In this document: piece after piece, positions 1 to 64,000 of the stretch | How the letters are laid out: each line of letters starts with the position of its first letter | How positions within the stretch are numbered: the stretch's first letter is position 1 | NCBI RefSeq assembly: GCF_004119455.1 | Contig: NZ_NRQT01000012.1 | Span: forward strand, 62,001 to 126,000 | Reading direction: 5' to 3' | Source: Chryseobacterium sp. CH25 | GTDB lineage: Bacteria > Bacteroidota > Bacteroidia > Flavobacteriales > Weeksellaceae | Length of the DNA: 64,000 nt | Translations under genes and position numbers: made by a program | Notes under the pieces: model-generated | What the model was told of the DNA's origin: nothing | Database searches by the model: none | What the model saw: the letters and a program-made list of their open reading frames with translations, nothing else

Positions 1-438
1 TATCTTGGAGTAGCAGACAGAAACTGGCTGAAAACGTATGGAGACAGAATGACAAAAGTGAATGCCAACTTCGATAAACAAAAGAAAGAAGCTTTCGCAA
101 AGTCTGATGCCTTCAAAAAAGAAAAAGCACTGCAGCCAAAAGCAGAACAGTTTACAGGAACATATAATGATGTTTGGTTTGGTGATGTAGATATTGCTCA
201 GCAAGGAAATACTTACAGGGTTTCATGTAAAAATTCACCAAGATTAAAAGGCGAATTGCTGCCATATTCCAATAATTCATTCATCATTAAATGGGATGAC
301 AGAAGCTATGATGCGGATGCCTATATTATTTTTGATTATGATGAAACAGGAAAAGCGCAGTCTGCAAAATTAAAAGCCATTTCAGATGTTACGGATTTCA
401 GCTTCGATTTTGATGACCTGGATCTGAAGAGAAAATAA
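1..438 (+). CDS. Serine hydrolase (beta-lactamase family), C-terminal part with DUF3471
   Basis: The reading frame is open from base 1, so this is only the C-terminal end of a longer protein that begins outside the window. The last roughly 100 residues (EQFTGTYND, FGDVDIAQQG, LIKWDDRSYDADAY-like strands) resemble the DUF3471 domain that follows the serine beta-lactamase-like hydrolase domain in many Bacteroidota secreted or periplasmic hydrolases. The catalytic SxxK domain is not in the window, so the enzyme class rests on the C-terminal domain alone. A strong hairpin with a T run follows the stop. An ATG at 49 is internal and is not the real start. Confidence 0.65.
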   Translation, partial: YLGVADRNWLKTYGDRMTKVNANFDKQKKEAFAKSDAFKKEKALQPKAEQFTGTYNDVWFGDVDIAQQGNTYRVSCKNSPRLKGELLPYSNNSFIIKWDDRSYDADAYIIFDYDETGKAQSAKLKAISDVTDFSFDFDDLDLKRK

Positions 439-463
439 GAAACAAATTAGTAATAACATATAG

Positions 464-492
464 AAAGAACGGACTTGGATCCGTTCTTTTTT
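464..492 (+). terminator. Rho-independent terminator
   Basis: A perfect 10-bp stem (AAAGAACGGA / TCCGTTCTTT) with a 6-base loop is followed by a T run. It lies just downstream of the serine hydrolase stop at 438. Confidence 0.85.
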
Positions 493-651
493 ATTTTATT
501 CTCGCAGATTTAGGAGATAATGCAGATTTTCAAAATACTCATGATTCTTAAACGAATAAGATCTGCGTGAGCTATTAACCACCCCGTCAAAAAAATATTT
601 TTGCCACCCCTCTAAGGGAAGGGAATATGAGGTTTGTAAAATAAAATAAGT
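493..651. repeat. Intergenic repeat-like sequence, no gene
   Basis: No gene is visible. The segment holds a pair of words, CGCAGAT near 505 and ATCTGCG near 561, in inverted orientation. A second block near 585-620 has CACCCC.. / ..CACCCCTC words around a TTTTTG core and AGGGAAGGG. These look like the dispersed intergenic words common in Chryseobacterium and Flavobacterium genomes. Their function is unknown. Confidence 0.4.
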
Positions 652-1544
652 TTATTGGAGCAGGTTGAGGTCCTGTTCTGTACGGACAAGCTCTGAATTG
701 AGATGATGCTTTTCAAAGAACCCTTTTAATTCAAGTAACCTCTTTTTGTTGTTATAAGGAATACTGGAGTTGAGTTTTCTCTGGCAGAGTGAGCAGGCTC
801 TTGCATAATGAAAATCAGTTTCAGAAAGAGTATTGGTTCCGTTCATTACACAATTGGCATTAAGACAATGAGTGATTCCAAACATATGCCCGATTTCATG
901 AGAGCTGATCTTCATCAGTCTTAAGGTACTTTCATTAAAATTAGAATCTGTTAAATGTCCATTTGCAAATCTGTACATTGAAGTTACTCCAACGCCGTTT
1001 TCATAGGATGCCAATCCAAAAACATAGTTCCATTCAGGTATTGGGTAAAGGTCTCTTTCTGTAATTCCCATGAGCACTACGGCATCTTTTGGTTTTCTTT
1101 TGATTAAAAAACTATCCAATACATAACCTGCCCATAGCTGTTCCTGCCCATCTTTGAAAATTCTTTTTACTTTTTTAGGGAAAATACTGTTGGGCAAAGT
1201 AGGTAATATTTTCGTTTCCAGCTGAAAATATATTTTTAAATAGTCTTTTGTAAACTCAATTTCCTTTTGCTGAAGGGCATTGAAATCTCCAATAGGCTGC
1301 AGATAAATAGTGTTTTTACCAGGCTGTGGTTTTATCTTTTTTGATTTTTGAAAATCTTCAAACTGTTGAAATTTTTCATCATGATGATACCTCCAGCTTC
1401 CGGGTTTTGGAGTGGCAGATAATTTTATATCGTTGATAGCTATTGTTTCAAAATAAGTTTTCTCTTTTTTCTGACATGAAAAAAGAAGAGAAAGACGATG
1501 GCATAAAGAAAAGTCTGGAGAAGGCTATATTTTCCCTGGCTCAT
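652..1544 (-). CDS. Archaemetzincin-like zinc protease, lipoprotein, with a frameshift in the signal peptide
   Basis: The protein carries HEIGHMFGITHC followed by CVMNG and CSLCQRK, the HExxHxxGxxH zinc site plus the cysteine pattern of the archaemetzincin family. It is predicted to be a metalloprotease. The long open frame starts at 1197, but the same frame is open far upstream (TIAINDIKLSATPKPG...) to a cysteine that looks like a lipobox residue. A hydrophobic signal (FLYAIVFLFFF) and an ATG at 1544 lie in the next frame. Adding one T to the six-T run (plus-strand A run at 1479-1484) joins them into a 297-residue lipoprotein with C24 as the lipid anchor. The start overlaps the end of sixA, so the two are likely co-transcribed. 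The family assignment is firm and the full-length reconstruction is inferred. Confidence 0.75.
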
Positions 1545-2001
1545 AAAAGAACAGAAGTTTCTTTCTGGCACCGTCAAATTCGGACCAGGAATCACAGTCT
1601 ACTTCAAAACCGGCTACTCCACAGGTTGGAAAATGGAAAATATCTTCCGAAATGGAATTGGCAAAATTGGAGATTCCATTGTTATGGGAGAAAAGGGCAA
1701 CCGTACTCAGGTTGTCATCCAGATCATAAATTACAGATTCAAAATTTCTTTCCGAAGGATTGTATAATTTTTCATTTGTAGTGCAATCCAGCTGATAAGC
1801 CTGATTAAAAATTTTACACGTATTTAAAGCACGCACTGCAGGGCTTGATACAAAATAATCAATAGAAATATTATTGTTTTTAAGGAATCTGGACATGTTC
1901 ATAGCATCTTCCAAACCTTTGTCTGCCAAAGGTCTGTCAAAATCATCCGTTTCTTCCGGCCAGTCGCTTTTCGCATGTCTTACGAGGATGAGTCTCTTCA
2001 T
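1525..2001 (-). CDS. sixA: Phosphohistidine phosphatase SixA-type histidine phosphatase
   Basis: This is a 158-residue protein with the histidine phosphatase signature LVRHAKSDW at the N-terminus (RHA at 8-10, H9 being the phospho-accepting histidine) and a second catalytic histidine in ALFSHNNG. Size and motif fit the SixA branch, which removes phosphate from histidine phosphotransfer domains; other small substrates are possible. The ATG at 2001 is chosen because the RHA motif sits directly after it. An upstream in-frame ATG at 2124 would add 41 residues with no domain match and would run into the ruvX promoter and start. It is divergent from ruvX. The metalloprotease gene starts inside its 3' end. 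Confidence 0.85.
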   Translation of the reverse strand: MKRLILVRHAKSDWPEETDDFDRPLADKGLEDAMNMSRFLKNNNISIDYFVSSPAVRALNTCKIFNQAYQLDCTTNEKLYNPSERNFESVIYDLDDNLSTVALFSHNNGISNFANSISEDIFHFPTCGVAGFEVDCDSWSEFDGARKKLLFFYEPGKI

Positions 2002-2100
2002 ATAGTCTGTTTTTTGGAAGATTAAAATTATAAAAAAATATGGAATAAAACATGATTTATAGAAAAAAACTGCGTAATGAATAAAATCAGTAAATTTTAC

Positions 2101-2108
2101 TAAATTTG
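2101..2108 (+). promoter_or_regulatory. Bacteroidota -7 promoter element (TAAATTTG) for ruvX
   Basis: TAAATTTG matches the TAnnTTTG -7 consensus of Bacteroidota sigma-A. Its last base is only 8 nt before the ruvX ATG, so the transcript would have a very short leader or none. Confidence 0.5.
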
Positions 2109-2115
2109 CAGACTT

Positions 2116-2532
2116 ATGGGACAAATCCTTGCAATAGACTACGGAAAAGCCCGTTGTGGCATCGCTGTAACGGACGATATGCAGATTATAGCCAGTGGGC
2201 TGGATACTGTGGAGAACCGTGTTTTAATGGAATTTTTGAAAAAATATTTCAATGAAAATAAGGTGGATGAAGTAGTAATTGGACTTCCCATAGATTTGAA
2301 AGGAAATATTTCTGAGGTGGAAACCGATATTTTAAAGTTCATTGAAGAATTTAAAAAAGAATTTTCGGATATTGCAGTCCATCGTTTTGATGAAAGGTTT
2401 ACTTCCAAAATGGCTTCATTCTTTATTTCCCAAAGCGGAAAAAACAAGAAGAAAAGACAAGAAAAAGGATTAATAGATAAAGTAAGTGCAACCATCATAT
2501 TGCAGAATTTTTTAGAACAAAGATTAAGATGA
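2116..2532 (+). CDS. ruvX: Putative Holliday junction resolvase RuvX/YqgF
   Basis: The 138-residue protein begins LAIDYGKARCGIAVTD, the RNase H-fold signature of YqgF/RuvX, and has VVIGLPIDLKG and VHRFDERFTS in the expected positions. Length is normal for the family. Members process branched DNA or act in pre-16S rRNA 5'-end maturation; the latter is the better-supported role in E. coli. The stop overlaps the def start by 4 bases, giving a coupled ruvX-def pair. Confidence 0.93.
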   Translation: MGQILAIDYGKARCGIAVTDDMQIIASGLDTVENRVLMEFLKKYFNENKVDEVVIGLPIDLKGNISEVETDILKFIEEFKKEFSDIAVHRFDERFTSKMASFFISQSGKNKKKRQEKGLIDKVSATIILQNFLEQRLR

Positions 2533-3101
2533 TATTACCGATAAGAGCTTTTGGGGATCCTGTTTTGAGAAAAGTAGGAAAAGATATAGAAAAAGATTAC
2601 CCCGGATTACAGGAACTGATAGATAATATGTTCGAAACGATGTACAGCGCAAACGGAATTGGTCTTGCAGCGCCTCAGATCGGTTTGGATATCCGTCTGT
2701 TTGTAATAGATGTAACTCCTCTTGCGGAAGATGAGGATTATGAGGATATTAAGGATGAGTTGGCAGAATTCAAAAAAGTGTTCATCAATGCTAGAATCCT
2801 TGAAGAATCAGGGGAAGAATGGAAGTTCAATGAAGGTTGTCTTTCTATTCCGGATGTAAGAGAAGACGTGAAAAGAAAGGGCACAATCGTTATTGAATAT
2901 TATGACGAAAATTTTGTGAAACATACAGAAACTTTTTCCGATATTAGAGCCCGCGTAATTCAGCATGAATATGACCACATTGAAGGGATTCTGTTTACCG
3001 ATCACCTAAGCGCTTTGAAGAAGAAGCTGGTAAAAGGAAAACTGTCAAAAATCTCTCAGGGGGACGTAAGCATCGGTTACAAAATGAGATTTCCTAAATA
3101 A
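2529..3101 (+). CDS. def: Peptide deformylase
   Basis: All three deformylase motifs are visible: GIGLAAPQIG, EGCLSIP and QHEYDHIEG, whose cysteine and two histidines bind the metal. At 190 residues it is a normal-length Def that removes the formyl group from nascent N-terminal methionine at the ribosome exit. It has an acidic insert (AEDEDYEDIKDE) between motifs 1 and 2. The start overlaps the ruvX stop, so translation is probably coupled. Confidence 0.96.
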   Translation: MILPIRAFGDPVLRKVGKDIEKDYPGLQELIDNMFETMYSANGIGLAAPQIGLDIRLFVIDVTPLAEDEDYEDIKDELAEFKKVFINARILEESGEEWKFNEGCLSIPDVREDVKRKGTIVIEYYDENFVKHTETFSDIRARVIQHEYDHIEGILFTDHLSALKKKLVKGKLSKISQGDVSIGYKMRFPK

Positions 3102-3177
3102 TTTAAACAAGGATTAAAAGAAATAATAAAAAGCAAAAAGCTTAACGCTGATTGCAGAATTTACAAAAAATAAAATT

Positions 3178-3735
3178 ATGCTGTTAGAAAAAATAATTTC
3201 AATTTCTGGAAAACCAGGACTTTACAAACTAGTTTCTCAATTAAGAAACGGATTCATCATTGAAGATGTTACCAACAAGAAGAAAGTAAGCATTGGAAAC
3301 TCAAGCCAGGTAAGCTTATTAGATAATATCGCAATGTTTACATTTGAAAAAGAAGTTCCATTGTTCGAAGTTTTTGAAAATATTGCAAAAAACAACGATT
3401 ACAAAGAAACGATCTCTCACAAATCTTCAGATGCAGAGTTAAAAGACTTTATGTTAGCTTCTCTTCCTAACTACGATACTGAGAGAGTATATTCTTCTGA
3501 TATCAAGAAATTGGCTCAGTGGTACAACACTCTTCAGAAAGCAGGATACATCACTCCTGAAAGCTTCGTAAAAGCAGAACCTGAAACTTTAGAGGGAGAA
3601 CCTGCAGGAGAAGTAAGCTTAGATGTTGATGCTAAAAAAGCAGCTCCAAAAGCAGAAAAGCCGGCAGCTCCAAAAGTAAAAGCGACTTCAGCAGCAAAAT
3701 CAGCTCCTAAAAGTACGCACAGAAAGCAAGGATAA
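3178..3735 (+). CDS. DUF5606 domain protein
   Basis: This 185-residue cytoplasmic protein starts LLEKIISISGKPGLYKLVSQ, the start of the Bacteroidota-specific DUF5606 family as I recall it. Residues up to about 135 are conserved-looking. The tail is a lysine/alanine/proline-rich low-complexity stretch (KAAPKAEKPAAPKVK) likely to be disordered and basic. Function is unknown. It stands alone, with a terminator after it, downstream of def. Confidence 0.75.
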   Translation: MLLEKIISISGKPGLYKLVSQLRNGFIIEDVTNKKKVSIGNSSQVSLLDNIAMFTFEKEVPLFEVFENIAKNNDYKETISHKSSDAELKDFMLASLPNYDTERVYSSDIKKLAQWYNTLQKAGYITPESFVKAEPETLEGEPAGEVSLDVDAKKAAPKAEKPAAPKVKATSAAKSAPKSTHRKQG

Positions 3736-3757
3736 TTCATTTTTGAATTTACCATAT

Positions 3758-3788
3758 AAAACCTCGTCAGAAATGATGAGGTTTTTTG
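3758..3788 (+). terminator. Rho-independent terminator
   Basis: The stem AAACCTCGTCA / TGATGAGGTTT (one G-T pair) has a GAAA tetraloop and a T6 tail. It ends the DUF5606 transcript. Confidence 0.85.
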
Positions 3789-3799
3789 TTTGTATGAAT

Positions 3800-4013
3800 T
3801 GAAAAATATTGTTGCTGTCATGCTGAGTGACACGAAGAATCTAGAAAATGGATATAGCTAAAACCTGTTAGGTTTAAACATTCAGCCTATCACGTTATTC
3901 CACACCCCGTACCCCGAATCCCGCACCTCGTATCTCATAACTTTCAGCCCCAACGTTTGTCATCGTGTCCGAATAACCCTTACATTTGTATAATATTGAA
4001 TTTCCAATTACTT
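3800..4013. repeat. Intergenic dispersed-repeat words upstream of mazG
   Basis: The gap holds TGTCATGCTGAGTGACACG (near 3818), which resembles a dispersed flavobacterial intergenic word, and near 3900-3945 an iterated CCCCGTACCCCGAATCCCG / CACCTCGTATCTC block. It contains no coding frame. It also holds the mazG promoter region. Confidence 0.4.
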
Positions 4014-4781
4014 ATGAATACAAAACAGGAAAAATTAGAGGCTTTCGGAAGATTACTGGATATAATGGATGATTTGCGTGAGAAATGCCCATGGGATCAG
4101 AAGCAGACCTTACAGTCTCTTCGCCATCTTACCCTGGAAGAAACGTATGAACTTTCCGATGCCATTTTGCAGGAAGATTTGCAGGAGATTAAAAAAGAGC
4201 TGGGAGATGTACTGCTTCATCTGGTTTTTTATTCTAAAATAGGTTCTGAAAAAGGAAGTTTTGATATTGCAGATGTCATCAACTCTCTAAATGAAAAACT
4301 GATTTTCCGTCACCCTCATATCTACGGAGATACTGAAGTGAAAGATGAGGAAGAGGTAAAACAGAACTGGGAAAAATTAAAACTGAAAGAAGGAAACAAA
4401 TCTATCTTGGGTGGAGTTCCCAAAAGCCTTCCAAGCTTAGTAAAAGCTTATAGAATTCAGGATAAGGTAAAAGGGATCGGTTTTGAGTTTCATGATGCAG
4501 AAGATGCCTGGAAAAAGGTGGATGAAGAAATTCAGGAGTTTCATGCAGAGACTGATTTGGATAAAAAGGAACAGGAATTGGGAGATGTATTCTTCTCACT
4601 GATTAATTATGCAAGAATTTCAGGAATCAATCCGGATTCTGCACTGGAGAGAACCAATCTGAAATTTATTTCAAGATTTCAGAAGATGGAAGGCCTTGCA
4701 GAAGATCAGGACTTAAAGCTTGCCGATATGTCTCTTGAAGAAATGGATGTTCTTTGGGAAAAGGCCAAACAATTATCATAA
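4014..4781 (+). CDS. mazG: Nucleoside triphosphate pyrophosphohydrolase MazG
   Basis: This 255-residue protein has two tandem MazG all-alpha domains. The first has LREKCPWDQKQT and LEETYELSDAI, with the EExxE plus distal E/D (KELGDVLLHLVF) metal-binding pattern. The second, weaker half contains EIQEFHAE and KEQELGDVFFSL. It hydrolyses NTPs, including aberrant ones, to NMP and pyrophosphate. The ATG at 4014 is preferred over an upstream ATG at 3957 because the family starts just before the CPWD motif. Confidence 0.93.
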   Translation: MNTKQEKLEAFGRLLDIMDDLREKCPWDQKQTLQSLRHLTLEETYELSDAILQEDLQEIKKELGDVLLHLVFYSKIGSEKGSFDIADVINSLNEKLIFRHPHIYGDTEVKDEEEVKQNWEKLKLKEGNKSILGGVPKSLPSLVKAYRIQDKVKGIGFEFHDAEDAWKKVDEEIQEFHAETDLDKKEQELGDVFFSLINYARISGINPDSALERTNLKFISRFQKMEGLAEDQDLKLADMSLEEMDVLWEKAKQLS

Positions 4782-4836
4782 CATCTGGATTGGAACAATT
4801 AATGCTACTAATATTCAGTTAAAAAAAATAAAAAAT

Positions 4837-5715
4837 ATGCTACGCTTTCTTATAATTCCTGCTATGCTTTTATTAAGTTGTAATCCAAAAGCTCAGAATT
4901 CACCTGTTCAGGGTGATGATCTGAAACCACAGTTTTCTTTACCTAAAAAACTAAAGGAGGTTTCCGGGATTACACTGTCAAAAGATAAAAAGACAATCTG
5001 GGTCATAGAAGACAGAGGGAATAAAAATGCAGTGTATGGCCTTAATACGAGTGGGCAGATGATGGCTAAAGTTCCGGTTGAAAATGCTGAAAATACAGAC
5101 TGGGAAGACATTATATCTGATGCTCAGGGAAATATTTATATCGGAGATTTCGGGAATAATGATAATAACCGACAGGATCTGGCTATTTTAAAAACCGATC
5201 TGAAAGATATCACCCAAACCACTACAAAAGTAGTTCAGACTACTAAGTTTCATTATGAAGGGCAGACGGAATTTCCACCAAAAAAATCTAATCTTTTATA
5301 TGATTGTGAAGGATTTGTAGAAATGGATGGTAACTTCTATCTTTTCACAAAGAACAGAAGCAAAGGATTTGATGGTACTTTCCTTGTCTTTAAAGTTCCT
5401 AATAAGGAAGGAGACTTTGAAGCTAAATTGATTGGTAAACTAAAACTGCAAGGTGGATATAATGATGCAGCGATTACTTCGGCAACCATCAACAGCACAA
5501 AAGATAAGATTGTACTACTGACTCATAAAAACGTACATGTTCTTACCGGATTTACTGCTGATGATTTCAGTGCAGCCAGGATTAATAAAATTCCTTTAAA
5601 CCATAACTCTCAGAAAGAAGCCATTGTTTTCCTTAATGACCAGACTTTAGTGATTGCAGATGAAAAAGGAAAAGACGAAGGGGGAAATGTATATCAGTTT
5701 TCTCTTAAGCCATAA
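4837..5715 (+). CDS. Predicted beta-propeller lipoprotein
   Basis: The ATG at 4837 gives a lipoprotein signal (MLRFLIIPAMLLLSC, lipobox C15) on a 292-residue protein. The mature part has repeated strand patterns with EVSGITLSKDKKTIWVIEDRG, NTDWEDIISD and IYIGDFGNNDNNRQ, like the phytase-like or SdiA-regulated beta-propeller families, which bind calcium or organic phosphate. No catalytic site can be assigned from sequence alone. It follows mazG by 55 bp on the same strand. Confidence 0.6.
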   Translation: MLRFLIIPAMLLLSCNPKAQNSPVQGDDLKPQFSLPKKLKEVSGITLSKDKKTIWVIEDRGNKNAVYGLNTSGQMMAKVPVENAENTDWEDIISDAQGNIYIGDFGNNDNNRQDLAILKTDLKDITQTTTKVVQTTKFHYEGQTEFPPKKSNLLYDCEGFVEMDGNFYLFTKNRSKGFDGTFLVFKVPNKEGDFEAKLIGKLKLQGGYNDAAITSATINSTKDKIVLLTHKNVHVLTGFTADDFSAARINKIPLNHNSQKEAIVFLNDQTLVIADEKGKDEGGNVYQFSLKP

Positions 5716-5738
5716 ATTTTCAAAATAGAATATAAACT

Positions 5739-5770
5739 AAAAATCATGGAACACTCCACGGGATTTTTAT
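5739..5770. terminator. Probable bidirectional terminator
   Basis: AAATC..GGA / TCC..GATTT forms an imperfect hairpin flanked by A and T runs. It lies between two convergent genes. Confidence 0.5.
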
Positions 5771-5784
5771 ATTTAGTTTAATCC

Positions 5785-6243
5785 TTATTGTTGCTTTCTT
5801 TGAAATTCATCATACAGCGATTTTAATTCTTTGGGCGGGTTACCGGAATCAAAACTTGCAGAAGTGTAAGTAGTACCATTACTTGTGATGATAAGATTGG
5901 AAATCATAGCCTGATCAGAATTTCGTCCTGTAGTAGGAGCTTCAAGGGTTGAAATTTTAGATAAATCAATAGCTGCAGCCTGCTTTGAGATACGCTCCCA
6001 ATCAGAAGAAGACATAGGCGTCTGCTTTTCCTCACCATTAAAAGAAGAGAATTTAGACTTAGGAGTGAGGGTAATTATAGTATGAAAACCCCTGGTTTGC
6101 TCCGTCAATTCTATTTTTTCAATTTTTGTCTGTTGAGTATTTACGGTTGAGTTTTTTTCGATGTTTCCATTTTTGCTTTGGTTTTGGCAATGAATACTTG
6201 ATAAAACCAAAATGATATTAAGTGAAGTGATGAGTGCTTTCAT
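5785..6243 (-). CDS. Small lipoprotein of unknown function
   Basis: The 152-residue product has a signal peptide ending in SSIHC (C19), so it is a probable lipoprotein. A low-complexity N/S/K/T linker follows, and then a compact beta-rich domain (TRGFHTIITLTPKSKFSSF, NLIITSNGTTYTSASFDSG). I recognise no family. It lies downstream of the phosphatase-barrel gene on the same strand, but a terminator separates them. Confidence 0.55.
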   Translation of the reverse strand: MKALITSLNIILVLSSIHCQNQSKNGNIEKNSTVNTQQTKIEKIELTEQTRGFHTIITLTPKSKFSSFNGEEKQTPMSSSDWERISKQAAAIDLSKISTLEAPTTGRNSDQAMISNLIITSNGTTYTSASFDSGNPPKELKSLYDEFQRKQQ

Positions 6244-6321
6244 TGTGTGCTTTTTATGATTCTTTATTAGCTAAAATATAAAAACGTAGTGAATGTAAAA
6301 CTATTATGTCTGTTAAAAAAT

Positions 6322-6349
6322 AAAAGCTCAGGAAATCCCGAGCTTTTTA
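6322..6349 (-). terminator. Rho-independent terminator
   Basis: AAAAGCTC / GAGCTTTT forms a stem with A and T runs on either side. It lies just after the minus-strand stop at 6367. Confidence 0.75.
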
Positions 6350-6366
6350 TTGATCAATATTTTTAT

Positions 6367-9300
6367 TTAAAATTTCATACCTACTCCGGCTGAGATACGT
6401 CCACCGTCTGCACCATAGAAATAATTCAGTCTGGCTGACATCATTTCCACAACGCTTAGCCAAATTCCGGCACCTACAGACTGATGCCATTTTCTGGAGT
6501 ATTCACCATCGTTCCACACACGGCCAATATCATAACCTACAAGGATTCCCAGATTGGCAGGAATAATATTGTTTCTGATTCTTCCAAAATCCCAACGGAT
6601 CTCAGAATTATTAGTGAAATAAGATCTTCCTGAGAATCTTTCATTTCTGAAGGCTCTCATTCCATTATTTCCACCGATAGTTGCAGCTTGATAAAATTCA
6701 AAATTATCATTGTTGATCCACATCGCATTGCTGGCATTGGCAAATACAAAAACTCCTTTTTTATCAATTCTGTGATCAATCGCAAATCTTCCTTTTACTG
6801 TAAGGAAGTTTTTGTTGAAATTGGAGAACGTAGCTTTCCAGTCGGCGTTCAGCATCAGTTCCATTCCTAAGGTAGGAAAAGCAGGATTATCTGCATTTTT
6901 ATAGCTGAATGTATAATTCGCTCCTAAGAACTGTTGGCTGTCAAAAACTTCCGGTCTTACATCTGGAGAAGTGTTGATGAAACGGCCGTCTTTTCTCTGT
7001 ACTTTATTATCTTCAAAATTAAGCTGGATCTGATGATTGAAATTCATCCAGCCTTTCTTGGAAATGGAAGGAGCAACATTAAACTTAGAAATTCTAGCTC
7101 TGTTGTATTCTCTTTCCGTATTTTCTTTGTCGTATGGGCTGTCATTTGAAAGTCCAAAGAAGTTCTGAGAAAATCTTGGAGTGGTATAAGCTGCATCAAT
7201 ATTAAAATCCCACCCTGAGATCGCTTTCTTGAAAATCCCTTTATAAATAAGGCTGAATCCTGCAGTAGCAGTATAAAAATTAGCTTTTAAGCTATGTCTT
7301 TGAGTAAAAGGATCACGGATGAAGTTATTTACCGTATAATTAGCTAAAACTCCTACAATAACCCCGTCATCCGGGTTATAATCCAAATTAGGATATCCTG
7401 CGAATGCATTATACTTCGGATGCTTGTAATTGTAGGTGTTTATTTCATAATCATCTGCAATATTTTTGGTTGCATTTCCTGCGTTGTAGTAGGTGTTTTT
7501 CTGAGAAGCAAAGTCGTAGATTTTTACTTTTCTTCCGTCTGCTACTTTATAAACATCATGGTTATAGCCACCAATCAATCTGATATTCATTTTAGGACGC
7601 CCGGTTCCCACCACTTCATAAACATCATCATCTTCAAGTCCGTAAATCCAAAGCTCTTTTGTTTTTGAATCATGATAGGTCTTTTCAAAAACCAGTTCGT
7701 TTTTATCTTTGTTTTTACCTAATTTATATTGTTGTACAAGAACGGAATGTCCGTTTTTGGTAATCACAAACTTATCAGGCTCCACCGTTCCTGCCAAAGG
7801 AACTTTTTCCTGCAGATCATTATAATAATCGGATGCGTATTTCTGCAGTTTTGTCTTTCTTATTTTTAGTTTTCTCTGAATATCTGCTACCGTGCTATCC
7901 TGAACTTCTTTAGGTAAATTATGGAATGCATCATCAATATCTGCATCAGTTAAATGTTCCTGAATATATTTTGCCTGTGCTTCCCATTCTTCCGAGGTAG
8001 AAGCTTTTAAAAAGACAAGATCCATGGGATAAGGTTCCATAGCCAGCCATTTTACACTGCTGATATCTTCGGTAAAGGTTTTCATGTGTCGGATGGCCGG
8101 AACATTCATAATAAGTCTGAATGCAGCCCCGTCATATTTACTGAATGCCTGATCTCTGTCTTTAGGAATTGGTTTATAGATGATTTTACCGTCCTTTTCA
8201 TATTCTGCCCATTTCCACTGATCCGAATGTCTGTCCCAGTCACCAATCAGCATATCAAATAATCTTGCTCTGATGTAAGATTCCCGGTCTACGGAATATT
8301 TGTAGTTTTTGGTCAGATTTTTCAGAACATCGTCAGTAGAAAGAATATCTTTTGCATTATCCAGGTAAGCCAATGTTTTTGGATCTGAAGAATAACGTTC
8401 TTCAATCATATACATTTCATCACCATAGTTTTGATTATACTTGCCTAAAGCCTGCTGTTTAGGAATATAATACAACTTCGGATTACTGTGGAAGATATTC
8501 AGTTTTGCTGACATATTTCCAATGGTAAACGGTGTAAACGGATGGTTGGTTGTATAAAAATCCAGCAGGAATTTCTCTGGGAAGGTATTGTTTAATTCTT
8601 CTGCCAGAGTGCTTTTGGTGAAAGCCATATTATTTAGGAATCGTACGGCACTTTTTTTCACTCCACGCATCACAAATTCCTGTCCGTCATTAGCTTTTAA
8701 TCTTAAACTGTTAGACTGGTTTCCACCTCCTTCTCTGAACGGGATATATCCACCATCCAGCTCTGAAAGATTGGCGGTAGGCGCTTCAATAGGAATTCCA
8801 TAATATCTTCTGTAGTGTTCTCCCCACAGCCACCGGTAAACACCACCTTTTTGGGTAAGCTGAACCGGGTAGATGCTGGAAGAGACTGTAGCCGGGAATG
8901 TATTCGGGAAGTTATTCACAAATTCATCCGGCTTAGAGATCACAGAGATTTGTGATAATTTCTGAAGCTTTGCATCTTTGGTGGAAAAGAACTCCACATC
9001 TGTGCTCTGGTCTTTTCTGATATTAAGGACTGCAAAACCATTTCCGCCATAGGAAAAGTCTGTTTTTTCAGCAATGGTAGAAGGATCTGTTTTAGAACCT
9101 GCACCACTGATGATCTGGCGCATATTTCCTTCTTCATGATACTGTAAATTATGGTCATGTCCGGAAACGAAAATAACATTATCATTATCCTGTACAATAC
9201 TTTTCAGTCTGTTGGCAAGCTCTGCATAATGCTGATTATTTATATCTGCCGGACTGATTCCTGAAGAACTTCTGAGAATGTTGATAAGACTGGCTACTCC

Positions 9301-10086
9301 AGGTACCGGTACTTTACTTTTCAGAGGATAAAGATGTGATTTCGCTGAATGAAATCCTGCATGTGTTCCACTACTGATGATTGGATGATGGAGCGCAACA
9401 ATAATTTTTTTACCCTGATTTTTAATGATAAGATCTTTAAACTCTGTGTAAAAATCTTCTCTAGTTTTAATGTTACAGTTTTTATTGATTCCGGGATAGT
9501 TGTCCCAGTTGGTAATGGCCCATTCCGTATCAATAGCGATCAGCTTAATATCTTTGGTGATACTGATATCATCAATAGGACAACCATTTTTCGGTAGGAA
9601 AGCCTTTTTATCATCAAAATATTTTTTGACCAATGATTCCTGAGCATTTAATCCGCTCAAACCGCTGTACCAATCATGATTTCCAGGGATTACAAGGGTT
9701 TTTCCTTTAAAATTTTTAGTAATAGCCAGTTGATCTTCCAGTTTTTGTTTGGCTAAAGCATAACCTTTATCTGTTTCTTTAGGCATTCCGTTGGGATAAA
9801 TATTATCTCCAAGGAAGATCAGCATAGAGTTGCTGTCTGCAGAATCCAGCTTGCCTTTCAGTAAATTTAATGTTTTCTGTGCCTGGGGTTCATCTGCATT
9901 TCCGGCATCTCCAATCAGGAAAAGTTTAAAATCATTTTCAGATTTTATCTCGGAATCTTTTACTTCAAATAAGTTTTTGCCTTTTTGCACGTTATATGTA
10001 GCGCAGGAATATAGTACTCCGGCGGACATTACTGTTCTCAGAACAATAGAAGTATTTTTTAGATGAGTTTTAAAGGATAAATTCAT
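6367..10086 (-). CDS. Calcineurin-like phosphoesterase fused to an outer-membrane beta-barrel, lipoprotein
   Basis: This is a 1239-residue protein. A long signal ends in LYSC (C28). Residues about 55-330 hold a complete metallophosphoesterase site: IGDAGN (59-63), LGDN (93-95), GNHDW (135-139), HHP and GHDHN (near 310). A middle region of about 400 residues (LGEEHYRRYYG-like, IGDWDRHSDQWKW near 600) resembles no phosphatase; its DRHSDQW motif recalls a kinase-like fold. The last 350 residues are beta-strand-rich with RAFRNERFSGRSYFTNNSE and a C-terminal GAGIWLS...GVGMKF, typical of Omp85/BamA-type surface-antigen barrels. It is predicted to be an outer-membrane enzyme with a surface or periplasmic phosphatase head. 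It is divergent from the HD-PycTM gene. Confidence 0.85.
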   Translation of the reverse strand: MNLSFKTHLKNTSIVLRTVMSAGVLYSCATYNVQKGKNLFEVKDSEIKSENDFKLFLIGDAGNADEPQAQKTLNLLKGKLDSADSNSMLIFLGDNIYPNGMPKETDKGYALAKQKLEDQLAITKNFKGKTLVIPGNHDWYSGLSGLNAQESLVKKYFDDKKAFLPKNGCPIDDISITKDIKLIAIDTEWAITNWDNYPGINKNCNIKTREDFYTEFKDLIIKNQGKKIIVALHHPIISSGTHAGFHSAKSHLYPLKSKVPVPGVASLINILRSSSGISPADINNQHYAELANRLKSIVQDNDNVIFVSGHDHNLQYHEEGNMRQIISGAGSKTDPSTIAEKTDFSYGGNGFAVLNIRKDQSTDVEFFSTKDAKLQKLSQISVISKPDEFVNNFPNTFPATVSSSIYPVQLTQKGGVYRWLWGEHYRRYYGIPIEAPTANLSELDGGYIPFREGGGNQSNSLRLKANDGQEFVMRGVKKSAVRFLNNMAFTKSTLAEELNNTFPEKFLLDFYTTNHPFTPFTIGNMSAKLNIFHSNPKLYYIPKQQALGKYNQNYGDEMYMIEERYSSDPKTLAYLDNAKDILSTDDVLKNLTKNYKYSVDRESYIRARLFDMLIGDWDRHSDQWKWAEYEKDGKIIYKPIPKDRDQAFSKYDGAAFRLIMNVPAIRHMKTFTEDISSVKWLAMEPYPMDLVFLKASTSEEWEAQAKYIQEHLTDADIDDAFHNLPKEVQDSTVADIQRKLKIRKTKLQKYASDYYNDLQEKVPLAGTVEPDKFVITKNGHSVLVQQYKLGKNKDKNELVFEKTYHDSKTKELWIYGLEDDDVYEVVGTGRPKMNIRLIGGYNHDVYKVADGRKVKIYDFASQKNTYYNAGNATKNIADDYEINTYNYKHPKYNAFAGYPNLDYNPDDGVIVGVLANYTVNNFIRDPFTQRHSLKANFYTATAGFSLIYKGIFKKAISGWDFNIDAAYTTPRFSQNFFGLSNDSPYDKENTEREYNRARISKFNVAPSISKKGWMNFNHQIQLNFEDNKVQRKDGRFINTSPDVRPEVFDSQQFLGANYTFSYKNADNPAFPTLGMELMLNADWKATFSNFNKNFLTVKGRFAIDHRIDKKGVFVFANASNAMWINNDNFEFYQAATIGGNNGMRAFRNERFSGRSYFTNNSEIRWDFGRIRNNIIPANLGILVGYDIGRVWNDGEYSRKWHQSVGAGIWLSVVEMMSARLNYFYGADGGRISAGVGMKF

Positions 10087-10112
10087 AAATTTACATTAAC
10101 AAAAATTCAGGA

Positions 10113-11288
10113 ATGAACATTCTAGACAACGCTAAAAATTATGTTGAAATCTTATTCAAAGATAAGTTATCTTCAGTATATTTTTATCATAATTTTATTC
10201 ATACTGCCTATACGGTTAATAAGGCCGAGGAGATTATGAAGCATACTCCTGTTTCTGAGGAAGATCAGGAAAAAGTACTTGTGGCCTTATGGTTCCATGA
10301 TACAGGATATATAGAATGTGCCATGAACCACGAAGAAAGAGGAGTGGAGATCATGAAGAGTTTTCTTCAAAAAGAAAATTATCCGGAAAGCTATATCTCC
10401 GATGTAGAAAAACTGATTCTGGCTACTAAAATTACCTATGTTCCTCAGAATTTACTGGAAAAAATTGTGAAAGATGCTGATTTCAGTCATTTTGCGGGTC
10501 ACGATTATAATGATATTTCCGATGCCTTAAGAAAGGAGTGGGAGCTTACCAATGTAAGATGTTTCTCTAATGAAGAATGGAATGCCGGAAATCTGGATAT
10601 GCTTAAAAATAAGCATACTTTTTATACCGATTATGCGAAAGAAAACTGGGAGCCATTAAAAAAGAAAAATATCAAGAAGATCGAGAAGAAGCTGGGCAAA
10701 GAAGAGGAGAAAAAAGATACTACTGATGCTAAATCTGAGAATAAAAAAGATAAAGAAAAATCAGACAGAAGTGTGGATACCTTATTCAGGGTAACGCTTA
10801 ACAATCATACAAGACTGAGTGATATTGCAGACAGTAAAGCGAATATTCTATTATCAGTAAATGCCGTGATTATTTCAGTTTGTCTTTCTGTATTGGTTCC
10901 GAAGCTGGATGCTCCTAAAAATTCACATCTTATTCTGCCAAGCTTTATCCTGTTACTTTCAAGTGTATTAACAATTGTATTTGCGATATTATCTACGAAG
11001 CCTAATGTTACCAAGACAACGTTTACTTCTCAGGATATTGTGAACAGAAAAGTGAATCTGCTGTTCTTCGGAAACTTTCAGCAAATGCTGTTTGATGATT
11101 ATCAGAATGCGATGAGAGACTTAATTAAAGACAGAGATTATATTTATGACTCTATGGTGAAAGATCTGTATTATCTCGGAAAAGTTCTGGACAGAAAGTA
11201 TAAGCTATTATCCATTACTTATAAGATCTTTATGGCCGGAATTATTATTTCCGTCTTGTCTTTTGGGTTTGCATTCTTTAGCCTTTAA
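10113..11288 (+). CDS. HD domain plus PycTM membrane domain protein (Pycsar effector family)
   Basis: Residues 1-190 form an HD-type phosphohydrolase domain (YHNFIHT with H26/H30, WFHDTGY with H62-D63, KDADFSHF). A highly charged lysine/glutamate linker covers about 190-225. Residues 230-391 (DTLFRVTLNNHTRLSDIADSKANI, then three hydrophobic spans near 247-266, 274-295 and 370-390) match the PycTM/DUF5706 module. PycTM proteins are membrane-acting effectors of cyclic-pyrimidine (Pycsar) defence. No cyclase lies next to it, so here it may be a stand-alone housekeeping relative. The domain call is confident and the role is not. Confidence 0.8.
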   Translation: MNILDNAKNYVEILFKDKLSSVYFYHNFIHTAYTVNKAEEIMKHTPVSEEDQEKVLVALWFHDTGYIECAMNHEERGVEIMKSFLQKENYPESYISDVEKLILATKITYVPQNLLEKIVKDADFSHFAGHDYNDISDALRKEWELTNVRCFSNEEWNAGNLDMLKNKHTFYTDYAKENWEPLKKKNIKKIEKKLGKEEEKKDTTDAKSENKKDKEKSDRSVDTLFRVTLNNHTRLSDIADSKANILLSVNAVIISVCLSVLVPKLDAPKNSHLILPSFILLLSSVLTIVFAILSTKPNVTKTTFTSQDIVNRKVNLLFFGNFQQMLFDDYQNAMRDLIKDRDYIYDSMVKDLYYLGKVLDRKYKLLSITYKIFMAGIIISVLSFGFAFFSL

Positions 11289-11303
11289 TGAAAATAAAAT
11301 AAT

Positions 11304-11339
11304 AAAAAATCAGCCAATTGATATTGGCTGATTTTTTTT
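11304..11339 (+). terminator. Rho-independent terminator, probably bidirectional
   Basis: A perfect stem AAAAATCAGCCAAT / ATTGGCTGATTTTT with a TGAT loop and a T tail lies between two convergent genes. Confidence 0.9.
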
Positions 11340-11375
11340 ACAAAGAATTTTAGTTGAGGAGGTAAAAAACAGGTT

Positions 11376-13694
11376 TTATTTTACTGAATTATCCTGTTTT
11401 ATTGAAACTCTCAATGCCAGTAACCCTGTAATTCCCTGTAGATCTTCTACCTTTAGAAACTCTGCATCATGTTCCAGAATACCTTTTTTCTGAAGCCTGG
11501 TGACATATTCCAGATATTCTTTCTGGTTTTCCATTCCGAAATAGACGATGGTAATTTTTCCCGGAGCTGTAATACGTTCTGAAGAATCTTTTACATGGGC
11601 TTTATCCAGACGTTTTTTAATGATTTCGTAGTAAGAGTTATAGGCTCCGTCTACATCAAAGCGCTTTTCATCCATTCGGAAACGGATGTCTATTTTTTCA
11701 TTATACACAAAGATCAGAGAAGCGATATCCAAAGAAATAGGAAGATCCTGTTTAAAAGACTGAAATTCCAGTTCCATTTTGCAGATGGTTTTCAGTTGCC
11801 AGTATCTTAATTTGTGTACAACTTTTGAAGTATAGTGTAGTTCCGGTGCAATATTCTGGCCGATGTACAGATTATGTTCTACACCATCAGATTTAAATCT
11901 TTCATAGTAATGAGGAAAGATCTGCTGGGCTTTAATCTGGTTTTCGTCCAGCATATCTGCCAGTTTTCTGTTGAGAAGGGTTATGGAATCATCCAGTTTT
12001 TTTCTGTGATTATAGAACAGATCAGTTTGAGGACGCATTTGTAAAAAATAATCCTTAATCTTTGTCTTTACTTCCCGTGGTGATCTTACTTCCAGTTTGG
12101 CTTGCAGGAAAGGATGAATTTCTTCTCTCAATAATCTCTGAAAACGCTGTTCCGTGTCAGCTTTGATCTCATTATTCAGTTCATTCTCAAAAATATCAAG
12201 TGCCAGTGTGAATTTTTCCGAATCGGAATTTGTTAATGTCAGGATATCAATAAGCCACTCAATTTGTTGGTTGAGATCCTGAAGCATTAAGTTAAAGCGT
12301 TTTTCAGAGGAAGAACGGATATCGGATACTCCAAATAAAGGAGTTAGGTTTTTAAAGGAGATCTGCTTTAAAGTATATATTTTTTTCCCAAGTGATGCCG
12401 TAAAATATTTTTCAGCTTCATTCCTGAATTTCCATACCACACTGTCGTGGATTGAAGTGTATTCACGCTGGATGATGGCTTCTATCTGGTAATTTTTTTC
12501 AAAATAGAATCTGCTCAGAGAGAAAAGAATCATGTCTGAGAAAAACTCCATTTTTTTGAGCTTTAAACCATTAAAACTACCGGCAATAGGAGAGGTGAAC
12601 TCCATGATGGCAAGCAGATCATTGTCTTTCATGATAGGAATTACCATGAAACTGTTGACATTATTATCCTTTAAAATAGTAAAAGAGGGAAGCTGTCTGA
12701 CATTTTCATCCAGGTTATTCACATTGGAAACCACAATGGGTTTTGAATTGTGAGTTAAATTATTGAAGGTATTGATCCTGGTTTCTTCATCAAATGTATT
12801 GATCCAGAAATCAAGGATATGATTCGTTAAAACACTTTCATAAATAGGAAGTTTATCGAGCTTTTGTTCTTTCTTGTTGAAAGTCATCAGCCCGAAATTA
12901 AGTTCGGCTACATCAAAATAAGATTTGAAGATTTCAGTAAGGTTTTCATTGGGATTTAAATCTTCGGGATCAATCTCTATCATGCTTGATTTCAGATCAG
13001 ATAATGCTACCTCAGAAGTGCAATCCACAAGGGAAATAATGGTAAACCCTTTCAGTATCCAGGATTGTGAAGGGAAATATTTTTTCCACAGCTTAAAGTC
13101 ATCCAGGTTTTCCAACAGCATATCCAGAATATCGTTGGAAGGGATTTTGGCATCTTCCGTAGGGAAAATTTCAGTGAAATCTGAATTTACGGTAATCTTA
13201 TAATGCTTCATGATTCCCTGTTTATTGGGAATATCATAATAAAATGGAAGCGTACTTTTAATATCTTTTTTGAAATAGCTTTGAAGAATCAGACAGCAGC
13301 AGAACACATAAAATTCATTATCTGAAATATTCCTCAGTTCTATTTCAAAGTCTTTTCCTGCATCTTTAAGGATTCCTTTAAATCTTTCGGTATAATTAAA
13401 GGTGATGTTGGAGAGCGGAATACTTGCCGCTTTTATTTCATTGTGGGTAAGTCCGGTAGGGAAGAGGTCTGCAAGAAGTAACCTGATGAGGTCGCCATGT
13501 TTTTCTAAAAGACTGATATCCTGAAAACCTTCTTTCAGTTCCTTAAAGTTCTTTGTCCTGTCAATGAGAGATTCAGCATAGTTCACCCTATATTCCAAGC
13601 GGTCATTATAACGGATATGCTCCAATACATCCAAATACTTTTTGAATGATATATAAACCTGAAAGGGGGAGTCTTTTTTGTAGAGATTAGCCAA
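11376..13694 (-). CDS. GAF domain protein of unknown function
   Basis: This large cytoplasmic protein (772 residues) has no signal peptide or membrane span. The central part, about 270-410, looks like a GAF sensory domain (TNHILDFWINTFDEETR, NSFMVIPIMKDNDLLAIMEFTSP). The flanking regions are helical and rich in charged residues (EEIHPFLQAKLEVRSPREVKTKI). No histidine kinase, cyclase or output domain is visible, so it may be a scaffold or an orphan sensor. It is a single gene, with about 190 bp of AT-rich sequence upstream. Confidence 0.65.
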   Translation of the reverse strand: MANLYKKDSPFQVYISFKKYLDVLEHIRYNDRLEYRVNYAESLIDRTKNFKELKEGFQDISLLEKHGDLIRLLLADLFPTGLTHNEIKAASIPLSNITFNYTERFKGILKDAGKDFEIELRNISDNEFYVFCCCLILQSYFKKDIKSTLPFYYDIPNKQGIMKHYKITVNSDFTEIFPTEDAKIPSNDILDMLLENLDDFKLWKKYFPSQSWILKGFTIISLVDCTSEVALSDLKSSMIEIDPEDLNPNENLTEIFKSYFDVAELNFGLMTFNKKEQKLDKLPIYESVLTNHILDFWINTFDEETRINTFNNLTHNSKPIVVSNVNNLDENVRQLPSFTILKDNNVNSFMVIPIMKDNDLLAIMEFTSPIAGSFNGLKLKKMEFFSDMILFSLSRFYFEKNYQIEAIIQREYTSIHDSVVWKFRNEAEKYFTASLGKKIYTLKQISFKNLTPLFGVSDIRSSSEKRFNLMLQDLNQQIEWLIDILTLTNSDSEKFTLALDIFENELNNEIKADTEQRFQRLLREEIHPFLQAKLEVRSPREVKTKIKDYFLQMRPQTDLFYNHRKKLDDSITLLNRKLADMLDENQIKAQQIFPHYYERFKSDGVEHNLYIGQNIAPELHYTSKVVHKLRYWQLKTICKMELEFQSFKQDLPISLDIASLIFVYNEKIDIRFRMDEKRFDVDGAYNSYYEIIKKRLDKAHVKDSSERITAPGKITIVYFGMENQKEYLEYVTRLQKKGILEHDAEFLKVEDLQGITGLLALRVSIKQDNSVK

Positions 13695-13881
13695 CTGCTG
13701 AAATTTAGAGTAAAGTTATGAAAAAAAGACTATTTCCAAGTCTGTTTCAGATTGGTAAAAATGATACTTTATTGTTCTTTTGTTCTGTTTCTTTGATGAA
13801 ATAATAAAAATGTATACAACATTAGAAACTTATGCTTTTCTTTTTGAAAATATTGGCAGTCATCTCATATATTCTGTTATC

Positions 13882-14355
13882 TTACTCTTTTGATTGTGGA
13901 AGCTTAATCTTCTTATCTTGAACGAGTGAAGCAGCAAATTCTTTGAATGATTCCTGAGCACTGAGGATATAATTATCCAGAATGTTATTTTGATTTTCCT
14001 CATTGATGATTTTAACAATTTCTCCAGTATTGCTGTAGTAAAAAAGATATGTTTCATAAGTAGTTTCTGTCTGTTCATCATTCAGATAATTATCCACTTT
14101 AAACTTTACTCTTACGGAAGTTTTATCCTGGGAAATATCTTCTGCCGTATAGGTAGCTGCACAGCCTGAACCACAGCTGAGAGTAAATGAATTGTTTTCA
14201 ACATCCGCTATGGTTGTTTCTTTAGAAGGAAGAGGTGCTGTAGCTGTAGTAGGTACTGGTGGAAGATTCTCTATTTTCTGTTGCATCGTTTTCTTCTTGC
14301 AGGAAGATAAAACGGAAATGATGAACAGAGATGTTAGAAGTACTTTTGTTGTCAT
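13882..14355 (-). CDS. Small lipoprotein of unknown function
   Basis: The 157-residue protein has a lipoprotein signal (FIISVLSSC, C19) followed by KKKTMQQKI. The mature domain has SCGSGCAATYTAED and VRVKFKVDNYLND, a compact beta-rich domain with an extra cysteine pair. It is the last gene of the minus-strand run beginning at 20660. Because such runs often end in immunity or accessory lipoproteins, an immunity role is possible, but only by position. Confidence 0.6.
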   Translation of the reverse strand: MTTKVLLTSLFIISVLSSCKKKTMQQKIENLPPVPTTATAPLPSKETTIADVENNSFTLSCGSGCAATYTAEDISQDKTSVRVKFKVDNYLNDEQTETTYETYLFYYSNTGEIVKIINEENQNNILDNYILSAQESFKEFAASLVQDKKIKLPQSKE

Positions 14356-14372
14356 ACAATGATCCGGACGGA

Positions 14373-15026
14373 CTATTTTTTAAATAAGTTGAAGATGCTT
14401 TTATTATTCTCTTGGGCATAGTTATAGGCAGAGAATCCCTCAAAGGAGGTTTCTTTCGGATCAGCACCTTTTTCAAGCAATAATGTAACCATTTCAGGTT
14501 GGTTGGCTTGAGTAGCTTCTAATAAAGGAATAAACTTTTTGTTTCCTTCGGGATCGGTAAATGTTTCTATATTTGCTCCTGACTGTATCAATAGCTTCAC
14601 AATATTGAGATTCCTGGAATCGATAGCTGCTATAAGAAGAGAGTATCCTTCTTCATTGATTTGGGTATTCAGGTCTGCTTTATGGTCTATGAGGAATTTC
14701 ACCATGGCCTCATTTTTTGTATTGATGGCAATATACAAAGCTCCGTAAGCATAATATTCATCTTCTGCGGCATTGTTTATATCAGCACCGTTTTTCAACA
14801 GTTTTCCAACTTCGTCAATGTTTCCGGATTTTACAGCCAATCCCAGTTTATTATATTTTAAATGATCGTCCTGATCCTGAGATAGAGTTTCAACAATTTG
14901 CTGAGGTTTTGCTATCGTATCTTTTACAATTCCTTTTTCTGTTTTTGGCTGGGGATGTGTTTTTTCTTTAGGAGAACAACTCACTAATGAAATTATGGTT
15001 ACTGCAGCCAGTACATTTTTAATCAT
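14373..15026 (-). CDS. Ankyrin-repeat lipoprotein
   Basis: MIKNVLAAVTIISLVSC gives a lipobox at C17. Residues about 50-215 are four or more ankyrin repeats (GLAVKSGNIDEVGKLLKNG, GYSLLIAAIDSRNLNIVKLLIQSG, LLEATQANQPEMVTLLLEKG). Ankyrin proteins are protein-binding scaffolds and are frequent as immunity proteins next to toxins. It sits 17 bp from the following lipoprotein gene, downstream of the peptidoglycan hydrolase and PAAR-like genes. Periplasmic immunity is an inference from context. Confidence 0.85.
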   Translation of the reverse strand: MIKNVLAAVTIISLVSCSPKEKTHPQPKTEKGIVKDTIAKPQQIVETLSQDQDDHLKYNKLGLAVKSGNIDEVGKLLKNGADINNAAEDEYYAYGALYIAINTKNEAMVKFLIDHKADLNTQINEEGYSLLIAAIDSRNLNIVKLLIQSGANIETFTDPEGNKKFIPLLEATQANQPEMVTLLLEKGADPKETSFEGFSAYNYAQENNKSIFNLFKK

Positions 15027-15032
15027 AAATAT

Positions 15033-15506
15033 TTATTTTTCCTTTATTAAAGGCATCTCATTATTTCCCGGGTTAATAAAATAGATCGGGTAACCGGAAA
15101 TTAAATAGGTATCATCCGATTTTTCGATGTAAATAATTCCCATTTCATCTTCTAATGAAGGGTCGAAAGCCAATTTTATATTATCATCATTAAGAACTTC
15201 TGCTTTTATATGAGAATAGGATACTTTATCTCCATCATCATTAATCTGAATTGAAATATCATTGAGAGAGATAATGGTAATGTCATAACTTGTTTTAATC
15301 TGATCTCTGTTTAAGGCTTCAAAATGATAGTTGCCTTTCCAGGGATCTGAAACTGCTGTAGGTTTTGTTGAGGTATTCTGAGCTTGAGCAACTACATTTT
15401 CTGTATTTTTTGTGGGCTGAACCATTGTTTTATGATTGTCTTTTTTACATGAAAAAAGACTTAGAAATAATAAGATGAGAATATAGTTCTTCAATTTTGT
15501 TTTCAC
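15033..15506 (-). CDS. Small lipoprotein of unknown function
   Basis: The 157-residue protein has signal peptide and lipobox LFLSLFSC (C20), a polar linker with Asn/Thr/Gln, and a mature domain starting DPWKGNYHFEALNRDQIKTSYD. That domain looks like a small beta-barrel (lipocalin-like strand pattern) ending in ISGYPIYFINPG. No named family is recognised. It is only 6 bp from the ankyrin gene and probably co-transcribed. Confidence 0.6.
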   Translation of the reverse strand: MKTKLKNYILILLFLSLFSCKKDNHKTMVQPTKNTENVVAQAQNTSTKPTAVSDPWKGNYHFEALNRDQIKTSYDITIISLNDISIQINDDGDKVSYSHIKAEVLNDDNIKLAFDPSLEDEMGIIYIEKSDDTYLISGYPIYFINPGNNEMPLIKEK

Positions 15507-15543
15507 TTATATTTTACTGTGCTGAGCTTCTGATTTTGTCAAT

Positions 15544-16745
15544 TTATTCCATTCCAGGACCGGAAACACCACCTGTTCTGGTTTCTTCCCAGACGTTTTT
15601 GAAATCTGAAATACCATAATAATTAGCTTTTTTGAATTCCTCTTCATATTGAGCACCGCCCTCTCTGCTTCCTAGAATACTGAAAAAGTCATAATACATA
15701 TTGTGCTTCTCCCCAATTTTTGTGCTGTAGTAGGCTATTTTCCCTAATATTTCAGCTTTTATGGATGATTTTTTATCTAATGGCGAATTATTATTGCCTG
15801 TTTCTTTTACCAGATAATCTGAAACAGCTCTTAGATAATCGATCTGATCCTGTTCCTGAGCTTCGGAAATGACATCGAAAACCTCTTTATTGAATATAAT
15901 ATCTTCATTACATCTCTCGTTCCACAGTACTTTCTGTAATTCATCGATATTTTTATAGCTATTCCTTAAAACAAAGGTTAACAGGCTTTTATCTTTTGTA
16001 TATCCAAAGGTTTTAACCAAAGATTCCAGAAAAAGCTTATCATTAAACTTAAGCCATGTAAGACTTGCTTTCACATCATTGAACAGATATTTATTTCTAT
16101 GAATAAGCCTTTGATTATTAGTGAACTGTATTTCATTGAGGTCTTTAACATCTGCCCATTTAATAATATCAACATTAGCTCCGTCTACCAGTTTTTCTTT
16201 TGGAATCTCCTTTTCTTTCTGATGTACTGCTGGATATTGAGATTTATAATCTATGAGTTGCGGAATAAAAAGAGGTTCCAGTAAAAAATTATTTTTTGTA
16301 TCTATAAATATGGGGTTATTATTGCTTACAACATAGTTCCCGTCTATCTGATAGACCGTTTTATCCTGAGTACAGGGATATTCAATTAGAAAAATAAGAT
16401 TATTTTTTTCAGCTCTTACATTAAAAATAGTCTTCAGCTTATTTTGGAACTCTTCGTTACTAACAGATTTAAACCCATTCTTTTTAAGAATATCAATTGA
16501 TAAACTATTAATAGCGTCATAATCCTCTTTCTGATATTTATAATCACTAATCATATCAAGCCCTTTTTCTTTGATAGCATAGCCAGCCATGATTTGATTT
16601 TCAAGAATTTTTTCTATTGAGTTATTATGATGTAAGCTCATACTGTCTATTTTGGTAGAATTAGATAATGTCTTCTGATCTTCCTTTTTGCATGCAAAAA
16701 GAAAGTTGTTAATGATACTAAAATGGTTAAAGTAACTTTTTTCAT
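15544..16745 (-). CDS. Lipoprotein of unknown function, frameshifted in the signal peptide
   Basis: The open frame starts at 16641, but the same frame is open back to ACKKEDQKTLSNSTKIDS. The true signal peptide MKKVTLTILVSLTTFF begins at the ATG at 16745 in the other frame. One extra T in the five-T run (plus-strand A run 16696-16700) joins them into a 400-residue lipoprotein with lipobox FFFAC (C19). The mature part is helical and acidic, without a family I know. It follows the peptidoglycan hydrolase gene by 6 bp, the typical place for its immunity protein; that role is inferred. Confidence 0.65.
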
Positions 16746-16751
16746 AAAATT

Positions 16752-19028
16752 TTAAGCGGTATTTCCTTCACTATATTTTTGAGCTTTCGGGCTAAGATCT
16801 GAAGGTTCTATAGATTCTAAAGGTAATAAATCCCCGGTATAATCAGCAGGAAAAATGCAATATGCATGAACTTTTGTTTTTGGAGCTGTCCAGAATCTTA
16901 CCCCATTATCCTGGTTACCTCCTAAAAGTATATAATTTTTACTATTACTTTTATCTATGCCTACAACAATTGTTGTATGTCCGTTATTATGCCATTCTAC
17001 AATTCCGCCTATATACATTTCGGTATATTTTTTACCCCATTTTTCTTCAGTTTCATAAGGTGCTCCCTTCTTCCTTTTTACTAAATTTTCCTTACCATGC
17101 CAAATGGCACCAGGGTCTGGCTGATACTTGTGGCCGGAAGTTTTTAAACAATAAGCTACAAATGCTCCACACCATGCAGAATTTGCTCTCGAAGCATCTT
17201 TTTCAGAACCACATCTTGACATTTTAGCATTATCTGTACTGGCATGATAAGTATTAATAATATAGCTACAATGTGTTGATTCACGTATTATTTTAGCTTC
17301 TTCAGCAATAGCAATATCTACCCAAGGTGGATATTTGCCATTCGACTTCTTTTTCTCCTGAGGTTTCTCTTCACAAGTACCATTAAAAAATTGTGCTTTG
17401 CCTGGGTTATAATGTTCTTTTACAAGTTTATCAGTGACTTCCCAGACATAAGTTTTGCCATTTTCAAAACCTCTTCTATCAATTGATCCTCGGGAATATG
17501 AGTTAAACTTTCTTATATGTGCCCACTCTCCTTTTTCTCTCATAAAAGAAGGATTACTGGAATAGCCGTATTTTGTAACCCAAGGTTCTCTGCTTAAATT
17601 ATTTATATCATATGGTGCATTAGGTACAGATACACTTTCATCAAACAATACATAATCTCCATTAGCTCCTTGTCCTACTGCATTTTGTTTAAGGACGAGT
17701 AGATAGAGATCTGTCATTGTTTTGAGGGCCGCTTTTTTCTTTTCAAAATATTTTTTTACATAATCCATCTGCTGCACAAAAGTCATTTTTTTCAATGCAG
17801 CTCGTGTTGAACCTACAGATTTTGCAGAAGCATCACTAAATTGTATAAGTCCTGAATAACCGGCATTATTGTCTGCTGCAGGGCTGAAAGTGGTATTGGT
17901 TTCAAGATGCATTACAGACATAAGCTCACTAGCCTTTTCTTTTTTATGTTGCTCTCCCCAAAGTTCAGCACATACCTGCAATACTTTTTTCCTTTCTTCA
18001 CAGGTTAATTTAATGCCCCAGTTAAATTGATTTTCTTTACAGATGCAGGTTTCTGTTTTTTGAGGATCAGGAACGCTGTTAACTTGTGCCGGACTTATTT
18101 CTTTTGGAGGAGTAGGGGTTGGGGGCTGTTGATTATCTATTTTTCCTTTGGCTTCAGACCAGTCCCATACTTTTTTATCCTTATCAGTAATATCTTCCTT
18201 AGGGGCTGCTTTAGCCTCTTTTTCTTCTTTTTGGCTTTTGCCTTTTTGTTCTGCTGGTGTGGCTTCTTTCTTAGGTTGTTCTTTAGGAATTTCTTTTTTC
18301 GGAGGTGGAGAAGGATCTGTTTTAGTTTGTGACTTTTCAGGAGGTAGAATTTCTTTAGGAGTATTGATATTTATATTATCAGTTGCATGTTTTTTATGGG
18401 CATAATATTCCACAGTCACATAAAATTCCAGCTGCTTAGGATCTGTTTCTCCTTCCATCGCTTTTTTCATAAGTGCTTGTGTCAGTATGAATTCTGCTCT
18501 GGCGGTTTCGTTTTTTACTTTTTCTTTTTTGCTGCCAATCAATAGGTTTTTATTATTATGGCCTGCGTTTTGAGCATCATCTTCCCAAAGGGTGAACTGT
18601 AGATATTGTCCTTCGAGGTTCATACATTTTGCTTCTGCAACCAGTTTTTCAGAGAAACTGAAGACTGTTCCCGGAGTATCGTCTATATATTTTAATTCAA
18701 CTTTATTGATCCTTGGGACATCACTAGGCTGTGGCTGTACCTCTAAGGCCATGGGAGCTTTTCCTTCCGGATTATGAAGGTAAGCTTCAATTCTGAAGGT
18801 ATCCTTGTAGGCATTTGTGTTAAACGTAAAACTGCTTACGCCCACTTTTTTGATATTGGTGGGAACAAATTTTCCGTTTACCTTTTTGAAAAGATGCCAG
18901 GTAACACGTGCCGGGTTTCTTTTTTCTAATGGAGTAGCAGGGTACCATTCTTCAATTTTATAGGTAACCGGTTCTCCAACCTTTGGTTTTGTATTTCCCG
19001 ATATTTTATATATTCCTTGTTTTGACAT
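16752..19028 (-). CDS. Two-domain peptidoglycan hydrolase, probable secreted toxin/effector
   Basis: Domains in order over 758 residues: an N-terminal pair of Ig-like beta domains (about 1-215, no signal peptide); a Pro/Lys/Glu-rich linker (about 225-320); a lysozyme-like transglycosylase region (SVMHLETNTTFSP, glutamate near 374, then GYSGLIQFSD); and a C-terminal TIGR02594/NlpC-type amidase (SAWCGAFVAYCL with Cys near 620, HNNGHTTIVVG with His near 682, GGNQDNGVRF). It should cut both glycan strands and peptides. Absence of a signal peptide, plus the PAAR-like and LysM genes directly upstream, suggests delivery by a contractile or other specialised secretion apparatus. The export route is inferred. 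Confidence 0.75.
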   Translation of the reverse strand: MSKQGIYKISGNTKPKVGEPVTYKIEEWYPATPLEKRNPARVTWHLFKKVNGKFVPTNIKKVGVSSFTFNTNAYKDTFRIEAYLHNPEGKAPMALEVQPQPSDVPRINKVELKYIDDTPGTVFSFSEKLVAEAKCMNLEGQYLQFTLWEDDAQNAGHNNKNLLIGSKKEKVKNETARAEFILTQALMKKAMEGETDPKQLEFYVTVEYYAHKKHATDNININTPKEILPPEKSQTKTDPSPPPKKEIPKEQPKKEATPAEQKGKSQKEEKEAKAAPKEDITDKDKKVWDWSEAKGKIDNQQPPTPTPPKEISPAQVNSVPDPQKTETCICKENQFNWGIKLTCEERKKVLQVCAELWGEQHKKEKASELMSVMHLETNTTFSPAADNNAGYSGLIQFSDASAKSVGSTRAALKKMTFVQQMDYVKKYFEKKKAALKTMTDLYLLVLKQNAVGQGANGDYVLFDESVSVPNAPYDINNLSREPWVTKYGYSSNPSFMREKGEWAHIRKFNSYSRGSIDRRGFENGKTYVWEVTDKLVKEHYNPGKAQFFNGTCEEKPQEKKKSNGKYPPWVDIAIAEEAKIIRESTHCSYIINTYHASTDNAKMSRCGSEKDASRANSAWCGAFVAYCLKTSGHKYQPDPGAIWHGKENLVKRKKGAPYETEEKWGKKYTEMYIGGIVEWHNNGHTTIVVGIDKSNSKNYILLGGNQDNGVRFWTAPKTKVHAYCIFPADYTGDLLPLESIEPSDLSPKAQKYSEGNTA

Positions 19029-19045
19029 GGCTGAAAAGTTTAAGT

Positions 19046-19549
19046 TTAGTAAGCATCCACTTCATCATCTTCCGTTACCTTTTGGAATTCTTTAAAATCT
19101 ACAAAAGGATTGATGTTATGCTGCTCTTGTGGATCAGCACTTTTTACATTTTGCTTGCTCATTGATGCGGTTTGTCCATGTTCCATAATGGAGATTTTTC
19201 CCCCTGTAGAACACATGAGCTCTGATATTTCTGTGACACAGCTATTGCCCAACACCTTTACTTTATCATAAGTTTTCTGCCATTTGCCTGCGGGAGCATA
19301 AGCACAGGGTAGATATCCACCCGGGGTTGGTTTCAGTTTACATTTTCCAAAACTGGGACCCTGAGGGGTAAATTGAAGGTCGTTTTCGGTGACAGCCAAA
19401 AAATTTGCCTGCCCTTCTTTATCATTCCAGTAATGTTTCTGATGGGAAGTTACTTTAAACTGTGGGAACTGGTCCCCTTGATTACACTGTGCTTTTCCTT
19501 TCTGAATGACAAAGTGTTTTCCGTCATGTGGTGAGGTGGATTCGGACAT
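19046..19549 (-). CDS. PAAR-like protein (DUF4280)
   Basis: This 167-residue protein has no signal peptide and has the DUF4280 pattern: an early cysteine-containing segment (GKAQCNQGD), a middle PSFGKCKLKPTPGGYLPC, and VLGNSCVTEISELMCSTGGKISIMEHGQ near residue 120-140. DUF4280 proteins are PAAR-like spike-tip proteins found with contractile injection systems and polymorphic toxins. It lies 17 bp before the hydrolase gene and 38 bp after the LysM gene, so it probably forms the tip that carries the neighbouring toxin. Confidence 0.85.
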   Translation of the reverse strand: MSESTSPHDGKHFVIQKGKAQCNQGDQFPQFKVTSHQKHYWNDKEGQANFLAVTENDLQFTPQGPSFGKCKLKPTPGGYLPCAYAPAGKWQKTYDKVKVLGNSCVTEISELMCSTGGKISIMEHGQTASMSKQNVKSADPQEQHNINPFVDFKEFQKVTEDDEVDAY

Positions 19550-19587
19550 ATTTTGTGGTTTTTTTGTGCTGGATCATGGTTAGTAGT

Positions 19588-20660
19588 TTATTTTAACTGT
19601 TTTTCTAAAGTAAAAATATCCTGTTCTGTTACATCTCCGATCTGATTTTCAAAATGTGCAGTGACTTTTTGAATGATCAGATTGGTAAGATTAAAAGTAT
19701 ATTCCGCATCATGGTGACAGGCCACTGAATAATTATTGATGGGTGACTGCTCATGATATTCGTACTCTTTATTATAAAGCTGATTCAGATTCCGGTAGTC
19801 GCATGATTTTCCAAATTGTTTGATCTTTACTGTATCATTGTCTTTATTTTTAGGAAAGATGCAATTATAAAGTTCAAAACGGATAGGAGAGGCATTTGAC
19901 AGCCAGGGAATAAATTCATAGTAGGGATCAGAATCCGTCCACTCTTTATATTTTGCTCTGTAAAAAGCACCAAAAAGAAACTGAAGAGGTAATGTATTTC
20001 TTATGTTTCTTAAAATTTGATCATTGTCTTCAGTCATTTTTTTGAGCTGATCAATGTAAGATGCAGACAGATCATCTGTAAAATATTTTTTTAAAGCATC
20101 CAGTTCACTTTTAATCACTGTTTCTGAATGAAAGAATTTTGCTTCTGTAACTTTACCTTTTTTATTTACTCTGATTTCTACAGGAAATAAGATGGCTGCA
20201 GATGCTTTTGATAAGCTTGATGCTTTACTGTCTGACACTGCTCCGTTTTTATGAGAACAAATATTTGTAGTGAAAAGAAATGATCATCATGTTCAGCTCT
20301 CAGATACTTAAGTTCAGTTTGGTATGAATAACTGCTCTGTATAATTCCATTTTCGAGTTTTTGATGTGTTACTGTATAAGCGCCATTTAGCAAAGGAATT
20401 TGATAAGGTATTTTTCCATGAGGCGGATGGTAATATAAACTGTCTCCGTTTTCATTGATTTCCTGGTTAAGTTTAGTGATTTCATCACCAAAGGGTATAA
20501 GAAGCAGCATTCCCGGTTTCATCTTTATCGGTTCTGCAAGCCTGTCATATACGGCACAATGCTTATTATGAAAATCTCTGAGATAGGTTGGATTTTCTAC
20601 TTTCAGATCAGATGCAATTTTTTCCAACGTATCGCCTGGAAGTGTCATATAAGTAATCAT
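19588..20660 (-). CDS. LysM-domain protein, frameshifted, first gene of the toxin-like locus
   Basis: The N-terminus (YMTLPGDTLEKIASDLKVENP, LLLIPFGDEI) is a LysM fold. The frame is lost after about residue 130, and an overlapping frame (from about 20263 down to 19588) continues with FTTNICSHKNGAVSDSKASSL. Adding one T in the four-T run (plus 20273-20276) gives a continuous 357-residue protein. LysM proteins of this kind in contractile injection and PAAR gene clusters act as tube- or tip-binding adaptors rather than wall anchors. The C-terminal 220 residues match nothing I know. Confidence 0.7.
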
Positions 20661-20905
20661 GTGATTGGTGATTAATGATTATTAAAATACTGAGATTTAT
20701 TTCTCAGCGTGAAATTTAGAAAAAATCTTACAAAAAAACCTTCCAAATCATGTGAAACGTTTATTAATAAGGCAATTATCCCTGAAATCAGGGAGTAATT
20801 TTATACTTCGGATATCCTTAATCTGGTGTTAAAGTGGAAGCTGTGTTTCTGGAAAAGTTATTTCATAGGATTTCATTTCTATGACAGTCTTAAAAATTTA
20901 ATCAC

Positions 20906-20938
20906 AAAAAAACCTTTCAGATTTCTGAAAGGTTTTTG
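20906..20938 (-). terminator. Rho-independent terminator of the nuo operon
   Basis: AACCTTTCAG / CTGAAAGGTT is a perfect 10-bp stem with an ATTT loop and a T run on the minus strand, 20 bp after the nuoN stop. Confidence 0.9.
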
Positions 20939-20957
20939 ATATTGTATGGATAACTTT

Positions 20958-22337
20958 TTATAATCCGAACACTTTTGCAAACAGATCCGGGAAAACTCCA
21001 AGGATGATAATTGAAGCGATTACAAATACCGCAACAATATTGTAAGTAAGTGTTACTTTTTCTGATGATTTGAATGTTGATTCTTTAAAGAAGAACATTG
21101 CGATAATCAGTCTTAAATAGTAAGCGATAGATAGGGCAGAACCTAGAACTGCTACTAATACTAAGAAGGCTGCTCCGTTCATTGCCTGGGAGAATAAAGC
21201 AAATTTCCCCATGAAACCAGCCGTTAGCGGAACTCCTGCCATTGAAAGCATAGAGATAGCTGCTGCTGTTGCCAATAAAGGTTCTGTTTTTGCCAGTCCT
21301 TTGAAAGCTCCGAAAGAAGTTTCTCTTTTTAATTTCTCTACCCAGATCAGACACATGAAAACTCCTACTGTAGATAAAGCATAAGCGAATAAATAGAACG
21401 CTAAGTTATAAGTAGAAAGGCTTGTCATTCCGAAGAATACCAACCCGATGTATCCCGCGTGAGATACTGAAGAGTAAGCCAACATTCTTTTTGCATTCGT
21501 CTGGGCAAGACCCATAACGTTCGCTAACAATAAAGTGATGATTAAGAATACTCCAAGTACATTAATCCATTCGTGAGTGACTCCGGCAAATCCGATTGTC
21601 ATTAATCTGAACAATGCGAAGAAACCTGAAATTTTTACCACACTCGCCATGAATGCTGTGATTAATGAAGGTGATCCTGCATATACATCAGGGCTCCACA
21701 TATGGAAAGGTGCCAATGCAACTTTAAATGCCAATGCACAAAGGATAAGCAATACTCCTAAGATGAACATTACGTTCCCTGTATTTGCTACTCCAAAGTC
21801 ATGGATTTTATATAAATCAAAGCTTCCAGCGCTTCCGTAGATGAACGCGATCCCGAAAAGTAAGAAACCTGTCGCGAATGCACCCATTAAGAAATACTTG
21901 ATCGAAGCTTCGTTTGATCTCAGATCAGTTTTGTTAGCACCAGCCATTACATATAATGGAATAGAAAGGATCTCAACACCTAAGAACATTGTTACCAAGT
22001 TCTGGTATCCGAAAAGAACAATTCCACCACATAATGCAAATAGCATCAATGCATATAATTCTGACTGGTGGCTTCTGTGATTGCTGAATGCAAAACCTCC
22101 CAGGAAGAATAACAATAAGGTTGTTACAATGGATAATTTAGTGAATAATGCAGTATTGGCACTGTATTCATACATATGCTTGTATTGATCGAAGAACGAA
22201 CATTCAGGCATAAAGCTTACGTACAATGCGATGATTAAACCCAAAATCCCAATGTATCTTGCGAATTTTCCTTGCTCGAAAACTCCTGAAAATAACGCAA
22301 TAACTGCCGTTAGGAAAACAATAATTAAAACACTCAT
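20958..22337 (-). CDS. nuoN: NADH-quinone oxidoreductase subunit N
   Basis: A 459-residue polytopic antiporter-like membrane subunit of complex I with about 13-14 hydrophobic spans. The conserved proton-channel stretch FKVALAPFHMWSPDVY and the SVSHAGYIGL helix are visible. It is the last gene of the nuo operon, with a terminator 20 bp downstream. About 150 bp of repeat-like sequence separates it from nuoM. Confidence 0.96.
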   Translation of the reverse strand: MSVLIIVFLTAVIALFSGVFEQGKFARYIGILGLIIALYVSFMPECSFFDQYKHMYEYSANTALFTKLSIVTTLLLFFLGGFAFSNHRSHQSELYALMLFALCGGIVLFGYQNLVTMFLGVEILSIPLYVMAGANKTDLRSNEASIKYFLMGAFATGFLLFGIAFIYGSAGSFDLYKIHDFGVANTGNVMFILGVLLILCALAFKVALAPFHMWSPDVYAGSPSLITAFMASVVKISGFFALFRLMTIGFAGVTHEWINVLGVFLIITLLLANVMGLAQTNAKRMLAYSSVSHAGYIGLVFFGMTSLSTYNLAFYLFAYALSTVGVFMCLIWVEKLKRETSFGAFKGLAKTEPLLATAAAISMLSMAGVPLTAGFMGKFALFSQAMNGAAFLVLVAVLGSALSIAYYLRLIIAMFFFKESTFKSSEKVTLTYNIVAVFVIASIIILGVFPDLFAKVFGL

Positions 22338-22489
22338 AATATAGATTTGAGATGTGAGATCTGAAGTTTAAAGTTCAAGGGGTAAGAGTTTAAATTCCAG
22401 GTTTTGTCACCTGTCTCTAGTCTCTCAGTCTCCTGTCTCTTACTCTTCTCTAATCTCTTATTTTTTTAATTTTTAAATCTTTTAATTTT
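22338..22489 (-). repeat. Repeat-like spacer inside the nuo operon (nuoN-nuoM)
   Basis: The spacer holds iterated near-identical words (CTGTCTCTAGTCTCTCAGTCTC near 22420, and ATGTGAGATCTGAAGTTTAAAG near 22350) and T-rich blocks. There is no coding frame. It belongs to the same kind of word-like repeats as the other nuo spacers. Confidence 0.45.
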
Positions 22490-23983
22490 TTAGTTAGCCA
22501 TCGCTGTGTAGATAAACTTCACTGAACTACTTACCATATCGATTACCGGTTGTGGGAAAATACCAAGTAAGATCACGAAAACCGCTAAACTAGCCAATAC
22601 AGAGAATTCTACACCAGATAAATCTTTTGCTGTGCTTAAAACTTCTGCATTTCCTTCTCCAAACATTGCTTTTCCGTAGAATCTCAATAAGTACACCGCA
22701 CAAAGAATTACCGTAAGACCAGCAATTACTGCTGCTGTTCCGTTGAAATCATATACTGATTTTAACAGGATAAATTCTCCGATAAATCCATTCGTCAATG
22801 GAACTCCCATTGAACCTAATATAATGATCAAGAATAAAACAGCAAACTTAGGTGCTACTTTAGCTAAACCACCCATTTGTCTGATGTCTCTTGATTTAAA
22901 TCTCTTGTATAAAATATCACAACAGTAGAATAATCCCACCACGTTGATACCGTGAGCGAAAGTCTGTACCAAAGCTCCTTCAGCACCTTCTACATTGAAA
23001 GTTCCTCTTAAAGTAACTACTGCAGAAGCGAAGATACCTGCTACCATCAATCCTACGTGAGAGAAAGATGAATAAGCGATGATTCTCTTCATATCAGACT
23101 GGATGATCGCGATCAATGCTCCGTGAACAATTCCCACAATAGCAAGGATAATTACAATCTGTCCGGAAATTCCTGCAATCGGAAGCGGAGTGATTGGAAG
23201 TAAATAACGCATTACCCCGTACACTGCCATTTTAAGCATGATACCAGATAACAACATTGATCCTTGAGTAGGAGAGTAGGTATAGGTATCAGGCTGCCAT
23301 GTATGGAAAGGGAATACCGGTAATTTCACTGCAAAAGCAAAGAAAATGAACCAGAATACCACAGTCTGTTGTACTTCATTCAGTTGTGCATTGTATAGAT
23401 CCGTTAAAGCGAAAGATGCAGAGTGGTTGTACACATAGATCAATCCGGCTAACATAAATAAAGACCCAACGAATGTATATACGAAGAATTTCGTAGTGAA
23501 TTCAAACCTTTTATTCTCTTGTCCCCAAAGTCCGGCAATAAACCAAATTGGAATCAAAGTTACTTCCCAGAAAATGTAGAACAATAATCCGTCTAAAGAA
23601 GTAAATACTCCTACAAGACCGAATTGCATCAACAGAATCAATCCGTAGAATGTATTTCTGTAGCTTACACTTTCGTTGAAAGAAGATAAAATGATGATTG
23701 GCGCTAAAATATTAGTCAGCAATAAAAGAAGCATGCTCATCCCATCGATACCGAAGTGAAGAGAACTCTTCATAAACTGTGACCACGGATAATTGATCTC
23801 GTGCTGCAATACGCTGTCTACTGTCGGAGTAAAATCAAAATCCGATAGTATGTAGAACGTAAGAAGCATTTGTACCAATGCAATCCCTAGTGCCAAATAT
23901 TTGCTGGAATTACCCTTCCATGCAAAAACTAATCCCGAACCTACTAGAGGTAATAGTAATAATGTTAATAATAAACAAGACAT
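22490..23983 (-). CDS. nuoM: NADH-quinone oxidoreductase subunit M
   Basis: A 497-residue membrane subunit of the Mrp-antiporter type. KLPVFPFHTWQPDTYTYSP and AYSSFSHVGLMVAGIF mark the proton-pumping core helices with the conserved lysines and histidines. It starts 3 bp after the nuoL stop, so the two are likely translationally coupled. Confidence 0.97.
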   Translation of the reverse strand: MSCLLLTLLLLPLVGSGLVFAWKGNSSKYLALGIALVQMLLTFYILSDFDFTPTVDSVLQHEINYPWSQFMKSSLHFGIDGMSMLLLLLTNILAPIIILSSFNESVSYRNTFYGLILLMQFGLVGVFTSLDGLLFYIFWEVTLIPIWFIAGLWGQENKRFEFTTKFFVYTFVGSLFMLAGLIYVYNHSASFALTDLYNAQLNEVQQTVVFWFIFFAFAVKLPVFPFHTWQPDTYTYSPTQGSMLLSGIMLKMAVYGVMRYLLPITPLPIAGISGQIVIILAIVGIVHGALIAIIQSDMKRIIAYSSFSHVGLMVAGIFASAVVTLRGTFNVEGAEGALVQTFAHGINVVGLFYCCDILYKRFKSRDIRQMGGLAKVAPKFAVLFLIIILGSMGVPLTNGFIGEFILLKSVYDFNGTAAVIAGLTVILCAVYLLRFYGKAMFGEGNAEVLSTAKDLSGVEFSVLASLAVFVILLGIFPQPVIDMVSSSVKFIYTAMAN

Positions 23984-23985
23984 TA

Positions 23986-25899
23986 TTATTGTAATAAAAA
24001 GTTAACAATTAATATAATTCCCACAGCTAAAGACATGATAAGAATATACGTCTCTACATTTCCGTTTTGTACACGCTTCATAGCTTTACCGCTGTCTTCA
24101 GCACCATCACCTACAAAGTTTACAAAACGGTCTAAGATACCCTTATCAAACATTTTTCCTCCGCGTCCTAATCCTTCAACAGTTTTTACAATCAATGCGT
24201 TGTAAAGTTCGTCTACATATAATTTCTTAGCAGAAAGCTTTTCCCATCCGGTATAACTTTCTTCTGCCACAGCCATTTTTTTCTTTTTCACGTAGGTATT
24301 TCTTACGATAAACCATACAGAGAAGAACATTAATACTGTAGCTGCTAATAAGATCATTTCAGTGTTGAAATCTACTCCGGAAAGAGTAGCTTCCATTTGG
24401 CTGTAGCTTTGTTCCGTAAGAACAGGCTTTAACCATTCCATCAATTTAGCATAGTGTCCGTGACCGATGAAGTGTGGCAAGTTGATGAAACCTCCAACTA
24501 CTGAAAGGATAGCCAATACGATCAATGGTAATGTCATATTAGACGGGCTTTCGTGTAAGTGGTGTTTTTGCTCTTCAGTACCTCTGAACTCTCCGTGGAA
24601 AGTAAGGTAGTATAGTCTGAACATATATGTTGCAGTCATTGCCGCTAAAACAAATAAGATTACCCAGTAAATAGGGTTTTTAGCGAAAGCTGCTACTAAA
24701 ATTTCGTCTTTAGAGATCATCCCTGATAATAAAGGGAAACCTGAAATTGCTAATGTTCCGATAAAGAATGTAGCGTGGGTAAGAGGAATATATTTTTTTA
24801 AACCTCCCATGAAACGCATATCCTGCTCGTTGCTCATAGCATGGATTACAGAACCTGCACCTAAGAATAGTAAAGCTTTAAAGAAAGCGTGCGTCATTAC
24901 GTGGAACATAGCTGTTGTATAAGCTCCAAGACCTAAAGCGATGAACATAAATCCAAGTTGTGAAACTGTAGAGTATGCCAATACTTTTTTGATGTCGTTC
25001 TGACGTAATGCATAGAATCCTGCTAAAGCCGCCGTTAAGAATCCGATGAATAAAATTCCTCCTTGTACAGTAGGTGCTAAAGTAAATAAGAAGTTAGATC
25101 TTACTACTAAATAGATCCCCGCTGTTACCATCGTTGCCGCGTGAATTAACGCAGAAACAGGAGTTGGCCCAGCCATCGCGTCTGGCAACCAGGTATATAA
25201 TGGAACCTGAGCCGATTTACCGGTAGCACCGATGAATAAACTCGCTGTGATAAAGATAATCACTGTTCCGTCTAATTCAAATTTTGAAGCATTTTCAGCT
25301 ACTGAAAGGTAATCTACAGCATTCGTCTGAGCAGCAATCATAAAGATACCGATCAATAATGCCAAGTCACCAATTCTGTTCATGATGAAAGCTTTTCTTG
25401 CCGCTTTACCGTATTCTTCGTTGGTATACCAGAATCCGATCAATAGGTAAGAACAAAGACCTACACCTTCCCATCCGATGAATAGGATAAGGTAGTTGCT
25501 TCCCATCACTAAAAGTAACATTGAGAAGATGAAAAGATTCAGGTAAGTAAAGAACTTATAGAATCCTTTATCATGACTCATATATCCGATAGAGTATAAG
25601 TGGATCAGTGAACCGATACCCGTAATGATCATTACCATCATTAAAGACAGCTGATCGATCTGGAATCCAAAATTGATCTGAACTCCGTTTACTCTAAACC
25701 ATTCAAAAGCTTTTACGATTACAGGCTGGCTTTCAGAATTGAAATTCATGAAAAGACTTACAGCGATACAGAATGATCCGAAAACCATAGCTGTTGCTAA
25801 AGAACCAACTACTATTTTTGGAAGATTTTTTCCGAATAAACCGTTAATAAGAAACCCTAAAAGTGGTAAAAGTACTATTGCATATACTAAATTCTCCAT
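23986..25899 (-). CDS. nuoL: NADH-quinone oxidoreductase subunit L
   Basis: A 637-residue proton-pumping membrane subunit with QVPLYTWLPDAMAGPTPVSALIHAATMV, the signature of NuoL/ND5. The C-terminal lateral helix region and a last membrane helix (ILIMSLAVGIILIVNFL) are present. The length is normal. It lies 3 bp after nuoK. Confidence 0.97.
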   Translation of the reverse strand: MENLVYAIVLLPLLGFLINGLFGKNLPKIVVGSLATAMVFGSFCIAVSLFMNFNSESQPVIVKAFEWFRVNGVQINFGFQIDQLSLMMVMIITGIGSLIHLYSIGYMSHDKGFYKFFTYLNLFIFSMLLLVMGSNYLILFIGWEGVGLCSYLLIGFWYTNEEYGKAARKAFIMNRIGDLALLIGIFMIAAQTNAVDYLSVAENASKFELDGTVIIFITASLFIGATGKSAQVPLYTWLPDAMAGPTPVSALIHAATMVTAGIYLVVRSNFLFTLAPTVQGGILFIGFLTAALAGFYALRQNDIKKVLAYSTVSQLGFMFIALGLGAYTTAMFHVMTHAFFKALLFLGAGSVIHAMSNEQDMRFMGGLKKYIPLTHATFFIGTLAISGFPLLSGMISKDEILVAAFAKNPIYWVILFVLAAMTATYMFRLYYLTFHGEFRGTEEQKHHLHESPSNMTLPLIVLAILSVVGGFINLPHFIGHGHYAKLMEWLKPVLTEQSYSQMEATLSGVDFNTEMILLAATVLMFFSVWFIVRNTYVKKKKMAVAEESYTGWEKLSAKKLYVDELYNALIVKTVEGLGRGGKMFDKGILDRFVNFVGDGAEDSGKAMKRVQNGNVETYILIMSLAVGIILIVNFLLQ

Positions 25900-25901
25900 T
25901 C

Positions 25902-26231
25902 TTATCCTCTTAATTTATTAAATATACTAACATCTACAGAACGGGTATTTCTATACAGCATAGCAATAATTGCCAGACCTACCGCTACTTCAGCAGCAGC
26001 AACCACCATAATGAAGAACACTAAAAGCTGTCCGTCTCCGTTTCCTTTGTATGCTGAAAAAGCAGCCAATAAAAGGTTTACAGAATTAAGCATAAGCTCT
26101 ACACAGCCCAGAATCACAATAGCATTTTTTCTAAGCAATACGCCCATTACCCCTAAGCAGAACAATACTGAACAAAGGATAATGAAGTAGTCCAAAGGGA
26201 TGCTTTGTATAAATGTATTTACTTCTCCCAT
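25902..26231 (-). CDS. nuoK: NADH-quinone oxidoreductase subunit K
   Basis: A 109-residue three-helix subunit with conserved glutamates in VELMLNSVNLLLAAF and AAAEVAVGLAII, which form part of the complex I proton path. It is of normal length and sits between nuoL and nuoJ with only a few bases on either side. Confidence 0.96.
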   Translation of the reverse strand: MGEVNTFIQSIPLDYFIILCSVLFCLGVMGVLLRKNAIVILGCVELMLNSVNLLLAAFSAYKGNGDGQLLVFFIMVVAAAEVAVGLAIIAMLYRNTRSVDVSIFNKLRG

Positions 26232-26235
26232 AATT

Positions 26236-26733
26236 TTATAAATCTTTTTTACCGATTAATACCGCGCCTACAATACCTGCTAAAATCAGGATGGAAGCAA
26301 GCTCAAACGGTAAAACATATTCATTAAACAAAAGTCTACCCAGGTTCTTCGTAAGACCAACACCTCTGTCTACATTCTCAACAACAATGTGGTTTTGCTG
26401 AACTCCTCTGAATACTCCTAAAACTCCTACTAAAAGAAGACCTGCAGTAAAAACTCCAATAAATTTTAAAGTATTACCCTTCTTACTTTCGTCTGCTTTA
26501 TTAAGGTTAAGCATCATTAAGATGTAAAGGAAAAGTACCATGATGGCACCTGCGTACACTATAATCTGGATGATTGCTAAGAACTGTGCATTCAGAAGAA
26601 TGTACATTCCGGCAATTGAAAACATCGTAACAATTAATGACAAAATAGCATATAAAGGGTTTCTTGCAAATACAAAGTAAACTGCACTTGACACTGCTAA
26701 AAACGCCACCAAGAAAAATAAAAACTGATCCAT
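26236..26733 (-). CDS. nuoJ: NADH-quinone oxidoreductase subunit J
   Basis: A 165-residue, five-helix membrane subunit with the expected FARNPLYAILSLIVTMFSIAGMYILLNAQFLA-type N-terminal helices and AGAIMVLFLYILMMLN. The first base of its start overlaps the last base of the nuoI stop region, so the reading frames abut directly. Confidence 0.95.
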   Translation of the reverse strand: MDQFLFFLVAFLAVSSAVYFVFARNPLYAILSLIVTMFSIAGMYILLNAQFLAIIQIIVYAGAIMVLFLYILMMLNLNKADESKKGNTLKFIGVFTAGLLLVGVLGVFRGVQQNHIVVENVDRGVGLTKNLGRLLFNEYVLPFELASILILAGIVGAVLIGKKDL

Positions 26734-27290
26734 TATTTTACCGCATTTTTTTGTTTCTCGGATTGTCTTGTCGTGATGTCAATCCTTTCATTTATTTTTT
26801 CAACTAATTTATCTTTTCCGTAAATGAAAGAACCTCTGTTGGTTTCTACGTCTACCAATCTGTCTGTAAGATAGATGGCAGATTTAGGACAAGCCTCTTC
26901 ACACATCCCACAGAAAATACATCTTAGCATATTGATTTCATATACTGAAGCATATTTTTCTTCTCTGTAAAGTCCTTTTTCCTCTTTAGTTCTTTCAGCA
27001 GCAGTCATTGTAATGGCTTCTGCAGGACAAGCTACCGCACAAAGTCCGCAAGCAGTACATCTTTCTCTGCCTTCCTCGTCTCTTTTCAAAACGTGCTGAC
27101 CTCTCCAGATGGTAGTTCTTGGCTTCTGTACTTCCGGATACGAATATACTGCGGGAGCACCTTTTATCACGGTTCTTACAGCATGCTTAAATGTAATCCC
27201 CATCCCTGTAAAGATTGCAGGAAGGTAGATTTTTTCAGCAAGGGTCATTTCTTTATTGGAAACAACTTTTGATCTGTTTGTAAGTTTCAT
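26733..27290 (-). CDS. nuoI: NADH-quinone oxidoreductase subunit I
   Basis: A 185-residue subunit with two 4Fe-4S motifs, CTACGLCAVACP and CIFCGMCEEACP, binding clusters N6a and N6b at the junction of the peripheral arm and the membrane arm. It is slightly long for the family because of a basic N-terminal extension. Confidence 0.96.
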   Translation of the reverse strand: MKLTNRSKVVSNKEMTLAEKIYLPAIFTGMGITFKHAVRTVIKGAPAVYSYPEVQKPRTTIWRGQHVLKRDEEGRERCTACGLCAVACPAEAITMTAAERTKEEKGLYREEKYASVYEINMLRCIFCGMCEEACPKSAIYLTDRLVDVETNRGSFIYGKDKLVEKINERIDITTRQSEKQKNAVK

Positions 27291-27347
27291 TTATTTAATT
27301 TTTTTAGGCTGAATCTGTATCCAGCATTAAAAATATATTCTTATCTC

Positions 27348-28412
27348 TTAGTTTGCAAATGCTAAAATTACAGCTCCTGTAATTAATAGGTTTACTAATG
27401 CCATTGGGATTAATGTTTTCCATCCTAAGTGCATTAACTGGTCATATCTGAATCTTGGAAGTGTCCATCTGATCCACATGAAGATCAAGATTCCGATTAC
27501 AGTTTTCGTTAAGAATGCTACGATACTTAAGATTCCTGCAACGTTTTCTCCCCAGTTTTCTGTTACCCAATCAATACCAGGATAGTTGTATCCTCCGAAG
27601 AAAAGAACCACCATGAAAGCATTAGAAATAAACATGTTCACGTATTCCCCGAACATATACAATCCTAACTTCATGGAAGAATATTCTGTAGAGTATCCTG
27701 TTACCAATTCAGATTCACACTCAGGTAAATCGAACGGGTGTCTGTTGGTTTCAGCTAGTGCTGCTACAAAGAATACAAGGAAAGCGATTGGTTGGTAGAA
27801 AATGTTCCAGTTCATTCCGGAAACCCAAGGAATAACTCCCCATAGTTTTCCACTAGTCTGACTTTCAGTAATTTCTTTTAAGTCTAAACTTCCAGACATC
27901 ATGATGATAGAAAGAAGTGCTAATCCCATCGCCAATTCATAAGAAATCATCTGAGAAGAAGCACGGATAGCACCTAATAATGAATATTTGTTGTTCGAAG
28001 CCCAACCTCCGATCATAATTCCGTAAACCCCGATGGAAGCCATTCCGATGATGAAAAGTACACCAACGTCAATATTAGCCACCTGAAGATCAAAAGAAGT
28101 ACCTGCAATATTTAAACTTTTACCCCAAGGAATAACTGCCCCGGTGATTAGTGAAATAAACATTACTAAAGCCGGACCTAATACGAAAAGGAATTTTTCA
28201 GCATTAGCAGGCGTAAAGTCTTCCTTGAAGAAGAATTTTCCACCGTCAGCAAGAGGTTGCAGTAATCCGAAAGGTCCAGCTCTGTTAGGACCAATTCTAT
28301 CCTGCATGATAGAGGCAACTTTTCTTTCTGCCCAGGTAGAGTAGGCTGCAATCGTAAGCGATAGCAGGAAAAGTGCTAGTACAAGTATAAGTTTAAATGT
28401 AAGTAAATCCAT
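27348..28412 (-). CDS. nuoH: NADH-quinone oxidoreductase subunit H
   Basis: A 354-residue, eight-helix membrane subunit that forms the quinone entry site. RKVASIMQDRIGPNRAGPFG and ALAETNRHPFDLPECESELVTGY are the two hallmark loops. Length is normal. Confidence 0.97.
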   Translation of the reverse strand: MDLLTFKLILVLALFLLSLTIAAYSTWAERKVASIMQDRIGPNRAGPFGLLQPLADGGKFFFKEDFTPANAEKFLFVLGPALVMFISLITGAVIPWGKSLNIAGTSFDLQVANIDVGVLFIIGMASIGVYGIMIGGWASNNKYSLLGAIRASSQMISYELAMGLALLSIIMMSGSLDLKEITESQTSGKLWGVIPWVSGMNWNIFYQPIAFLVFFVAALAETNRHPFDLPECESELVTGYSTEYSSMKLGLYMFGEYVNMFISNAFMVVLFFGGYNYPGIDWVTENWGENVAGILSIVAFLTKTVIGILIFMWIRWTLPRFRYDQLMHLGWKTLIPMALVNLLITGAVILAFAN

Positions 28413-28509
28413 TTTTTGTTGTAAAGATTTTTAGATGTGAGATGTCAGATACTAGATATGAGGTTAAGTCTGATGTCTTGTGTCTGAAATCTAATTGTCT
28501 TTATTAAAA
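28413..28509 (-). repeat. Repeat-like spacer inside the nuo operon (nuoH-nuoG)
   Basis: The spacer holds GATGTGAGATGTCAGATACTA and TCTGATGTCTTGTGTCTGAAATC words, partly inverted copies of each other. There is no coding frame. Confidence 0.45.
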
Positions 28510-29508
28510 TTATTTTTCGTCTTTTTCACTGATTTCCTTAGCCATTGGATTGTCTAAAACTCTTAGCTCATCTTTAGGCTTTTCGTAGTGGTTCAATGAA
28601 ATTACAGAGTGTCTGTCGATATGTCTAGGACCTTCGATATTCCAGTCTGATAAAGATTTTCTTTCGAAACGGCATGTATCGCAGATGAATTCTTCAACTT
28701 CACCCCACTGGTCTTTTCTTGCAGTAACTCTTACAATTTCGTCACCTTTCATCCAAACTACAGCTTTTCCTGAACACTTATCACATTTACAAGTTGCGTT
28801 CATTGGTTTTGTAAACCATACTCTGCTGGCAAAACGGGAAGTTCTGTCTGTTAATGCTCCTACAGGACAAACGTCAATAACGTTTCCAATGAAGTCATTA
28901 TCTAAAGCTTTATTTAAATAAGTAGAAATTTCAGCGTGATCTCCTCTGAAAAGAATACCGTGCTCTCTTTCACCTGTTAATTGATTAGCAGCTAATACAC
29001 ATCTAGCACAAAGAATACAACGGTTCATGTTCAGCTTGATGTTCGGTCCAAGATCATCAGCTTCGTAAGTATTTCTTTCGAATTCTGTTCTTGTTTCAAG
29101 ATTTCCATGCTCATATCCAAGATCCTGAAGGTGACATTCACCTGCCTGATCACAAACAGGACAGTCCAGCGGGTGATTTACCAATAAGAACTCGGTAACC
29201 GCTTTTCTTCCTTCCTGAGCTTTCTCAGAAGTAAGGTTTTTAACTTCCATACCGTCCATTACGTTCGTTCTGCAACTTGCTACCAATTTAGGCATAGGAC
29301 GTGGATCTGCTTCAGATCCTTTAGAAACTTCTACAAGACAAGTTCTGCATCTTCCACCACTGGTTTCTAATTTGCTGTAGTAACACATGGCAGGAGGTAC
29401 AGATTTACCACCGATTTGTCTTGCTGCTTCCAGAATAGAAGTACCAGGCAAAACTTCAGTAGTCTGTCCGTCTATAGTTATTTTGAATTTTTTAACTTCT
29501 TCGCTCAT
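28510..29508 (-). CDS. nuoG: NADH-quinone oxidoreductase subunit G (short form)
   Basis: The 332-residue protein holds the N-terminal ferredoxin cluster ligands (MCYYSKLETSGGRCRTC), the HPLDCPVCDQAGECHLQD segment with the N5-type and N4 ligands, and the NRCILCARCV segment. It stops before the molybdopterin oxidoreductase-like C-terminal half found in the about 900-residue E. coli NuoG. The C-terminus is in frame and clean, with no in-frame continuation, so this is a genuine short form typical of this group of bacteria. An extra CKCDKCSGK / CDTC zinc-like set lies near 250-280. Confidence 0.9.
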   Translation of the reverse strand: MSEEVKKFKITIDGQTTEVLPGTSILEAARQIGGKSVPPAMCYYSKLETSGGRCRTCLVEVSKGSEADPRPMPKLVASCRTNVMDGMEVKNLTSEKAQEGRKAVTEFLLVNHPLDCPVCDQAGECHLQDLGYEHGNLETRTEFERNTYEADDLGPNIKLNMNRCILCARCVLAANQLTGEREHGILFRGDHAEISTYLNKALDNDFIGNVIDVCPVGALTDRTSRFASRVWFTKPMNATCKCDKCSGKAVVWMKGDEIVRVTARKDQWGEVEEFICDTCRFERKSLSDWNIEGPRHIDRHSVISLNHYEKPKDELRVLDNPMAKEISEKDEK

Positions 29509-29549
29509 ATCGTATGCTTTAAGCTTTATGCATTAAGCAATAGGCTTTG

Positions 29550-30422
29550 TTATTTATATTTCTTAGTATTAAATGTATATCCAATTCCAGCCATAATCTG
29601 TCCGAAAACAAAATCCTGCTGTGCTTTGTCTGGCTTGTTATTCAATGTAGTTTTAATGTCCCACATATTGATGTAACCGGCTTTTCCTTCTACTCTTACC
29701 ATTATATGATTCCAAAGCACTAAGTTAATACTGGATCTTATATCAGTTCCCATACCAGCAACGTGGAAACGGTCACTTCTTTCATTTCCAAAAAGCTTGA
29801 TATTACTTTTCGGGAACATTACTCCAATTCCGGCACCGTAAGACCAAACTAAATCAACATTTTTCTTGTTGATAAGGTTCTGGTATTTTTCAAGACCTAA
29901 GTTTTCGTAATTAAGTCCGTCTGTATGTTCAAAAGTAAGGAACTTCTCATCTGCCAGGTTAACCTGACCGTTCTGAACCATGGCTGCATATTCAGGATCT
30001 GAAATATGTCCTCTAAAGTTAACGGTTTGATCTTGATCCATCACATACTTCATGTGGTCAATCCCTAAAACAAGCGCTAAATTATCTTTAATAAAATATC
30101 CTAATCTGAAATTATACTGCGTTACTGTAAACCAACTTGGATCAAAATAAACAAGTCCAAATTTTGTAGGTCTATCCTGAGCAGTTACGTTATTCAACTG
30201 GAAATCATATCCATTTCCTTTAAAACGGATGTCAGAATTGCTGTATGCAGCTCTGTTCCATCCATAAAAAACAAACATCTGTCCTTTTTTGCTTAAAGGC
30301 TCTGGTTTTTGATAAACAGGAGCTTTAAACAAATCAGCATTATTTTCTGCTACTAAAGAATCTTTTTTTTGTCCGAAAACAAAACTCGACATCATTAAGC
30401 CGACAACAAACAATCTTTTCAT
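29550..30422 (-). CDS. Outer-membrane-type protein inserted in the nuo operon
   Basis: A 290-residue protein with a signal peptide (MKRLFVVGLMMSSFVFGQ, cut after GQ) and alternating hydrophobic strands with aromatic ends (FNFRLGYFIKDNLALVLGIDH-like, GYTFNTKKYK at the C-terminus), so a likely beta-barrel. It lies between nuoG and nuoF, 41 and 5 bp away, and must be co-transcribed. It is not a known complex I subunit. Its role is unknown; it may be a membrane-organisation or stress protein. Confidence 0.65.
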   Translation of the reverse strand: MKRLFVVGLMMSSFVFGQKKDSLVAENNADLFKAPVYQKPEPLSKKGQMFVFYGWNRAAYSNSDIRFKGNGYDFQLNNVTAQDRPTKFGLVYFDPSWFTVTQYNFRLGYFIKDNLALVLGIDHMKYVMDQDQTVNFRGHISDPEYAAMVQNGQVNLADEKFLTFEHTDGLNYENLGLEKYQNLINKKNVDLVWSYGAGIGVMFPKSNIKLFGNERSDRFHVAGMGTDIRSSINLVLWNHIMVRVEGKAGYINMWDIKTTLNNKPDKAQQDFVFGQIMAGIGYTFNTKKYK

Positions 30423-30427
30423 TTCAA

Positions 30428-31786
30428 CTACGCATTCTTTTCAACCGCTGGGATAGGATCTGCATAATGTGCCAATCCATAGTTCTGAGTTTGAGATAAC
30501 TCAGGGTTTTTCACGTGCCACTCAAATTCATCTCTGAAGTGACGGATAGCTGCTGCAACCGGCCAAGCCGCTGCATCACCTAATGGACAGATCGTGTTTC
30601 CTTCGATTTTTCTCTGGATATCCCAAAGTAAATCAATGTCTTCCATTTTACCTTCTCCTTTCTCAATTTTCTTTAAGATCTTATGCATCCATCCCGTTCC
30701 TTCACGGCAAGGAGTACACTGTCCACAACTTTCGTGGTGATAAAATCTTGCTAAAGTCATTGTATGATCTACGATACACTGATCTTCATCTAAAACGATG
30801 AAACCTCCTGAACCCATCATTGTTCCGGTAGCAAAACCACCATCAGCTAATGATTCGTAGTTCATATATCTTGGCTCTCCGTTCACGGTTCTCAACAATA
30901 AGTTTGCTGGAACAATAGGAACAGAACTTCCTCCAGGAATACAAGCCTTTAATCTTTTTCCGTCTTTAATACCACCACAGTATTCATCAGAATAGATGAA
31001 CTCTTCTACAGTGATCGTCATATCAATTTCGTATACTCCTGGTTTGTTGATGTTTCCACAAGCAGAAATTAATTTCGTACCTGTAGATCTACCTACACCA
31101 ATTTTAGCATACTCAGCACCTGTAATATCAATGATTGGAACAATTGCTGCAATAGACTCAACGTTGTTTACCACTGTTGGTCTCTCCCAAAGACCTTTTA
31201 CAGCCGGGAAAGGTGGTTTTAATCTTGGGTTACCTCTTTTTCCTTCAAGGGATTCAAGCAATGCAGTTTCTTCACCGCAGATATATGCTCCACCACCTCT
31301 CTGTACATAGATTTCAAGATCGAAACCTGTTCCTAAAATATTTTTACCTAAAAATCCTGCTGCTTTAGCTTCTTCAATTGCTTCTTCAAGGATATCCGGA
31401 ATCCATGAATATTCTCCACGGATGTAGATATAAGAAACATTTGAACCTAAACAGAAAGATGAAATTAGCATTCCTTCAATCAATAGGTGAGGAAGGAACT
31501 CCATCAGATATCTGTCCTTGAATGTTCCAGGCTCAGATTCATCCGCATTTACTACAAGGTGTCTTGGAACGCCTTCCGGTTTTGCCAAAAAGCTCCATTT
31601 CATCCCTGTTGGGAATCCAGCTCCACCACGTCCTCTTAGTCCTGAAGTTTTTACTTCTTCAAGAATTTCGTCAGGAGTCATTTTCAAGGCTTTTTCAGCT
31701 GCAGTATAACCTCCCTGTTTACGGTAGGTTTCAAAGTAGCGGATACCTTCTATATGTGCGTCTTTAAGTAAAAGTTTTTTACTCAT
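30428..31786 (-). CDS. nuoF: NADH-quinone oxidoreductase subunit F
   Basis: A 452-residue NADH-binding subunit. SGLRGRGGAGFPTGMKWSF is the NADH/FMN site, RGGGAYICGEETALLESLEG continues it, and ESCGQCTPCREG with a later CPLGDAA supplies the four cysteines of cluster N3. The frame is complete. Confidence 0.97.
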   Translation of the reverse strand: MSKKLLLKDAHIEGIRYFETYRKQGGYTAAEKALKMTPDEILEEVKTSGLRGRGGAGFPTGMKWSFLAKPEGVPRHLVVNADESEPGTFKDRYLMEFLPHLLIEGMLISSFCLGSNVSYIYIRGEYSWIPDILEEAIEEAKAAGFLGKNILGTGFDLEIYVQRGGGAYICGEETALLESLEGKRGNPRLKPPFPAVKGLWERPTVVNNVESIAAIVPIIDITGAEYAKIGVGRSTGTKLISACGNINKPGVYEIDMTITVEEFIYSDEYCGGIKDGKRLKACIPGGSSVPIVPANLLLRTVNGEPRYMNYESLADGGFATGTMMGSGGFIVLDEDQCIVDHTMTLARFYHHESCGQCTPCREGTGWMHKILKKIEKGEGKMEDIDLLWDIQRKIEGNTICPLGDAAAWPVAAAIRHFRDEFEWHVKNPELSQTQNYGLAHYADPIPAVEKNA

Positions 31787-31862
31787 TGTTTATTATGCTT
31801 TTAGCGTTCAGCTATTGGTTTGTAGCCTTTAGCTTATGGCTATTTAATGTGTTAAAATTTAT
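31787..31862 (-). repeat. Repeat-like spacer inside the nuo operon (nuoF-nuoE)
   Basis: A word-like repeat of the TTAGC / GCTATTGG family: TTTTAGCGTTCAGCTATTGG near 31800 and CCTTTAGCTTATGGCTATTT near 31825. It contains no gene. Confidence 0.45.
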
Positions 31863-32372
31863 TTAGTCTAAAGCAAGTTGTCCCTGTCTGCAAAGATCAA
31901 GGATTTCATCTACTTTTTCTATCGTTAAATTTTCATGAAAGAACTTACCAAGCTGCATCATTGGTGCATAACCACATGCTCCAAGACATTCAGCAGGCTT
32001 TAGAGTGAACATACCGTCTTCAGTAGTTTCTCCGTCTTTAATGTTCAGTTTCGTTCTGATATGGTCAAGGATTTTTTCGCTTCCACAAACCATACAAGGT
32101 CCTGTTCTGCAAACTTCCAAAACATATTTACCTACCGGCTTCATGTTGAACATGGTATAGAAAGTAGCCACTTCATATACTTCGATCGGTTTGATACTTA
32201 ATAGTCCGGCAACATAATCCATCACAGGAACATCTAACCATCCTCCGAATTCTTTCTGTGCCAAGTGAAGTACAGGAAGAAGAGCAGATTTCTGTCTTCC
32301 TTCAGGATATCTTGCGATAATTTTGTGTACCTGTGCTAAACTTTCCGGTTTAAAAGCTATTGTTTCGCTCAT
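31863..32372 (-). CDS. nuoE: NADH-quinone oxidoreductase subunit E
   Basis: A 169-residue thioredoxin-fold subunit with cluster N1a cysteines in EVCRTGPCMVCG and KPAECLGACGYAP. Size and fold are normal. Confidence 0.96.
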   Translation of the reverse strand: MSETIAFKPESLAQVHKIIARYPEGRQKSALLPVLHLAQKEFGGWLDVPVMDYVAGLLSIKPIEVYEVATFYTMFNMKPVGKYVLEVCRTGPCMVCGSEKILDHIRTKLNIKDGETTEDGMFTLKPAECLGACGYAPMMQLGKFFHENLTIEKVDEILDLCRQGQLALD

Positions 32373-32379
32373 TTTTTAT

Positions 32380-32476
32380 CTAAGATTTCAGATGTCAGAT
32401 TTCAGACATCAGATTTTAAATTTATATACAAAGCGAAGAGTCTAACATCTGAAATCTGATGTCTGACATCTTCTTT
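32380..32476 (-). repeat. Inverted-repeat spacer inside the nuo operon (nuoE-nuoD)
   Basis: A 15-bp perfect inverted repeat, TCAGACATCAGATTT (32402-32416) and AAATCTGATGTCTGA (32452-32466), has a 35-bp spacer. More partial copies of the GATGTCAGA / CATCTGAAATC words surround it. There is no coding frame. Confidence 0.6.
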
Positions 32477-33700
32477 TTATGCGTCTAATTCTCCCGCAAT
32501 AATATTCATACTACACATCGTTACAATGGCATCTGAAATTACAGAACCTGTAATCATTTCAGGGTATGCCTGATAGTAGATGAAGCATGGTCTTCTGAAG
32601 TGAAGTCTGTATGGGCTTCTTCCTCCGTCACTCACAAGATAGAAACCTAATTCTCCGTTTCCACCTTCTACTGCATGGTAAACTTCTCCTTTCGGTACAT
32701 CGGTTTCTCCCATTACAATTTTGAAGTGGTAAATCAAAGCTTCCATTTTTTGATATACATCTGCCTTTTCAGGAAGATAGAAATCAGGAACATCCGCGTG
32801 GAATGGCCCTTCAGGAAGGTTTTCGTATGCTTGTTTGATAATTTTAATGGATTCCCAGATTTCCTGTTGACGAACCATGAAACGGTCGTAAGTATCTCCT
32901 GAAGTTCCTACAGGAATAATGAAGTCGAAATCTTCGTATGAGGAATAAGGCTGTGCAACTCTTACATCGTAATCTACACCTGCTGCACGTAAGTTTGGAC
33001 CAGTGAAACCGTAGCTTAATGCTCTCTCGGCAGAAATAGCTCCTGTACCGATGGTTCTGTCCATGAAAATTCTGTTTCTTTCCAATAGGGTACAGAATTC
33101 TTTGAATCTTGGTGGGAAAGTCTTTAAGAAGTCTTTCAGTAACTCATGGAATTTAGGAGTGAAATCTCTTTCAAATCCTCCGATTCTTCCCATATTGGTT
33201 GTCATCCTTGCTCCACAGATCTGCTCATACATATCATAAATACGTTCTCTTTCGATGAACATATAGGTAAGTCCTGTAATAGCTCCTGAGTCCATCCCGG
33301 TTACCCCGTTACAGATCAGGTGATCACCGATTCTTGCAAGCTCCATCAAGATAACACGCATATAGTCTACACGTTTTGGAACTTTAACGCCAATCAGCTT
33401 TTCTACTGTCATGTGCCAACCAAGGTTGTTGATGGGTGCAGAACAGTAATTCATACGGTCAGTAAGGGTAGTGATCTGAGAATAGTTTCTTCTTTCAGAA
33501 ATTTTCTCAAATGCTCTGTGGATATATCCTACCGTTTGCTCAGCGTGAAGGATTCTTTCTCCGTCCATCGTTAAGATATTCTGGAAAATCCCGTGAGTAG
33601 CAGGGTGAGTAGGTCCTAGATTCAGGGTGTATAATTGTCCGTCAATCTGTTCCTTACTTTCGTACTGGTTTAGTATATTAGATAATGAGTTATCTTTCAT
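32477..33700 (-). CDS. nuoD: NADH-quinone oxidoreductase subunit D
   Basis: A 407-residue quinone-binding subunit of the 49-kDa type: NLGPTHPATHGIF near the start and a conserved histidine/arginine-rich YRLHFRRPCF near the end. Length is normal for a separate NuoD, as nuoC and nuoD are not fused here. Confidence 0.97.
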   Translation of the reverse strand: MKDNSLSNILNQYESKEQIDGQLYTLNLGPTHPATHGIFQNILTMDGERILHAEQTVGYIHRAFEKISERRNYSQITTLTDRMNYCSAPINNLGWHMTVEKLIGVKVPKRVDYMRVILMELARIGDHLICNGVTGMDSGAITGLTYMFIERERIYDMYEQICGARMTTNMGRIGGFERDFTPKFHELLKDFLKTFPPRFKEFCTLLERNRIFMDRTIGTGAISAERALSYGFTGPNLRAAGVDYDVRVAQPYSSYEDFDFIIPVGTSGDTYDRFMVRQQEIWESIKIIKQAYENLPEGPFHADVPDFYLPEKADVYQKMEALIYHFKIVMGETDVPKGEVYHAVEGGNGELGFYLVSDGGRSPYRLHFRRPCFIYYQAYPEMITGSVISDAIVTMCSMNIIAGELDA

Positions 33701-33762
33701 AATGATTGCTTTTAGCTATTTGCTTCTGGCTATTGGCTAGCTGCCATTGGCCATTCGCTTTT
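33701..33762 (-). repeat. Repeat-like spacer inside the nuo operon (nuoD-nuoC)
   Basis: Iterated TTAGC/GGCTATTGGC/GCCATTGGCC words, resembling the nuoF-nuoE spacer. Very short gap, no gene. Confidence 0.45.
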
Positions 33763-34257
33763 TTATCTTCCGAACATATTATCGTCCTTATCGGTTCTTG
33801 TACCGTCTTCAAGTCGATATTCCTTCAACATTGGGTGGTATCCTAGATCTTCCATATTCAGAATAGGTCTCAGATCCGGGTGTCCTTTAAATTTAATCCC
33901 ATAGAAATCATACGTTTCTCTTTCCATCCAGTTAGCTCCTGCATATAACTCAACAAGTGAGTCTACTTCAATATTTTCTCTGGACATAAAGATCTTCAGA
34001 CGTAATCTGAAGTTGGCCATCATATTATGTAAATGGTATACAACACCAATTTCCTTTTCCGGGAATTCCGGGTAATGAATACCACAGATATCTGTAAGGA
34101 AATTAAATTCAAGTGTTGAATCTTTAAGATAATGAATGATTTTCTTGATATCTTCTTTCTTCACTTCAATAGTCAGCATACCATAAGGTTCTGAACTTGA
34201 AATAACAGATTCCGGAAATTCTCTGGTGATTGCTTCTAATACAAATTCGTTTGTCAT
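33763..34257 (-). CDS. nuoC: NADH-quinone oxidoreductase subunit C
   Basis: A 164-residue 30-kDa-type subunit. GANWMERETYDFYGIKFKGHPDLRPIL is the conserved C-terminal signature with the WxERExxDxxG pattern. It is unfused to nuoD. Confidence 0.95.
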   Translation of the reverse strand: MTNEFVLEAITREFPESVISSSEPYGMLTIEVKKEDIKKIIHYLKDSTLEFNFLTDICGIHYPEFPEKEIGVVYHLHNMMANFRLRLKIFMSRENIEVDSLVELYAGANWMERETYDFYGIKFKGHPDLRPILNMEDLGYHPMLKEYRLEDGTRTDKDDNMFGR

Positions 34258-34263
34258 TTCCGT

Positions 34264-34824
34264 TTAGTTGCTTATGTTGTAAGAATCTAATAATTTCTGA
34301 TATTCAGGCATGTCTCTTCTTCTGATGCTTTCGCTTTCTGCAAGAGCCTGTACCTGCATTACTCCTTCAATAATCTGTTCTGGTCTTGGAGGACATCCAG
34401 GAACATAAACGTCTACCGGAATAATTTTATCAATTCCCTGAAGTACAGAGTACGTATCAAAAATACCACCGCTGGAAGCACAAGCTCCAACAGCTACTAC
34501 CCATTTTGGTTCTGCCATCTGAGTATATACTTCTTTTAGGACAGGTCCTAATTTTTTTGATATAGTTCCGCAAACCATCAGCATATCTGCCTGTCTTGGT
34601 GAGAAAGAGTTTCTTTCCATACCAAATCTTGAAGCATCATAAGTAGGGTTCAGGGTAGCCATAAACTCAATACCACAACAAGAGGTTGCAAATGGCAATG
34701 GCCAAAGTGAAAACTTTCTTGCCATACCGATTACACTGCTCAGTTTTGTTGCGAAAAACCCTTCTCCTTCATATCCTTCGGGAGCAGGTGCATCTGTTCT
34801 TATTACTGGTTTTTTATCTGACAT
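34264..34824 (-). CDS. nuoB: NADH-quinone oxidoreductase subunit B
   Basis: A 186-residue subunit that binds cluster N2: the tandem cysteines in FATSCCGIEFM, plus GACASSGG and VPGCPPRPE supply the four ligands. It sits 6 bp before nuoC and follows nuoA. Confidence 0.97.
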   Translation of the reverse strand: MSDKKPVIRTDAPAPEGYEGEGFFATKLSSVIGMARKFSLWPLPFATSCCGIEFMATLNPTYDASRFGMERNSFSPRQADMLMVCGTISKKLGPVLKEVYTQMAEPKWVVAVGACASSGGIFDTYSVLQGIDKIIPVDVYVPGCPPRPEQIIEGVMQVQALAESESIRRRDMPEYQKLLDSYNISN

Positions 34825-34903
34825 GTTGTTTGTTTTTAGATTTTGAATTATAAATGCTGGATTATTGATTCAAAATCCATCATTCAAAACTCATAATTTG
34901 CTT

Positions 34904-35275
34904 TTATTTATCCCAATCTAGTGCACCACGTTTCCAAACATAGAAAAACGCCACGAAGAAGATCGCAACGAACGTAAGTACAGCAAGGAATCCTTCCATA
35001 CCGAATTCTCTGAAGTTTACCGCATAAGGATAAAAGAATACGATTTCAATATCGAATAGTACGAACAATACCGCAGTCAGGAAGTACTTGATAGAAAACG
35101 GTGTTCTTGCGTTTCCTTCACTAGGAACCCCACATTCCCAACTCTGGTTTTTTACAGAATCTCCTTTTTTCTGTTTTGGACCTAAGAAATGGGCTCCAAG
35201 CAATGAAACAGCGACAAATCCTACTGCTACACCTGCCTGAATAAGGATTGGAATATAACTTTCAGGTAAATTCAT
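34904..35275 (-). CDS. nuoA: NADH-quinone oxidoreductase subunit A
   Basis: A 123-residue three-helix membrane subunit with YFLTAVLFVLFDIEIVFFYPYAV, the NuoA hallmark, and the quinone-site loop ECGVPSEG. It is the first gene of the nuo operon, preceded by a -7 promoter element. Confidence 0.96.
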   Translation of the reverse strand: MNLPESYIPILIQAGVAVGFVAVSLLGAHFLGPKQKKGDSVKNQSWECGVPSEGNARTPFSIKYFLTAVLFVLFDIEIVFFYPYAVNFREFGMEGFLAVLTFVAIFFVAFFYVWKRGALDWDK

Positions 35276-35298
35276 TTTTGCATTATTATCTCAATTTG

Positions 35299-35306
35299 CA
35301 AATTTA
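35299..35306 (-). promoter_or_regulatory. -7 promoter element (TAAATTTG on the minus strand) for the nuo operon
   Basis: On the minus strand TAAATTTG matches the Bacteroidota TAnnTTTG element and lies about 24 bp before the nuoA start. No clear -33 TTTG is visible at the right distance. Confidence 0.5.
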
Positions 35307-35397
35307 ACGAATAAACAAGAAAGCATGAAATTTATCAGCTTAAAAGTCGGGTGAAAATAGAGAAAATCTACAATTTAGAATCAATAAAAATAACGAA

Positions 35398-35574
35398 TTA
35401 TTTCTTCATTTTTTTAAGGACAGAGTAAGCCATAAATGCAATATATCCAAAAAGAAGACTCGCAAAAACAATGTTAATCATCGTATTTGTTCTGTCATCA
35501 TGTGATTGGAAAAAGAAGTTGTAGGCGATAAATCCTGCAATTAAAACAGCAAAAATGATAAGTTGTGGCTTCAT
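35398..35574 (-). CDS. Small two-helix membrane protein
   Basis: The 58-residue frame MKPQLIIFAVLIAGFIAYNFFF.. is a small hydrophobic protein with two membrane helices (about 4-22 and 34-53) around a charged HDDRTNT turn, ending in KKMKK. It is divergent in position from nothing obvious and lies between the GNAT gene and the nuo promoter. It would be missed by length cut-offs. Function unknown. Confidence 0.6.
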   Translation of the reverse strand: MKPQLIIFAVLIAGFIAYNFFFQSHDDRTNTMINIVFASLLFGYIAFMAYSVLKKMKK

Positions 35575-35642
35575 GAAGTAAGGGTGTTTGAGGGTGGGAG
35601 GGTTTTAGAGTGGGAGAGTGAGTCTTGCCCCACTCATCATTA

Positions 35643-36776
35643 TCACTTATCATTTATCTCAAGTGAGTACGTTCTTCTTCTCTTATGGTTCACAGGGTTG
35701 TAATCCTGCCATAAAAGTTGAATGCTTTTGTTTTCTTCCAGTTCAGGATTCGTTTCCAGATATTTGACTCCTTTTTTTCTGAATATTTTCCAGATTTCTT
35801 TGAAAATAATAGAGGTTACACCTCTTCTTTGGTAATCAGGATGAATACCAATCAGGTAGAAATTAGCTCTGTCATTCTTTCTGCCTGCCTTCAGAAAATG
35901 CCACCAGCCAAACGGAAGTAGTTTCCCTCCGGATTTTTGCAATGCTTTGGAATAAGAAGGCATCGTAATCGCAAAGGAAATAAGGTGATTATTCTCATCA
36001 ACGATGCAAACAATGAAGTCCTTGTCAATAAGCTTGAAATATTTTTCCTTATATGTTTTACGCTGTTCGTCAGAAATAGGAGTGTAGGTGGAAAGGTGCT
36101 TATATGTTTCATCTAAAAGATCAAACATAGGATCCACATACTGAATAATCTCTTCTTTTGTATTGAATTTTAAAACTTTCAGTTTGTATTTCTGGGAAAT
36201 AAGTTCGTTGAATTTGTGAATTTTATCGGGTAAAACTTCAGGGAAAATAATTTCAAATTCTACCCACTCCTTTTCTTTCACCAATCCCAGTTTTTCAAGA
36301 TGTTTTGGGTAATAATCATGGTTGTAAATTCCAATCATGGTGGCTAGCTGGTCAAAACCTTTAATCAGCATTCCTGCTTTATCAAGATTGGTGAATCCCA
36401 TTGGGCCTTCAATCTTATCGGTGTTTTTTTCTTTGGCGTAATCAATTGCTTTCTGAATTAATGCCTGGGAAACTTCATCATCATCAATAAAATCTATCCA
36501 TCCAAAACGTACTTTTCGGATTCCTAATTCTTTTTCCTCTTTGTGATTAATAAGAACAGCAATTCTCCCTACAATTTTGTCATTCTTGTATGCTAAATAC
36601 TGTTTCGCTTCAGAATATTGAAGAGCTGGATTTTCATCAGCATTCCAGATGTTGATTTCGTCATTGATAAAGGATGGAACATAGTACGGGTTATTTCTGT
36701 ACAGATCCATGGGAAATCTTACGAATTGCTTGAGTTGACCGGGAGTTTTTACTTCAATAATTGAAACTGTTGACAT
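35643..36776 (-). CDS. GNAT-family N-acetyltransferase
   Basis: The start at 36776 (MSTVSIIEVKTPGQLKQFV) is chosen over the upstream ATG at 36869 because the extension is hydrophobic and unlike the family. The 377-residue protein has a GNAT core near the C-terminus: FYLIGIHPDYQRRGVTSIIFKEI is the acetyl-CoA-binding motif A, and the tail LEENKSIQLLWQDYNPVNHKRRRTYSL is conserved among such Bacteroidota proteins. Substrate unknown. Confidence 0.8.
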   Translation of the reverse strand: MSTVSIIEVKTPGQLKQFVRFPMDLYRNNPYYVPSFINDEINIWNADENPALQYSEAKQYLAYKNDKIVGRIAVLINHKEEKELGIRKVRFGWIDFIDDDEVSQALIQKAIDYAKEKNTDKIEGPMGFTNLDKAGMLIKGFDQLATMIGIYNHDYYPKHLEKLGLVKEKEWVEFEIIFPEVLPDKIHKFNELISQKYKLKVLKFNTKEEIIQYVDPMFDLLDETYKHLSTYTPISDEQRKTYKEKYFKLIDKDFIVCIVDENNHLISFAITMPSYSKALQKSGGKLLPFGWWHFLKAGRKNDRANFYLIGIHPDYQRRGVTSIIFKEIWKIFRKKGVKYLETNPELEENKSIQLLWQDYNPVNHKRRRTYSLEINDK

Positions 36777-36881
36777 GTTTTTTGAGAGTAATTTATGGAC
36801 AAATATAAATAATAAAATCGTATACTTTGGCACAGTTTTTATATGATTATGGTTAAAAATTGAACACAAAATCTAAATAAA

Positions 36882-37592
36882 ATGACGGGTTATTATATCA
36901 TTATTGGTATTTCAATGCTGGTGAGCTGGTGGGTTTCGTCCAGATTGAAATCAAAATTTGAATATTATTCCAACGTACATCTTCGAAATGGTCTTTCGGG
37001 GAAAGAAGTAGCGGAGAAAATGTTGAGAGATAACGGGATTAATGATGTTCAGGTAATATCAGTTCCCGGACAGCTAACGGACCACTATAATCCGGCAGAT
37101 AAAACAGTAAACCTTTCTGAAGGCGTTTACATGCAGAGAAATGCGGCGGCAGCAGCTGTGGCAGCTCATGAATGTGGACATGCCGTTCAGCATGCAGTAG
37201 GATATTCAATGTTGAATTTACGTTCAAAATTGGTTCCTGTTGTGAATATAAGTTCCAATCTGATGCAGTTTGTTCTTATTGCAGGTATTGCGATAATGGC
37301 AGCAACCAGAACAGTGGAGAATCCTAACGGAAACACAGCCATTCTTGCTATTGGTGTAGCGATGTTTGCAGTAACCACTCTGTTTGCTTTTGTAACATTA
37401 CCGGTAGAGTATGACGCCAGTAACAGAGCAATGAAATGGCTTAAAGATACAGGTACTGTAACTGCTGAAGAATTTGTAGGAGTTCAGGACAGTTTAAAGT
37501 GGGCAGCAAGAACATATGTTGTAGCGGCTTTAGGATCTTTAGCTCAACTTCTTTACTGGGGATCTTTGCTTCTCGGTGGAAGAAGAGATTAA
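36882..37592 (+). CDS. Membrane zinc metallopeptidase (YugP type)
   Basis: A 236-residue protein with an N-terminal membrane helix, then AAHECGHAVQHAVGY (H96, E97, H100), the zinc-binding HExxH of the neutral zinc metallopeptidase family related to YugP. Two further hydrophobic spans (about 122-140, 152-172) and a C-terminal one place it in the inner membrane with the active site cytoplasmic or at the membrane face. Its stop overlaps the convergent YigZ gene. Confidence 0.9.
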   Translation: MTGYYIIIGISMLVSWWVSSRLKSKFEYYSNVHLRNGLSGKEVAEKMLRDNGINDVQVISVPGQLTDHYNPADKTVNLSEGVYMQRNAAAAAVAAHECGHAVQHAVGYSMLNLRSKLVPVVNISSNLMQFVLIAGIAIMAATRTVENPNGNTAILAIGVAMFAVTTLFAFVTLPVEYDASNRAMKWLKDTGTVTAEEFVGVQDSLKWAARTYVVAALGSLAQLLYWGSLLLGGRRD

Positions 37593-38194
37593 TCATTAAA
37601 TTCAAATGAAACATATTGCATCTCAGATAATTTTTCTGAGATGCTTTCTTTTTGTGCCAGTTTTAACGAGGCGGTAAGAATGCAGTTTTCATTCGCATCA
37701 AAATTAAGGACCTTGGCATCAAATTTTGAAAGCAGGGTAAAAATGGTATTCTGCTGATTGAAGTTGAACTGGATTTCAATTTCAGTTTCCAGTTCTCTTG
37801 TTATAATATTGGCTTCTTCTAATGTAATCTTTGCAGATTCTTTATAAGCTTTTACTAAACCTGAAACACCCAATTTTGTTCCACCATAATAACGAACTGA
37901 AATAACCAGAACATTGGTGATTTCATTAGCTAAGAGTTGGTTGTAAATGGGAAGTCCGGCACTTCCTGAAGGCTCACCGTCATCATTAGCTCTGTAATTT
38001 TCGCCATTCAAACCCATTCTGAAAGCATAGCAATGGTGTGTTGCTTTTGGATGTTCTTCCCTGATCTTTTCCAATGCAGCTTTGAGTTCCCTTTCATTGG
38101 TAACCGGGAAGGCAAATCCGATAAACTTGCTTCCTTTCTCTTTTAATAAGGTATTTTCTATGGGTTTTTCTATGGTTTTGTACTCAAACGTCAT
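37589..38194 (-). CDS. YigZ/IMPACT family protein
   Basis: The 201-residue protein has the IMPACT-domain signature: FIGFAFPV, HCYAFRM, DDGEPSGSAGLPIY and SVRYYGGTKLGVSGLVKAY. The family is linked to translation-stress control in eukaryotes and is of uncertain role in bacteria. It overlaps the metallopeptidase stop by 4 bases on the opposite strand. Confidence 0.92.
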   Translation of the reverse strand: MTFEYKTIEKPIENTLLKEKGSKFIGFAFPVTNERELKAALEKIREEHPKATHHCYAFRMGLNGENYRANDDGEPSGSAGLPIYNQLLANEITNVLVISVRYYGGTKLGVSGLVKAYKESAKITLEEANIITRELETEIEIQFNFNQQNTIFTLLSKFDAKVLNFDANENCILTASLKLAQKESISEKLSEMQYVSFEFND

Positions 38195-38297
38195 TCTGTA
38201 TTCCGGCTTTATTTATGCAAAAGTATTAAATGCTTTATAAACTTGCACCTTTATTGGAAAAGAAGCTGTCGGAATTCCGAGAGCTTCTTCAGTATTT

Positions 38298-40352
38298 TTA
38301 TTGTTTTATTATTTTTTGGGTGAACCATTTTCCACTGGATTCAAATTTGACAAAGTAAACTCCTTGTGGTAAATGTGATATATTGATGCTGTTATTTTCT
38401 TTATTAAATAGAACTGTTTTTCCATTTGTATCATAAACCTGAACTTTATCTAAAGTCACTGGCGTTTTAAAGAAAACTGATGATGTAGTAGGGTTAGGAT
38501 ATATTTGAATACTTGGATGGTCTTTTATTTTTTCAGTTTCATTGGTAGCTAAAGATGTATTCGAAAAGTCAACGATATAGATGTCTGAATAATCTCCTAC
38601 AACTATAACTTTGTTATTAAAATATTTAAAAGCATTAATACTTACAAGATCTAAATCATCATTGCTTGCAGCAGAAACAACAAGTTGTGAGGTGGCACCT
38701 CCGTCTGTAGTTCTGTAGAGAGCGTTATTAGAATCATAGTAATAGCCTGTATTCTCATTGATAAAATAATATTTAGAAGAAATGGAATTTGTAGTCTCTA
38801 CCCAAGTTGCTCCTGAATTATTACTCATATATGCTTTTCCATAATTGGCCGTTATAGAAATTTTAGTGGCACTAATTACATTTACAGAATTTAAATAACC
38901 TGTTGCTTCGAAAATAGAATTCCAGGTAATTCCCCCGTCTGTAGTTTTATACAGTTTTTGAGAGCCGCCTGCATAACCAATCATATCGTTATAGAACTGA
39001 ATGGATTCTATTTTTCCCATATCAGTAAATTGGGAAGCTGTTGATGGTGATATGAAGTGTATTCCATTTGGAGGGCTTATATAAGGTGATGCAGTACCTA
39101 ATAAGACATCTCCATTATCTTTAATCCAGAATGCAGAAGGGTATATTGCTGGATTGGCTGAACCGGGACTATTCCATGTTTGCCCAAAATTTGACGTTAG
39201 AGAATAATTTCCATTCCCCACAAGAATACCTTTTCCATTTTCTTTTAATTGTACCCCTTTAAAAGCATTCAATGTAAATGTTGCTGTTTGATTAATCCAA
39301 GTATGACCACCGTCAATTGTACGGTAAACAACACTGTAGAATCCGGTAGATCCGCTTCCTACGATAGTTCCCTGGTTGTCATTTGCAAAAGAAATGCTTT
39401 TTAACACAGAAGGATAAACCCCAGGAACTAAAAGGCTCCAGTTCGTTGTATCAGTAGATTTATAAATGTTTGATTGTCCTCCAACGATCATATTGCCATT
39501 TATAATACCAATCGAATTAAGGTTGAAGTAAGGGTAAGTGTTAATTAATCTTTGATTCGTCCAGGTTTGTCCCATATCTGAAGACTTATAAATTCTATTG
39601 TCATCACCAACAATATAAAGCTGGTTTGAGTACAGTTTTATATCATTTAGATTATAAGTTGCTGAAATATTTACAGGAGACCAGTTTGCACCTTGATCAT
39701 TTGTTTTAAAGAGGTTACCGTTATTTCCTACAATAAAAGCCTCTGTATTGTTAATAAAAAGAATTTTATTGATGCTGGTTGTGCTTAAACTTGTAGCGGT
39801 CCAATTTGCTCCCTGGTTTATTGTTTTGTAGACTTTTCCATTGGCGGCGCACACAAACCCGATATTCTCATCTATAAAAAAGATATCATTAATATTACTT
39901 TGTTCCGGTAATGAAACAAAAGAGAATGAATTTCCTGAATTTAATGTTTTGTATATAACACCTGAATTCCCACCAAGAAAACCTACAGATTCATTTACAA
40001 AATAAAAACTTCTTAAAAAAGCAGCATTTGCTGATTTGTAGACGGAAGTTTTAAATCCATCTGTAGTTTTATAAATTCCGGTTTGTGTTAAAACAAATCC
40101 AAGATTATTATTGAACATTTGAATATCTCTGTATATTTCATTTCTGAAGAGTTTTTTCCAGGTTTTTCCTCCATCCTTTGACGATGCTACGATTCCATTC
40201 TCAGACTGATCAAGCATGTATAATGTTTGATCGGGTGTAACTTCCAGATTAGTGATAGTGGAAAAAGATTTTACAGGGGTTAAAAATTTCCATTCCTGGG
40301 CTTTAATAACTGATAGTAAGCTCAAGAAGAGAAGAGAAAAGTATTTGTACAT
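38298..40352 (-). CDS. T9SS-exported protein with BNR/YCF48-like repeats
   Basis: The chosen start (second in-frame ATG, 40352) gives signal peptide MYKYFSLLFLSLLSVIKAQ. The 684-residue protein has many repeats of the type GNNGNLFKTNDQGANWSPVNI, the photosystem-assembly YCF48/BNR-like beta-propeller unit. It ends in IYPNPTTSSVFFKTP...GVYFVKFESSGKWFTQKIIKQ, the type A type IX secretion sorting domain. It is therefore probably exported to the surface. Function unknown. Confidence 0.85.
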   Translation of the reverse strand: MYKYFSLLFLSLLSVIKAQEWKFLTPVKSFSTITNLEVTPDQTLYMLDQSENGIVASSKDGGKTWKKLFRNEIYRDIQMFNNNLGFVLTQTGIYKTTDGFKTSVYKSANAAFLRSFYFVNESVGFLGGNSGVIYKTLNSGNSFSFVSLPEQSNINDIFFIDENIGFVCAANGKVYKTINQGANWTATSLSTTSINKILFINNTEAFIVGNNGNLFKTNDQGANWSPVNISATYNLNDIKLYSNQLYIVGDDNRIYKSSDMGQTWTNQRLINTYPYFNLNSIGIINGNMIVGGQSNIYKSTDTTNWSLLVPGVYPSVLKSISFANDNQGTIVGSGSTGFYSVVYRTIDGGHTWINQTATFTLNAFKGVQLKENGKGILVGNGNYSLTSNFGQTWNSPGSANPAIYPSAFWIKDNGDVLLGTASPYISPPNGIHFISPSTASQFTDMGKIESIQFYNDMIGYAGGSQKLYKTTDGGITWNSIFEATGYLNSVNVISATKISITANYGKAYMSNNSGATWVETTNSISSKYYFINENTGYYYDSNNALYRTTDGGATSQLVVSAASNDDLDLVSINAFKYFNNKVIVVGDYSDIYIVDFSNTSLATNETEKIKDHPSIQIYPNPTTSSVFFKTPVTLDKVQVYDTNGKTVLFNKENNSINISHLPQGVYFVKFESSGKWFTQKIIKQ

Positions 40353-40410
40353 TATTATTAGTTTTTGCAAAACTAGTAAAAGTATCTATGATTTTCATTG
40401 AAAAAGATAA

Positions 40411-40440
40411 AAGCCGTCAAATTTTGACGGCTTATACTTT
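40411..40440 (-). terminator. Rho-independent terminator
   Basis: AAGCCGTC / GACGGCTT stem with AAATTTT loop. On the minus strand it follows the bacteriocin-like gene that stops at 40462. Confidence 0.75.
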
Positions 40441-40461
40441 TTTAAAATATGAAACTATTTC

Positions 40462-40647
40462 TTAAATCCCATCTCCGCAAAGATCCATAGGGATCAGACA
40501 CATATAGCTTGTTGGGCCACAGAAATCTTCAGGACATCTGTCTCTACATCTTGTAGGCTGGCCATTAGGTAATGTGCATGTAACAAATACAGCGCCTCCC
40601 TGAATTGTTTTCAATCCAGCTCTGGATAGTTTTCTTGAATTTTTCAT
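40462..40647 (-). CDS. Bacteriocin-like peptide with double-glycine leader (1)
   Basis: A 61-residue peptide: a charged amphipathic leader ending in TIQGG (Gly17-Gly18), then a core of about 43 residues with six cysteines (VTC, TRC, DRC, DFC, YMC, DLC). The leader resembles the GG-leader of the Chryseobacterium bacteriocin-like proteins. No transporter-peptidase or modification gene is next to it. It is close to a second such peptide. Confidence 0.75.
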   Translation of the reverse strand: MKNSRKLSRAGLKTIQGGAVFVTCTLPNGQPTRCRDRCPEDFCGPTSYMCLIPMDLCGDGI

Positions 40648-40689
40648 GTTAATATTTTTAGTTTGATTAATTTGTACGATGTAATCATA

Positions 40690-40854
40690 TTAACATGGGA
40701 ACGATCCAACTTCCCAAGGTGGTGGGCAACTCATACTTGAGGGTGTAGGACAGCAATGTTGCCATTGTGGTGGGTAATAAGAACAGCATTTAGGAGCAAT
40801 ACCTCCCTGTACTTTTTTTAAACTTTCTCTTGAAACTTTTTTCAAATTTTTCAT
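40690..40854 (-). CDS. Bacteriocin-like peptide with double-glycine leader (2)
   Basis: A 54-residue peptide starting MKNLKKVSRESLKKVQGG, a GG-leader clearly homologous to that of peptide 1. The core (after Gly18) is proline- and tryptophan-rich with six cysteines in a different arrangement (KCC, HCC, SC, PC). The two genes are in tandem, 42 bp apart, and differ entirely after the leader, as in families of leader-conserved secreted peptides. Confidence 0.75.
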   Translation of the reverse strand: MKNLKKVSRESLKKVQGGIAPKCCSYYPPQWQHCCPTPSSMSCPPPWEVGSFPC

Positions 40855-40919
40855 TGTAATATTTTTTTGGATATTACTAAGGTAAATAAATTATTTCATT
40901 TCAAGGTGATAAACAGTGT

Positions 40920-41944
40920 TTATTTTGATTTAAAAAAAGAAATGGTATTATCTCTGTAGTTTTCTGTTTTGTAAATGGTATGATTAAATTCCGGGGCTTT
41001 GGTTCCATTTTCCAATTTCAGATTTTCATTTTTAATGACGATGGCTTCGTCCCAAAGATCAGCATCAATGAATTGCTGTAAAGTAAAACGGCCACCTTCA
41101 ATAATGATAGACTGAATCTGTTCTTTGTATAAAACATCCATCAGATCAGACAGAAAGTTTTCTTTTTTGATCTGAATAAATTGAATATTATCTTCTGTTC
41201 CTTCTTTTACAGCATTTAAAACTAATGTTCTGACTTCACTGTTGTAAATTTTAAAGTCGCTGGGAACTTTCAGATCAAAATCGATAAGAACTCTAACGGG
41301 ATTATTTCCTTCTACGTTTCTTACCGTGAGGCTTGGGTTATCTGTTAAGGCTGTTTGAGTTCCTACGAGAATAGCATGTTCGTCTGCTCTTAGCTGATGA
41401 ACAAATTGGTTGACTAATGCGTTTGAAACAGCGGTTGGTTTAAAATCCTTATCTAAAAACCCATCACCGGATTCTGCCCACTTTAATATAATATAAGGTC
41501 TTTTCTTTTCATGATAGGTGAAAAATCTTTTGTTCAGTTCAATGCATTCTTTTTCCAAAACTCCGGAAATAGCTTCTATTCCTGCATCCTGAATTATTTT
41601 TTTCCTTTTCCATTCACCTTGTCATGAGAATCCATAGCACCAATAACTACTTTTTTGAATCCGAGTTCTTTAATTTTCAAAGCACACGGTGGTGTTTTTC
41701 CATAATGAGCACATGGTTCCAAAGAAACGTAAATTGTGGATTCAGGAATCAGAGTTTTATCTTTAACTGAATTAATAGCATTGATCTCTGCATGGTTTTC
41801 TCCAGCTTTGTGATGATATCCTTCTCCAATAATTTCTCCATTGTGAACGATTACACTTCCTACGAGGGGGTTAGGGTAGGTTTTGCCCAAAGCTTTTTGA
41901 GCCAGTTCAATGCATCTTTTAATATAGAATTCGTCGTTATTCAT
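40920..41944 (-). CDS. ribD: Bifunctional riboflavin deaminase/reductase RibD, split by a one-base loss
   Basis: The deaminase domain (GENHAEINAI, LEPCAHYGKTPPC: zinc ligands H, C, C) runs from 41944 and stops at 41594. The reductase domain (RPYIILKWAESGDG, ADEHAILVGTQTALTDNPSLTVR, IIIEGGRFTLQQF) continues in another frame to 40920. Adding one A to the coding-strand A7 run (plus T run 41597-41603) gives GKGKKIIQDAGIEAISGVLEKEC and one 341-residue RibD of normal layout. RibD carries out two early steps of riboflavin synthesis, so an inactive copy is unlikely to be tolerated. Programmed slippage on A7 is formally possible but improbable. Confidence 0.9.
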
Positions 41945-42008
41945 AGCGTATAAAAAGAAAAAGCGAAGACAAATTGCTTTGCTCCGCCCTTATTTATTTT
42001 ATTAAGAT

Positions 42009-43811
42009 TTATTCTCCTACAATAATGCTGTGAAGATTTTGTTTTAAAGTTTCCAGATGAGCTTTCTTTTCATCAATAGTGTTGTAAGTATCTCTTAAAA
42101 GAGGATTCTCTCTTGACGGTTTGTTGAAGAATGAAAGGTTATTTTCAAGCTTAACGATTTCAGCCTCAAGATCAGAAATCTGATTTTTGATCTTTCTTGC
42201 TTTGTCTGTAAGTTGATTTTCTGATAATCCCTCTTCTTTCAGTTCAAGCTCGTTGATTTTATTGATTTTCAATTTCTCTCTTAAAGTCTTATTGAATTCA
42301 GAGTTGATAGAAATTTTATCTCTTGGAACTTTTCCGATATTATTCCAAGCTGTTTTGATGGCTTCAATTTTTTCGATGCTTCCTTCTTCATTGGAAACCA
42401 ATTTCAATTCGTCAAGAAGGGCTTTCTTGTTTTTGTAATTTTCTTTCCAGTTATCAGTAGAAGTATTGCTCTTTTCTCTGTAGTTATTAAAGAAAGCATT
42501 ACACGCATCACGGAATTCATCCCAGATCTTATTGGTCATGCTCTTAGGAACATGTCCTACCTTTTTCCAGTCTTCCTGAAGCTTTTTGAATAATGGAACT
42601 GCAATATCCCATTCTTCATTATTCTGATTATCCTGAGCAGTCTGAATCAGTTTTAATTTTTCTTCCAGGTTAGCCTGCTGAGAACCTTTTAAAGATTTAT
42701 AATAATTATTTTTTGTTGTATTAAAGCCTCTAAGGGTTGTTTTGAAATCATTCCAGTTCTGGTTAGATAACTTTCTTGGGACACTTCCGGTTTTTAAGAA
42801 ATCAGAACGTAGATCTTCAACTCTTTTGATGGCATTTTGCCAATAATTGTGGTTAGGGGTTTCAGAAGGTTCTGAAAGCTTCTTGATTTCAGCAATAATC
42901 TGACTTTTCTTTTCAAGATTAGCTGCCTGCTCTTTTTCAATAGATGCTGAAAGTTCAGATTTTCTTTCGTGAATTTTATTGGAGATTTCTTTGAACTCTT
43001 CCCACGTTTTTTCACGAAACTCTTCTGCTACAGGCTCAGCTTCTTCTTTCCACAGTTTATGAAGATACTGAAGCTCGTTTAATGCCTTTTGGATAACAGG
43101 TTCATTTTCCAGTTCCTGAGCACGGGCAATAATGTGCTGTCTTTTTTCAAGGTTGTGGCTGTATTCCTGTTCTAAAAATTCCTTATTCAGATCCAGCATT
43201 TGATAAAACTGGTTCAGATGGTGGAAATAATTATTGTTAAGGATCTTAAATTCAGATTTGGCAACCTGTCCGGCTTTTGACCATTCTTCTTTAATTTCAC
43301 GAATAGATTTGAAAAGATTGGTTCCCGGTTCGGAATTGGTATATAGATTTTTTAATCTTTCAATAATACTCTGACGGTGTTCCAGATTTTTCTTCTGTTC
43401 TTCTTCCTGTCCCTTTTGGAATTCGTCGTGCTTTTCTTTAAAAATATTAACCAAAGCAGAGAATTTAGCCTGTGAAGGATGCTCATAACTGAAAGTTTCA
43501 GGAGCATTACCTGCTTCTACAAACTCATGTTTTTTATCTTCCACTTCATCGTGGATGTGGTGACTTGCTTTTTCTTTCAGCTGATTGAATTTTTTAGAAT
43601 TTTCACCGGCATCAGGTGCATTGATGAGTTTTTCCATTTCTTTCAGGGCATCAGCCAGAGAGATCTCAACATCTTCATGTTCTTCCAGGTGTTCAGCATC
43701 ATCTTCATGGGGAATGGTATCGTGAGAAACATTGTTCTCCGATGTGTCCTGAGATACTTCGTTAGGATTTTTCTTTTCTTCGTTTTCAGAAAGATTGTTT
43801 TCTGTAGTCAT
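42009..43811 (-). CDS. DUF349 repeat protein
   Basis: A 600-residue, highly charged helical protein with an acidic N-terminal region (about 1-110) and then about six DUF349 helical repeats of about 70 residues, marked by W..WK..G.V..... (EEWSKAGQVAKSEFK, EDWKKVGHVPKSMTNKIWDEF, TAWNNIGKVPRDK). A C-terminal coiled coil (QLTDKARKIKNQISDLEAEIVKLENN) follows. Function unknown; a structural or nucleic-acid-associated role has been suggested for the domain. It is a single gene between ribD and aroE. Confidence 0.85.
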   Translation of the reverse strand: MTTENNLSENEEKKNPNEVSQDTSENNVSHDTIPHEDDAEHLEEHEDVEISLADALKEMEKLINAPDAGENSKKFNQLKEKASHHIHDEVEDKKHEFVEAGNAPETFSYEHPSQAKFSALVNIFKEKHDEFQKGQEEEQKKNLEHRQSIIERLKNLYTNSEPGTNLFKSIREIKEEWSKAGQVAKSEFKILNNNYFHHLNQFYQMLDLNKEFLEQEYSHNLEKRQHIIARAQELENEPVIQKALNELQYLHKLWKEEAEPVAEEFREKTWEEFKEISNKIHERKSELSASIEKEQAANLEKKSQIIAEIKKLSEPSETPNHNYWQNAIKRVEDLRSDFLKTGSVPRKLSNQNWNDFKTTLRGFNTTKNNYYKSLKGSQQANLEEKLKLIQTAQDNQNNEEWDIAVPLFKKLQEDWKKVGHVPKSMTNKIWDEFRDACNAFFNNYREKSNTSTDNWKENYKNKKALLDELKLVSNEEGSIEKIEAIKTAWNNIGKVPRDKISINSEFNKTLREKLKINKINELELKEEGLSENQLTDKARKIKNQISDLEAEIVKLENNLSFFNKPSRENPLLRDTYNTIDEKKAHLETLKQNLHSIIVGE

Positions 43812-43875
43812 AGCAAATCTTTTATGTGAGTGGCGTTAATATCCTTCAAATATAGCTGTAAGGCCAATTAAAGTA

Positions 43876-44621
43876 CTAATTTATGTTATTTTTTTGAAAA
43901 TTCCAAATTTCCCAAGCTTTTTCTGCTTGCTGCTCAAGCATATAATAACCGTTTACCGTTTTTGCTCCTTTTTCGGAAGCATTGAGGATAAATTGGGTAT
44001 AGTTGGGGTTGTAAATTAAATCGATAACTAAATGTTCCGGAGAAAGCGCATCAAAAGGAAAAGTAAGGCAGTCTTCAATATTAGGGAATGTGCCTACCGG
44101 CGTACATTGGATAATAATCTGATGTTCCTGTACTGTTTCCTTATCCAGATTTTCAAAATTGATTTCTGTACTTCTTGAAATGGTTTGGGATGGAATATTA
44201 TGTTTGTCCAAAACATATTTTACGGCTTTTGCTGCTCCACCGTTTCCTAAGATCAAAGCTTTGTTTTGTGATGGTTTTTTGTGAAGAAGAAGTGTTTTTT
44301 CAAAACCGAAAGCATCTGTGTTGTATCCGGTTTTTTCCCATCTTGAATTAAAACGCAGTTCACCGCTCCAATTTTTTCAGCTTCATCACTTAATTCATCA
44401 AGATAACTGATGATCTGTTCTTTATAGGGTATGGTCACATTAAAACCTAACAACTCAGATGAGGAAAAAAGTTTCTCTACTTCATCAATTTCATTTAAAT
44501 CAAAAATATCATAGGAGAAATCTTTAAGCATAAGCTTTTGGAACTTATTTTCGAAGAATTTTTTAGAAAAGGAATAGGAAATATTTCGTCCTATCAATCC
44601 TAATTTTTTATTGGAATCCAT
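43876..44621 (-). CDS. aroE: Shikimate dehydrogenase AroE, split by a one-base loss
   Basis: The N-terminal catalytic domain (GRNISYSFSKKFFENKF, GFNVTIPYKEQI, AVNCVLIQDG) is broken after DGKK. The NADP-binding domain (LILGNGGAAKAVKYVL) continues in another frame. Adding one A to the coding-strand A6 run (plus T run 44331-44336) restores TGYNTDAFGFEKTLLLHKKPSQNKALILGNGG, the expected AroE linker, and a 248-residue enzyme. It reduces 3-dehydroshikimate with NADPH in aromatic amino-acid synthesis. Confidence 0.92.
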
Positions 44622-44634
44622 ACATCAAAATTAT

Positions 44635-44662
44635 AAAAAAAGACCGGATAAATCCGGCCTTT
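44635..44662 (-). terminator. Rho-independent terminator
   Basis: CCGGAT / ATCCGG with flanking AG/CT pairs, a short AA loop and a U run on the minus strand. It ends the endonuclease transcript, which stops at 44685. Confidence 0.75.
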
Positions 44663-44684
44663 GGTTTGAAATATTTTATAATAA

Positions 44685-46484
44685 TTATTCTACGATGAAT
44701 TTAGTAGAGAAATTATCTGTTTTTAAGATGTAAGTTCCTTTTACTAAACCTTTAAGATTAATTTTATTTGAATTTTTAAAAGGATTGTTAAGGGTTTCAA
44801 CTGCTTTTCCTGAAAGGTCATAGATCTCAGCTTTTGAAATTTTGCTAAGGTTTTCTCCTTTTACAAACAGTTCGTTATTTCTTACTGGGTTAGGGTAGAT
44901 AGTGAATTCTGATTTGTCTTTCTTCGTTTCAGAAGTTGCTAATGATCCGCTGTAACATGTCCAGCTAAGATCATCTATTGCGACTCTGTTGCTAGTGCTA
45001 GGATTTACAATCTTAATGACAGCATTTCCACTTACGTTTACATTAATTGTGTTTGTTGCAACTGACGCACTGTAAGGAATTGTTCCTACTAAATTATCAT
45101 TTACAAAAACATTCAGGTCACCATTTCCACCGTTGAATTTACGCTGAGTTGTTAGTGTCAATGTTTGAACTCCACCAGATATGCTGGAACTTGTAAGATT
45201 TCCACCTTGGAAAGTTAAAGCTTTACCATTGATGGTTTGGTCTGTTCTCGTTGATGTTGCAGTCCAGGTGATCCCATTATTTGTCCATGTTCTGGTTGCA
45301 TATGAAGATGCTAGAGATGTTCCATCCTGCATTGTGTTAAAGTCTTCTGTTCCACAGCTTCCTCCACCCACAGGTCCACTCAGTGTGGTTTCTGTTGCTG
45401 TATTACTTTGTGGAGATGTATTTCCAAATGCGTCTTTAGCTACTACATAGAATGTATAGAGAGTTATTGGAGATAATCCTGTTACTGTTGTAGATAATGT
45501 TGTCCCTGATACTGAAGTCTTCAGTGTATTTCCTACATAGATATCATATCCAGTAACGCCAACATTATCTGTTGAAGCTGTCCAGGTTAAGTTGATCGTA
45601 TTTGATGTTGGGTTATTGGCTACAAGGTTTGTAGGAGCTGTAGGAGCCTGGTTATCTACAACTGGAGGTCCCCAGATTGAATTTGCATAAGCAGGATTAT
45701 CAATGAATGGGTTTCTGTTTCCCTGAAATGTATAGCCTGCATTATTTCTGTTGATTTCTTCCGGAGATACAGGATCCATAGCATTCCATACTAAAAGCTG
45801 TTGAAGTTCCCATGACTCAAGTCCTGGGAAAGCCGAACCGCCAAGCATATTACCAGTACTAAATGTAGAAAGCTTATCCTCATATCTTGTTACAAAATAG
45901 AAGATCATTCTGGCAACATCTCCTTTGAAGGTGTCAATCGGTTCAAACACTGTCCCGCCATATCCTGGTGAAACTGAATTTCCTAATTTAGATCCGTTAT
46001 TTGAAGTATAACTGGCATTACCTACTTTACCAAAAGGGTAATTGGATCTCATGCCATTTACTTTTCCATCTGTAGGGCGGATAAAGTGAATATCTGCAAC
46101 CATAGGAGAAGCTTTATTAAATAAGCTTTGAGGAACAATGTGCTCTCTGTTATAGCAATCCCCTTCATTAGAATAAGTTCCACATTGTCCACTACCTATA
46201 GTGAAGTTGTAAGGATCCTGTCCATTAGGGTTTTCAGAGTATATATCTAATACAGTTCCATCGTTTTCAAAGTTTGTATTTAAATCTCGATCAGTTGTTT
46301 GATAAGCTGTCCATAAACCTCCATAACCTTTATCTATGTGGTTGGCGGTAATGATAGATTTAAGAGCTGTTTTAAGAGGAGCTCCTGTTAAACCTGCTGC
46401 TGCATTGTAATAACCAGCAGGTGCCTGAGCAAATGCATTGATGAATGCAAAGCTTAATAAAAAAAAAGATAGAATTCGTTTCAT
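44685..46484 (-). CDS. Endonuclease I family nuclease with T9SS sorting domain
   Basis: Signal peptide MKRILSFFLLSFAFINAFAQ is followed by an Endonuclease I domain (about 20-270: YNREHIVPQSLF, DIHFIRPTDGKVNGMRSNYPFG, EPIDTFKGDVARMIFYFVTRYED), then a fibronectin III domain (about 275-370: APTNLVANNPTSNTINLTWTAS, GYDIYVG), an additional beta-sandwich, and a type A T9SS C-terminal domain (FTIYPNPVRNNELFVKG...KFIVE). It is predicted to be a secreted or surface DNA-degrading nuclease. Confidence 0.92.
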   Translation of the reverse strand: MKRILSFFLLSFAFINAFAQAPAGYYNAAAGLTGAPLKTALKSIITANHIDKGYGGLWTAYQTTDRDLNTNFENDGTVLDIYSENPNGQDPYNFTIGSGQCGTYSNEGDCYNREHIVPQSLFNKASPMVADIHFIRPTDGKVNGMRSNYPFGKVGNASYTSNNGSKLGNSVSPGYGGTVFEPIDTFKGDVARMIFYFVTRYEDKLSTFSTGNMLGGSAFPGLESWELQQLLVWNAMDPVSPEEINRNNAGYTFQGNRNPFIDNPAYANSIWGPPVVDNQAPTAPTNLVANNPTSNTINLTWTASTDNVGVTGYDIYVGNTLKTSVSGTTLSTTVTGLSPITLYTFYVVAKDAFGNTSPQSNTATETTLSGPVGGGSCGTEDFNTMQDGTSLASSYATRTWTNNGITWTATSTRTDQTINGKALTFQGGNLTSSSISGGVQTLTLTTQRKFNGGNGDLNVFVNDNLVGTIPYSASVATNTINVNVSGNAVIKIVNPSTSNRVAIDDLSWTCYSGSLATSETKKDKSEFTIYPNPVRNNELFVKGENLSKISKAEIYDLSGKAVETLNNPFKNSNKINLKGLVKGTYILKTDNFSTKFIVE

Positions 46485-46564
46485 TTTTTTAAAATTGGGG
46501 CGTAAAGGTACAAAAAAATGAAACCGAAAAAGCTTTTTGAAGTTAAATGTATTAACTTAATATA

Positions 46565-47769
46565 TTAATTTTTAGTAATATACTCTTTGCTTATTTTTGA
46601 GAAGAACCAAGAGATCGTAATTCCGAAGATAGATGCTGTAAGGGCTACAATAAGATAATTTTTGCCTACAATTTTTACAGGGAAGGGCAATACTTCATTT
46701 GCTCTGAAGAATTCTGTATATAGCTGGAAATAACATAATGCTGTTCCAAAAATTAATCCGGTAATCACTCCGGAAATAACAATAAGAATTCCAGTGTAGA
46801 AATAGGTCATTCTAAGATGACTTAAAGGGAAACCTAACGAAATAAGAGATTTTGCCTGTTCTTTTTTATCAAGCTGTAGGATAATGATAGCTCCCGCAAG
46901 ATTAAAGGTGGTGATGAAAATAACCAATGCAAAAATCAGATAGATGAATAGCTTTTCAGTATTGATCATCTTCCAGAAAGCTGCATTTTCTTCTTCCTTG
47001 GTTTTAATTTCAATATTTTTTCCCAGAGAGGACAGCAGGCTCTGTTTTACAGCATCAGCATTTTCAGGATTTTTTAATTTAATAACAATCTGGTATGCTG
47101 AGTTTTTCGGAAGGCTTAATAGTTCTTCGGTAAGTTCAATAGGAGAAACAATATAGTTGTCCAGTTGATCTTTTCCTGGGAAAACACCCGTTACCAGGAT
47201 GTCTCTTTTGTTATAAATGTCCTCTTCTTTGCTGATGATTCCAGTTCCTGGTTTGGGCATGAAAACGGTTGCATAATGATTGGAAGAATCTACTGGAATG
47301 GATAACCTGTTGTCAAGACTGTTTTCCATCAATACCTCATTGGAGTATTTGAAACTCGGATAAGTTCCGTAAAATATTTCCTTATTGATAGGGTTTACCT
47401 TTATATAAGCAGAATCAACACCGCGTAAGTAAGCAATATCACCTTTTCCATTAAAACTGATGTATACTTTTTCTTCAATAACACGGGAGTAGCTGCTGAT
47501 TTCTTTATTGCCGTTTAAAGCTTTGTTAACCTGATCCAGGTTTTTAATGGTCTTCCCTGATGCACTTTTTAGGGTCAGATCAGCATGAAGATTTGAAATT
47601 AGGTCTTTGTTAAGATCTTCAAGTCCTGAGAAGACTGAAATAATAACGAACATTGCAGCCACAGCAACCGTCATGGCACCTACTGCCAGCCACGTAATAA
47701 ATGTAACCGCGGTACTACCTTTTTTGCCAAAAGGTATCTGGATGCTATGTAAAATGCAATATTCTTCAA
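46565..47769 (-). CDS. FtsX-type ABC transporter permease (LolC/E-like), frameshifted near the N-terminus
   Basis: The open frame starts at 47674, inside the first membrane helix (LAVGAMTVAVAAMFVIISVFSG). The expected N-terminus KNIAFYIASRYLFGKKGSTAVTF appears if one T is added to the four-T run (plus A run 47729-47732). It then starts at TTG 47769, three bases after the rbfA stop, giving 401 residues. Four membrane helices and a periplasmic MacB-like core (FsgLEDLNKDLISNLHADLTLK) fit the lipoprotein-releasing permease family, but other FtsX-type exporters are possible. Its ATPase partner is not in the window. Confidence 0.8.
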
Positions 47770-47772
47770 GAT

Positions 47773-48132
47773 CTATAAAACAGGATTGTCGCCTTCGCCT
47801 CTTAATTCTCTTTCTAATTTTTCTACATCATCAAGAGCTGTATCTAAATAAAAGTTAAGCTGTGGGATGATACGTACCTGTTTTGCCATTTTCTGGCCGA
47901 TAAAATTTCTGTATTGAGGTTTGTTTTCTTCAATCTCCTTCATTACCGCTGCACGGTGTTCTTGAGGGAAAATACTTAAATAAATTTTAGCAATACCTAA
48001 ATCTGCCGTTACTTTTACATCAGAAACGGATACCAATATACTTTGTTTGCTGTCAGCAGCCTGTTTGCGGAAAAGTTCTGCGAAATCTTCCTGAATAATC
48101 TGTGCTACTTTTCTTTGTCTGTTACTTTCCAT
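47773..48132 (-). CDS. rbfA: Ribosome-binding factor A
   Basis: A 119-residue KH-fold protein: RQRKVAQIIQEDFAELF at the start and VSVSDVKVTADLGIAKIYLSIFP in the middle are typical. It assists maturation of the 30S subunit. Its stop is followed at once by the permease TTG start, and the two are likely coupled. Confidence 0.93.
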   Translation of the reverse strand: MESNRQRKVAQIIQEDFAELFRKQAADSKQSILVSVSDVKVTADLGIAKIYLSIFPQEHRAAVMKEIEENKPQYRNFIGQKMAKQVRIIPQLNFYLDTALDDVEKLERELRGEGDNPVL

Positions 48133-48140
48133 AATTTCTG

Positions 48141-48148
48141 CAAATTTA
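48141..48148 (-). promoter_or_regulatory. -7 promoter element (TAAATTTG on the minus strand) for rbfA
   Basis: TAAATTTG on the minus strand lies 9-16 bp before the rbfA ATG, as for ruvX, so the leader would be very short. Confidence 0.45.
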
Positions 48149-48225
48149 CTACTTTTGTTTGAATTGATACTTTGAAATTCAGCGATCGTATCAAATTTAC
48201 GAATTAATTATATTTATTAGTATTT

Positions 48226-48624
48226 ATGAAGCTAGAACATATCGGTATTGCCGTAAAGTCTTTAGGTGTTTCTGATGAACTTTTTGCTAAACTATTAGGA
48301 AAAGAATCCTACAAACAGGAAACTGTAGAAAGGGAAGGTGTGGTAACGTCTTTCTATGAAACGGGGGAGAGTAAAATTGAACTTTTAGAAGCCAGTAATC
48401 CTGAAAGTCCGATCTCAAAATTTATTGAAAAAAAGGGTGAAGGCATCCATCACCTGGCATTTGGGGTTGAAAACATCCTGGAAGAAGTAAAAAGATTAAA
48501 AAAAGAAGGATTTCAATTTATCTCCGAAGAACCGAAAGAAGGTGCTGATAACAAATTAGTTGTATTCCTTCATCCAAAATCCACAAACGGCGTGCTGGTA
48601 GAACTTTGCCAAGAAAAGCAATAA
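48226..48624 (+). CDS. mce: Methylmalonyl-CoA epimerase
   Basis: A 132-residue VOC-fold enzyme: LEHIGIAVKSL near the start, GKESYKQE, and GIHHLAFGVENI followed by GVLVELCQ near the end supply the metal ligands. It interconverts the methylmalonyl-CoA epimers in propionate metabolism. It is divergent from rbfA. Confidence 0.92.
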   Translation: MKLEHIGIAVKSLGVSDELFAKLLGKESYKQETVEREGVVTSFYETGESKIELLEASNPESPISKFIEKKGEGIHHLAFGVENILEEVKRLKKEGFQFISEEPKEGADNKLVVFLHPKSTNGVLVELCQEKQ

Positions 48625-48628
48625 AAAA

Positions 48629-48659
48629 TTTTGTAGTGAAAGAAATTTTACTATTTTTG
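48629..48659 (+). promoter_or_regulatory. Promoter of the tRNA gene (TTTTG ... TATTTTTG)
   Basis: TTTTG at 48629-48633 and TATTTTTG at 48652-48659 are spaced by 18 bp, matching the Bacteroidota -33 TTTG and -7 TAnnTTTG pair. It is 28 bp before the tRNA. Confidence 0.7.
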
Positions 48660-48687
48660 CAAACACAAAATTTAACCAAAGTTTTGA

Positions 48688-48761
48688 GGTCCTATAGCTC
48701 AGTTGGTTAGAGCACCTGACTCATAATCAGGTGGTCCCTGGTTCGAGCCCAGGTGGGACCA
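48688..48761 (+). tRNA. tRNA-Ile2 (anticodon CAT, lysidine-type), element attachment site
   Basis: A 74-base cloverleaf: acceptor GGTCCTA / TGGGACC (one T-G pair), anticodon stem CCTGA / TCAGG with loop CTCATAA, anticodon CAT at 48722-48724. The 3' CCA is not encoded. C4-G69 and C5-G68 pairs match the TilS identity of the isoleucine tRNA rather than elongator tRNA-Met, but annotators may call it tRNA-Met. The integrase gene lies 187 bp downstream. Confidence 0.95.
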
Positions 48762-48766
48762 CTTTT

Positions 48767-48807
48767 AAAGCCTAAGCAAATCATTCAGATTACTTAGGCT
48801 TTTTTTA
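48767..48807 (+). terminator. Terminator downstream of the tRNA
   Basis: AAAGCCTAAG / CTTAGGCTTT is a perfect 10-bp stem with a 16-base loop and a T run. It also marks the first bases of the element. Confidence 0.75.
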
Positions 48808-48893
48808 TGCCTTAAAATCAAGGTTTTGTATTCTTCTTTTTTCTAGAATACTCTCATTATATTTTAAATCTATACTAAAAAAGATCCCCAAAA

Positions 48894-48925
48894 GGAACCC
48901 CATTCTGAGAAATTGGAACCCCATT
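48894..48925 (+). repeat. Tandem GGAACCCCATT repeats, 21 bp apart
   Basis: GGAACCCCATT occurs at 48894-48904 and 48915-48925, exactly two helical turns apart, 24 bp upstream of the integrase ATG. It may be an arm-type binding site of the integrase or an autoregulatory site. Confidence 0.5.
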
Positions 48926-48948
48926 ATAACCCTCATTAATACTAGAAA

Positions 48949-50148
48949 ATGACAATTAAAATATTATTTGTATTAGATAAATCAAAATCTAATAGTAAAG
49001 GTCTAGCTCCCTTAAAATGTAGGATCACTTACATGGGAGAGAGAAAGCCTTTTGCTACGGGGATATTTATTAATCCTCAAAACTGGGATAATAAACAGCA
49101 GAAAGCCAAACCACCTAATTCTGAGAACGAAACTATCAATACACAATTGAGCCTGATTAAGAATAAGATTAATCAGGCTTTTTTGTTTTTACAAGTTAAT
49201 GAAGAAGATTTTGATGTGGAAGATGTTTTCTTACAGTATAAAGGAAATCCTCCTAAAAAGAATAAAACTATATTACAGCTCTTTCAAGAACATAATGATA
49301 GAATTGAAAAGCTGATAGGTAAGGAGTATTCTATAGCAACTTTATGGAAGTTTAAACAAGCAAAAGAACTGTTAAAGGGCTTTATTAAGTATTCTTTTCA
49401 TAAGGGAGACTATCATTTCAAAGATTTGGACTTAAAGTTTATTCAAGATTATGAATTCTTTCTGAAGGCAGAGAAATCTTTAGCTCTTGCAACTACTAAT
49501 AAGATGATACAAAGGTTCAGGAAGATAGTTAAGCTTGCTATATCCCAAGATATTATACAAAAAGAACCATTTACAAGCTACAAAGTAAAGCATATCAAAA
49601 AAGAAATTACTTATTTGACTAGGGAAGAGCTAGCTAAAATAGAAGAGTATCAATTTAAAGCAGAGAGATTACAAATAGTAGCAGATATGTTTATCTTTTG
49701 CTGTTATACAGGTTTAGCATATAATGAAATGGTAAACCTTGAGAAATCTCATATTATAATTGGCTTTGATGGTAATGAATGGATTAATATGATTAGAGGA
49801 AAGACTCAGCATTTATTGTCAGTACCACTACTTTCTAGAGGTAAGAAGATGATTGAAAAATATGATTATGTTGATGAAAAGAGAGTTTTACCTAAGTTTA
49901 GTAATCAAAAGTTTAATGCTTATTTAAAAGAAATAGCTGATATAGTTGGATTAGATAAAAGACTTACTCATCATCTAGCTAGAAGAACCTTTGCAACAAC
50001 TGTTTTACTTTATAATGATGTACCTATGGAGATTGTAAGTGAGCTTTTGGGACATTCTAAAATCACTATTACTCAAGAGCACTATGCTAAAGTTGTTAAG
50101 AGTAAGGTTGCTGAGCAGATGAATAAGCTAAATTCAAAATTGATGTAA
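48949..50148 (+). CDS. Tyrosine recombinase / integrase
   Basis: The 399-residue protein has an N-terminal arm-binding region (about 1-100, WDNKQQKAKPPN), a SAM-like core-binding domain (about 108-215) and a catalytic domain. Visible catalytic residues: K285 in RGKTQ, H342 and R345 in THHLARRTF, H369 in LLGHS, and Y379 in EHYAKV. The first catalytic arginine is replaced by Ala257 (TGLAYNE), as in related Bacteroidota integrases where a non-arginine residue is also found. It is placed next to the tRNA as expected for the element integrase. Confidence 0.95.
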   Translation: MTIKILFVLDKSKSNSKGLAPLKCRITYMGERKPFATGIFINPQNWDNKQQKAKPPNSENETINTQLSLIKNKINQAFLFLQVNEEDFDVEDVFLQYKGNPPKKNKTILQLFQEHNDRIEKLIGKEYSIATLWKFKQAKELLKGFIKYSFHKGDYHFKDLDLKFIQDYEFFLKAEKSLALATTNKMIQRFRKIVKLAISQDIIQKEPFTSYKVKHIKKEITYLTREELAKIEEYQFKAERLQIVADMFIFCCYTGLAYNEMVNLEKSHIIIGFDGNEWINMIRGKTQHLLSVPLLSRGKKMIEKYDYVDEKRVLPKFSNQKFNAYLKEIADIVGLDKRLTHHLARRTFATTVLLYNDVPMEIVSELLGHSKITITQEHYAKVVKSKVAEQMNKLNSKLM

Positions 50149-50162
50149 AATAAAAGAGGTGG

Positions 50163-51587
50163 TTATTCCCACCTCTCTATTTTTAAATTAGGTTTAACTC
50201 CAATATTCTCTTTCATTACTTGAACTAAGACATACTTTACATATTCAACATTTTCCTCTGTGGTAATTATAGAGTCATGTAATGTAAATAAAGGTATATC
50301 ATCTTTATCCGTATTAATTCTTTTACAAGCTTTTTGTAAAACTAAATCTGCTTCAAGACTCTGGAGTACAATAGCTAATGTATTGTGTTGTCCTTTTTTT
50401 ACATACTTAAGAACTTTATATACATTTGGAAAGATTCTTTTGAAAATCTTAATGTAGTTTGAATGACTAATAGCTCTATTGTTGCTGAATAAGGTACTGA
50501 AAGTTATATTCTTGACTTCTTTTCTTAAATTATCATCTGAAATATTTTCAAACTCTCCATTATTTTTTAAGATTTTTCCAAATTCTTCATAAAACTTTCC
50601 AGAAGAAACTATTTTTTTGAATAAAAGGACATCATCTTCTCTAGATATGCTATATATTAAAACTCCTAACATAATAGTATCAAACTTAACATTAACCTTT
50701 TCTAGTTTTATATTCATATTACATCTTTCATAAACTTCTTTATTAAGTAATGCTTGTAAGAGGTAAGGTTGTGAATTTGAAATATCTATACTACATAAAA
50801 CCTTGCCTTTCCATTTTAAAAACTTTCTTAATTCTGATTTAAGCTGAGTTATATAGGTATGTAGTCTTCCAGCAGTTGCATCCACGAAAAACAATTGATT
50901 TTCTTTTTTGCATAAGTGTTCTACAGGAAGCAACCTGCTATTATACTTTAGGATTGCAGTATCAGAGTTTTCAGTTTTATAATCTTCTCTCCATTGCCTT
51001 TTTAAATACTTTCTAGCAGCTTTAATATCTACATCAATATCTTTAAACCATTTTTTCAGAAAAATCAAATCATTAGTTAGTTCTGAGTTATAGTTCTTTC
51101 TGAGATAAACAATGTTTTTTATTAAAGTCCATGATGTAATCTCAGTAGGCTTTAAATGATGCCTATATTGATGTGTAAATCTCAAGCCACCACATTTTTT
51201 ATCAGGAATATAATTATCTTCCTCTACAATGCCTTGTTCTTTAAGGTAATTGATATGAACCCTGTAATCTTTAATGATACTACCAAGTATTGTTTTACTG
51301 ACAGGTGTAAAACCACTATAGTTCTCAATTGATTTCTTTTTCCTAGCAGGAAGAGCATATATAAGATTAAGAATATAAACAAATTTATCCCTATCATAAT
51401 TGAATTCAGGGGGATTTTTCTGTAAAACATTGTCTATGTCTAAGTTTTCAGGTAAATAGAAAGTAAGCTTGTCTATTACGGGATAGCCACCCTTTGTTTT
51501 TATCTCAAGTGTTGCCTTTTCACTTGGGCTATTATTCTGTTTAGAGTTGGTTGCTAAGGCAAAACCAACTTTTTGATTTTGTGCCAT
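50163..51587 (-). CDS. Divergent family-A (PolA-like) polymerase, TV-Pol type
   Basis: A 474-residue protein. The C-terminal half has the palm and finger motifs of family A polymerases: GRLHTYITQ (240-248) before motif A, SIDISNSQPYLL (D268 as the metal aspartate) as motif A, LRKEVKNITFSTLFS (R355, K359, F363, F367 spaced +4, +8, +12 as in PolA) as motif B, LQSLEADLVLQKA, and TLHDSI (H437, D438) as motif C. No 3'-5' exonuclease is seen; the N-terminal 230 residues are unassigned. It resembles the mobile-element TV-Pol family as I recall it. It is divergent from the RecA-like ATPase gene, suggesting element replication or repair. Confidence 0.75.
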   Translation of the reverse strand: MAQNQKVGFALATNSKQNNSPSEKATLEIKTKGGYPVIDKLTFYLPENLDIDNVLQKNPPEFNYDRDKFVYILNLIYALPARKKKSIENYSGFTPVSKTILGSIIKDYRVHINYLKEQGIVEEDNYIPDKKCGGLRFTHQYRHHLKPTEITSWTLIKNIVYLRKNYNSELTNDLIFLKKWFKDIDVDIKAARKYLKRQWREDYKTENSDTAILKYNSRLLPVEHLCKKENQLFFVDATAGRLHTYITQLKSELRKFLKWKGKVLCSIDISNSQPYLLQALLNKEVYERCNMNIKLEKVNVKFDTIMLGVLIYSISREDDVLLFKKIVSSGKFYEEFGKILKNNGEFENISDDNLRKEVKNITFSTLFSNNRAISHSNYIKIFKRIFPNVYKVLKYVKKGQHNTLAIVLQSLEADLVLQKACKRINTDKDDIPLFTLHDSIITTEENVEYVKYVLVQVMKENIGVKPNLKIERWE

Positions 51588-51782
51588 TACCCCCTCTCCT
51601 GAGGGAGCTGTGCCTTTGGAGTGTTAAATCCAAGAGGTGCTTAGCAGTAAAGCAAGTGGCTTACAATTATTTTACAAAATTACGAATTTAAAGCCATAAA
51701 TCATAATTTATTTCACTTCGTAATTAAAAATGTTTAACATTTACTTTTATATACGTTCATATTAATATTAAGGTTACAAATT
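51588..51782. promoter_or_regulatory. Divergent promoter region with structured leader and inverted repeat
   Basis: Between the divergent polymerase and ATPase genes. Near the polymerase start lies a GC-richer stretch with two small hairpins (CCCTC/GAGGG at 51592-51605; TTGGA/TCCAA at 51616-51633) that would be its mRNA leader. A 9-bp perfect inverted repeat AATTACGAA (51678-51686) / TTCGTAATT (51717-51725) sits in the middle and could be an operator or an origin-like site. Confidence 0.45.
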
Positions 51783-52781
51783 ATGCAATTAAAACAATCA
51801 CAAAGACAGCAAGTCAAGCTCAGATTAGGATTATCAGGAGCTTCTGGATTTGGAAAAACCAAATCAGCTTTATTATTAGCCTATGGAATGGCGCAGGACT
51901 GGAGTAAAATAGCTGTAATAGATACAGAGAATTCTTCAGCTTCCTTATATTCAGACTTAGGAAACTATAATGTACTTGATCTACAAGCTCCTTATAATCC
52001 TGAAAGATATATTCAGGCTATTGAACTCTGTGAGAATTCAGGAATTGAAGTTATCATTGTAGATTCAGCTAGTCATGAATGGAATGGTACAGGTGGATGT
52101 CTTGAAATTCATGAGAAGTTAGGTGGAAGATTCCAAGATTGGGCAAATGTAACTCCAAGACACCAGGCTTTTATTAATAAGATTCTGCAATCTAACTGCC
52201 ATATCATTACTACTACAAGAAGGAAAATAGATTACTCTCTTGATGTTGGAAGCAATGGTAGGACCCAAGTAGTAAAGCATGGAACTAAGGAAATTACAAG
52301 AGATGGCTTTGAATATGAGTTGACTATCAACTTCGAGCTTATTAATGAGAATCATCTTGCTAAGGCTTCAAAGGATAGAACAGGATTATTTATGAATAAA
52401 CCTGAATTTCTTATTAATTCTGATACAGGCAAGATGATATTAGAATGGTGTAATTCAGGTTTAAAAACTAATACTTCTCAAATCTCTACTACAAGCCCTA
52501 TAGGAAGAGACTCCATACCTAAAATAGATCCAAAAGATGCTTTTGAGGGTATTTCTCCTTATGAGAGTAACCCAAGTTTAGATCTTACCCATATAACGGA
52601 AAAGGAAGTATTTGAAGCTATTCAGAATTGTAAGTCAGTCACAGAACTTTTAGCTTTATACAGACAGTTTCCACAATTTCAGGAAAGTCTACAGCCTGAT
52701 TTTGAAGCTAAAAAATCTTTACTTATTAATTTAAATAACCCTAATAATTTTTGTAAAAATGGGCACACAAAGTTTCAATAA
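51783..52781 (+). CDS. RecA-like AAA ATPase of mobile elements
   Basis: The 332-residue protein has a Walker A at GASGFGKTK (19-27) and a Walker B-like VIIVDSASHEW (near 89-99), and a phage-type nucleotide-binding fold with IAVIDTENSSASL and HIITTTRRK. It looks like the P-loop ATPases of phage and integrative elements, some of which act in single-strand annealing recombination. The C-terminal 100 residues are less conserved. Its stop overlaps the start of the DUF3871 gene. Confidence 0.85.
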   Translation: MQLKQSQRQQVKLRLGLSGASGFGKTKSALLLAYGMAQDWSKIAVIDTENSSASLYSDLGNYNVLDLQAPYNPERYIQAIELCENSGIEVIIVDSASHEWNGTGGCLEIHEKLGGRFQDWANVTPRHQAFINKILQSNCHIITTTRRKIDYSLDVGSNGRTQVVKHGTKEITRDGFEYELTINFELINENHLAKASKDRTGLFMNKPEFLINSDTGKMILEWCNSGLKTNTSQISTTSPIGRDSIPKIDPKDAFEGISPYESNPSLDLTHITEKEVFEAIQNCKSVTELLALYRQFPQFQESLQPDFEAKKSLLINLNNPNNFCKNGHTKFQ

Positions 52782-54033
52782 AACTCCCAACATAATAGAA
52801 GTAAGTTTAAGATCAGAAGAGCCCCCTTTTAATCTGCAGCTGAAAAGTGTAAGTAATACTATTCTTGTAGAAAAGAAACCAATTAGAGATATTTTCCTAA
52901 ATGGTAATGAGAGCTTTAAAGATGCAGAAGTATTTTATTCAAGCAAGATGAATGATGTTGAAAAGAAAATTGACACTCCTGTACAAGCTGTAAGAGTTGA
53001 TGTTCCCAATAAAGAGCCTGAACATAAAGAAATGTTTCAGGTTTTTTTAATGCCCGTTTCTAAAGTTCAGAATATACCTGATACTCCAGTTGGGCTAGCT
53101 GAAAATGGAGGTAATCAATCTAGTCCTTTTATCATAGCTAATACATCAGAAGCAACATTACATCATCTACAGAATGATTGTATTATTCCTGTGTTCAGTA
53201 AAGATAATGAGAAAACTATTGCTCATCAGGAATTTATTGAAGTTGTTTTAAGTGCTGTTCAGAAAGTTTTTCCACATTACTGTATTACAGAACCTGAAAT
53301 TAGGGTTTCTCACCAAATTAAGGGTAGAACACCTTCAGCTATTCAAAAGCCTGTAAAAGAGCTTTTGGAACATGAAAAAACCATTTATTATGAAAGGATG
53401 GCATTCATTATAAAAGTTCCAACTATTACAGATATTGTGAATGGAGATGAGCTTTCTCTTACCATTGGAGGAGTACGAAGTTATAACTTGGAAAACCTTT
53501 ACAATAAAAAATCTCTTGAAAAGTTCAAGTTCTTTATAGGCTTCCAAAATCAGGTTTGTATGAATCTTTGTGTGAGTAGTGATGGCTTTGTAGAAGATAT
53601 GAAAGCTGGGAGTACAAATGAATTGTATTCAAAGACTTTAGAAACAATGCAAAATTATAATGCAGAGCTTCATCTTATGGAAATGAAAGAACTTTCACAG
53701 TATTTTCTTTCAGACCATCAGTTTGCTCAATTAATTGGAAGAAGTAGATTATATCAACATTTACCTAAGTCTGAGAAACAGAATATTCCTTTGTTAAACT
53801 TTAATGACAGCCATATTAACGCAATGGCTAAGGATTATTATGAAGACCAAAATTTCTGTAGAAATCAGGATGGAAATATTAATCTTTGGGATGTTTATAA
53901 TCTGTTTACACAAGCAAATAAAAGCAGTTACATAGATACTTTTCTTGATAGAAATTTGAATGCTTTTGAATTCTCAAAAGGTATTCAAAAAGTACTTAAT
54001 GGTAACTCTAATTATCATTGGTTTTTGAGTTGA
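52759..54033 (+). CDS. DUF3871 domain protein
   Basis: A 424-residue protein with the long conserved core of DUF3871 as I recall it: VGLAENGGNQSSPFIIANT (about 115-134), RVSHQIKGRTPSAI, ERMAFIIKVP, VGGVRSYNLENLY-like, HQFAQLIGRSRLYQHLP and NLWDVYNLFTQANKSSYIDTFLDRN near the end. DUF3871 is common in Bacteroidota mobile elements and has no known function. Its start overlaps the ATPase gene by 23 bases, so it is co-translated with it. Confidence 0.85.
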   Translation: MGTQSFNKTPNIIEVSLRSEEPPFNLQLKSVSNTILVEKKPIRDIFLNGNESFKDAEVFYSSKMNDVEKKIDTPVQAVRVDVPNKEPEHKEMFQVFLMPVSKVQNIPDTPVGLAENGGNQSSPFIIANTSEATLHHLQNDCIIPVFSKDNEKTIAHQEFIEVVLSAVQKVFPHYCITEPEIRVSHQIKGRTPSAIQKPVKELLEHEKTIYYERMAFIIKVPTITDIVNGDELSLTIGGVRSYNLENLYNKKSLEKFKFFIGFQNQVCMNLCVSSDGFVEDMKAGSTNELYSKTLETMQNYNAELHLMEMKELSQYFLSDHQFAQLIGRSRLYQHLPKSEKQNIPLLNFNDSHINAMAKDYYEDQNFCRNQDGNINLWDVYNLFTQANKSSYIDTFLDRNLNAFEFSKGIQKVLNGNSNYHWFLS

Positions 54034-54081
54034 GAATATTACCTCATAGAAATATGGGGTAGTTTTTATAAATTTGAAATT

Positions 54082-55562
54082 ATGAAGCCATTTGTTACAC
54101 AAGAGTTTATTATTAAAAAAATTAAAAGTTACAATAGAGAACATTTACTCAATAATTTATTTTATACATTAAAACAGATTGACCTAAGGGAAGAGAATAA
54201 TCATCCTTATGGCATTACCTCTTATTAATAAAATGGACATTTTTGTATGGAAATAATGAAGGTAAAAAGACTTTTTCAAGAGAAAAATTCATAACACTTT
54301 TAAAATATGTTGAAAAATTTGAGAAAAAATCACTTGACCCCTATGTCAAAAAACATGAATGGGATAAATTTTTTCAAATCATAGGTTATCAGCAATTCTA
54401 TCTACAACAAGAAGTTCATTGGAGTGATTTCGCCAGACAATTAAAACTATTTGGTTCATCCTTGAGGAGTAAATATGATATAGAAAAATCTTTCAATGAA
54501 TTGTCTAAATTGAAGCTTTTTGATTTTATATTTTTCATGCACATTGTATGGATATTTACTTTAGCAAATAGGATGAATAAAGGGGTTATTTATACTGGAT
54601 ATATTGGAGAAGAAATCCATGAAATGATGAAAGATATTTTCAATTGTAAAAGTGAATTTGATAACTTTCTTATGTTATTAACTTTGAACAGTACAAATAT
54701 CAAGAAATCAATAACCCAATTTAAAACTGGAATAAAGCAACCTTATTTACAGGCATTCGAAATGTCATTTTTCACCCAACTTCCTTTTATATTAAATAAT
54801 GAAAATAAATACGAAATAGTGCACAGGAGTATCTTTAACTATTGTTGTAATTATTTTATTTATGATTATTTAAAAACTAATGATGAGAAATTTACGGAAG
54901 AATTTGGAAGAAGGTTTGAAAAATATGTTGAATTAGGCTTAAAGGAATGTGAAGTTCAATACAGTAGTGAAAAAGATTTGATTAAGGCTTATGGAAAAAA
55001 AGAAAAAATTGTTGATTATATAGTTGAAAATCAAATTTTAATTGAGTGTAAAGGAATTGAACCTAAAGCATTATCCTCAGTAGTTCCTGAAGATGAAATT
55101 GTATACAATGCTTTTAAAGATTCAATCTTCAAGGCATATCTAAAACAAATGCTAAATGTTATCAAGTTAAAAGAAGATTTACACACACCAATGTATGGTA
55201 TTGTAATTTGTTATAAAGATTTTTATGTATCTTCCTTAGATGATTTTTCTGAAATTTTAAATGAGGATATTAATTATATATGTATTCAAAATGGTTGGAA
55301 AGCTAATCCTTTACCTCTTGAAAATGTATTTGTAATTAGTATTGTTAATTGGGATATAATAGTTGAATATCTTAAAGAGAAGAGGTTTACATTATCTAAA
55401 TTACTTGAAGAGCTTGTTTCCAAAAACAAGCAAGAAAAGCATAAGTGGTTTTTAGGTTTGCTAAAAAAATATGGAAATGCAAAAGGAAATCTTTCTTATC
55501 TTGATGAGGAAAACCAAAAACTAACAGATGCAGTTGGTGCTCCATCTAAAAAAATAGTTTAA
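54082..55562 (+). CDS. PD-(D/E)XK-like nuclease protein, split by a one-base loss
   Basis: An ATG at 54082 opens MKPFVTQEFIIKKIKSYNREHLL... but runs into a stop after NNHPYGITSY. A second frame (from about 54207) carries on LWHYLLLIKWTFLYGNNEGKK... to 55562. One extra base near 54200-54210 gives a continuous 493-residue protein. The core KIVDYIVENQILIECKG holds a D-x(n)-ExK motif of a PD-(D/E)XK nuclease fold, with a preceding EFGRRFEKYVELGL helix. A TTG at 54243 could be a restart. It is probably a defence- or restriction-type nuclease; substrate unknown. Confidence 0.6.
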
Positions 55563-55604
55563 TCTTGAATGGGTAATCTCCAATAGTATCATCAGGTATT
55601 TTAA

Positions 55605-56230
55605 TTAAAATTCTTTTAGTAGTTTTTCATAGTCTTCATATAATTCAATAGTAATAATGTTTTTACAAAAATTATTAAAATAATTAATTTGATCCTTGCT
55701 AAAATCAATTTGTAAAACGTTTCTTGAGATAAAAAGATCTTTTATTTCCTGAATAGCAGAACTGATCTGTCCTATTAAATCATATTTTAGAATTAAAATT
55801 GCATATTTATATTGAAGATCAAAAATATCATACATGTTAAATTGGAAATCACTGATTTTTGTTATAGCAAGAATATTTGAATAATCAATGCTTCCTCCTT
55901 TCGAACTTTCATATCCAAAACAACTATTAAAACTTTTACCTTCAAAAATTGTTTGGAAGGTACAGCCACTAATAGTTTCGATAAACCAAGAAACTGTTCT
56001 TATCTTATTTTTGTGTTGGTATAGATTTTATCTCTTTCTGTTTTAAAGTTACTATAGTGATAGTAAGAGTTTTCTACACCAACACATGATTTTTTATCTC
56101 CTATAGAAAATTCAGTAACCTCTCCTAAATATGTATTTTCATGATAATTTGCTAGAGCATAACCAAATAAATGACCTAACTCATGATAAATTACACCAGT
56201 AGCTTTTTCTATAATTTGTAAATTATCCAT
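55605..56230 (-). CDS. HExxH protein, split by a one-base loss
   Basis: The N-terminal frame (56230 down) has the zinc-type motif YHELGHLFGYALANYHEN and stops after TNTKIR. A second frame (from about 56010) continues KIRTVSWFIETISGCTFQTIFEGK... to 55605. Adding one A to the coding-strand A5 run (plus T run 56008-56012) gives a single 208-residue protein TNTKNKIRTVSW. It is unlike families I know. It is convergent with the nuclease gene and downstream of the ABC-3C operon. Confidence 0.55.
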
Positions 56231-56364
56231 TTAAATTATTGTTTTTGATATTAATAGTCTATAATACTTAGACAATTTGAAATTATTTATTCATATAATT
56301 AGTGTCATTCTTATTTAAAAATAAAAACTGTGGAATTTCATTAATTATAATAAGATGCAACAAA

Positions 56365-58425
56365 TTAATCCTCCTCTTCATCATCATAAAACAAATCTAT
56401 ATCAATTTCATCATCAATACCCATGAATAAATTTCCAATTTGTGCTTCTGTTTGAAACACATCATTAATAAAGCCAATTTCACTATCAATAGCATTTGTA
56501 TTATCAGTAAAATGTTTTCGTACATATGGCTTTAATTCTTCACTGATTGATTCTGGAATGTCATTATCAACAACTATTAGTTGAAAGCTATTTGATGATT
56601 TATTTAGTGATAACAAATACTTATAAATATTTTCATATTTTTTCGAATCACTCATTCCTTCTTCTTGATCAGCTTTTAAATCTGTTTCTAGAAGGTCTTT
56701 TTCTTTAGTAGTAGTTTTACCAATATATTTTGCAATGGTATCAATCATTAGAAATGATGGATAGTTAACACTATTTTCAGAGGCATATATCATTAGGCTT
56801 AAGAAATATCCTACAGAACTTAAAGTTCTTACTCCTCCAGAAGTAAGATTTTCATAATCTCTATTTCTAATAATTGGTAAATTTGTTTTTGATGAAATAC
56901 TGACATCACTGACATTTTTAACACCTATAAAATTCAAAAATTCTTTTACTTTTCTTCCTAAATCTTTCAAAATATTATCCAGATTTGGAGCATTTTCTTG
57001 TAACTCCTTTAGGGTTGCATTAAGTTCGATTATATTGGTGGCTAAATTTTCAATCTCATCTTGATTTTGGGATTGTTGCATCCTTATTTTATAGAAATGT
57101 TTTAAATTTTTTCTTTCACTTTCCAAGCTACCTGCTTTGCGAGATAATACATCTCTTTTAGTAATAAATGGAGAAACAACATCAATAGATTGCTTATCTA
57201 ACATGTATCTAAGTTCTTCTAATTCAGTTGTTTTTTCTTTTATCAATTTTTCTTTTTGTTCAATAGATTCTCTAAGAAAGTCATATATTTTTTCAATTTC
57301 TTTTTTTCTTCTTCGTAAGCCATTTAATTCACCTTTAATATTTTCAGAATTGGAATTTGTAAAATGTTCTTTTAATTTACTAATCTGCATTGATTGATCA
57401 CAAACAGGACATGCAGTATTCTTATCTTCAATATGAGGAAACTTTTCTATAACTTCTATTGTTGAATTTATTTTTCTGATATCATTACTATATTCATTTC
57501 TTAATGCGATATTTTGCTTTATCTCCTGATCATTTACATGTAAATCTTGTTGTAATGCTAAAATCTCTTTTTCTTTTTCTTGTATATCTCTTCGTAAATA
57601 ATTTAAGTGTTCACTGTCTTTTATGATTTCTTTATCAATATTTTTTAAGTCTTCCTGAATTGAAAGATAATCATTATCAATATTTTCAAGTTGTTCAGAT
57701 AAAACAGTTAAAGACTCTACTTCTGTCTCTTTAAGAAAAGAAGATATTGAAGCATTCCTCTTTTCTAATTCATTTTTTAAAGTGTTGTTTTCAGATATAA
57801 CTTCTTGTAATTCTAATATTTGGCTATCTAAAGCATTAAACATTAGCTTAAATGTTTCTTTTAATTTTACTAATACAGAATAGTTATCTCCAAACAACTT
57901 TTTACTTCCTATTTTATCCTGGTCTAAGAAATTGTATTTAAAAATGTCTCTGAAACTTAAGCGAGTCATTTTTGAAATATCTTTAGTTGGAGATTGTTTT
58001 AATCTAATGACAGGAATATTCATGGCAGATAAAAGAAAATCAGAAAAATATCCATCCTCACTAAGTTGACTGTAGTTAGGTGAATAGTATTTAGGAAAAT
58101 GATCTTCAATTTTATTATGTGAACATTTATAAACTTCTATTTCATTTTTTGGTTTAAAAATATTTCTCTTTACAGTAAAAGTTTCTCCACGTAGTTCAAT
58201 TTCCAATAAACAGTAATTACCAGTAATTTCTATTTCATCATAGAGATCAACTGAACTAGAACCTAAACAATAATTAATTAAGTTTAATATACTTGATTTA
58301 CCTGTATCAGAGTCACCATAAATAATATTTAATCCCTTTTTAAAATTTACTTCATAGTTTTTTCTATTTCCAACCAGAATTAGATGATTAACTATCAATT
58401 TTGGAGTTACAAGATTCATTGCCAT
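56365..58425 (-). CDS. SMC-like ABC ATPase of an ABC-3C defence system (DUF3732-type)
   Basis: The 686-residue protein has a Walker A at GDSDTGKSS (37-45), a long coiled-coil insert with a CPVC-type hook near 337-340, an ABC signature-like LTSGGVRTLSS near 528, and a Walker B-like FLMIDTIAKY near 557 where the usual acidic residue after Asp is Thr. It has the overall layout of the DUF3732/ABC-3C ATPase as I recall it. Its start overlaps the end of the middle-component gene, so the three genes form one operon. Confidence 0.8.
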   Translation of the reverse strand: MAMNLVTPKLIVNHLILVGNRKNYEVNFKKGLNIIYGDSDTGKSSILNLINYCLGSSSVDLYDEIEITGNYCLLEIELRGETFTVKRNIFKPKNEIEVYKCSHNKIEDHFPKYYSPNYSQLSEDGYFSDFLLSAMNIPVIRLKQSPTKDISKMTRLSFRDIFKYNFLDQDKIGSKKLFGDNYSVLVKLKETFKLMFNALDSQILELQEVISENNTLKNELEKRNASISSFLKETEVESLTVLSEQLENIDNDYLSIQEDLKNIDKEIIKDSEHLNYLRRDIQEKEKEILALQQDLHVNDQEIKQNIALRNEYSNDIRKINSTIEVIEKFPHIEDKNTACPVCDQSMQISKLKEHFTNSNSENIKGELNGLRRRKKEIEKIYDFLRESIEQKEKLIKEKTTELEELRYMLDKQSIDVVSPFITKRDVLSRKAGSLESERKNLKHFYKIRMQQSQNQDEIENLATNIIELNATLKELQENAPNLDNILKDLGRKVKEFLNFIGVKNVSDVSISSKTNLPIIRNRDYENLTSGGVRTLSSVGYFLSLMIYASENSVNYPSFLMIDTIAKYIGKTTTKEKDLLETDLKADQEEGMSDSKKYENIYKYLLSLNKSSNSFQLIVVDNDIPESISEELKPYVRKHFTDNTNAIDSEIGFINDVFQTEAQIGNLFMGIDDEIDIDLFYDDEEED

Positions 58426-58922
58426 TATAAGTAATTTTGTATAATTGAATTTATTTTAGAATGAGACATATTCAATATAGGTTTCATCTGTATCAATACT
58501 TTTTCTAATCTTTGAAAATATGCTGTTTCAAGCTTGTCAGCCATATTCTTTCCATCTTCATTAATTATATAAAGAATTTGGAAGTCTTCACTTGTTTTAA
58601 TGTCAATGAATCCAAATGATAGTAAAATATTTAGTAATAATTTTATTCGAGTGAAATCAAATAATTGCCCTCTATTGGGAAATATAGCTTCAATTGAATA
58701 TTTTTCTGCATTTGTAAGTGTTAAAAAATTTTTGTCCTTATTATCCAATAACCTGTTAAGTAGAATAGGATGTTTAGAAATAAACTCGAATTGAGCAATT
58801 CTATCTAATGTAAATATACCTTCTTTTTTTGTGCTTTTTGAAAGGATTAGTAATAAGAACAATAGTTTGCCAACTCCAAAATTTACTTCATGATCAGGAA
58901 TATAAATAGGTATCTTTTTCAT
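58425..58922 (-). CDS. ABC-3C middle component
   Basis: A 165-residue helical cytoplasmic protein (VGKLLFLLLILSKSTKKEG, ILLSFGFIDIKTSEDFQILYI) of the small winged-helix-like type found between effector and ATPase in ABC-3C operons. It overlaps the ATPase gene by one base and follows the hydrolase gene by 4 bp. The call depends mostly on operon position and size. Confidence 0.65.
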   Translation of the reverse strand: MKKIPIYIPDHEVNFGVGKLLFLLLILSKSTKKEGIFTLDRIAQFEFISKHPILLNRLLDNKDKNFLTLTNAEKYSIEAIFPNRGQLFDFTRIKLLLNILLSFGFIDIKTSEDFQILYIINEDGKNMADKLETAYFQRLEKVLIQMKPILNMSHSKINSIIQNYL

Positions 58923-58926
58923 ATTG

Positions 58927-60141
58927 TTACTTTCCTAAACTTTTTTTGAAGACTTCAAAATCATTTTTAGTGTGGTCTTTATCCCACCATATACTATCAT
59001 CAATTCCTGCAAGCTGATGTAACATCCCAAACTTTTGTAAACTTTGTAATGGTTCATATAAAGAAAGTAGATGTTTTTTATCTTCTGCAACTATTCTTTC
59101 GTGTACAGCTGTGAAAAAATCATTGGGATTATTGTGTGTTCCTTTTATGAATTTACCAAATTCAATATAATAAAGCTCTTGTATTTTAGTATATAACGGC
59201 TCTAAAGTTTTTAAATCTACTCCAAGTGAGGCTAATTTCCTTAAAGTGAATTCAGCATTATAAAAGGCTAATTTGCCACTCTTTAATAACGAAGCATGGA
59301 TGTGTGCCATCATTAATTTTAATACAAATATTTCTTCATCATATTGCCCGTCATCACTGAATTTAGCTTGATTTTCAATAGTTTGTATTTCTTTTTCTTT
59401 CAAAAATTTTTTTAATTCAGTTATTAAGGCATCAACTAATACATTTTTATTCTCTGGTAAAATAATACTAAAATGGTCATCATCACAGTATATCACATTT
59501 TGACTATCAGCATCAAGAGCTATGGAACTTTCGGGACTTACAATGGTATCATATAAGCCTTGCGCATAGAATCTTTTAGGCAAGTTTTTGTTTTGTACCC
59601 ACTCATTATTCATTTCAGTTATACTTGTACTTAATGCTGCTAAATCTGTAATTTGGACATTAGTAATCAAATTTGTCCCATAATTTGCTATTATAGAACC
59701 TAAATGAGGAGTTGCTAGTGATATGTATAATTTAGTTCTGGAGTCAGTATTCTTTTTTAAATCATCTAAAACAAACCTTTTTGCAATAAGCCCTCCCATA
59801 CTATGACCTATTAAGATAATATTGTCAAATTCTGCGCATGAGTATTGAATTTTAGACTCTAATAATTTTGTTATTTGATTTATGGCAAGATTTTTTGCAT
59901 CTTTTTTCTTACGCGCAAAATTCAAAAAAGTTCTTGTTTTTGGAAAAAAATTAGTTAACTCAGTATAATATTCAAATAAAGCTATATTAAAATTATTCTT
60001 TATTTCTAAGTCATCCAGTAGATAACTAATTAGTGGCATTTTACCATCTTTCTTGACCCATGTTTCTTCACTACCAATAAATCCATGTATAAATATTATG
60101 AGATTCTTTTTCTCTGGTATTTCATGAACAAATTTTATCAT
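58927..60141 (-). CDS. Alpha/beta hydrolase effector with ABC-3C C-terminal domain
   Basis: Residues 1-240 form a lipase-type alpha/beta hydrolase: IIFIHGFIGSE, LIGHSMGGL (Ser114), a possible acid in GLYDTIVSPESS (Asp198), and a His in DDDHFSI (His223). Residues about 260-404 (LMMAHIHASLLKSGKLAFYNAEF..., SIWWDKDHT) are the helical C-terminal domain shared by ABC-3C effectors as I recall it. When triggered by the ATPase it would hydrolyse a lipid or ester in the infected cell. This is an inference from family and operon. Confidence 0.75.
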   Translation of the reverse strand: MIKFVHEIPEKKNLIIFIHGFIGSEETWVKKDGKMPLISYLLDDLEIKNNFNIALFEYYTELTNFFPKTRTFLNFARKKKDAKNLAINQITKLLESKIQYSCAEFDNIILIGHSMGGLIAKRFVLDDLKKNTDSRTKLYISLATPHLGSIIANYGTNLITNVQITDLAALSTSITEMNNEWVQNKNLPKRFYAQGLYDTIVSPESSIALDADSQNVIYCDDDHFSIILPENKNVLVDALITELKKFLKEKEIQTIENQAKFSDDGQYDEEIFVLKLMMAHIHASLLKSGKLAFYNAEFTLRKLASLGVDLKTLEPLYTKIQELYYIEFGKFIKGTHNNPNDFFTAVHERIVAEDKKHLLSLYEPLQSLQKFGMLHQLAGIDDSIWWDKDHTKNDFEVFKKSLGK

Positions 60142-60144
60142 ATA

Positions 60145-60269
60145 ATTAGTTTTAACAAATTGACTTTTTTATAAAACTAATTATTAATCTTCTTATTTAA
60201 GCATCTAAATAATTATGATCTATATAAAGCTCTGAATAAATAAGTTGTAATGTTATTAGTTTTAACAAA
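60145..60269. promoter_or_regulatory. Twin dyad-symmetric repeats upstream of the ABC-3C operon
   Basis: ATTAGTTTTAACAAA occurs at 60145-60159 and again at 60255-60269. Its core TTaGTTttAACaAA has near-dyad symmetry. The first copy touches the start codon of the hydrolase gene, so it is a candidate operator. Confidence 0.5.
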
Positions 60270-60313
60270 AATAGGAATTGCTTTGGATTAAGCTCACATT
60301 CTCTCCAGAAAAA

Positions 60314-60346
60314 CTACAAAAAATTATAAAATAAAATTTTTTGTAG
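60314..60346. repeat. Perfect 12-bp AT-rich inverted repeat
   Basis: CTACAAAAAATT / AATTTTTTGTAG with a 9-base loop, in the non-coding stretch 60142-60735 between the ABC-3C operon and the next gene. It could terminate transcription or bind a protein. I see no gene in this stretch. Confidence 0.5.
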
Positions 60347-60735
60347 AACTTATTCTCACGTGAATGTCCTTGCAAAGTGTACCCCTATCCATTTACTCTT
60401 CCCCAATATCCCCCTGCCCAAACCAGAATAAATCCTTTTTATTGGAGGTATATATTATTCTTGAAGCTATAGTGTAAGTTTCTATTCTGTTACAGATCTA
60501 AGCCTATTTTATTTACTCTCTAGAGACTTTATCTCTATTTTTTATGTGCAATTAAATATTCCTGCTTAGTTTGTTAGCCTTCTACTTTAGATGTATTAAG
60601 GAATGTTGAAGAAAAATAATATAATACCTGTTACTTTTTAAACTACACTGCAACCCCACACTTAACACCTCTACTTATTCTTAGAGTCTGTAGCAAGTAG
60701 GCTCTATCATTAATTTTAACTCAAGAATCAAAACA

Positions 60736-61086
60736 ATGGTACGAATTGTAAACTACAAAACAAGACAGAAAGAAGATGGAACAAACTTTTATCTTCTAGA
60801 GGTACAAGGTGGAATTGAAATGGTATTAAGCAAAACAACTGGTCAATATTATGCTACAGCCAAGAAAGCTACTGTATCAACTACATTCGATGAAGAAACC
60901 TGTAAAGGCTTAATAGGCTCTGATATGTCTGGTAAAGTTGCAAAGATTACTACAGAGCCTTATCAGTACACTATCAAAGAATCTGGAGAGGAAGTCACTC
61001 TCAATCACAAATACATCTATCTTCCAGAAGGTGTAGAAAGTTCTGAGGAGAAACTAGCAAAACAACTTGAAGAAGCCTTTGCCTAG
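60736..61086 (+). CDS. Conserved hypothetical protein of mobile elements
   Basis: A 116-residue cytoplasmic protein with a strand-rich N-terminal half (RIVNYKTRQKEDGTNFYLLEVQGG), a middle KATVSTTFDEETCKGLIGSD and a charged helical tail (ESSEEKLAKQLEEAFA). I do not recognise a family. The compact beta-rich pattern might be an OB-like fold, but this is weak. It is preceded by about 590 bp of non-coding AT-rich sequence. Confidence 0.6.
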   Translation: MVRIVNYKTRQKEDGTNFYLLEVQGGIEMVLSKTTGQYYATAKKATVSTTFDEETCKGLIGSDMSGKVAKITTEPYQYTIKESGEEVTLNHKYIYLPEGVESSEEKLAKQLEEAFA

Positions 61087-61108
61087 TCATTCTAGAGCAT
61101 GAAGACTT

Positions 61109-61167
61109 AATACATCCATTTTTCCTGAATCCATATATAGGGTTTAAGAATTTTGGATGTATTTTTT
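61109..61167 (+). terminator. Possible terminator with a long loop
   Basis: AATACATCCA / TGGATGTATT (10 bp) with a 35-base loop and a T tail, after the 60736-61086 gene. Confidence 0.4.
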
Positions 61168-61276
61168 CTTTTCTATAATAAAAATGTCCATATCGTGTGG
61201 TAATACTATATACTTCTACACAGAATGGACATTTCAATTCTCATCCCATTTACTAACTAACAACCTTAATCCTTAC

Positions 61277-61726
61277 ATGAAAACAAATGTAAAAGTTACA
61301 GAATTACTTGTTTCTTATTCTAACAATAATATAAATCCAGAACAAAAAATAAGCAACAGTGATGACAGTTATGATATTGCTATGAATCTATGGAACCTTA
61401 ATACTATTCAAATACAGGAAGAAGTGAAAGTAATATTTCTCAATGATGCCCTTATGGTACTAGGCTGTTATTCTTTATCTAAAGGTGGTATTTCATCTAG
61501 CATAGTTGATATTAGATTAATACTATCAGTAGCTTTAAAAGCTATAGCAACAGGTATTATCTTAGTTCACAATCATCCTACAGGAAATCTTAAACCCAGT
61601 AAAGCAGATTTAGATATTACAAAGAAATTAAAGTCAGCCTGTGATGTTATGGGAATAAACCTTTTAGACCATCTAATTATCTCAAAGGAAAGCTATTTTA
61701 GTTTTTCTGATGAGGGGTTATTGTAG
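61277..61726 (+). CDS. RadC-like JAB-domain protein
   Basis: The ATG at 61277 is used because an upstream ATG at 61157 adds a non-conserved extension. The 149-residue protein has the JAB/MPN metal motif LVHNHPTGNLKPSKADLD (HxHPxG...SxxD). It is the RadC-type domain common in mobile and anti-restriction gene sets of Bacteroidota; the enzymatic role is unproven. Confidence 0.85.
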   Translation: MKTNVKVTELLVSYSNNNINPEQKISNSDDSYDIAMNLWNLNTIQIQEEVKVIFLNDALMVLGCYSLSKGGISSSIVDIRLILSVALKAIATGIILVHNHPTGNLKPSKADLDITKKLKSACDVMGINLLDHLIISKESYFSFSDEGLL

Positions 61727-62013
61727 TTATATGGATTTCTCTTTATATGTAATCTAGGACTAATAATTTTTTTTAATATTATTCACATTCGCACATAGGA
61801 GCTGAATACTATCCTAAGCTATCTGAATTTAAAGCTAATAACTTAATCCTACTACATATATAATATAGCTAAATTATGATATTCTAGTGCACGCTGGATT
61901 AACAAAGGAAATTCTTAAGTAATGAAATAGATACTCAGAGGTGCTAGATTAAAAGGAAAATAGATTGGAAAAAGAAAAACTATAAAAAACCCTCAAATCA
62001 TAATAGCCAAATC

Positions 62014-62250
62014 TTAGTTTTCAGAAGCTTCAATATTTAATAGATCAATAAGCTTAATTTCTAAAGCTTCTGCTATTCTGTATAAAGTAATTACTGTAGG
62101 ATTAGTCCTACCTGCTTCAATTCTTGATATATTGGTAGGATCAATATTACCTTCCATTCTGCCCACTAAATCTGCTTGAGAAATACCTTTTTGAATTCTC
62201 AATTCTTTAATCCTTTTACCAATTAATTTTAATATTTCTGATTTTTCCAA
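62014..62250 (-). CDS. XRE-family transcriptional regulator
   Basis: The 78-residue protein is a single helix-turn-helix (IGKRIKELRIQKGISQADLVGRM, NISRIEAGRTNPTVITLYRIAEAL). The start is a TTG at 62250; no in-frame ATG lies nearby. The start overlaps a 20-bp near-palindrome, so it is likely autoregulated. It probably controls element genes. Confidence 0.85.
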   Translation of the reverse strand: MEKSEILKLIGKRIKELRIQKGISQADLVGRMEGNIDPTNISRIEAGRTNPTVITLYRIAEALEIKLIDLLNIEASEN

Positions 62251-62314
62251 CTTGTCATATTTGTCAAGTCAAAGGAATTAAATATATTTACTGTTTGTAA
62301 TGCCATATATGGCA
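62250..62314. promoter_or_regulatory. Candidate operators: near-palindrome 62250-62269 and perfect palindrome 62301-62314
   Basis: 62250-62269 is ACTTG..CAAGT with 16 of 20 symmetric positions. 62301-62314 is the perfect 14-bp palindrome TGCCATATATGGCA. Both lie between the XRE gene and the divergent secreted-protein gene. Confidence 0.5.
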
Positions 62315-62399
62315 ACATTGGATTTTACCTCTTTATGGATTTCCGTAATGTATAGAACAGAATTACAAGTAATTTGCTAATTAAAATAAACTAAAAACA

Positions 62400-62864
62400 A
62401 TGAAAAAGACTTTACTATTATTCATCTTAGTATGTTCAACTTACTTATACTCTCAGACTTCTCAATATGTAGAATTTCCAGATATAAAATCTGATGTATC
62501 TTCTAATAAAGCTAGAATCTATGTTATTAGACCAACAGGAAAATTAAGTCATTATTATATCACCTTATCATCTAATGGAAGCATGATTGGGAGACTGGAT
62601 TATAAGAACTATCTGTGTTGGGATGTAGATGCTGGTACATATAATTTAGAAGGAGCTTTTGAGGGTAATAAAATAAGAAAAGATCAGACTGAAAATAAAG
62701 ATTTCTTTACTGTAAATGCAAAAGAGGGAAAGACCTATTACATAAGACTCAGCCCAGCTTATGGGCTAACAACAGGGAAAGCCTCATTTGATATTATTGA
62801 GCCAGACAAAGCAAAAGAGTACATTAAAAAGTTCCCACAGCCTAAAGTGAAATATGCTGATTAA
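62400..62864 (+). CDS. Secreted DUF2846-like protein
   Basis: A 154-residue protein with signal peptide MKKTLLLFILVCSTYLYSQ. The mature part has KARIYVIRPTGKL, ITLSSNGSMIGRLDYKNYLCWDV and DAGTYNLEG, matching the strand pattern of DUF2846, a small lipoprotein-like family. No lipobox is seen (SQ at the cleavage site). Function unknown. Confidence 0.65.
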   Translation: MKKTLLLFILVCSTYLYSQTSQYVEFPDIKSDVSSNKARIYVIRPTGKLSHYYITLSSNGSMIGRLDYKNYLCWDVDAGTYNLEGAFEGNKIRKDQTENKDFFTVNAKEGKTYYIRLSPAYGLTTGKASFDIIEPDKAKEYIKKFPQPKVKYAD

Positions 62865-62924
62865 TGAAATACCCTATAATGACAGCTACTCTTATTCTTC
62901 AAAACCATAAATAATTTATTTTAA

Positions 62925-63289
62925 ATGAAAAAAACATTATCAATCTTACTAGTAGTATGCTATACTTTATTTTATGCACAATCTAATTTAGCAACTTTAA
63001 AAAGTTTCTATAAAAAAACTCTCCTGCAAAGCTGGGCAAAATAATAACTTATAATTCTAATAGTAATATCCTTAATATTGATGGCTTTAGGTTTCCTCTC
63101 AATAAAGTTAGCTATTACTATGAATATAATGACAAATATTATAGCTATGCAAAGTATTTTGTTACAGTAGAGTGTATTGATGACTCAGAATGTGTCAAGT
63201 ACAAAGGAGATGGTAAAAATTCAGTCTCATTGCCAATGAATAGTAAGGCTAATGCCTTAAAACTAGTTCAGTTACTTGAAAGCCTTTAG
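62925..63289 (+). CDS. Small secreted protein, split by a one-base loss
   Basis: An ATG at 62925 opens a signal peptide (MKKTLSILLVVCYTLFYAQS) and stops at TLLQSWAK. The next frame continues NSPAKLGKIITYNSNSN...KLVQLLESL to 63289. One extra A in the A7 run (63012-63018) gives a continuous 121-residue protein. No family is recognised. Confidence 0.6.
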
Positions 63290-63308
63290 AAGATTATTAA
63301 TAGAAGTA

Positions 63309-63335
63309 AAACCACCTCAAAGCAGGTGGTTTTTT
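63309..63335 (+). terminator. Rho-independent terminator
   Basis: AACCACCT / AGGTGGTT with a T run follows the 62925-63289 gene. Confidence 0.8.
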
Positions 63336-63350
63336 AATCTCAACACTAAT

Positions 63351-63779
63351 ATGAAACTAACAATACCATTTCGTATAGGTTATCAATATGACAACTGGGA
63401 ACTGAGCCTAATGAGTATAGTAGACAGCATTCCTGATAATTCTTATTGTAGTTATCTATGGGTAGGAAGTGAGGTTAAAAAGTTTCTAAACTTCACCCCT
63501 CACAGAACAGAACTTATATTCTATTGGGATTTGTTGGAAGTTGTGATCCTTGAGTTTGATCAGAAATCAGAAATCTACTATAATAGACTTAATAAAGCCA
63601 TAATAGAGAGGTTTTTAGACTCAGAATTCACTCTTGAAATTCATACTGATGGCACTATCATACACAAGTTTATGACTAGAAAAGTGAACTATTGGAATAT
63701 CTATTTTCCTGCTAGTAAAGAAATTAGACTGATTTACTTTTCCAATTCATTTACTTACATCAATACTATGCTAGAATAA
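63351..63779 (+). CDS. Hypothetical protein
   Basis: A 142-residue protein without signal peptide, from ATG 63351 (an earlier in-frame ATG at 63276 lies inside the preceding gene and terminator). Aromatic-rich with DNWELSLMSIV, ELIFYWDLLEVVILEFD and RKVNYWNIYFP. I recognise no family. Confidence 0.45.
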   Translation: MKLTIPFRIGYQYDNWELSLMSIVDSIPDNSYCSYLWVGSEVKKFLNFTPHRTELIFYWDLLEVVILEFDQKSEIYYNRLNKAIIERFLDSEFTLEIHTDGTIIHKFMTRKVNYWNIYFPASKEIRLIYFSNSFTYINTMLE

Positions 63780-63825
63780 TAACTATTCAAAACAATATCA
63801 AATAAACTAATGTTAAAACAAACTT

Positions 63826-64000
63826 ATGAAAAAGAAAAATTCAACTTGGATAACAGTATTCTGGATTGTAACAATCCTTTGTACATTGCAATTCCTATTT
63901 ATCAGATTTCCACAGATAAGAGAAACTCCTAATGTGACAGGAACTTATATTTTAGGAAGCCTTATACCTAATGGACTTATCATTTTAATATTTTGGCTTA
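63826..64000 (+). CDS. Hypothetical membrane protein (partial)
   Basis: Open from the ATG at 63826 to the end of the window, so incomplete. It starts MKKKNSTWITVFWIVTILCTLQFLF, a membrane helix, and another helix (LGSLIPNGLIILIFWL) is entered at the end. Confidence 0.5.
   Translation, partial: MKKKNSTWITVFWIVTILCTLQFLFIRFPQIRETPNVTGTYILGSLIPNGLIILIFWL

Follow-up and report, generated by a model that had tools for sequence, protein, structure and literature searches.

The window analysed here is a stretch of 64,000 nucleotides from Chryseobacterium sp. CH25. Its right-hand part carries an integrated element that starts at the end of a tRNA gene and runs just past the edge of the window. The features of the element, in order, are the following.

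48688..48762, forward strand: tRNA-Met gene, the integration site (ARAGORN)
48739-48762: attL, the last 24 bp of tRNA-Met (exact repeat)
48949..50148, forward strand: tyrosine recombinase, the integrase (Arm-DNA-bind_5, Phage_int_SAM_5, Phage_integrase, phrog_1)
50163-51587, reverse strand: polymerase ORF, 474 aa, ATG start
51585..51665, reverse strand: polymerase leader with three hairpins (covariation, covariance model)
51783..52781, forward strand: AAA_24 ATPase, Sak4-type and RecA-like (PF13479, E 2.4e-13; phrog_1366, E 4.8e-76)
52759..54033, forward strand: DUF3871 protein (PF12987, E 1.2e-144)
54243..55562, forward strand: GapS1-like putative antiphage cargo, TTG start (NF047931, E 3.6e-61, below the model cut-off)
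56365..58425, reverse strand: Lamassu LmuB-like SMC-type ATPase, cargo (PADLOC, E 2.5e-201)
58425..58922, reverse strand: Lamassu LmuC / ABC-3C MC4, cargo
58927..60141, reverse strand: Lamassu LmuA-like protein, alpha/beta hydrolase with ABC-3C CTD8, cargo
60736..61086, forward strand: 116-aa protein, conserved in these elements
61157..61726, forward strand: RadC-like JAB-domain protein (PF04002, E 3.7e-37)
62014..62250, reverse strand: Cro/C1-type (XRE) regulator (HTH_3, E 8.3e-13)
64791-64814 in extended coordinates (contig 126791-126814), just beyond the window: attR (exact repeat)

The element spans 16,052 bp between the two 24-bp repeats of the tRNA-Met 3′-end, and its GC content (0.289) is below that of its flanks (0.361 and 0.363). 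Searching 59 congeners revealed the empty site: both flanks are contiguous in G002, G006, G010, G044 and G056, and in G007 they lie a few bases apart. The start of the right flank is found elsewhere in six congeners (G016, G023, G026, G032, G052, and G054) and has no match in 47 of the 59. An earlier sequence-only reading had placed the polymerase gene on a mobile element, and the repeats together with the empty sites bear this out. The tRNA-Met 3′-end is also repeated, over 46–65 bp, on the same contig in congeners G003, G004, G005, G009, G032, and G042, suggesting that tRNA-Met is a hotspot taking different insertions at one site.

The integrase and polymerase genes are convergent, with their stop codons 14 bp apart, and the AAA_24 gene, the RecA-like ATPase that the sequence-only reading had placed beside the polymerase, is divergent from the polymerase gene. 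AAA_24 corresponds to Sak4, a group of single-strand annealing proteins that in phages are often encoded upstream of SSB genes (PMC8093625). No SSB was recognized beside the polymerase gene. Helicase, relaxase, and conjugation genes were likewise not found among the element ORFs scanned with Pfam, a scan that covered ORFs of about 60 aa and more, save L134:1459-1641. The 116-aa protein has no credible Pfam or PDB match and no support as an OB-fold SSB. It recurs in 13 of the 84 loci compared here, within the stretches covered; the 84 are the window plus 83 fetched loci, where L021 and L088 are one plasmid (only L088 is in the set) and L024 and L089 are alike and thus a possible duplicate. Between the polymerase and ATPase genes, inverted repeats that could mark an origin showed no common arm when sought by eye. 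A Lamassu-type defense set (LmuA/B/C, ABC-3C) occupies 56365-60141 as cargo, and the GapS1-like protein has no match in PADLOC.

The polymerase can be divided, from its predicted model and the family alignment, as follows.

Residues 1-28: low-confidence segment (predicted model)
Residues ~36-150: N-terminal domain (predicted model)
Residues 188-227: thumb helices (model and alignment)
R241: arginine hairpin (model and alignment)
D268: motif A
R355/K359: fingers helix
H437-D438-S439: motif C

The motifs named in the sequence-only reading are all present: motif A (SIDISNSQPYLL) is centered on D268, motif B consists of R355, K359, F363, and F367 at a spacing of +4, +8, and +12, and motif C (TLHDS) includes D438. 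The claim that a Ser replaces the Glu of motif C was also correct, the resulting HDS being the same as in T7 RNA polymerase. So was the lack of an exonuclease, inasmuch as Pfam and NCBIfam show no nuclease domain in the window polymerase. (One of the 79 aligned members matches NUMOD4/HNH endonuclease models, perhaps because of an inserted homing element.) Database searches gave no significant match to Pfam, PHROGs, or NCBIfam (the best Pfam hit, at E 0.011, is below the cut-off) and nothing credible in sequence profile searches of the PDB. Twenty-four of the 79 family members match phrog_4756, whose function is unknown, with a best E of 2.7e-11. The host PolA is encoded by a separate gene.

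The 79-row alignment (A3), which omits five of the 83 fetched ORFs, each shorter than 380 aa, has R241, D268, Q273, Y333, K359, K397, Q409, E412, T435, H437, and D438 invariant. Position 355 is R in 69 rows and K in 10, and Phe occupies position 363 in 60 and position 367 in 70 of the 79. Some of the relatives were retrieved by patterns built on motif A or C, so that invariance at these motifs is partly circular. The invariance of R241, Y333, K359, K397, Q409, and E412 is free of this circularity, and R241, D268, K359, H437, and D438 are also kept in 17 relatives retrieved without patterns. Compared with its 88%-identical relative in Chryseobacterium endalhagicum, the gene has a dN of 0.061 and a dS of 0.276; the ratio of 0.22 means that it is maintained by purifying selection.

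AlphaFold, when given the 79-sequence alignment, yields a polymerase model of pLDDT 90.9 and pTM 0.87 (from the single sequence, pLDDT is only 34.5). The best Foldseek match of the model in the PDB is a family A DNA polymerase (E 1.9e-6). The 50 VIA-align matches listed are all family A DNA polymerases (Z 14.2–16.1), with 252–267 residues aligned, mostly model residues 166-474, at an identity of 11–17%. The model was also compared with viral structure models. There, one of the top two matches, both covering nearly the whole length, is a putative DNA polymerase I from an uncultured marine phage, and the other is an entry without a name; the replication protein of Zamilon virus ranks 47th.

A palm, fingers, and thumb arrangement, which had been proposed as the structural check of the sequence-only reading, is thus found in the predicted model over residues ~166-474, and the motifs fall at catalytic positions on its hairpin, palm strands, and fingers helix. 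Thumb helices 188-205 and 208-227 precede the hairpin 233-244, in which R241 is located; D268 closes strand 262-269, R355 and K359 sit in helix 351-367, and D438 lies between strands 434-436 and 439-443. The order of the parts is that of PolA: the R241 hairpin TAGRLHT, corresponding to TGRLSS, is followed by motif A with D268, the fingers helix R355-K359-F363-F367, the LQ..E helix, and motif C with HD438. A chance match of the motifs was considered and rejected, as the fold, the conservation, and the dN/dS speak against it.

The N-terminal domain reads, in our view of the model, as helix-helix-helix-wing, an arrangement resembling HTH or winged-helix domains, and could bind an origin. Searches of this domain against the PDB and Pfam gave nothing credible, and the winged-helix reading is unconfirmed by sequence comparison. 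The same secondary structure would suit a catalytically dead regulator that binds DNA and merely retains the polymerase fold. This we regard as extremely improbable: none of the 79 members has lost either metal-binding Asp, Arg241, or Lys359, and such constancy would hardly be expected if catalysis had been given up.

Judged by its residues, the active site appears to be mixed, combining an HDS and an Asp-x3-Ser like those of T7 RNA polymerase with a PolA-like motif B and no Glu sugar gate. The database record of T7 RNA polymerase has D537-GSCS, R627-K631-M635-Y639, and H811-D812-S813. Where that enzyme has M635 and Y639, the Chryseobacterium polymerase has F363 and F367; Phe363 is as in PolA and Phe367 replaces the Tyr of both host PolA and T7 RNA polymerase. 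The Y639F mutant of T7 RNA polymerase is a precedent for loose sugar choice. The sugar-gate Glu of PolA has no counterpart in the Chryseobacterium enzyme, its place being taken by the invariant Gln273 at Asp+5 or, if two inserted residues are allowed for and the register shifts accordingly, by Tyr275 of the window protein. In E. coli PolA, this Glu (E710) excludes ribonucleotides (PMC7581432). By analogy with Y639F, the polymerase might select sugars loosely. Such a mixture of DNA and RNA polymerase features also bears on the common ancestor proposed for PolA and T7-like RNA polymerases.

Could the protein then be a single-subunit RNA polymerase that transcribes the element? Motif C and the spacing of motif A are those of the T7 enzyme, and three of the 79 aligned proteins hit phrog_2051, 'RNA polymerase', weakly (E 0.016 at best). 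However, the 50 VIA-align matches listed are DNA polymerases without exception, motif B has Phe and not Met/Tyr, and no promoter-recognition domain was recognized. We therefore consider transcription of the element a very doubtful function.

Relatives of the polymerase are present in 22 of 99 related genomes, the window's own counted. Across the phylum they turned up in 17 of 395 genomes, a lower bound, since no more than four candidates per genome were scored. In the species-genome collection, the best 80 of 90 matches gave 79 loci, and the relatives there belong, going by their titles, to Bacteroidota except for Candidatus Laterigemmans (L091) and one member of Chlorobiota (L103). Relatives are also found on four viral contigs and a Hymenobacter plasmid, and in six uncultured phage records of 595–735 kb; the six are out of 23 records, the remaining 17 being near E 1 or outside the matches listed. 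In the two huge-phage polymerases inspected, of the six, the hairpin Arg and motif A are preserved, as are the RxxxK helix and HDS. When viral contigs were first scanned with a single polymerase protein, none of five candidates proved to be a relative. The Hymenobacter plasmid also bears an annotated replication initiation protein, and the idea that the polymerase is the sole replication gene of that plasmid was accordingly dropped.

The most frequent partner of the polymerase gene is an integrase of the same family as that of the window, found nearby in 65 of the 84 loci at a median distance of 450 bp. In 19 of the 79 full-length loci, some on short contigs, there is no integrase within 6 kb. 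A tRNA gene on the same strand ends within 700 bp ahead of the integrase in 42 of 65 cases but ahead of only 3 of 672 other ORFs. The distance in the 42 loci is 71–321 bp, mostly 165–255, and at least nine kinds of tRNA are involved. DUF3871 is near the polymerase in 28 and AAA_24 in 25 of the 84 loci. An 87-aa HTH_17 protein is encoded directly upstream of the polymerase, at a median of 3 bp, in 17 of the 84 (L050, L054-L056, L058-L061, L067-L070, L072, L094, L099, L101, and L102). These integrase, HTH_17, polymerase loci are mostly at tRNA-Ser and are possibly very small elements. The gene layouts follow the polymerase tree, with 13 changes vs. a mean of 43.5 and a minimum of 36 upon shuffling, and none of the layouts is monophyletic. 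Over 61 loci, distances between the polymerases are correlated with those between the integrases (r 0.76, a value that none of 2000 permutations reached, and 0.42 when distant pairs are taken by themselves), to which shared host ancestry may contribute.

This gene context bears on two further explanations. The polymerase may serve repair or gap filling, completing ends or recombination intermediates left by the Sak4-type ATPase or the integrase, and not be a replicase. The recurrence of AAA_24/Sak4 and DUF3871 is consistent with such a role, as is the annealing activity of Sak4 proteins and the position of their genes, often ahead of phage SSB genes (PMC8093625). But the commonest partner is the integrase and not the ATPase, and the 17 loci with the integrase, HTH_17, polymerase layout have no ATPase within 6 kb, which makes a repair role unlikely. 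Alternatively, the enzyme could be part of the defense cargo, synthesizing nucleic acid upon phage infection, since Lamassu and a GapS1-like gene are on the same element. That is quite improbable given the integrase near the polymerase in most loci, the absence of Lamassu and GapS1 genes from the 40 neighbor clusters listed, the members in huge phages, and the lack of any PADLOC match for the polymerase.

Ahead of the polymerase gene lies a conserved RNA of three hairpins, the third of which stops one base short of the start codon. In an alignment of five sequences, 94.8% of the cells pair, a value as high in 3 of 500 shuffles, and controls slid along the sequence pair at 59% or less. Five of the 23 pairs are changed on both sides (as many in 22/500 shuffles) and the covariation score is reached in 1/500, whereas the number of pair types is ordinary (247/500). 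With eight sequences fitted to the covariance model, which biases their alignment toward the structure, 13 of the 23 pairs are changed on both sides (0/500). Judged by folding energy alone, the leader of the window is only mildly stable (z -1.5) and that of L031 not stable (-0.4), while three further leaders have z values between -2.4 and -3.6. The covariance model matches 8 of the 84 loci, all ending at the polymerase start codon, the start of L032 having been taken as GTG in this comparison. A second, refined model recovers the same eight plus one match at chance level. Across 59 genomes there are three matches above 22 bits, all of them polymerase leaders, and the region has no Rfam match at E≤1.

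Over the 40 nt ahead of the start, the mean folding energy of 25 polymerase genes linked to AAA_24 is -7.9 kcal/mol. The groups compared with them fold less strongly: AAA_24 genes (-0.95), DUF3871 genes (-0.7), integrases (-2.3), other ORFs (-2.9), and 60 other polymerase genes (-2.5); the sequences are not independent and the starts follow a first-ATG rule, by which some are wrong. A strong stem abutting the start is found in 6 of the 25, compared to 0/26 AAA_24 genes, 0/28 DUF3871 genes, 2/70 integrases, 3/791 other ORFs, and 0/60 other polymerase genes. The leader is thus confined to one branch of the family. What looks by eye like a second leader type lies in the 100 bases ahead of the polymerase start in L033, L044, and L045: a stem closing a conserved AGGTCTGTTTGTTGTGATTCTACCT, followed by two further hairpins, the final one near the start codon.

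The gp43 DNA polymerase of phage T4 belongs to family B. It holds down its own translation by means of a hairpin in the mRNA leader (PMC3014915). The likeness is that of a replicative polymerase mRNA with a hairpin close to the initiation site; going by the available part of that paper, the two systems differ in polymerase family and in the position and sequence of the hairpin. The leader suggests translational control of the polymerase, and by analogy with T4 we propose that such control is autogenous. It suggests a control circuit that is undescribed in the accessible portions of the papers cited here.

In our judgment, the 474-aa protein is probably a stand-alone, TV-Pol-type polymerase of family A that has no exonuclease domain and replicates the tRNA-targeting integrative element on which it is encoded. 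The integrase would excise the element from its tRNA site, and the polymerase would prime and/or extend DNA synthesis on the resulting circle. The adjacent Sak4-type ATPase would support it by strand annealing or ssDNA handling, and the leader RNA would keep its dose low. A bolder version can be put forward, although taken as a whole we think it rather unlikely: the family would be an element-borne branch of primase-polymerases that, lacking the Glu sugar gate, start chains, use both ribo- and deoxynucleotides, and replicate small tRNA-integrated elements of Bacteroidota without a dedicated helicase or a separate primase, and that in the AAA_24-linked branch bind a new conserved leader RNA at the start codon and thereby restrain their own production.

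The kind of enzyme is already known, but the branch, the element anatomy, the mixed active site, and the leader RNA appear to be new within the literature searched. Going by titles and the openings of abstracts, no description of this element was found. As of 2020, the CcPol authors were aware of no other TV-Pol member that had been characterized biochemically (PMC7581432). What is offered here is a well-bounded element outside staphylococci for which the polymerase model is of high confidence, the catalytic residues are clear, empty sites are at hand, and relatives occur in flavobacterial strains that have names. This makes the question of priming and replication by TV-Pol directly testable.

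The comparison with TV-Pol is the closest. The 2008 paper of Iyer, Abhiman, and Aravind predicts priming plus polymerization for this group, includes Bacteroidetes in its species list, and links a subset to lambda-type integrases (PMC2579912). Shared features are a short, nuclease-free polymerase of family A type and residence on mobile elements with lambda-type integrases (PMC2579912), as well as the hairpin Arg, the two metal-binding Asp, RxxxK, an additional N-terminal domain, and a thumb of two helices ahead of the hairpin, antiparallel in TV-Pol and predicted here as helices 188-205 and 208-227. Other features set them apart. The 2008 text gives TV-Pol a conserved fingers Asp, whereas in A3 the stretch from motif A to RxxxK holds no Asp that is invariant or 90% conserved, and the invariant Tyr333 follows Gly330. 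D5 helicases go with many TV-Pols and none was recognized among the scanned ORFs of the Chryseobacterium element. The N-terminal domain, all-helical in the integrase-linked TV-Pol subset, falls clearly on neither side: here, the model has helices plus strands, and the N-terminal profile comparison with a TV-Pol-type set is matched by 2 of 60 shuffles. Leader RNA and the AAA_24 and DUF3871 partners are unmentioned in the TV-Pol text (PMC2579912).

Phage Ma-LMM01 is a named TV-Pol carrier (PMC2579912), and its 506-aa ORF beside a transposase is likely the TV-Pol; plasmid relatives were found in Calothrix and Polaromonas. The core profile of our family scores 31.8 against a four-protein set, which counts as TV-Pol by inference from the naming of Ma-LMM01 in 2008, and none of 60 column shuffles reaches this score (best 19.6). 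Against Bacteroidota PolA, the score is a weak 24.1 (1/60 shuffles as high), and over the whole length motif C alone is aligned with the PolA profile; the four-protein set itself matches PolA at E 1.8e-4 (no shuffle control). HMMER alone fails to connect the Ma-LMM01 protein with the Chryseobacterium family: hmmsearch of 50 of the 162 kb of Ma-LMM01 with the Bacteroidota polymerase profile ranked the likely TV-Pol third, at E 0.61. In the phylum of L091, neither the Ma-LMM01 protein nor the Polaromonas protein had a match in any of 246 genomes, which is uninformative for want of a positive control, and the Polaromonas protein found nothing in the viral contigs. By these comparisons, TV-Pol appears to be the nearest named group. 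That part of the original TV-Pol-like designation stands; as the conserved fingers Asp is missing, we keep 'TV-Pol-like' and claim no full membership.

Priming of DNA synthesis has a precedent in CcPol-MP, a TV-Pol-related enzyme of SCCmec (PMC7581432, PMC10061031). It is similar in having an A-family polymerase domain on an integrating element, in the absence of a full exonuclease, and in its association with priming. CcPol retains the E710 and F762 of PolA (its E174 and F225), of which the Chryseobacterium polymerase does not have the Glu. It also pairs with a helicase and an OB-fold protein encoded next to it, neither an SSB nor a helicase being recognized beside the Chryseobacterium gene. 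With PolA, T7 DNA polymerase, and Pol theta, the likeness is the palm, fingers, and thumb; the differences are the exonuclease domain, HDS in place of HDE, and the N-terminal domain. The Polaromonas plasmid protein, with the motifs SGRLYAHNVNLQN, DIENCH, LLQGVES, and QHDG, appears from these to be intermediate between PolA and our family. On its 7.2-kb plasmid, pW9NP1 (L198), the TV-Pol-type gene is 10 bp upstream of repA, and pW9NP1 is a convenient test system for the replication role of TV-Pol-type enzymes.
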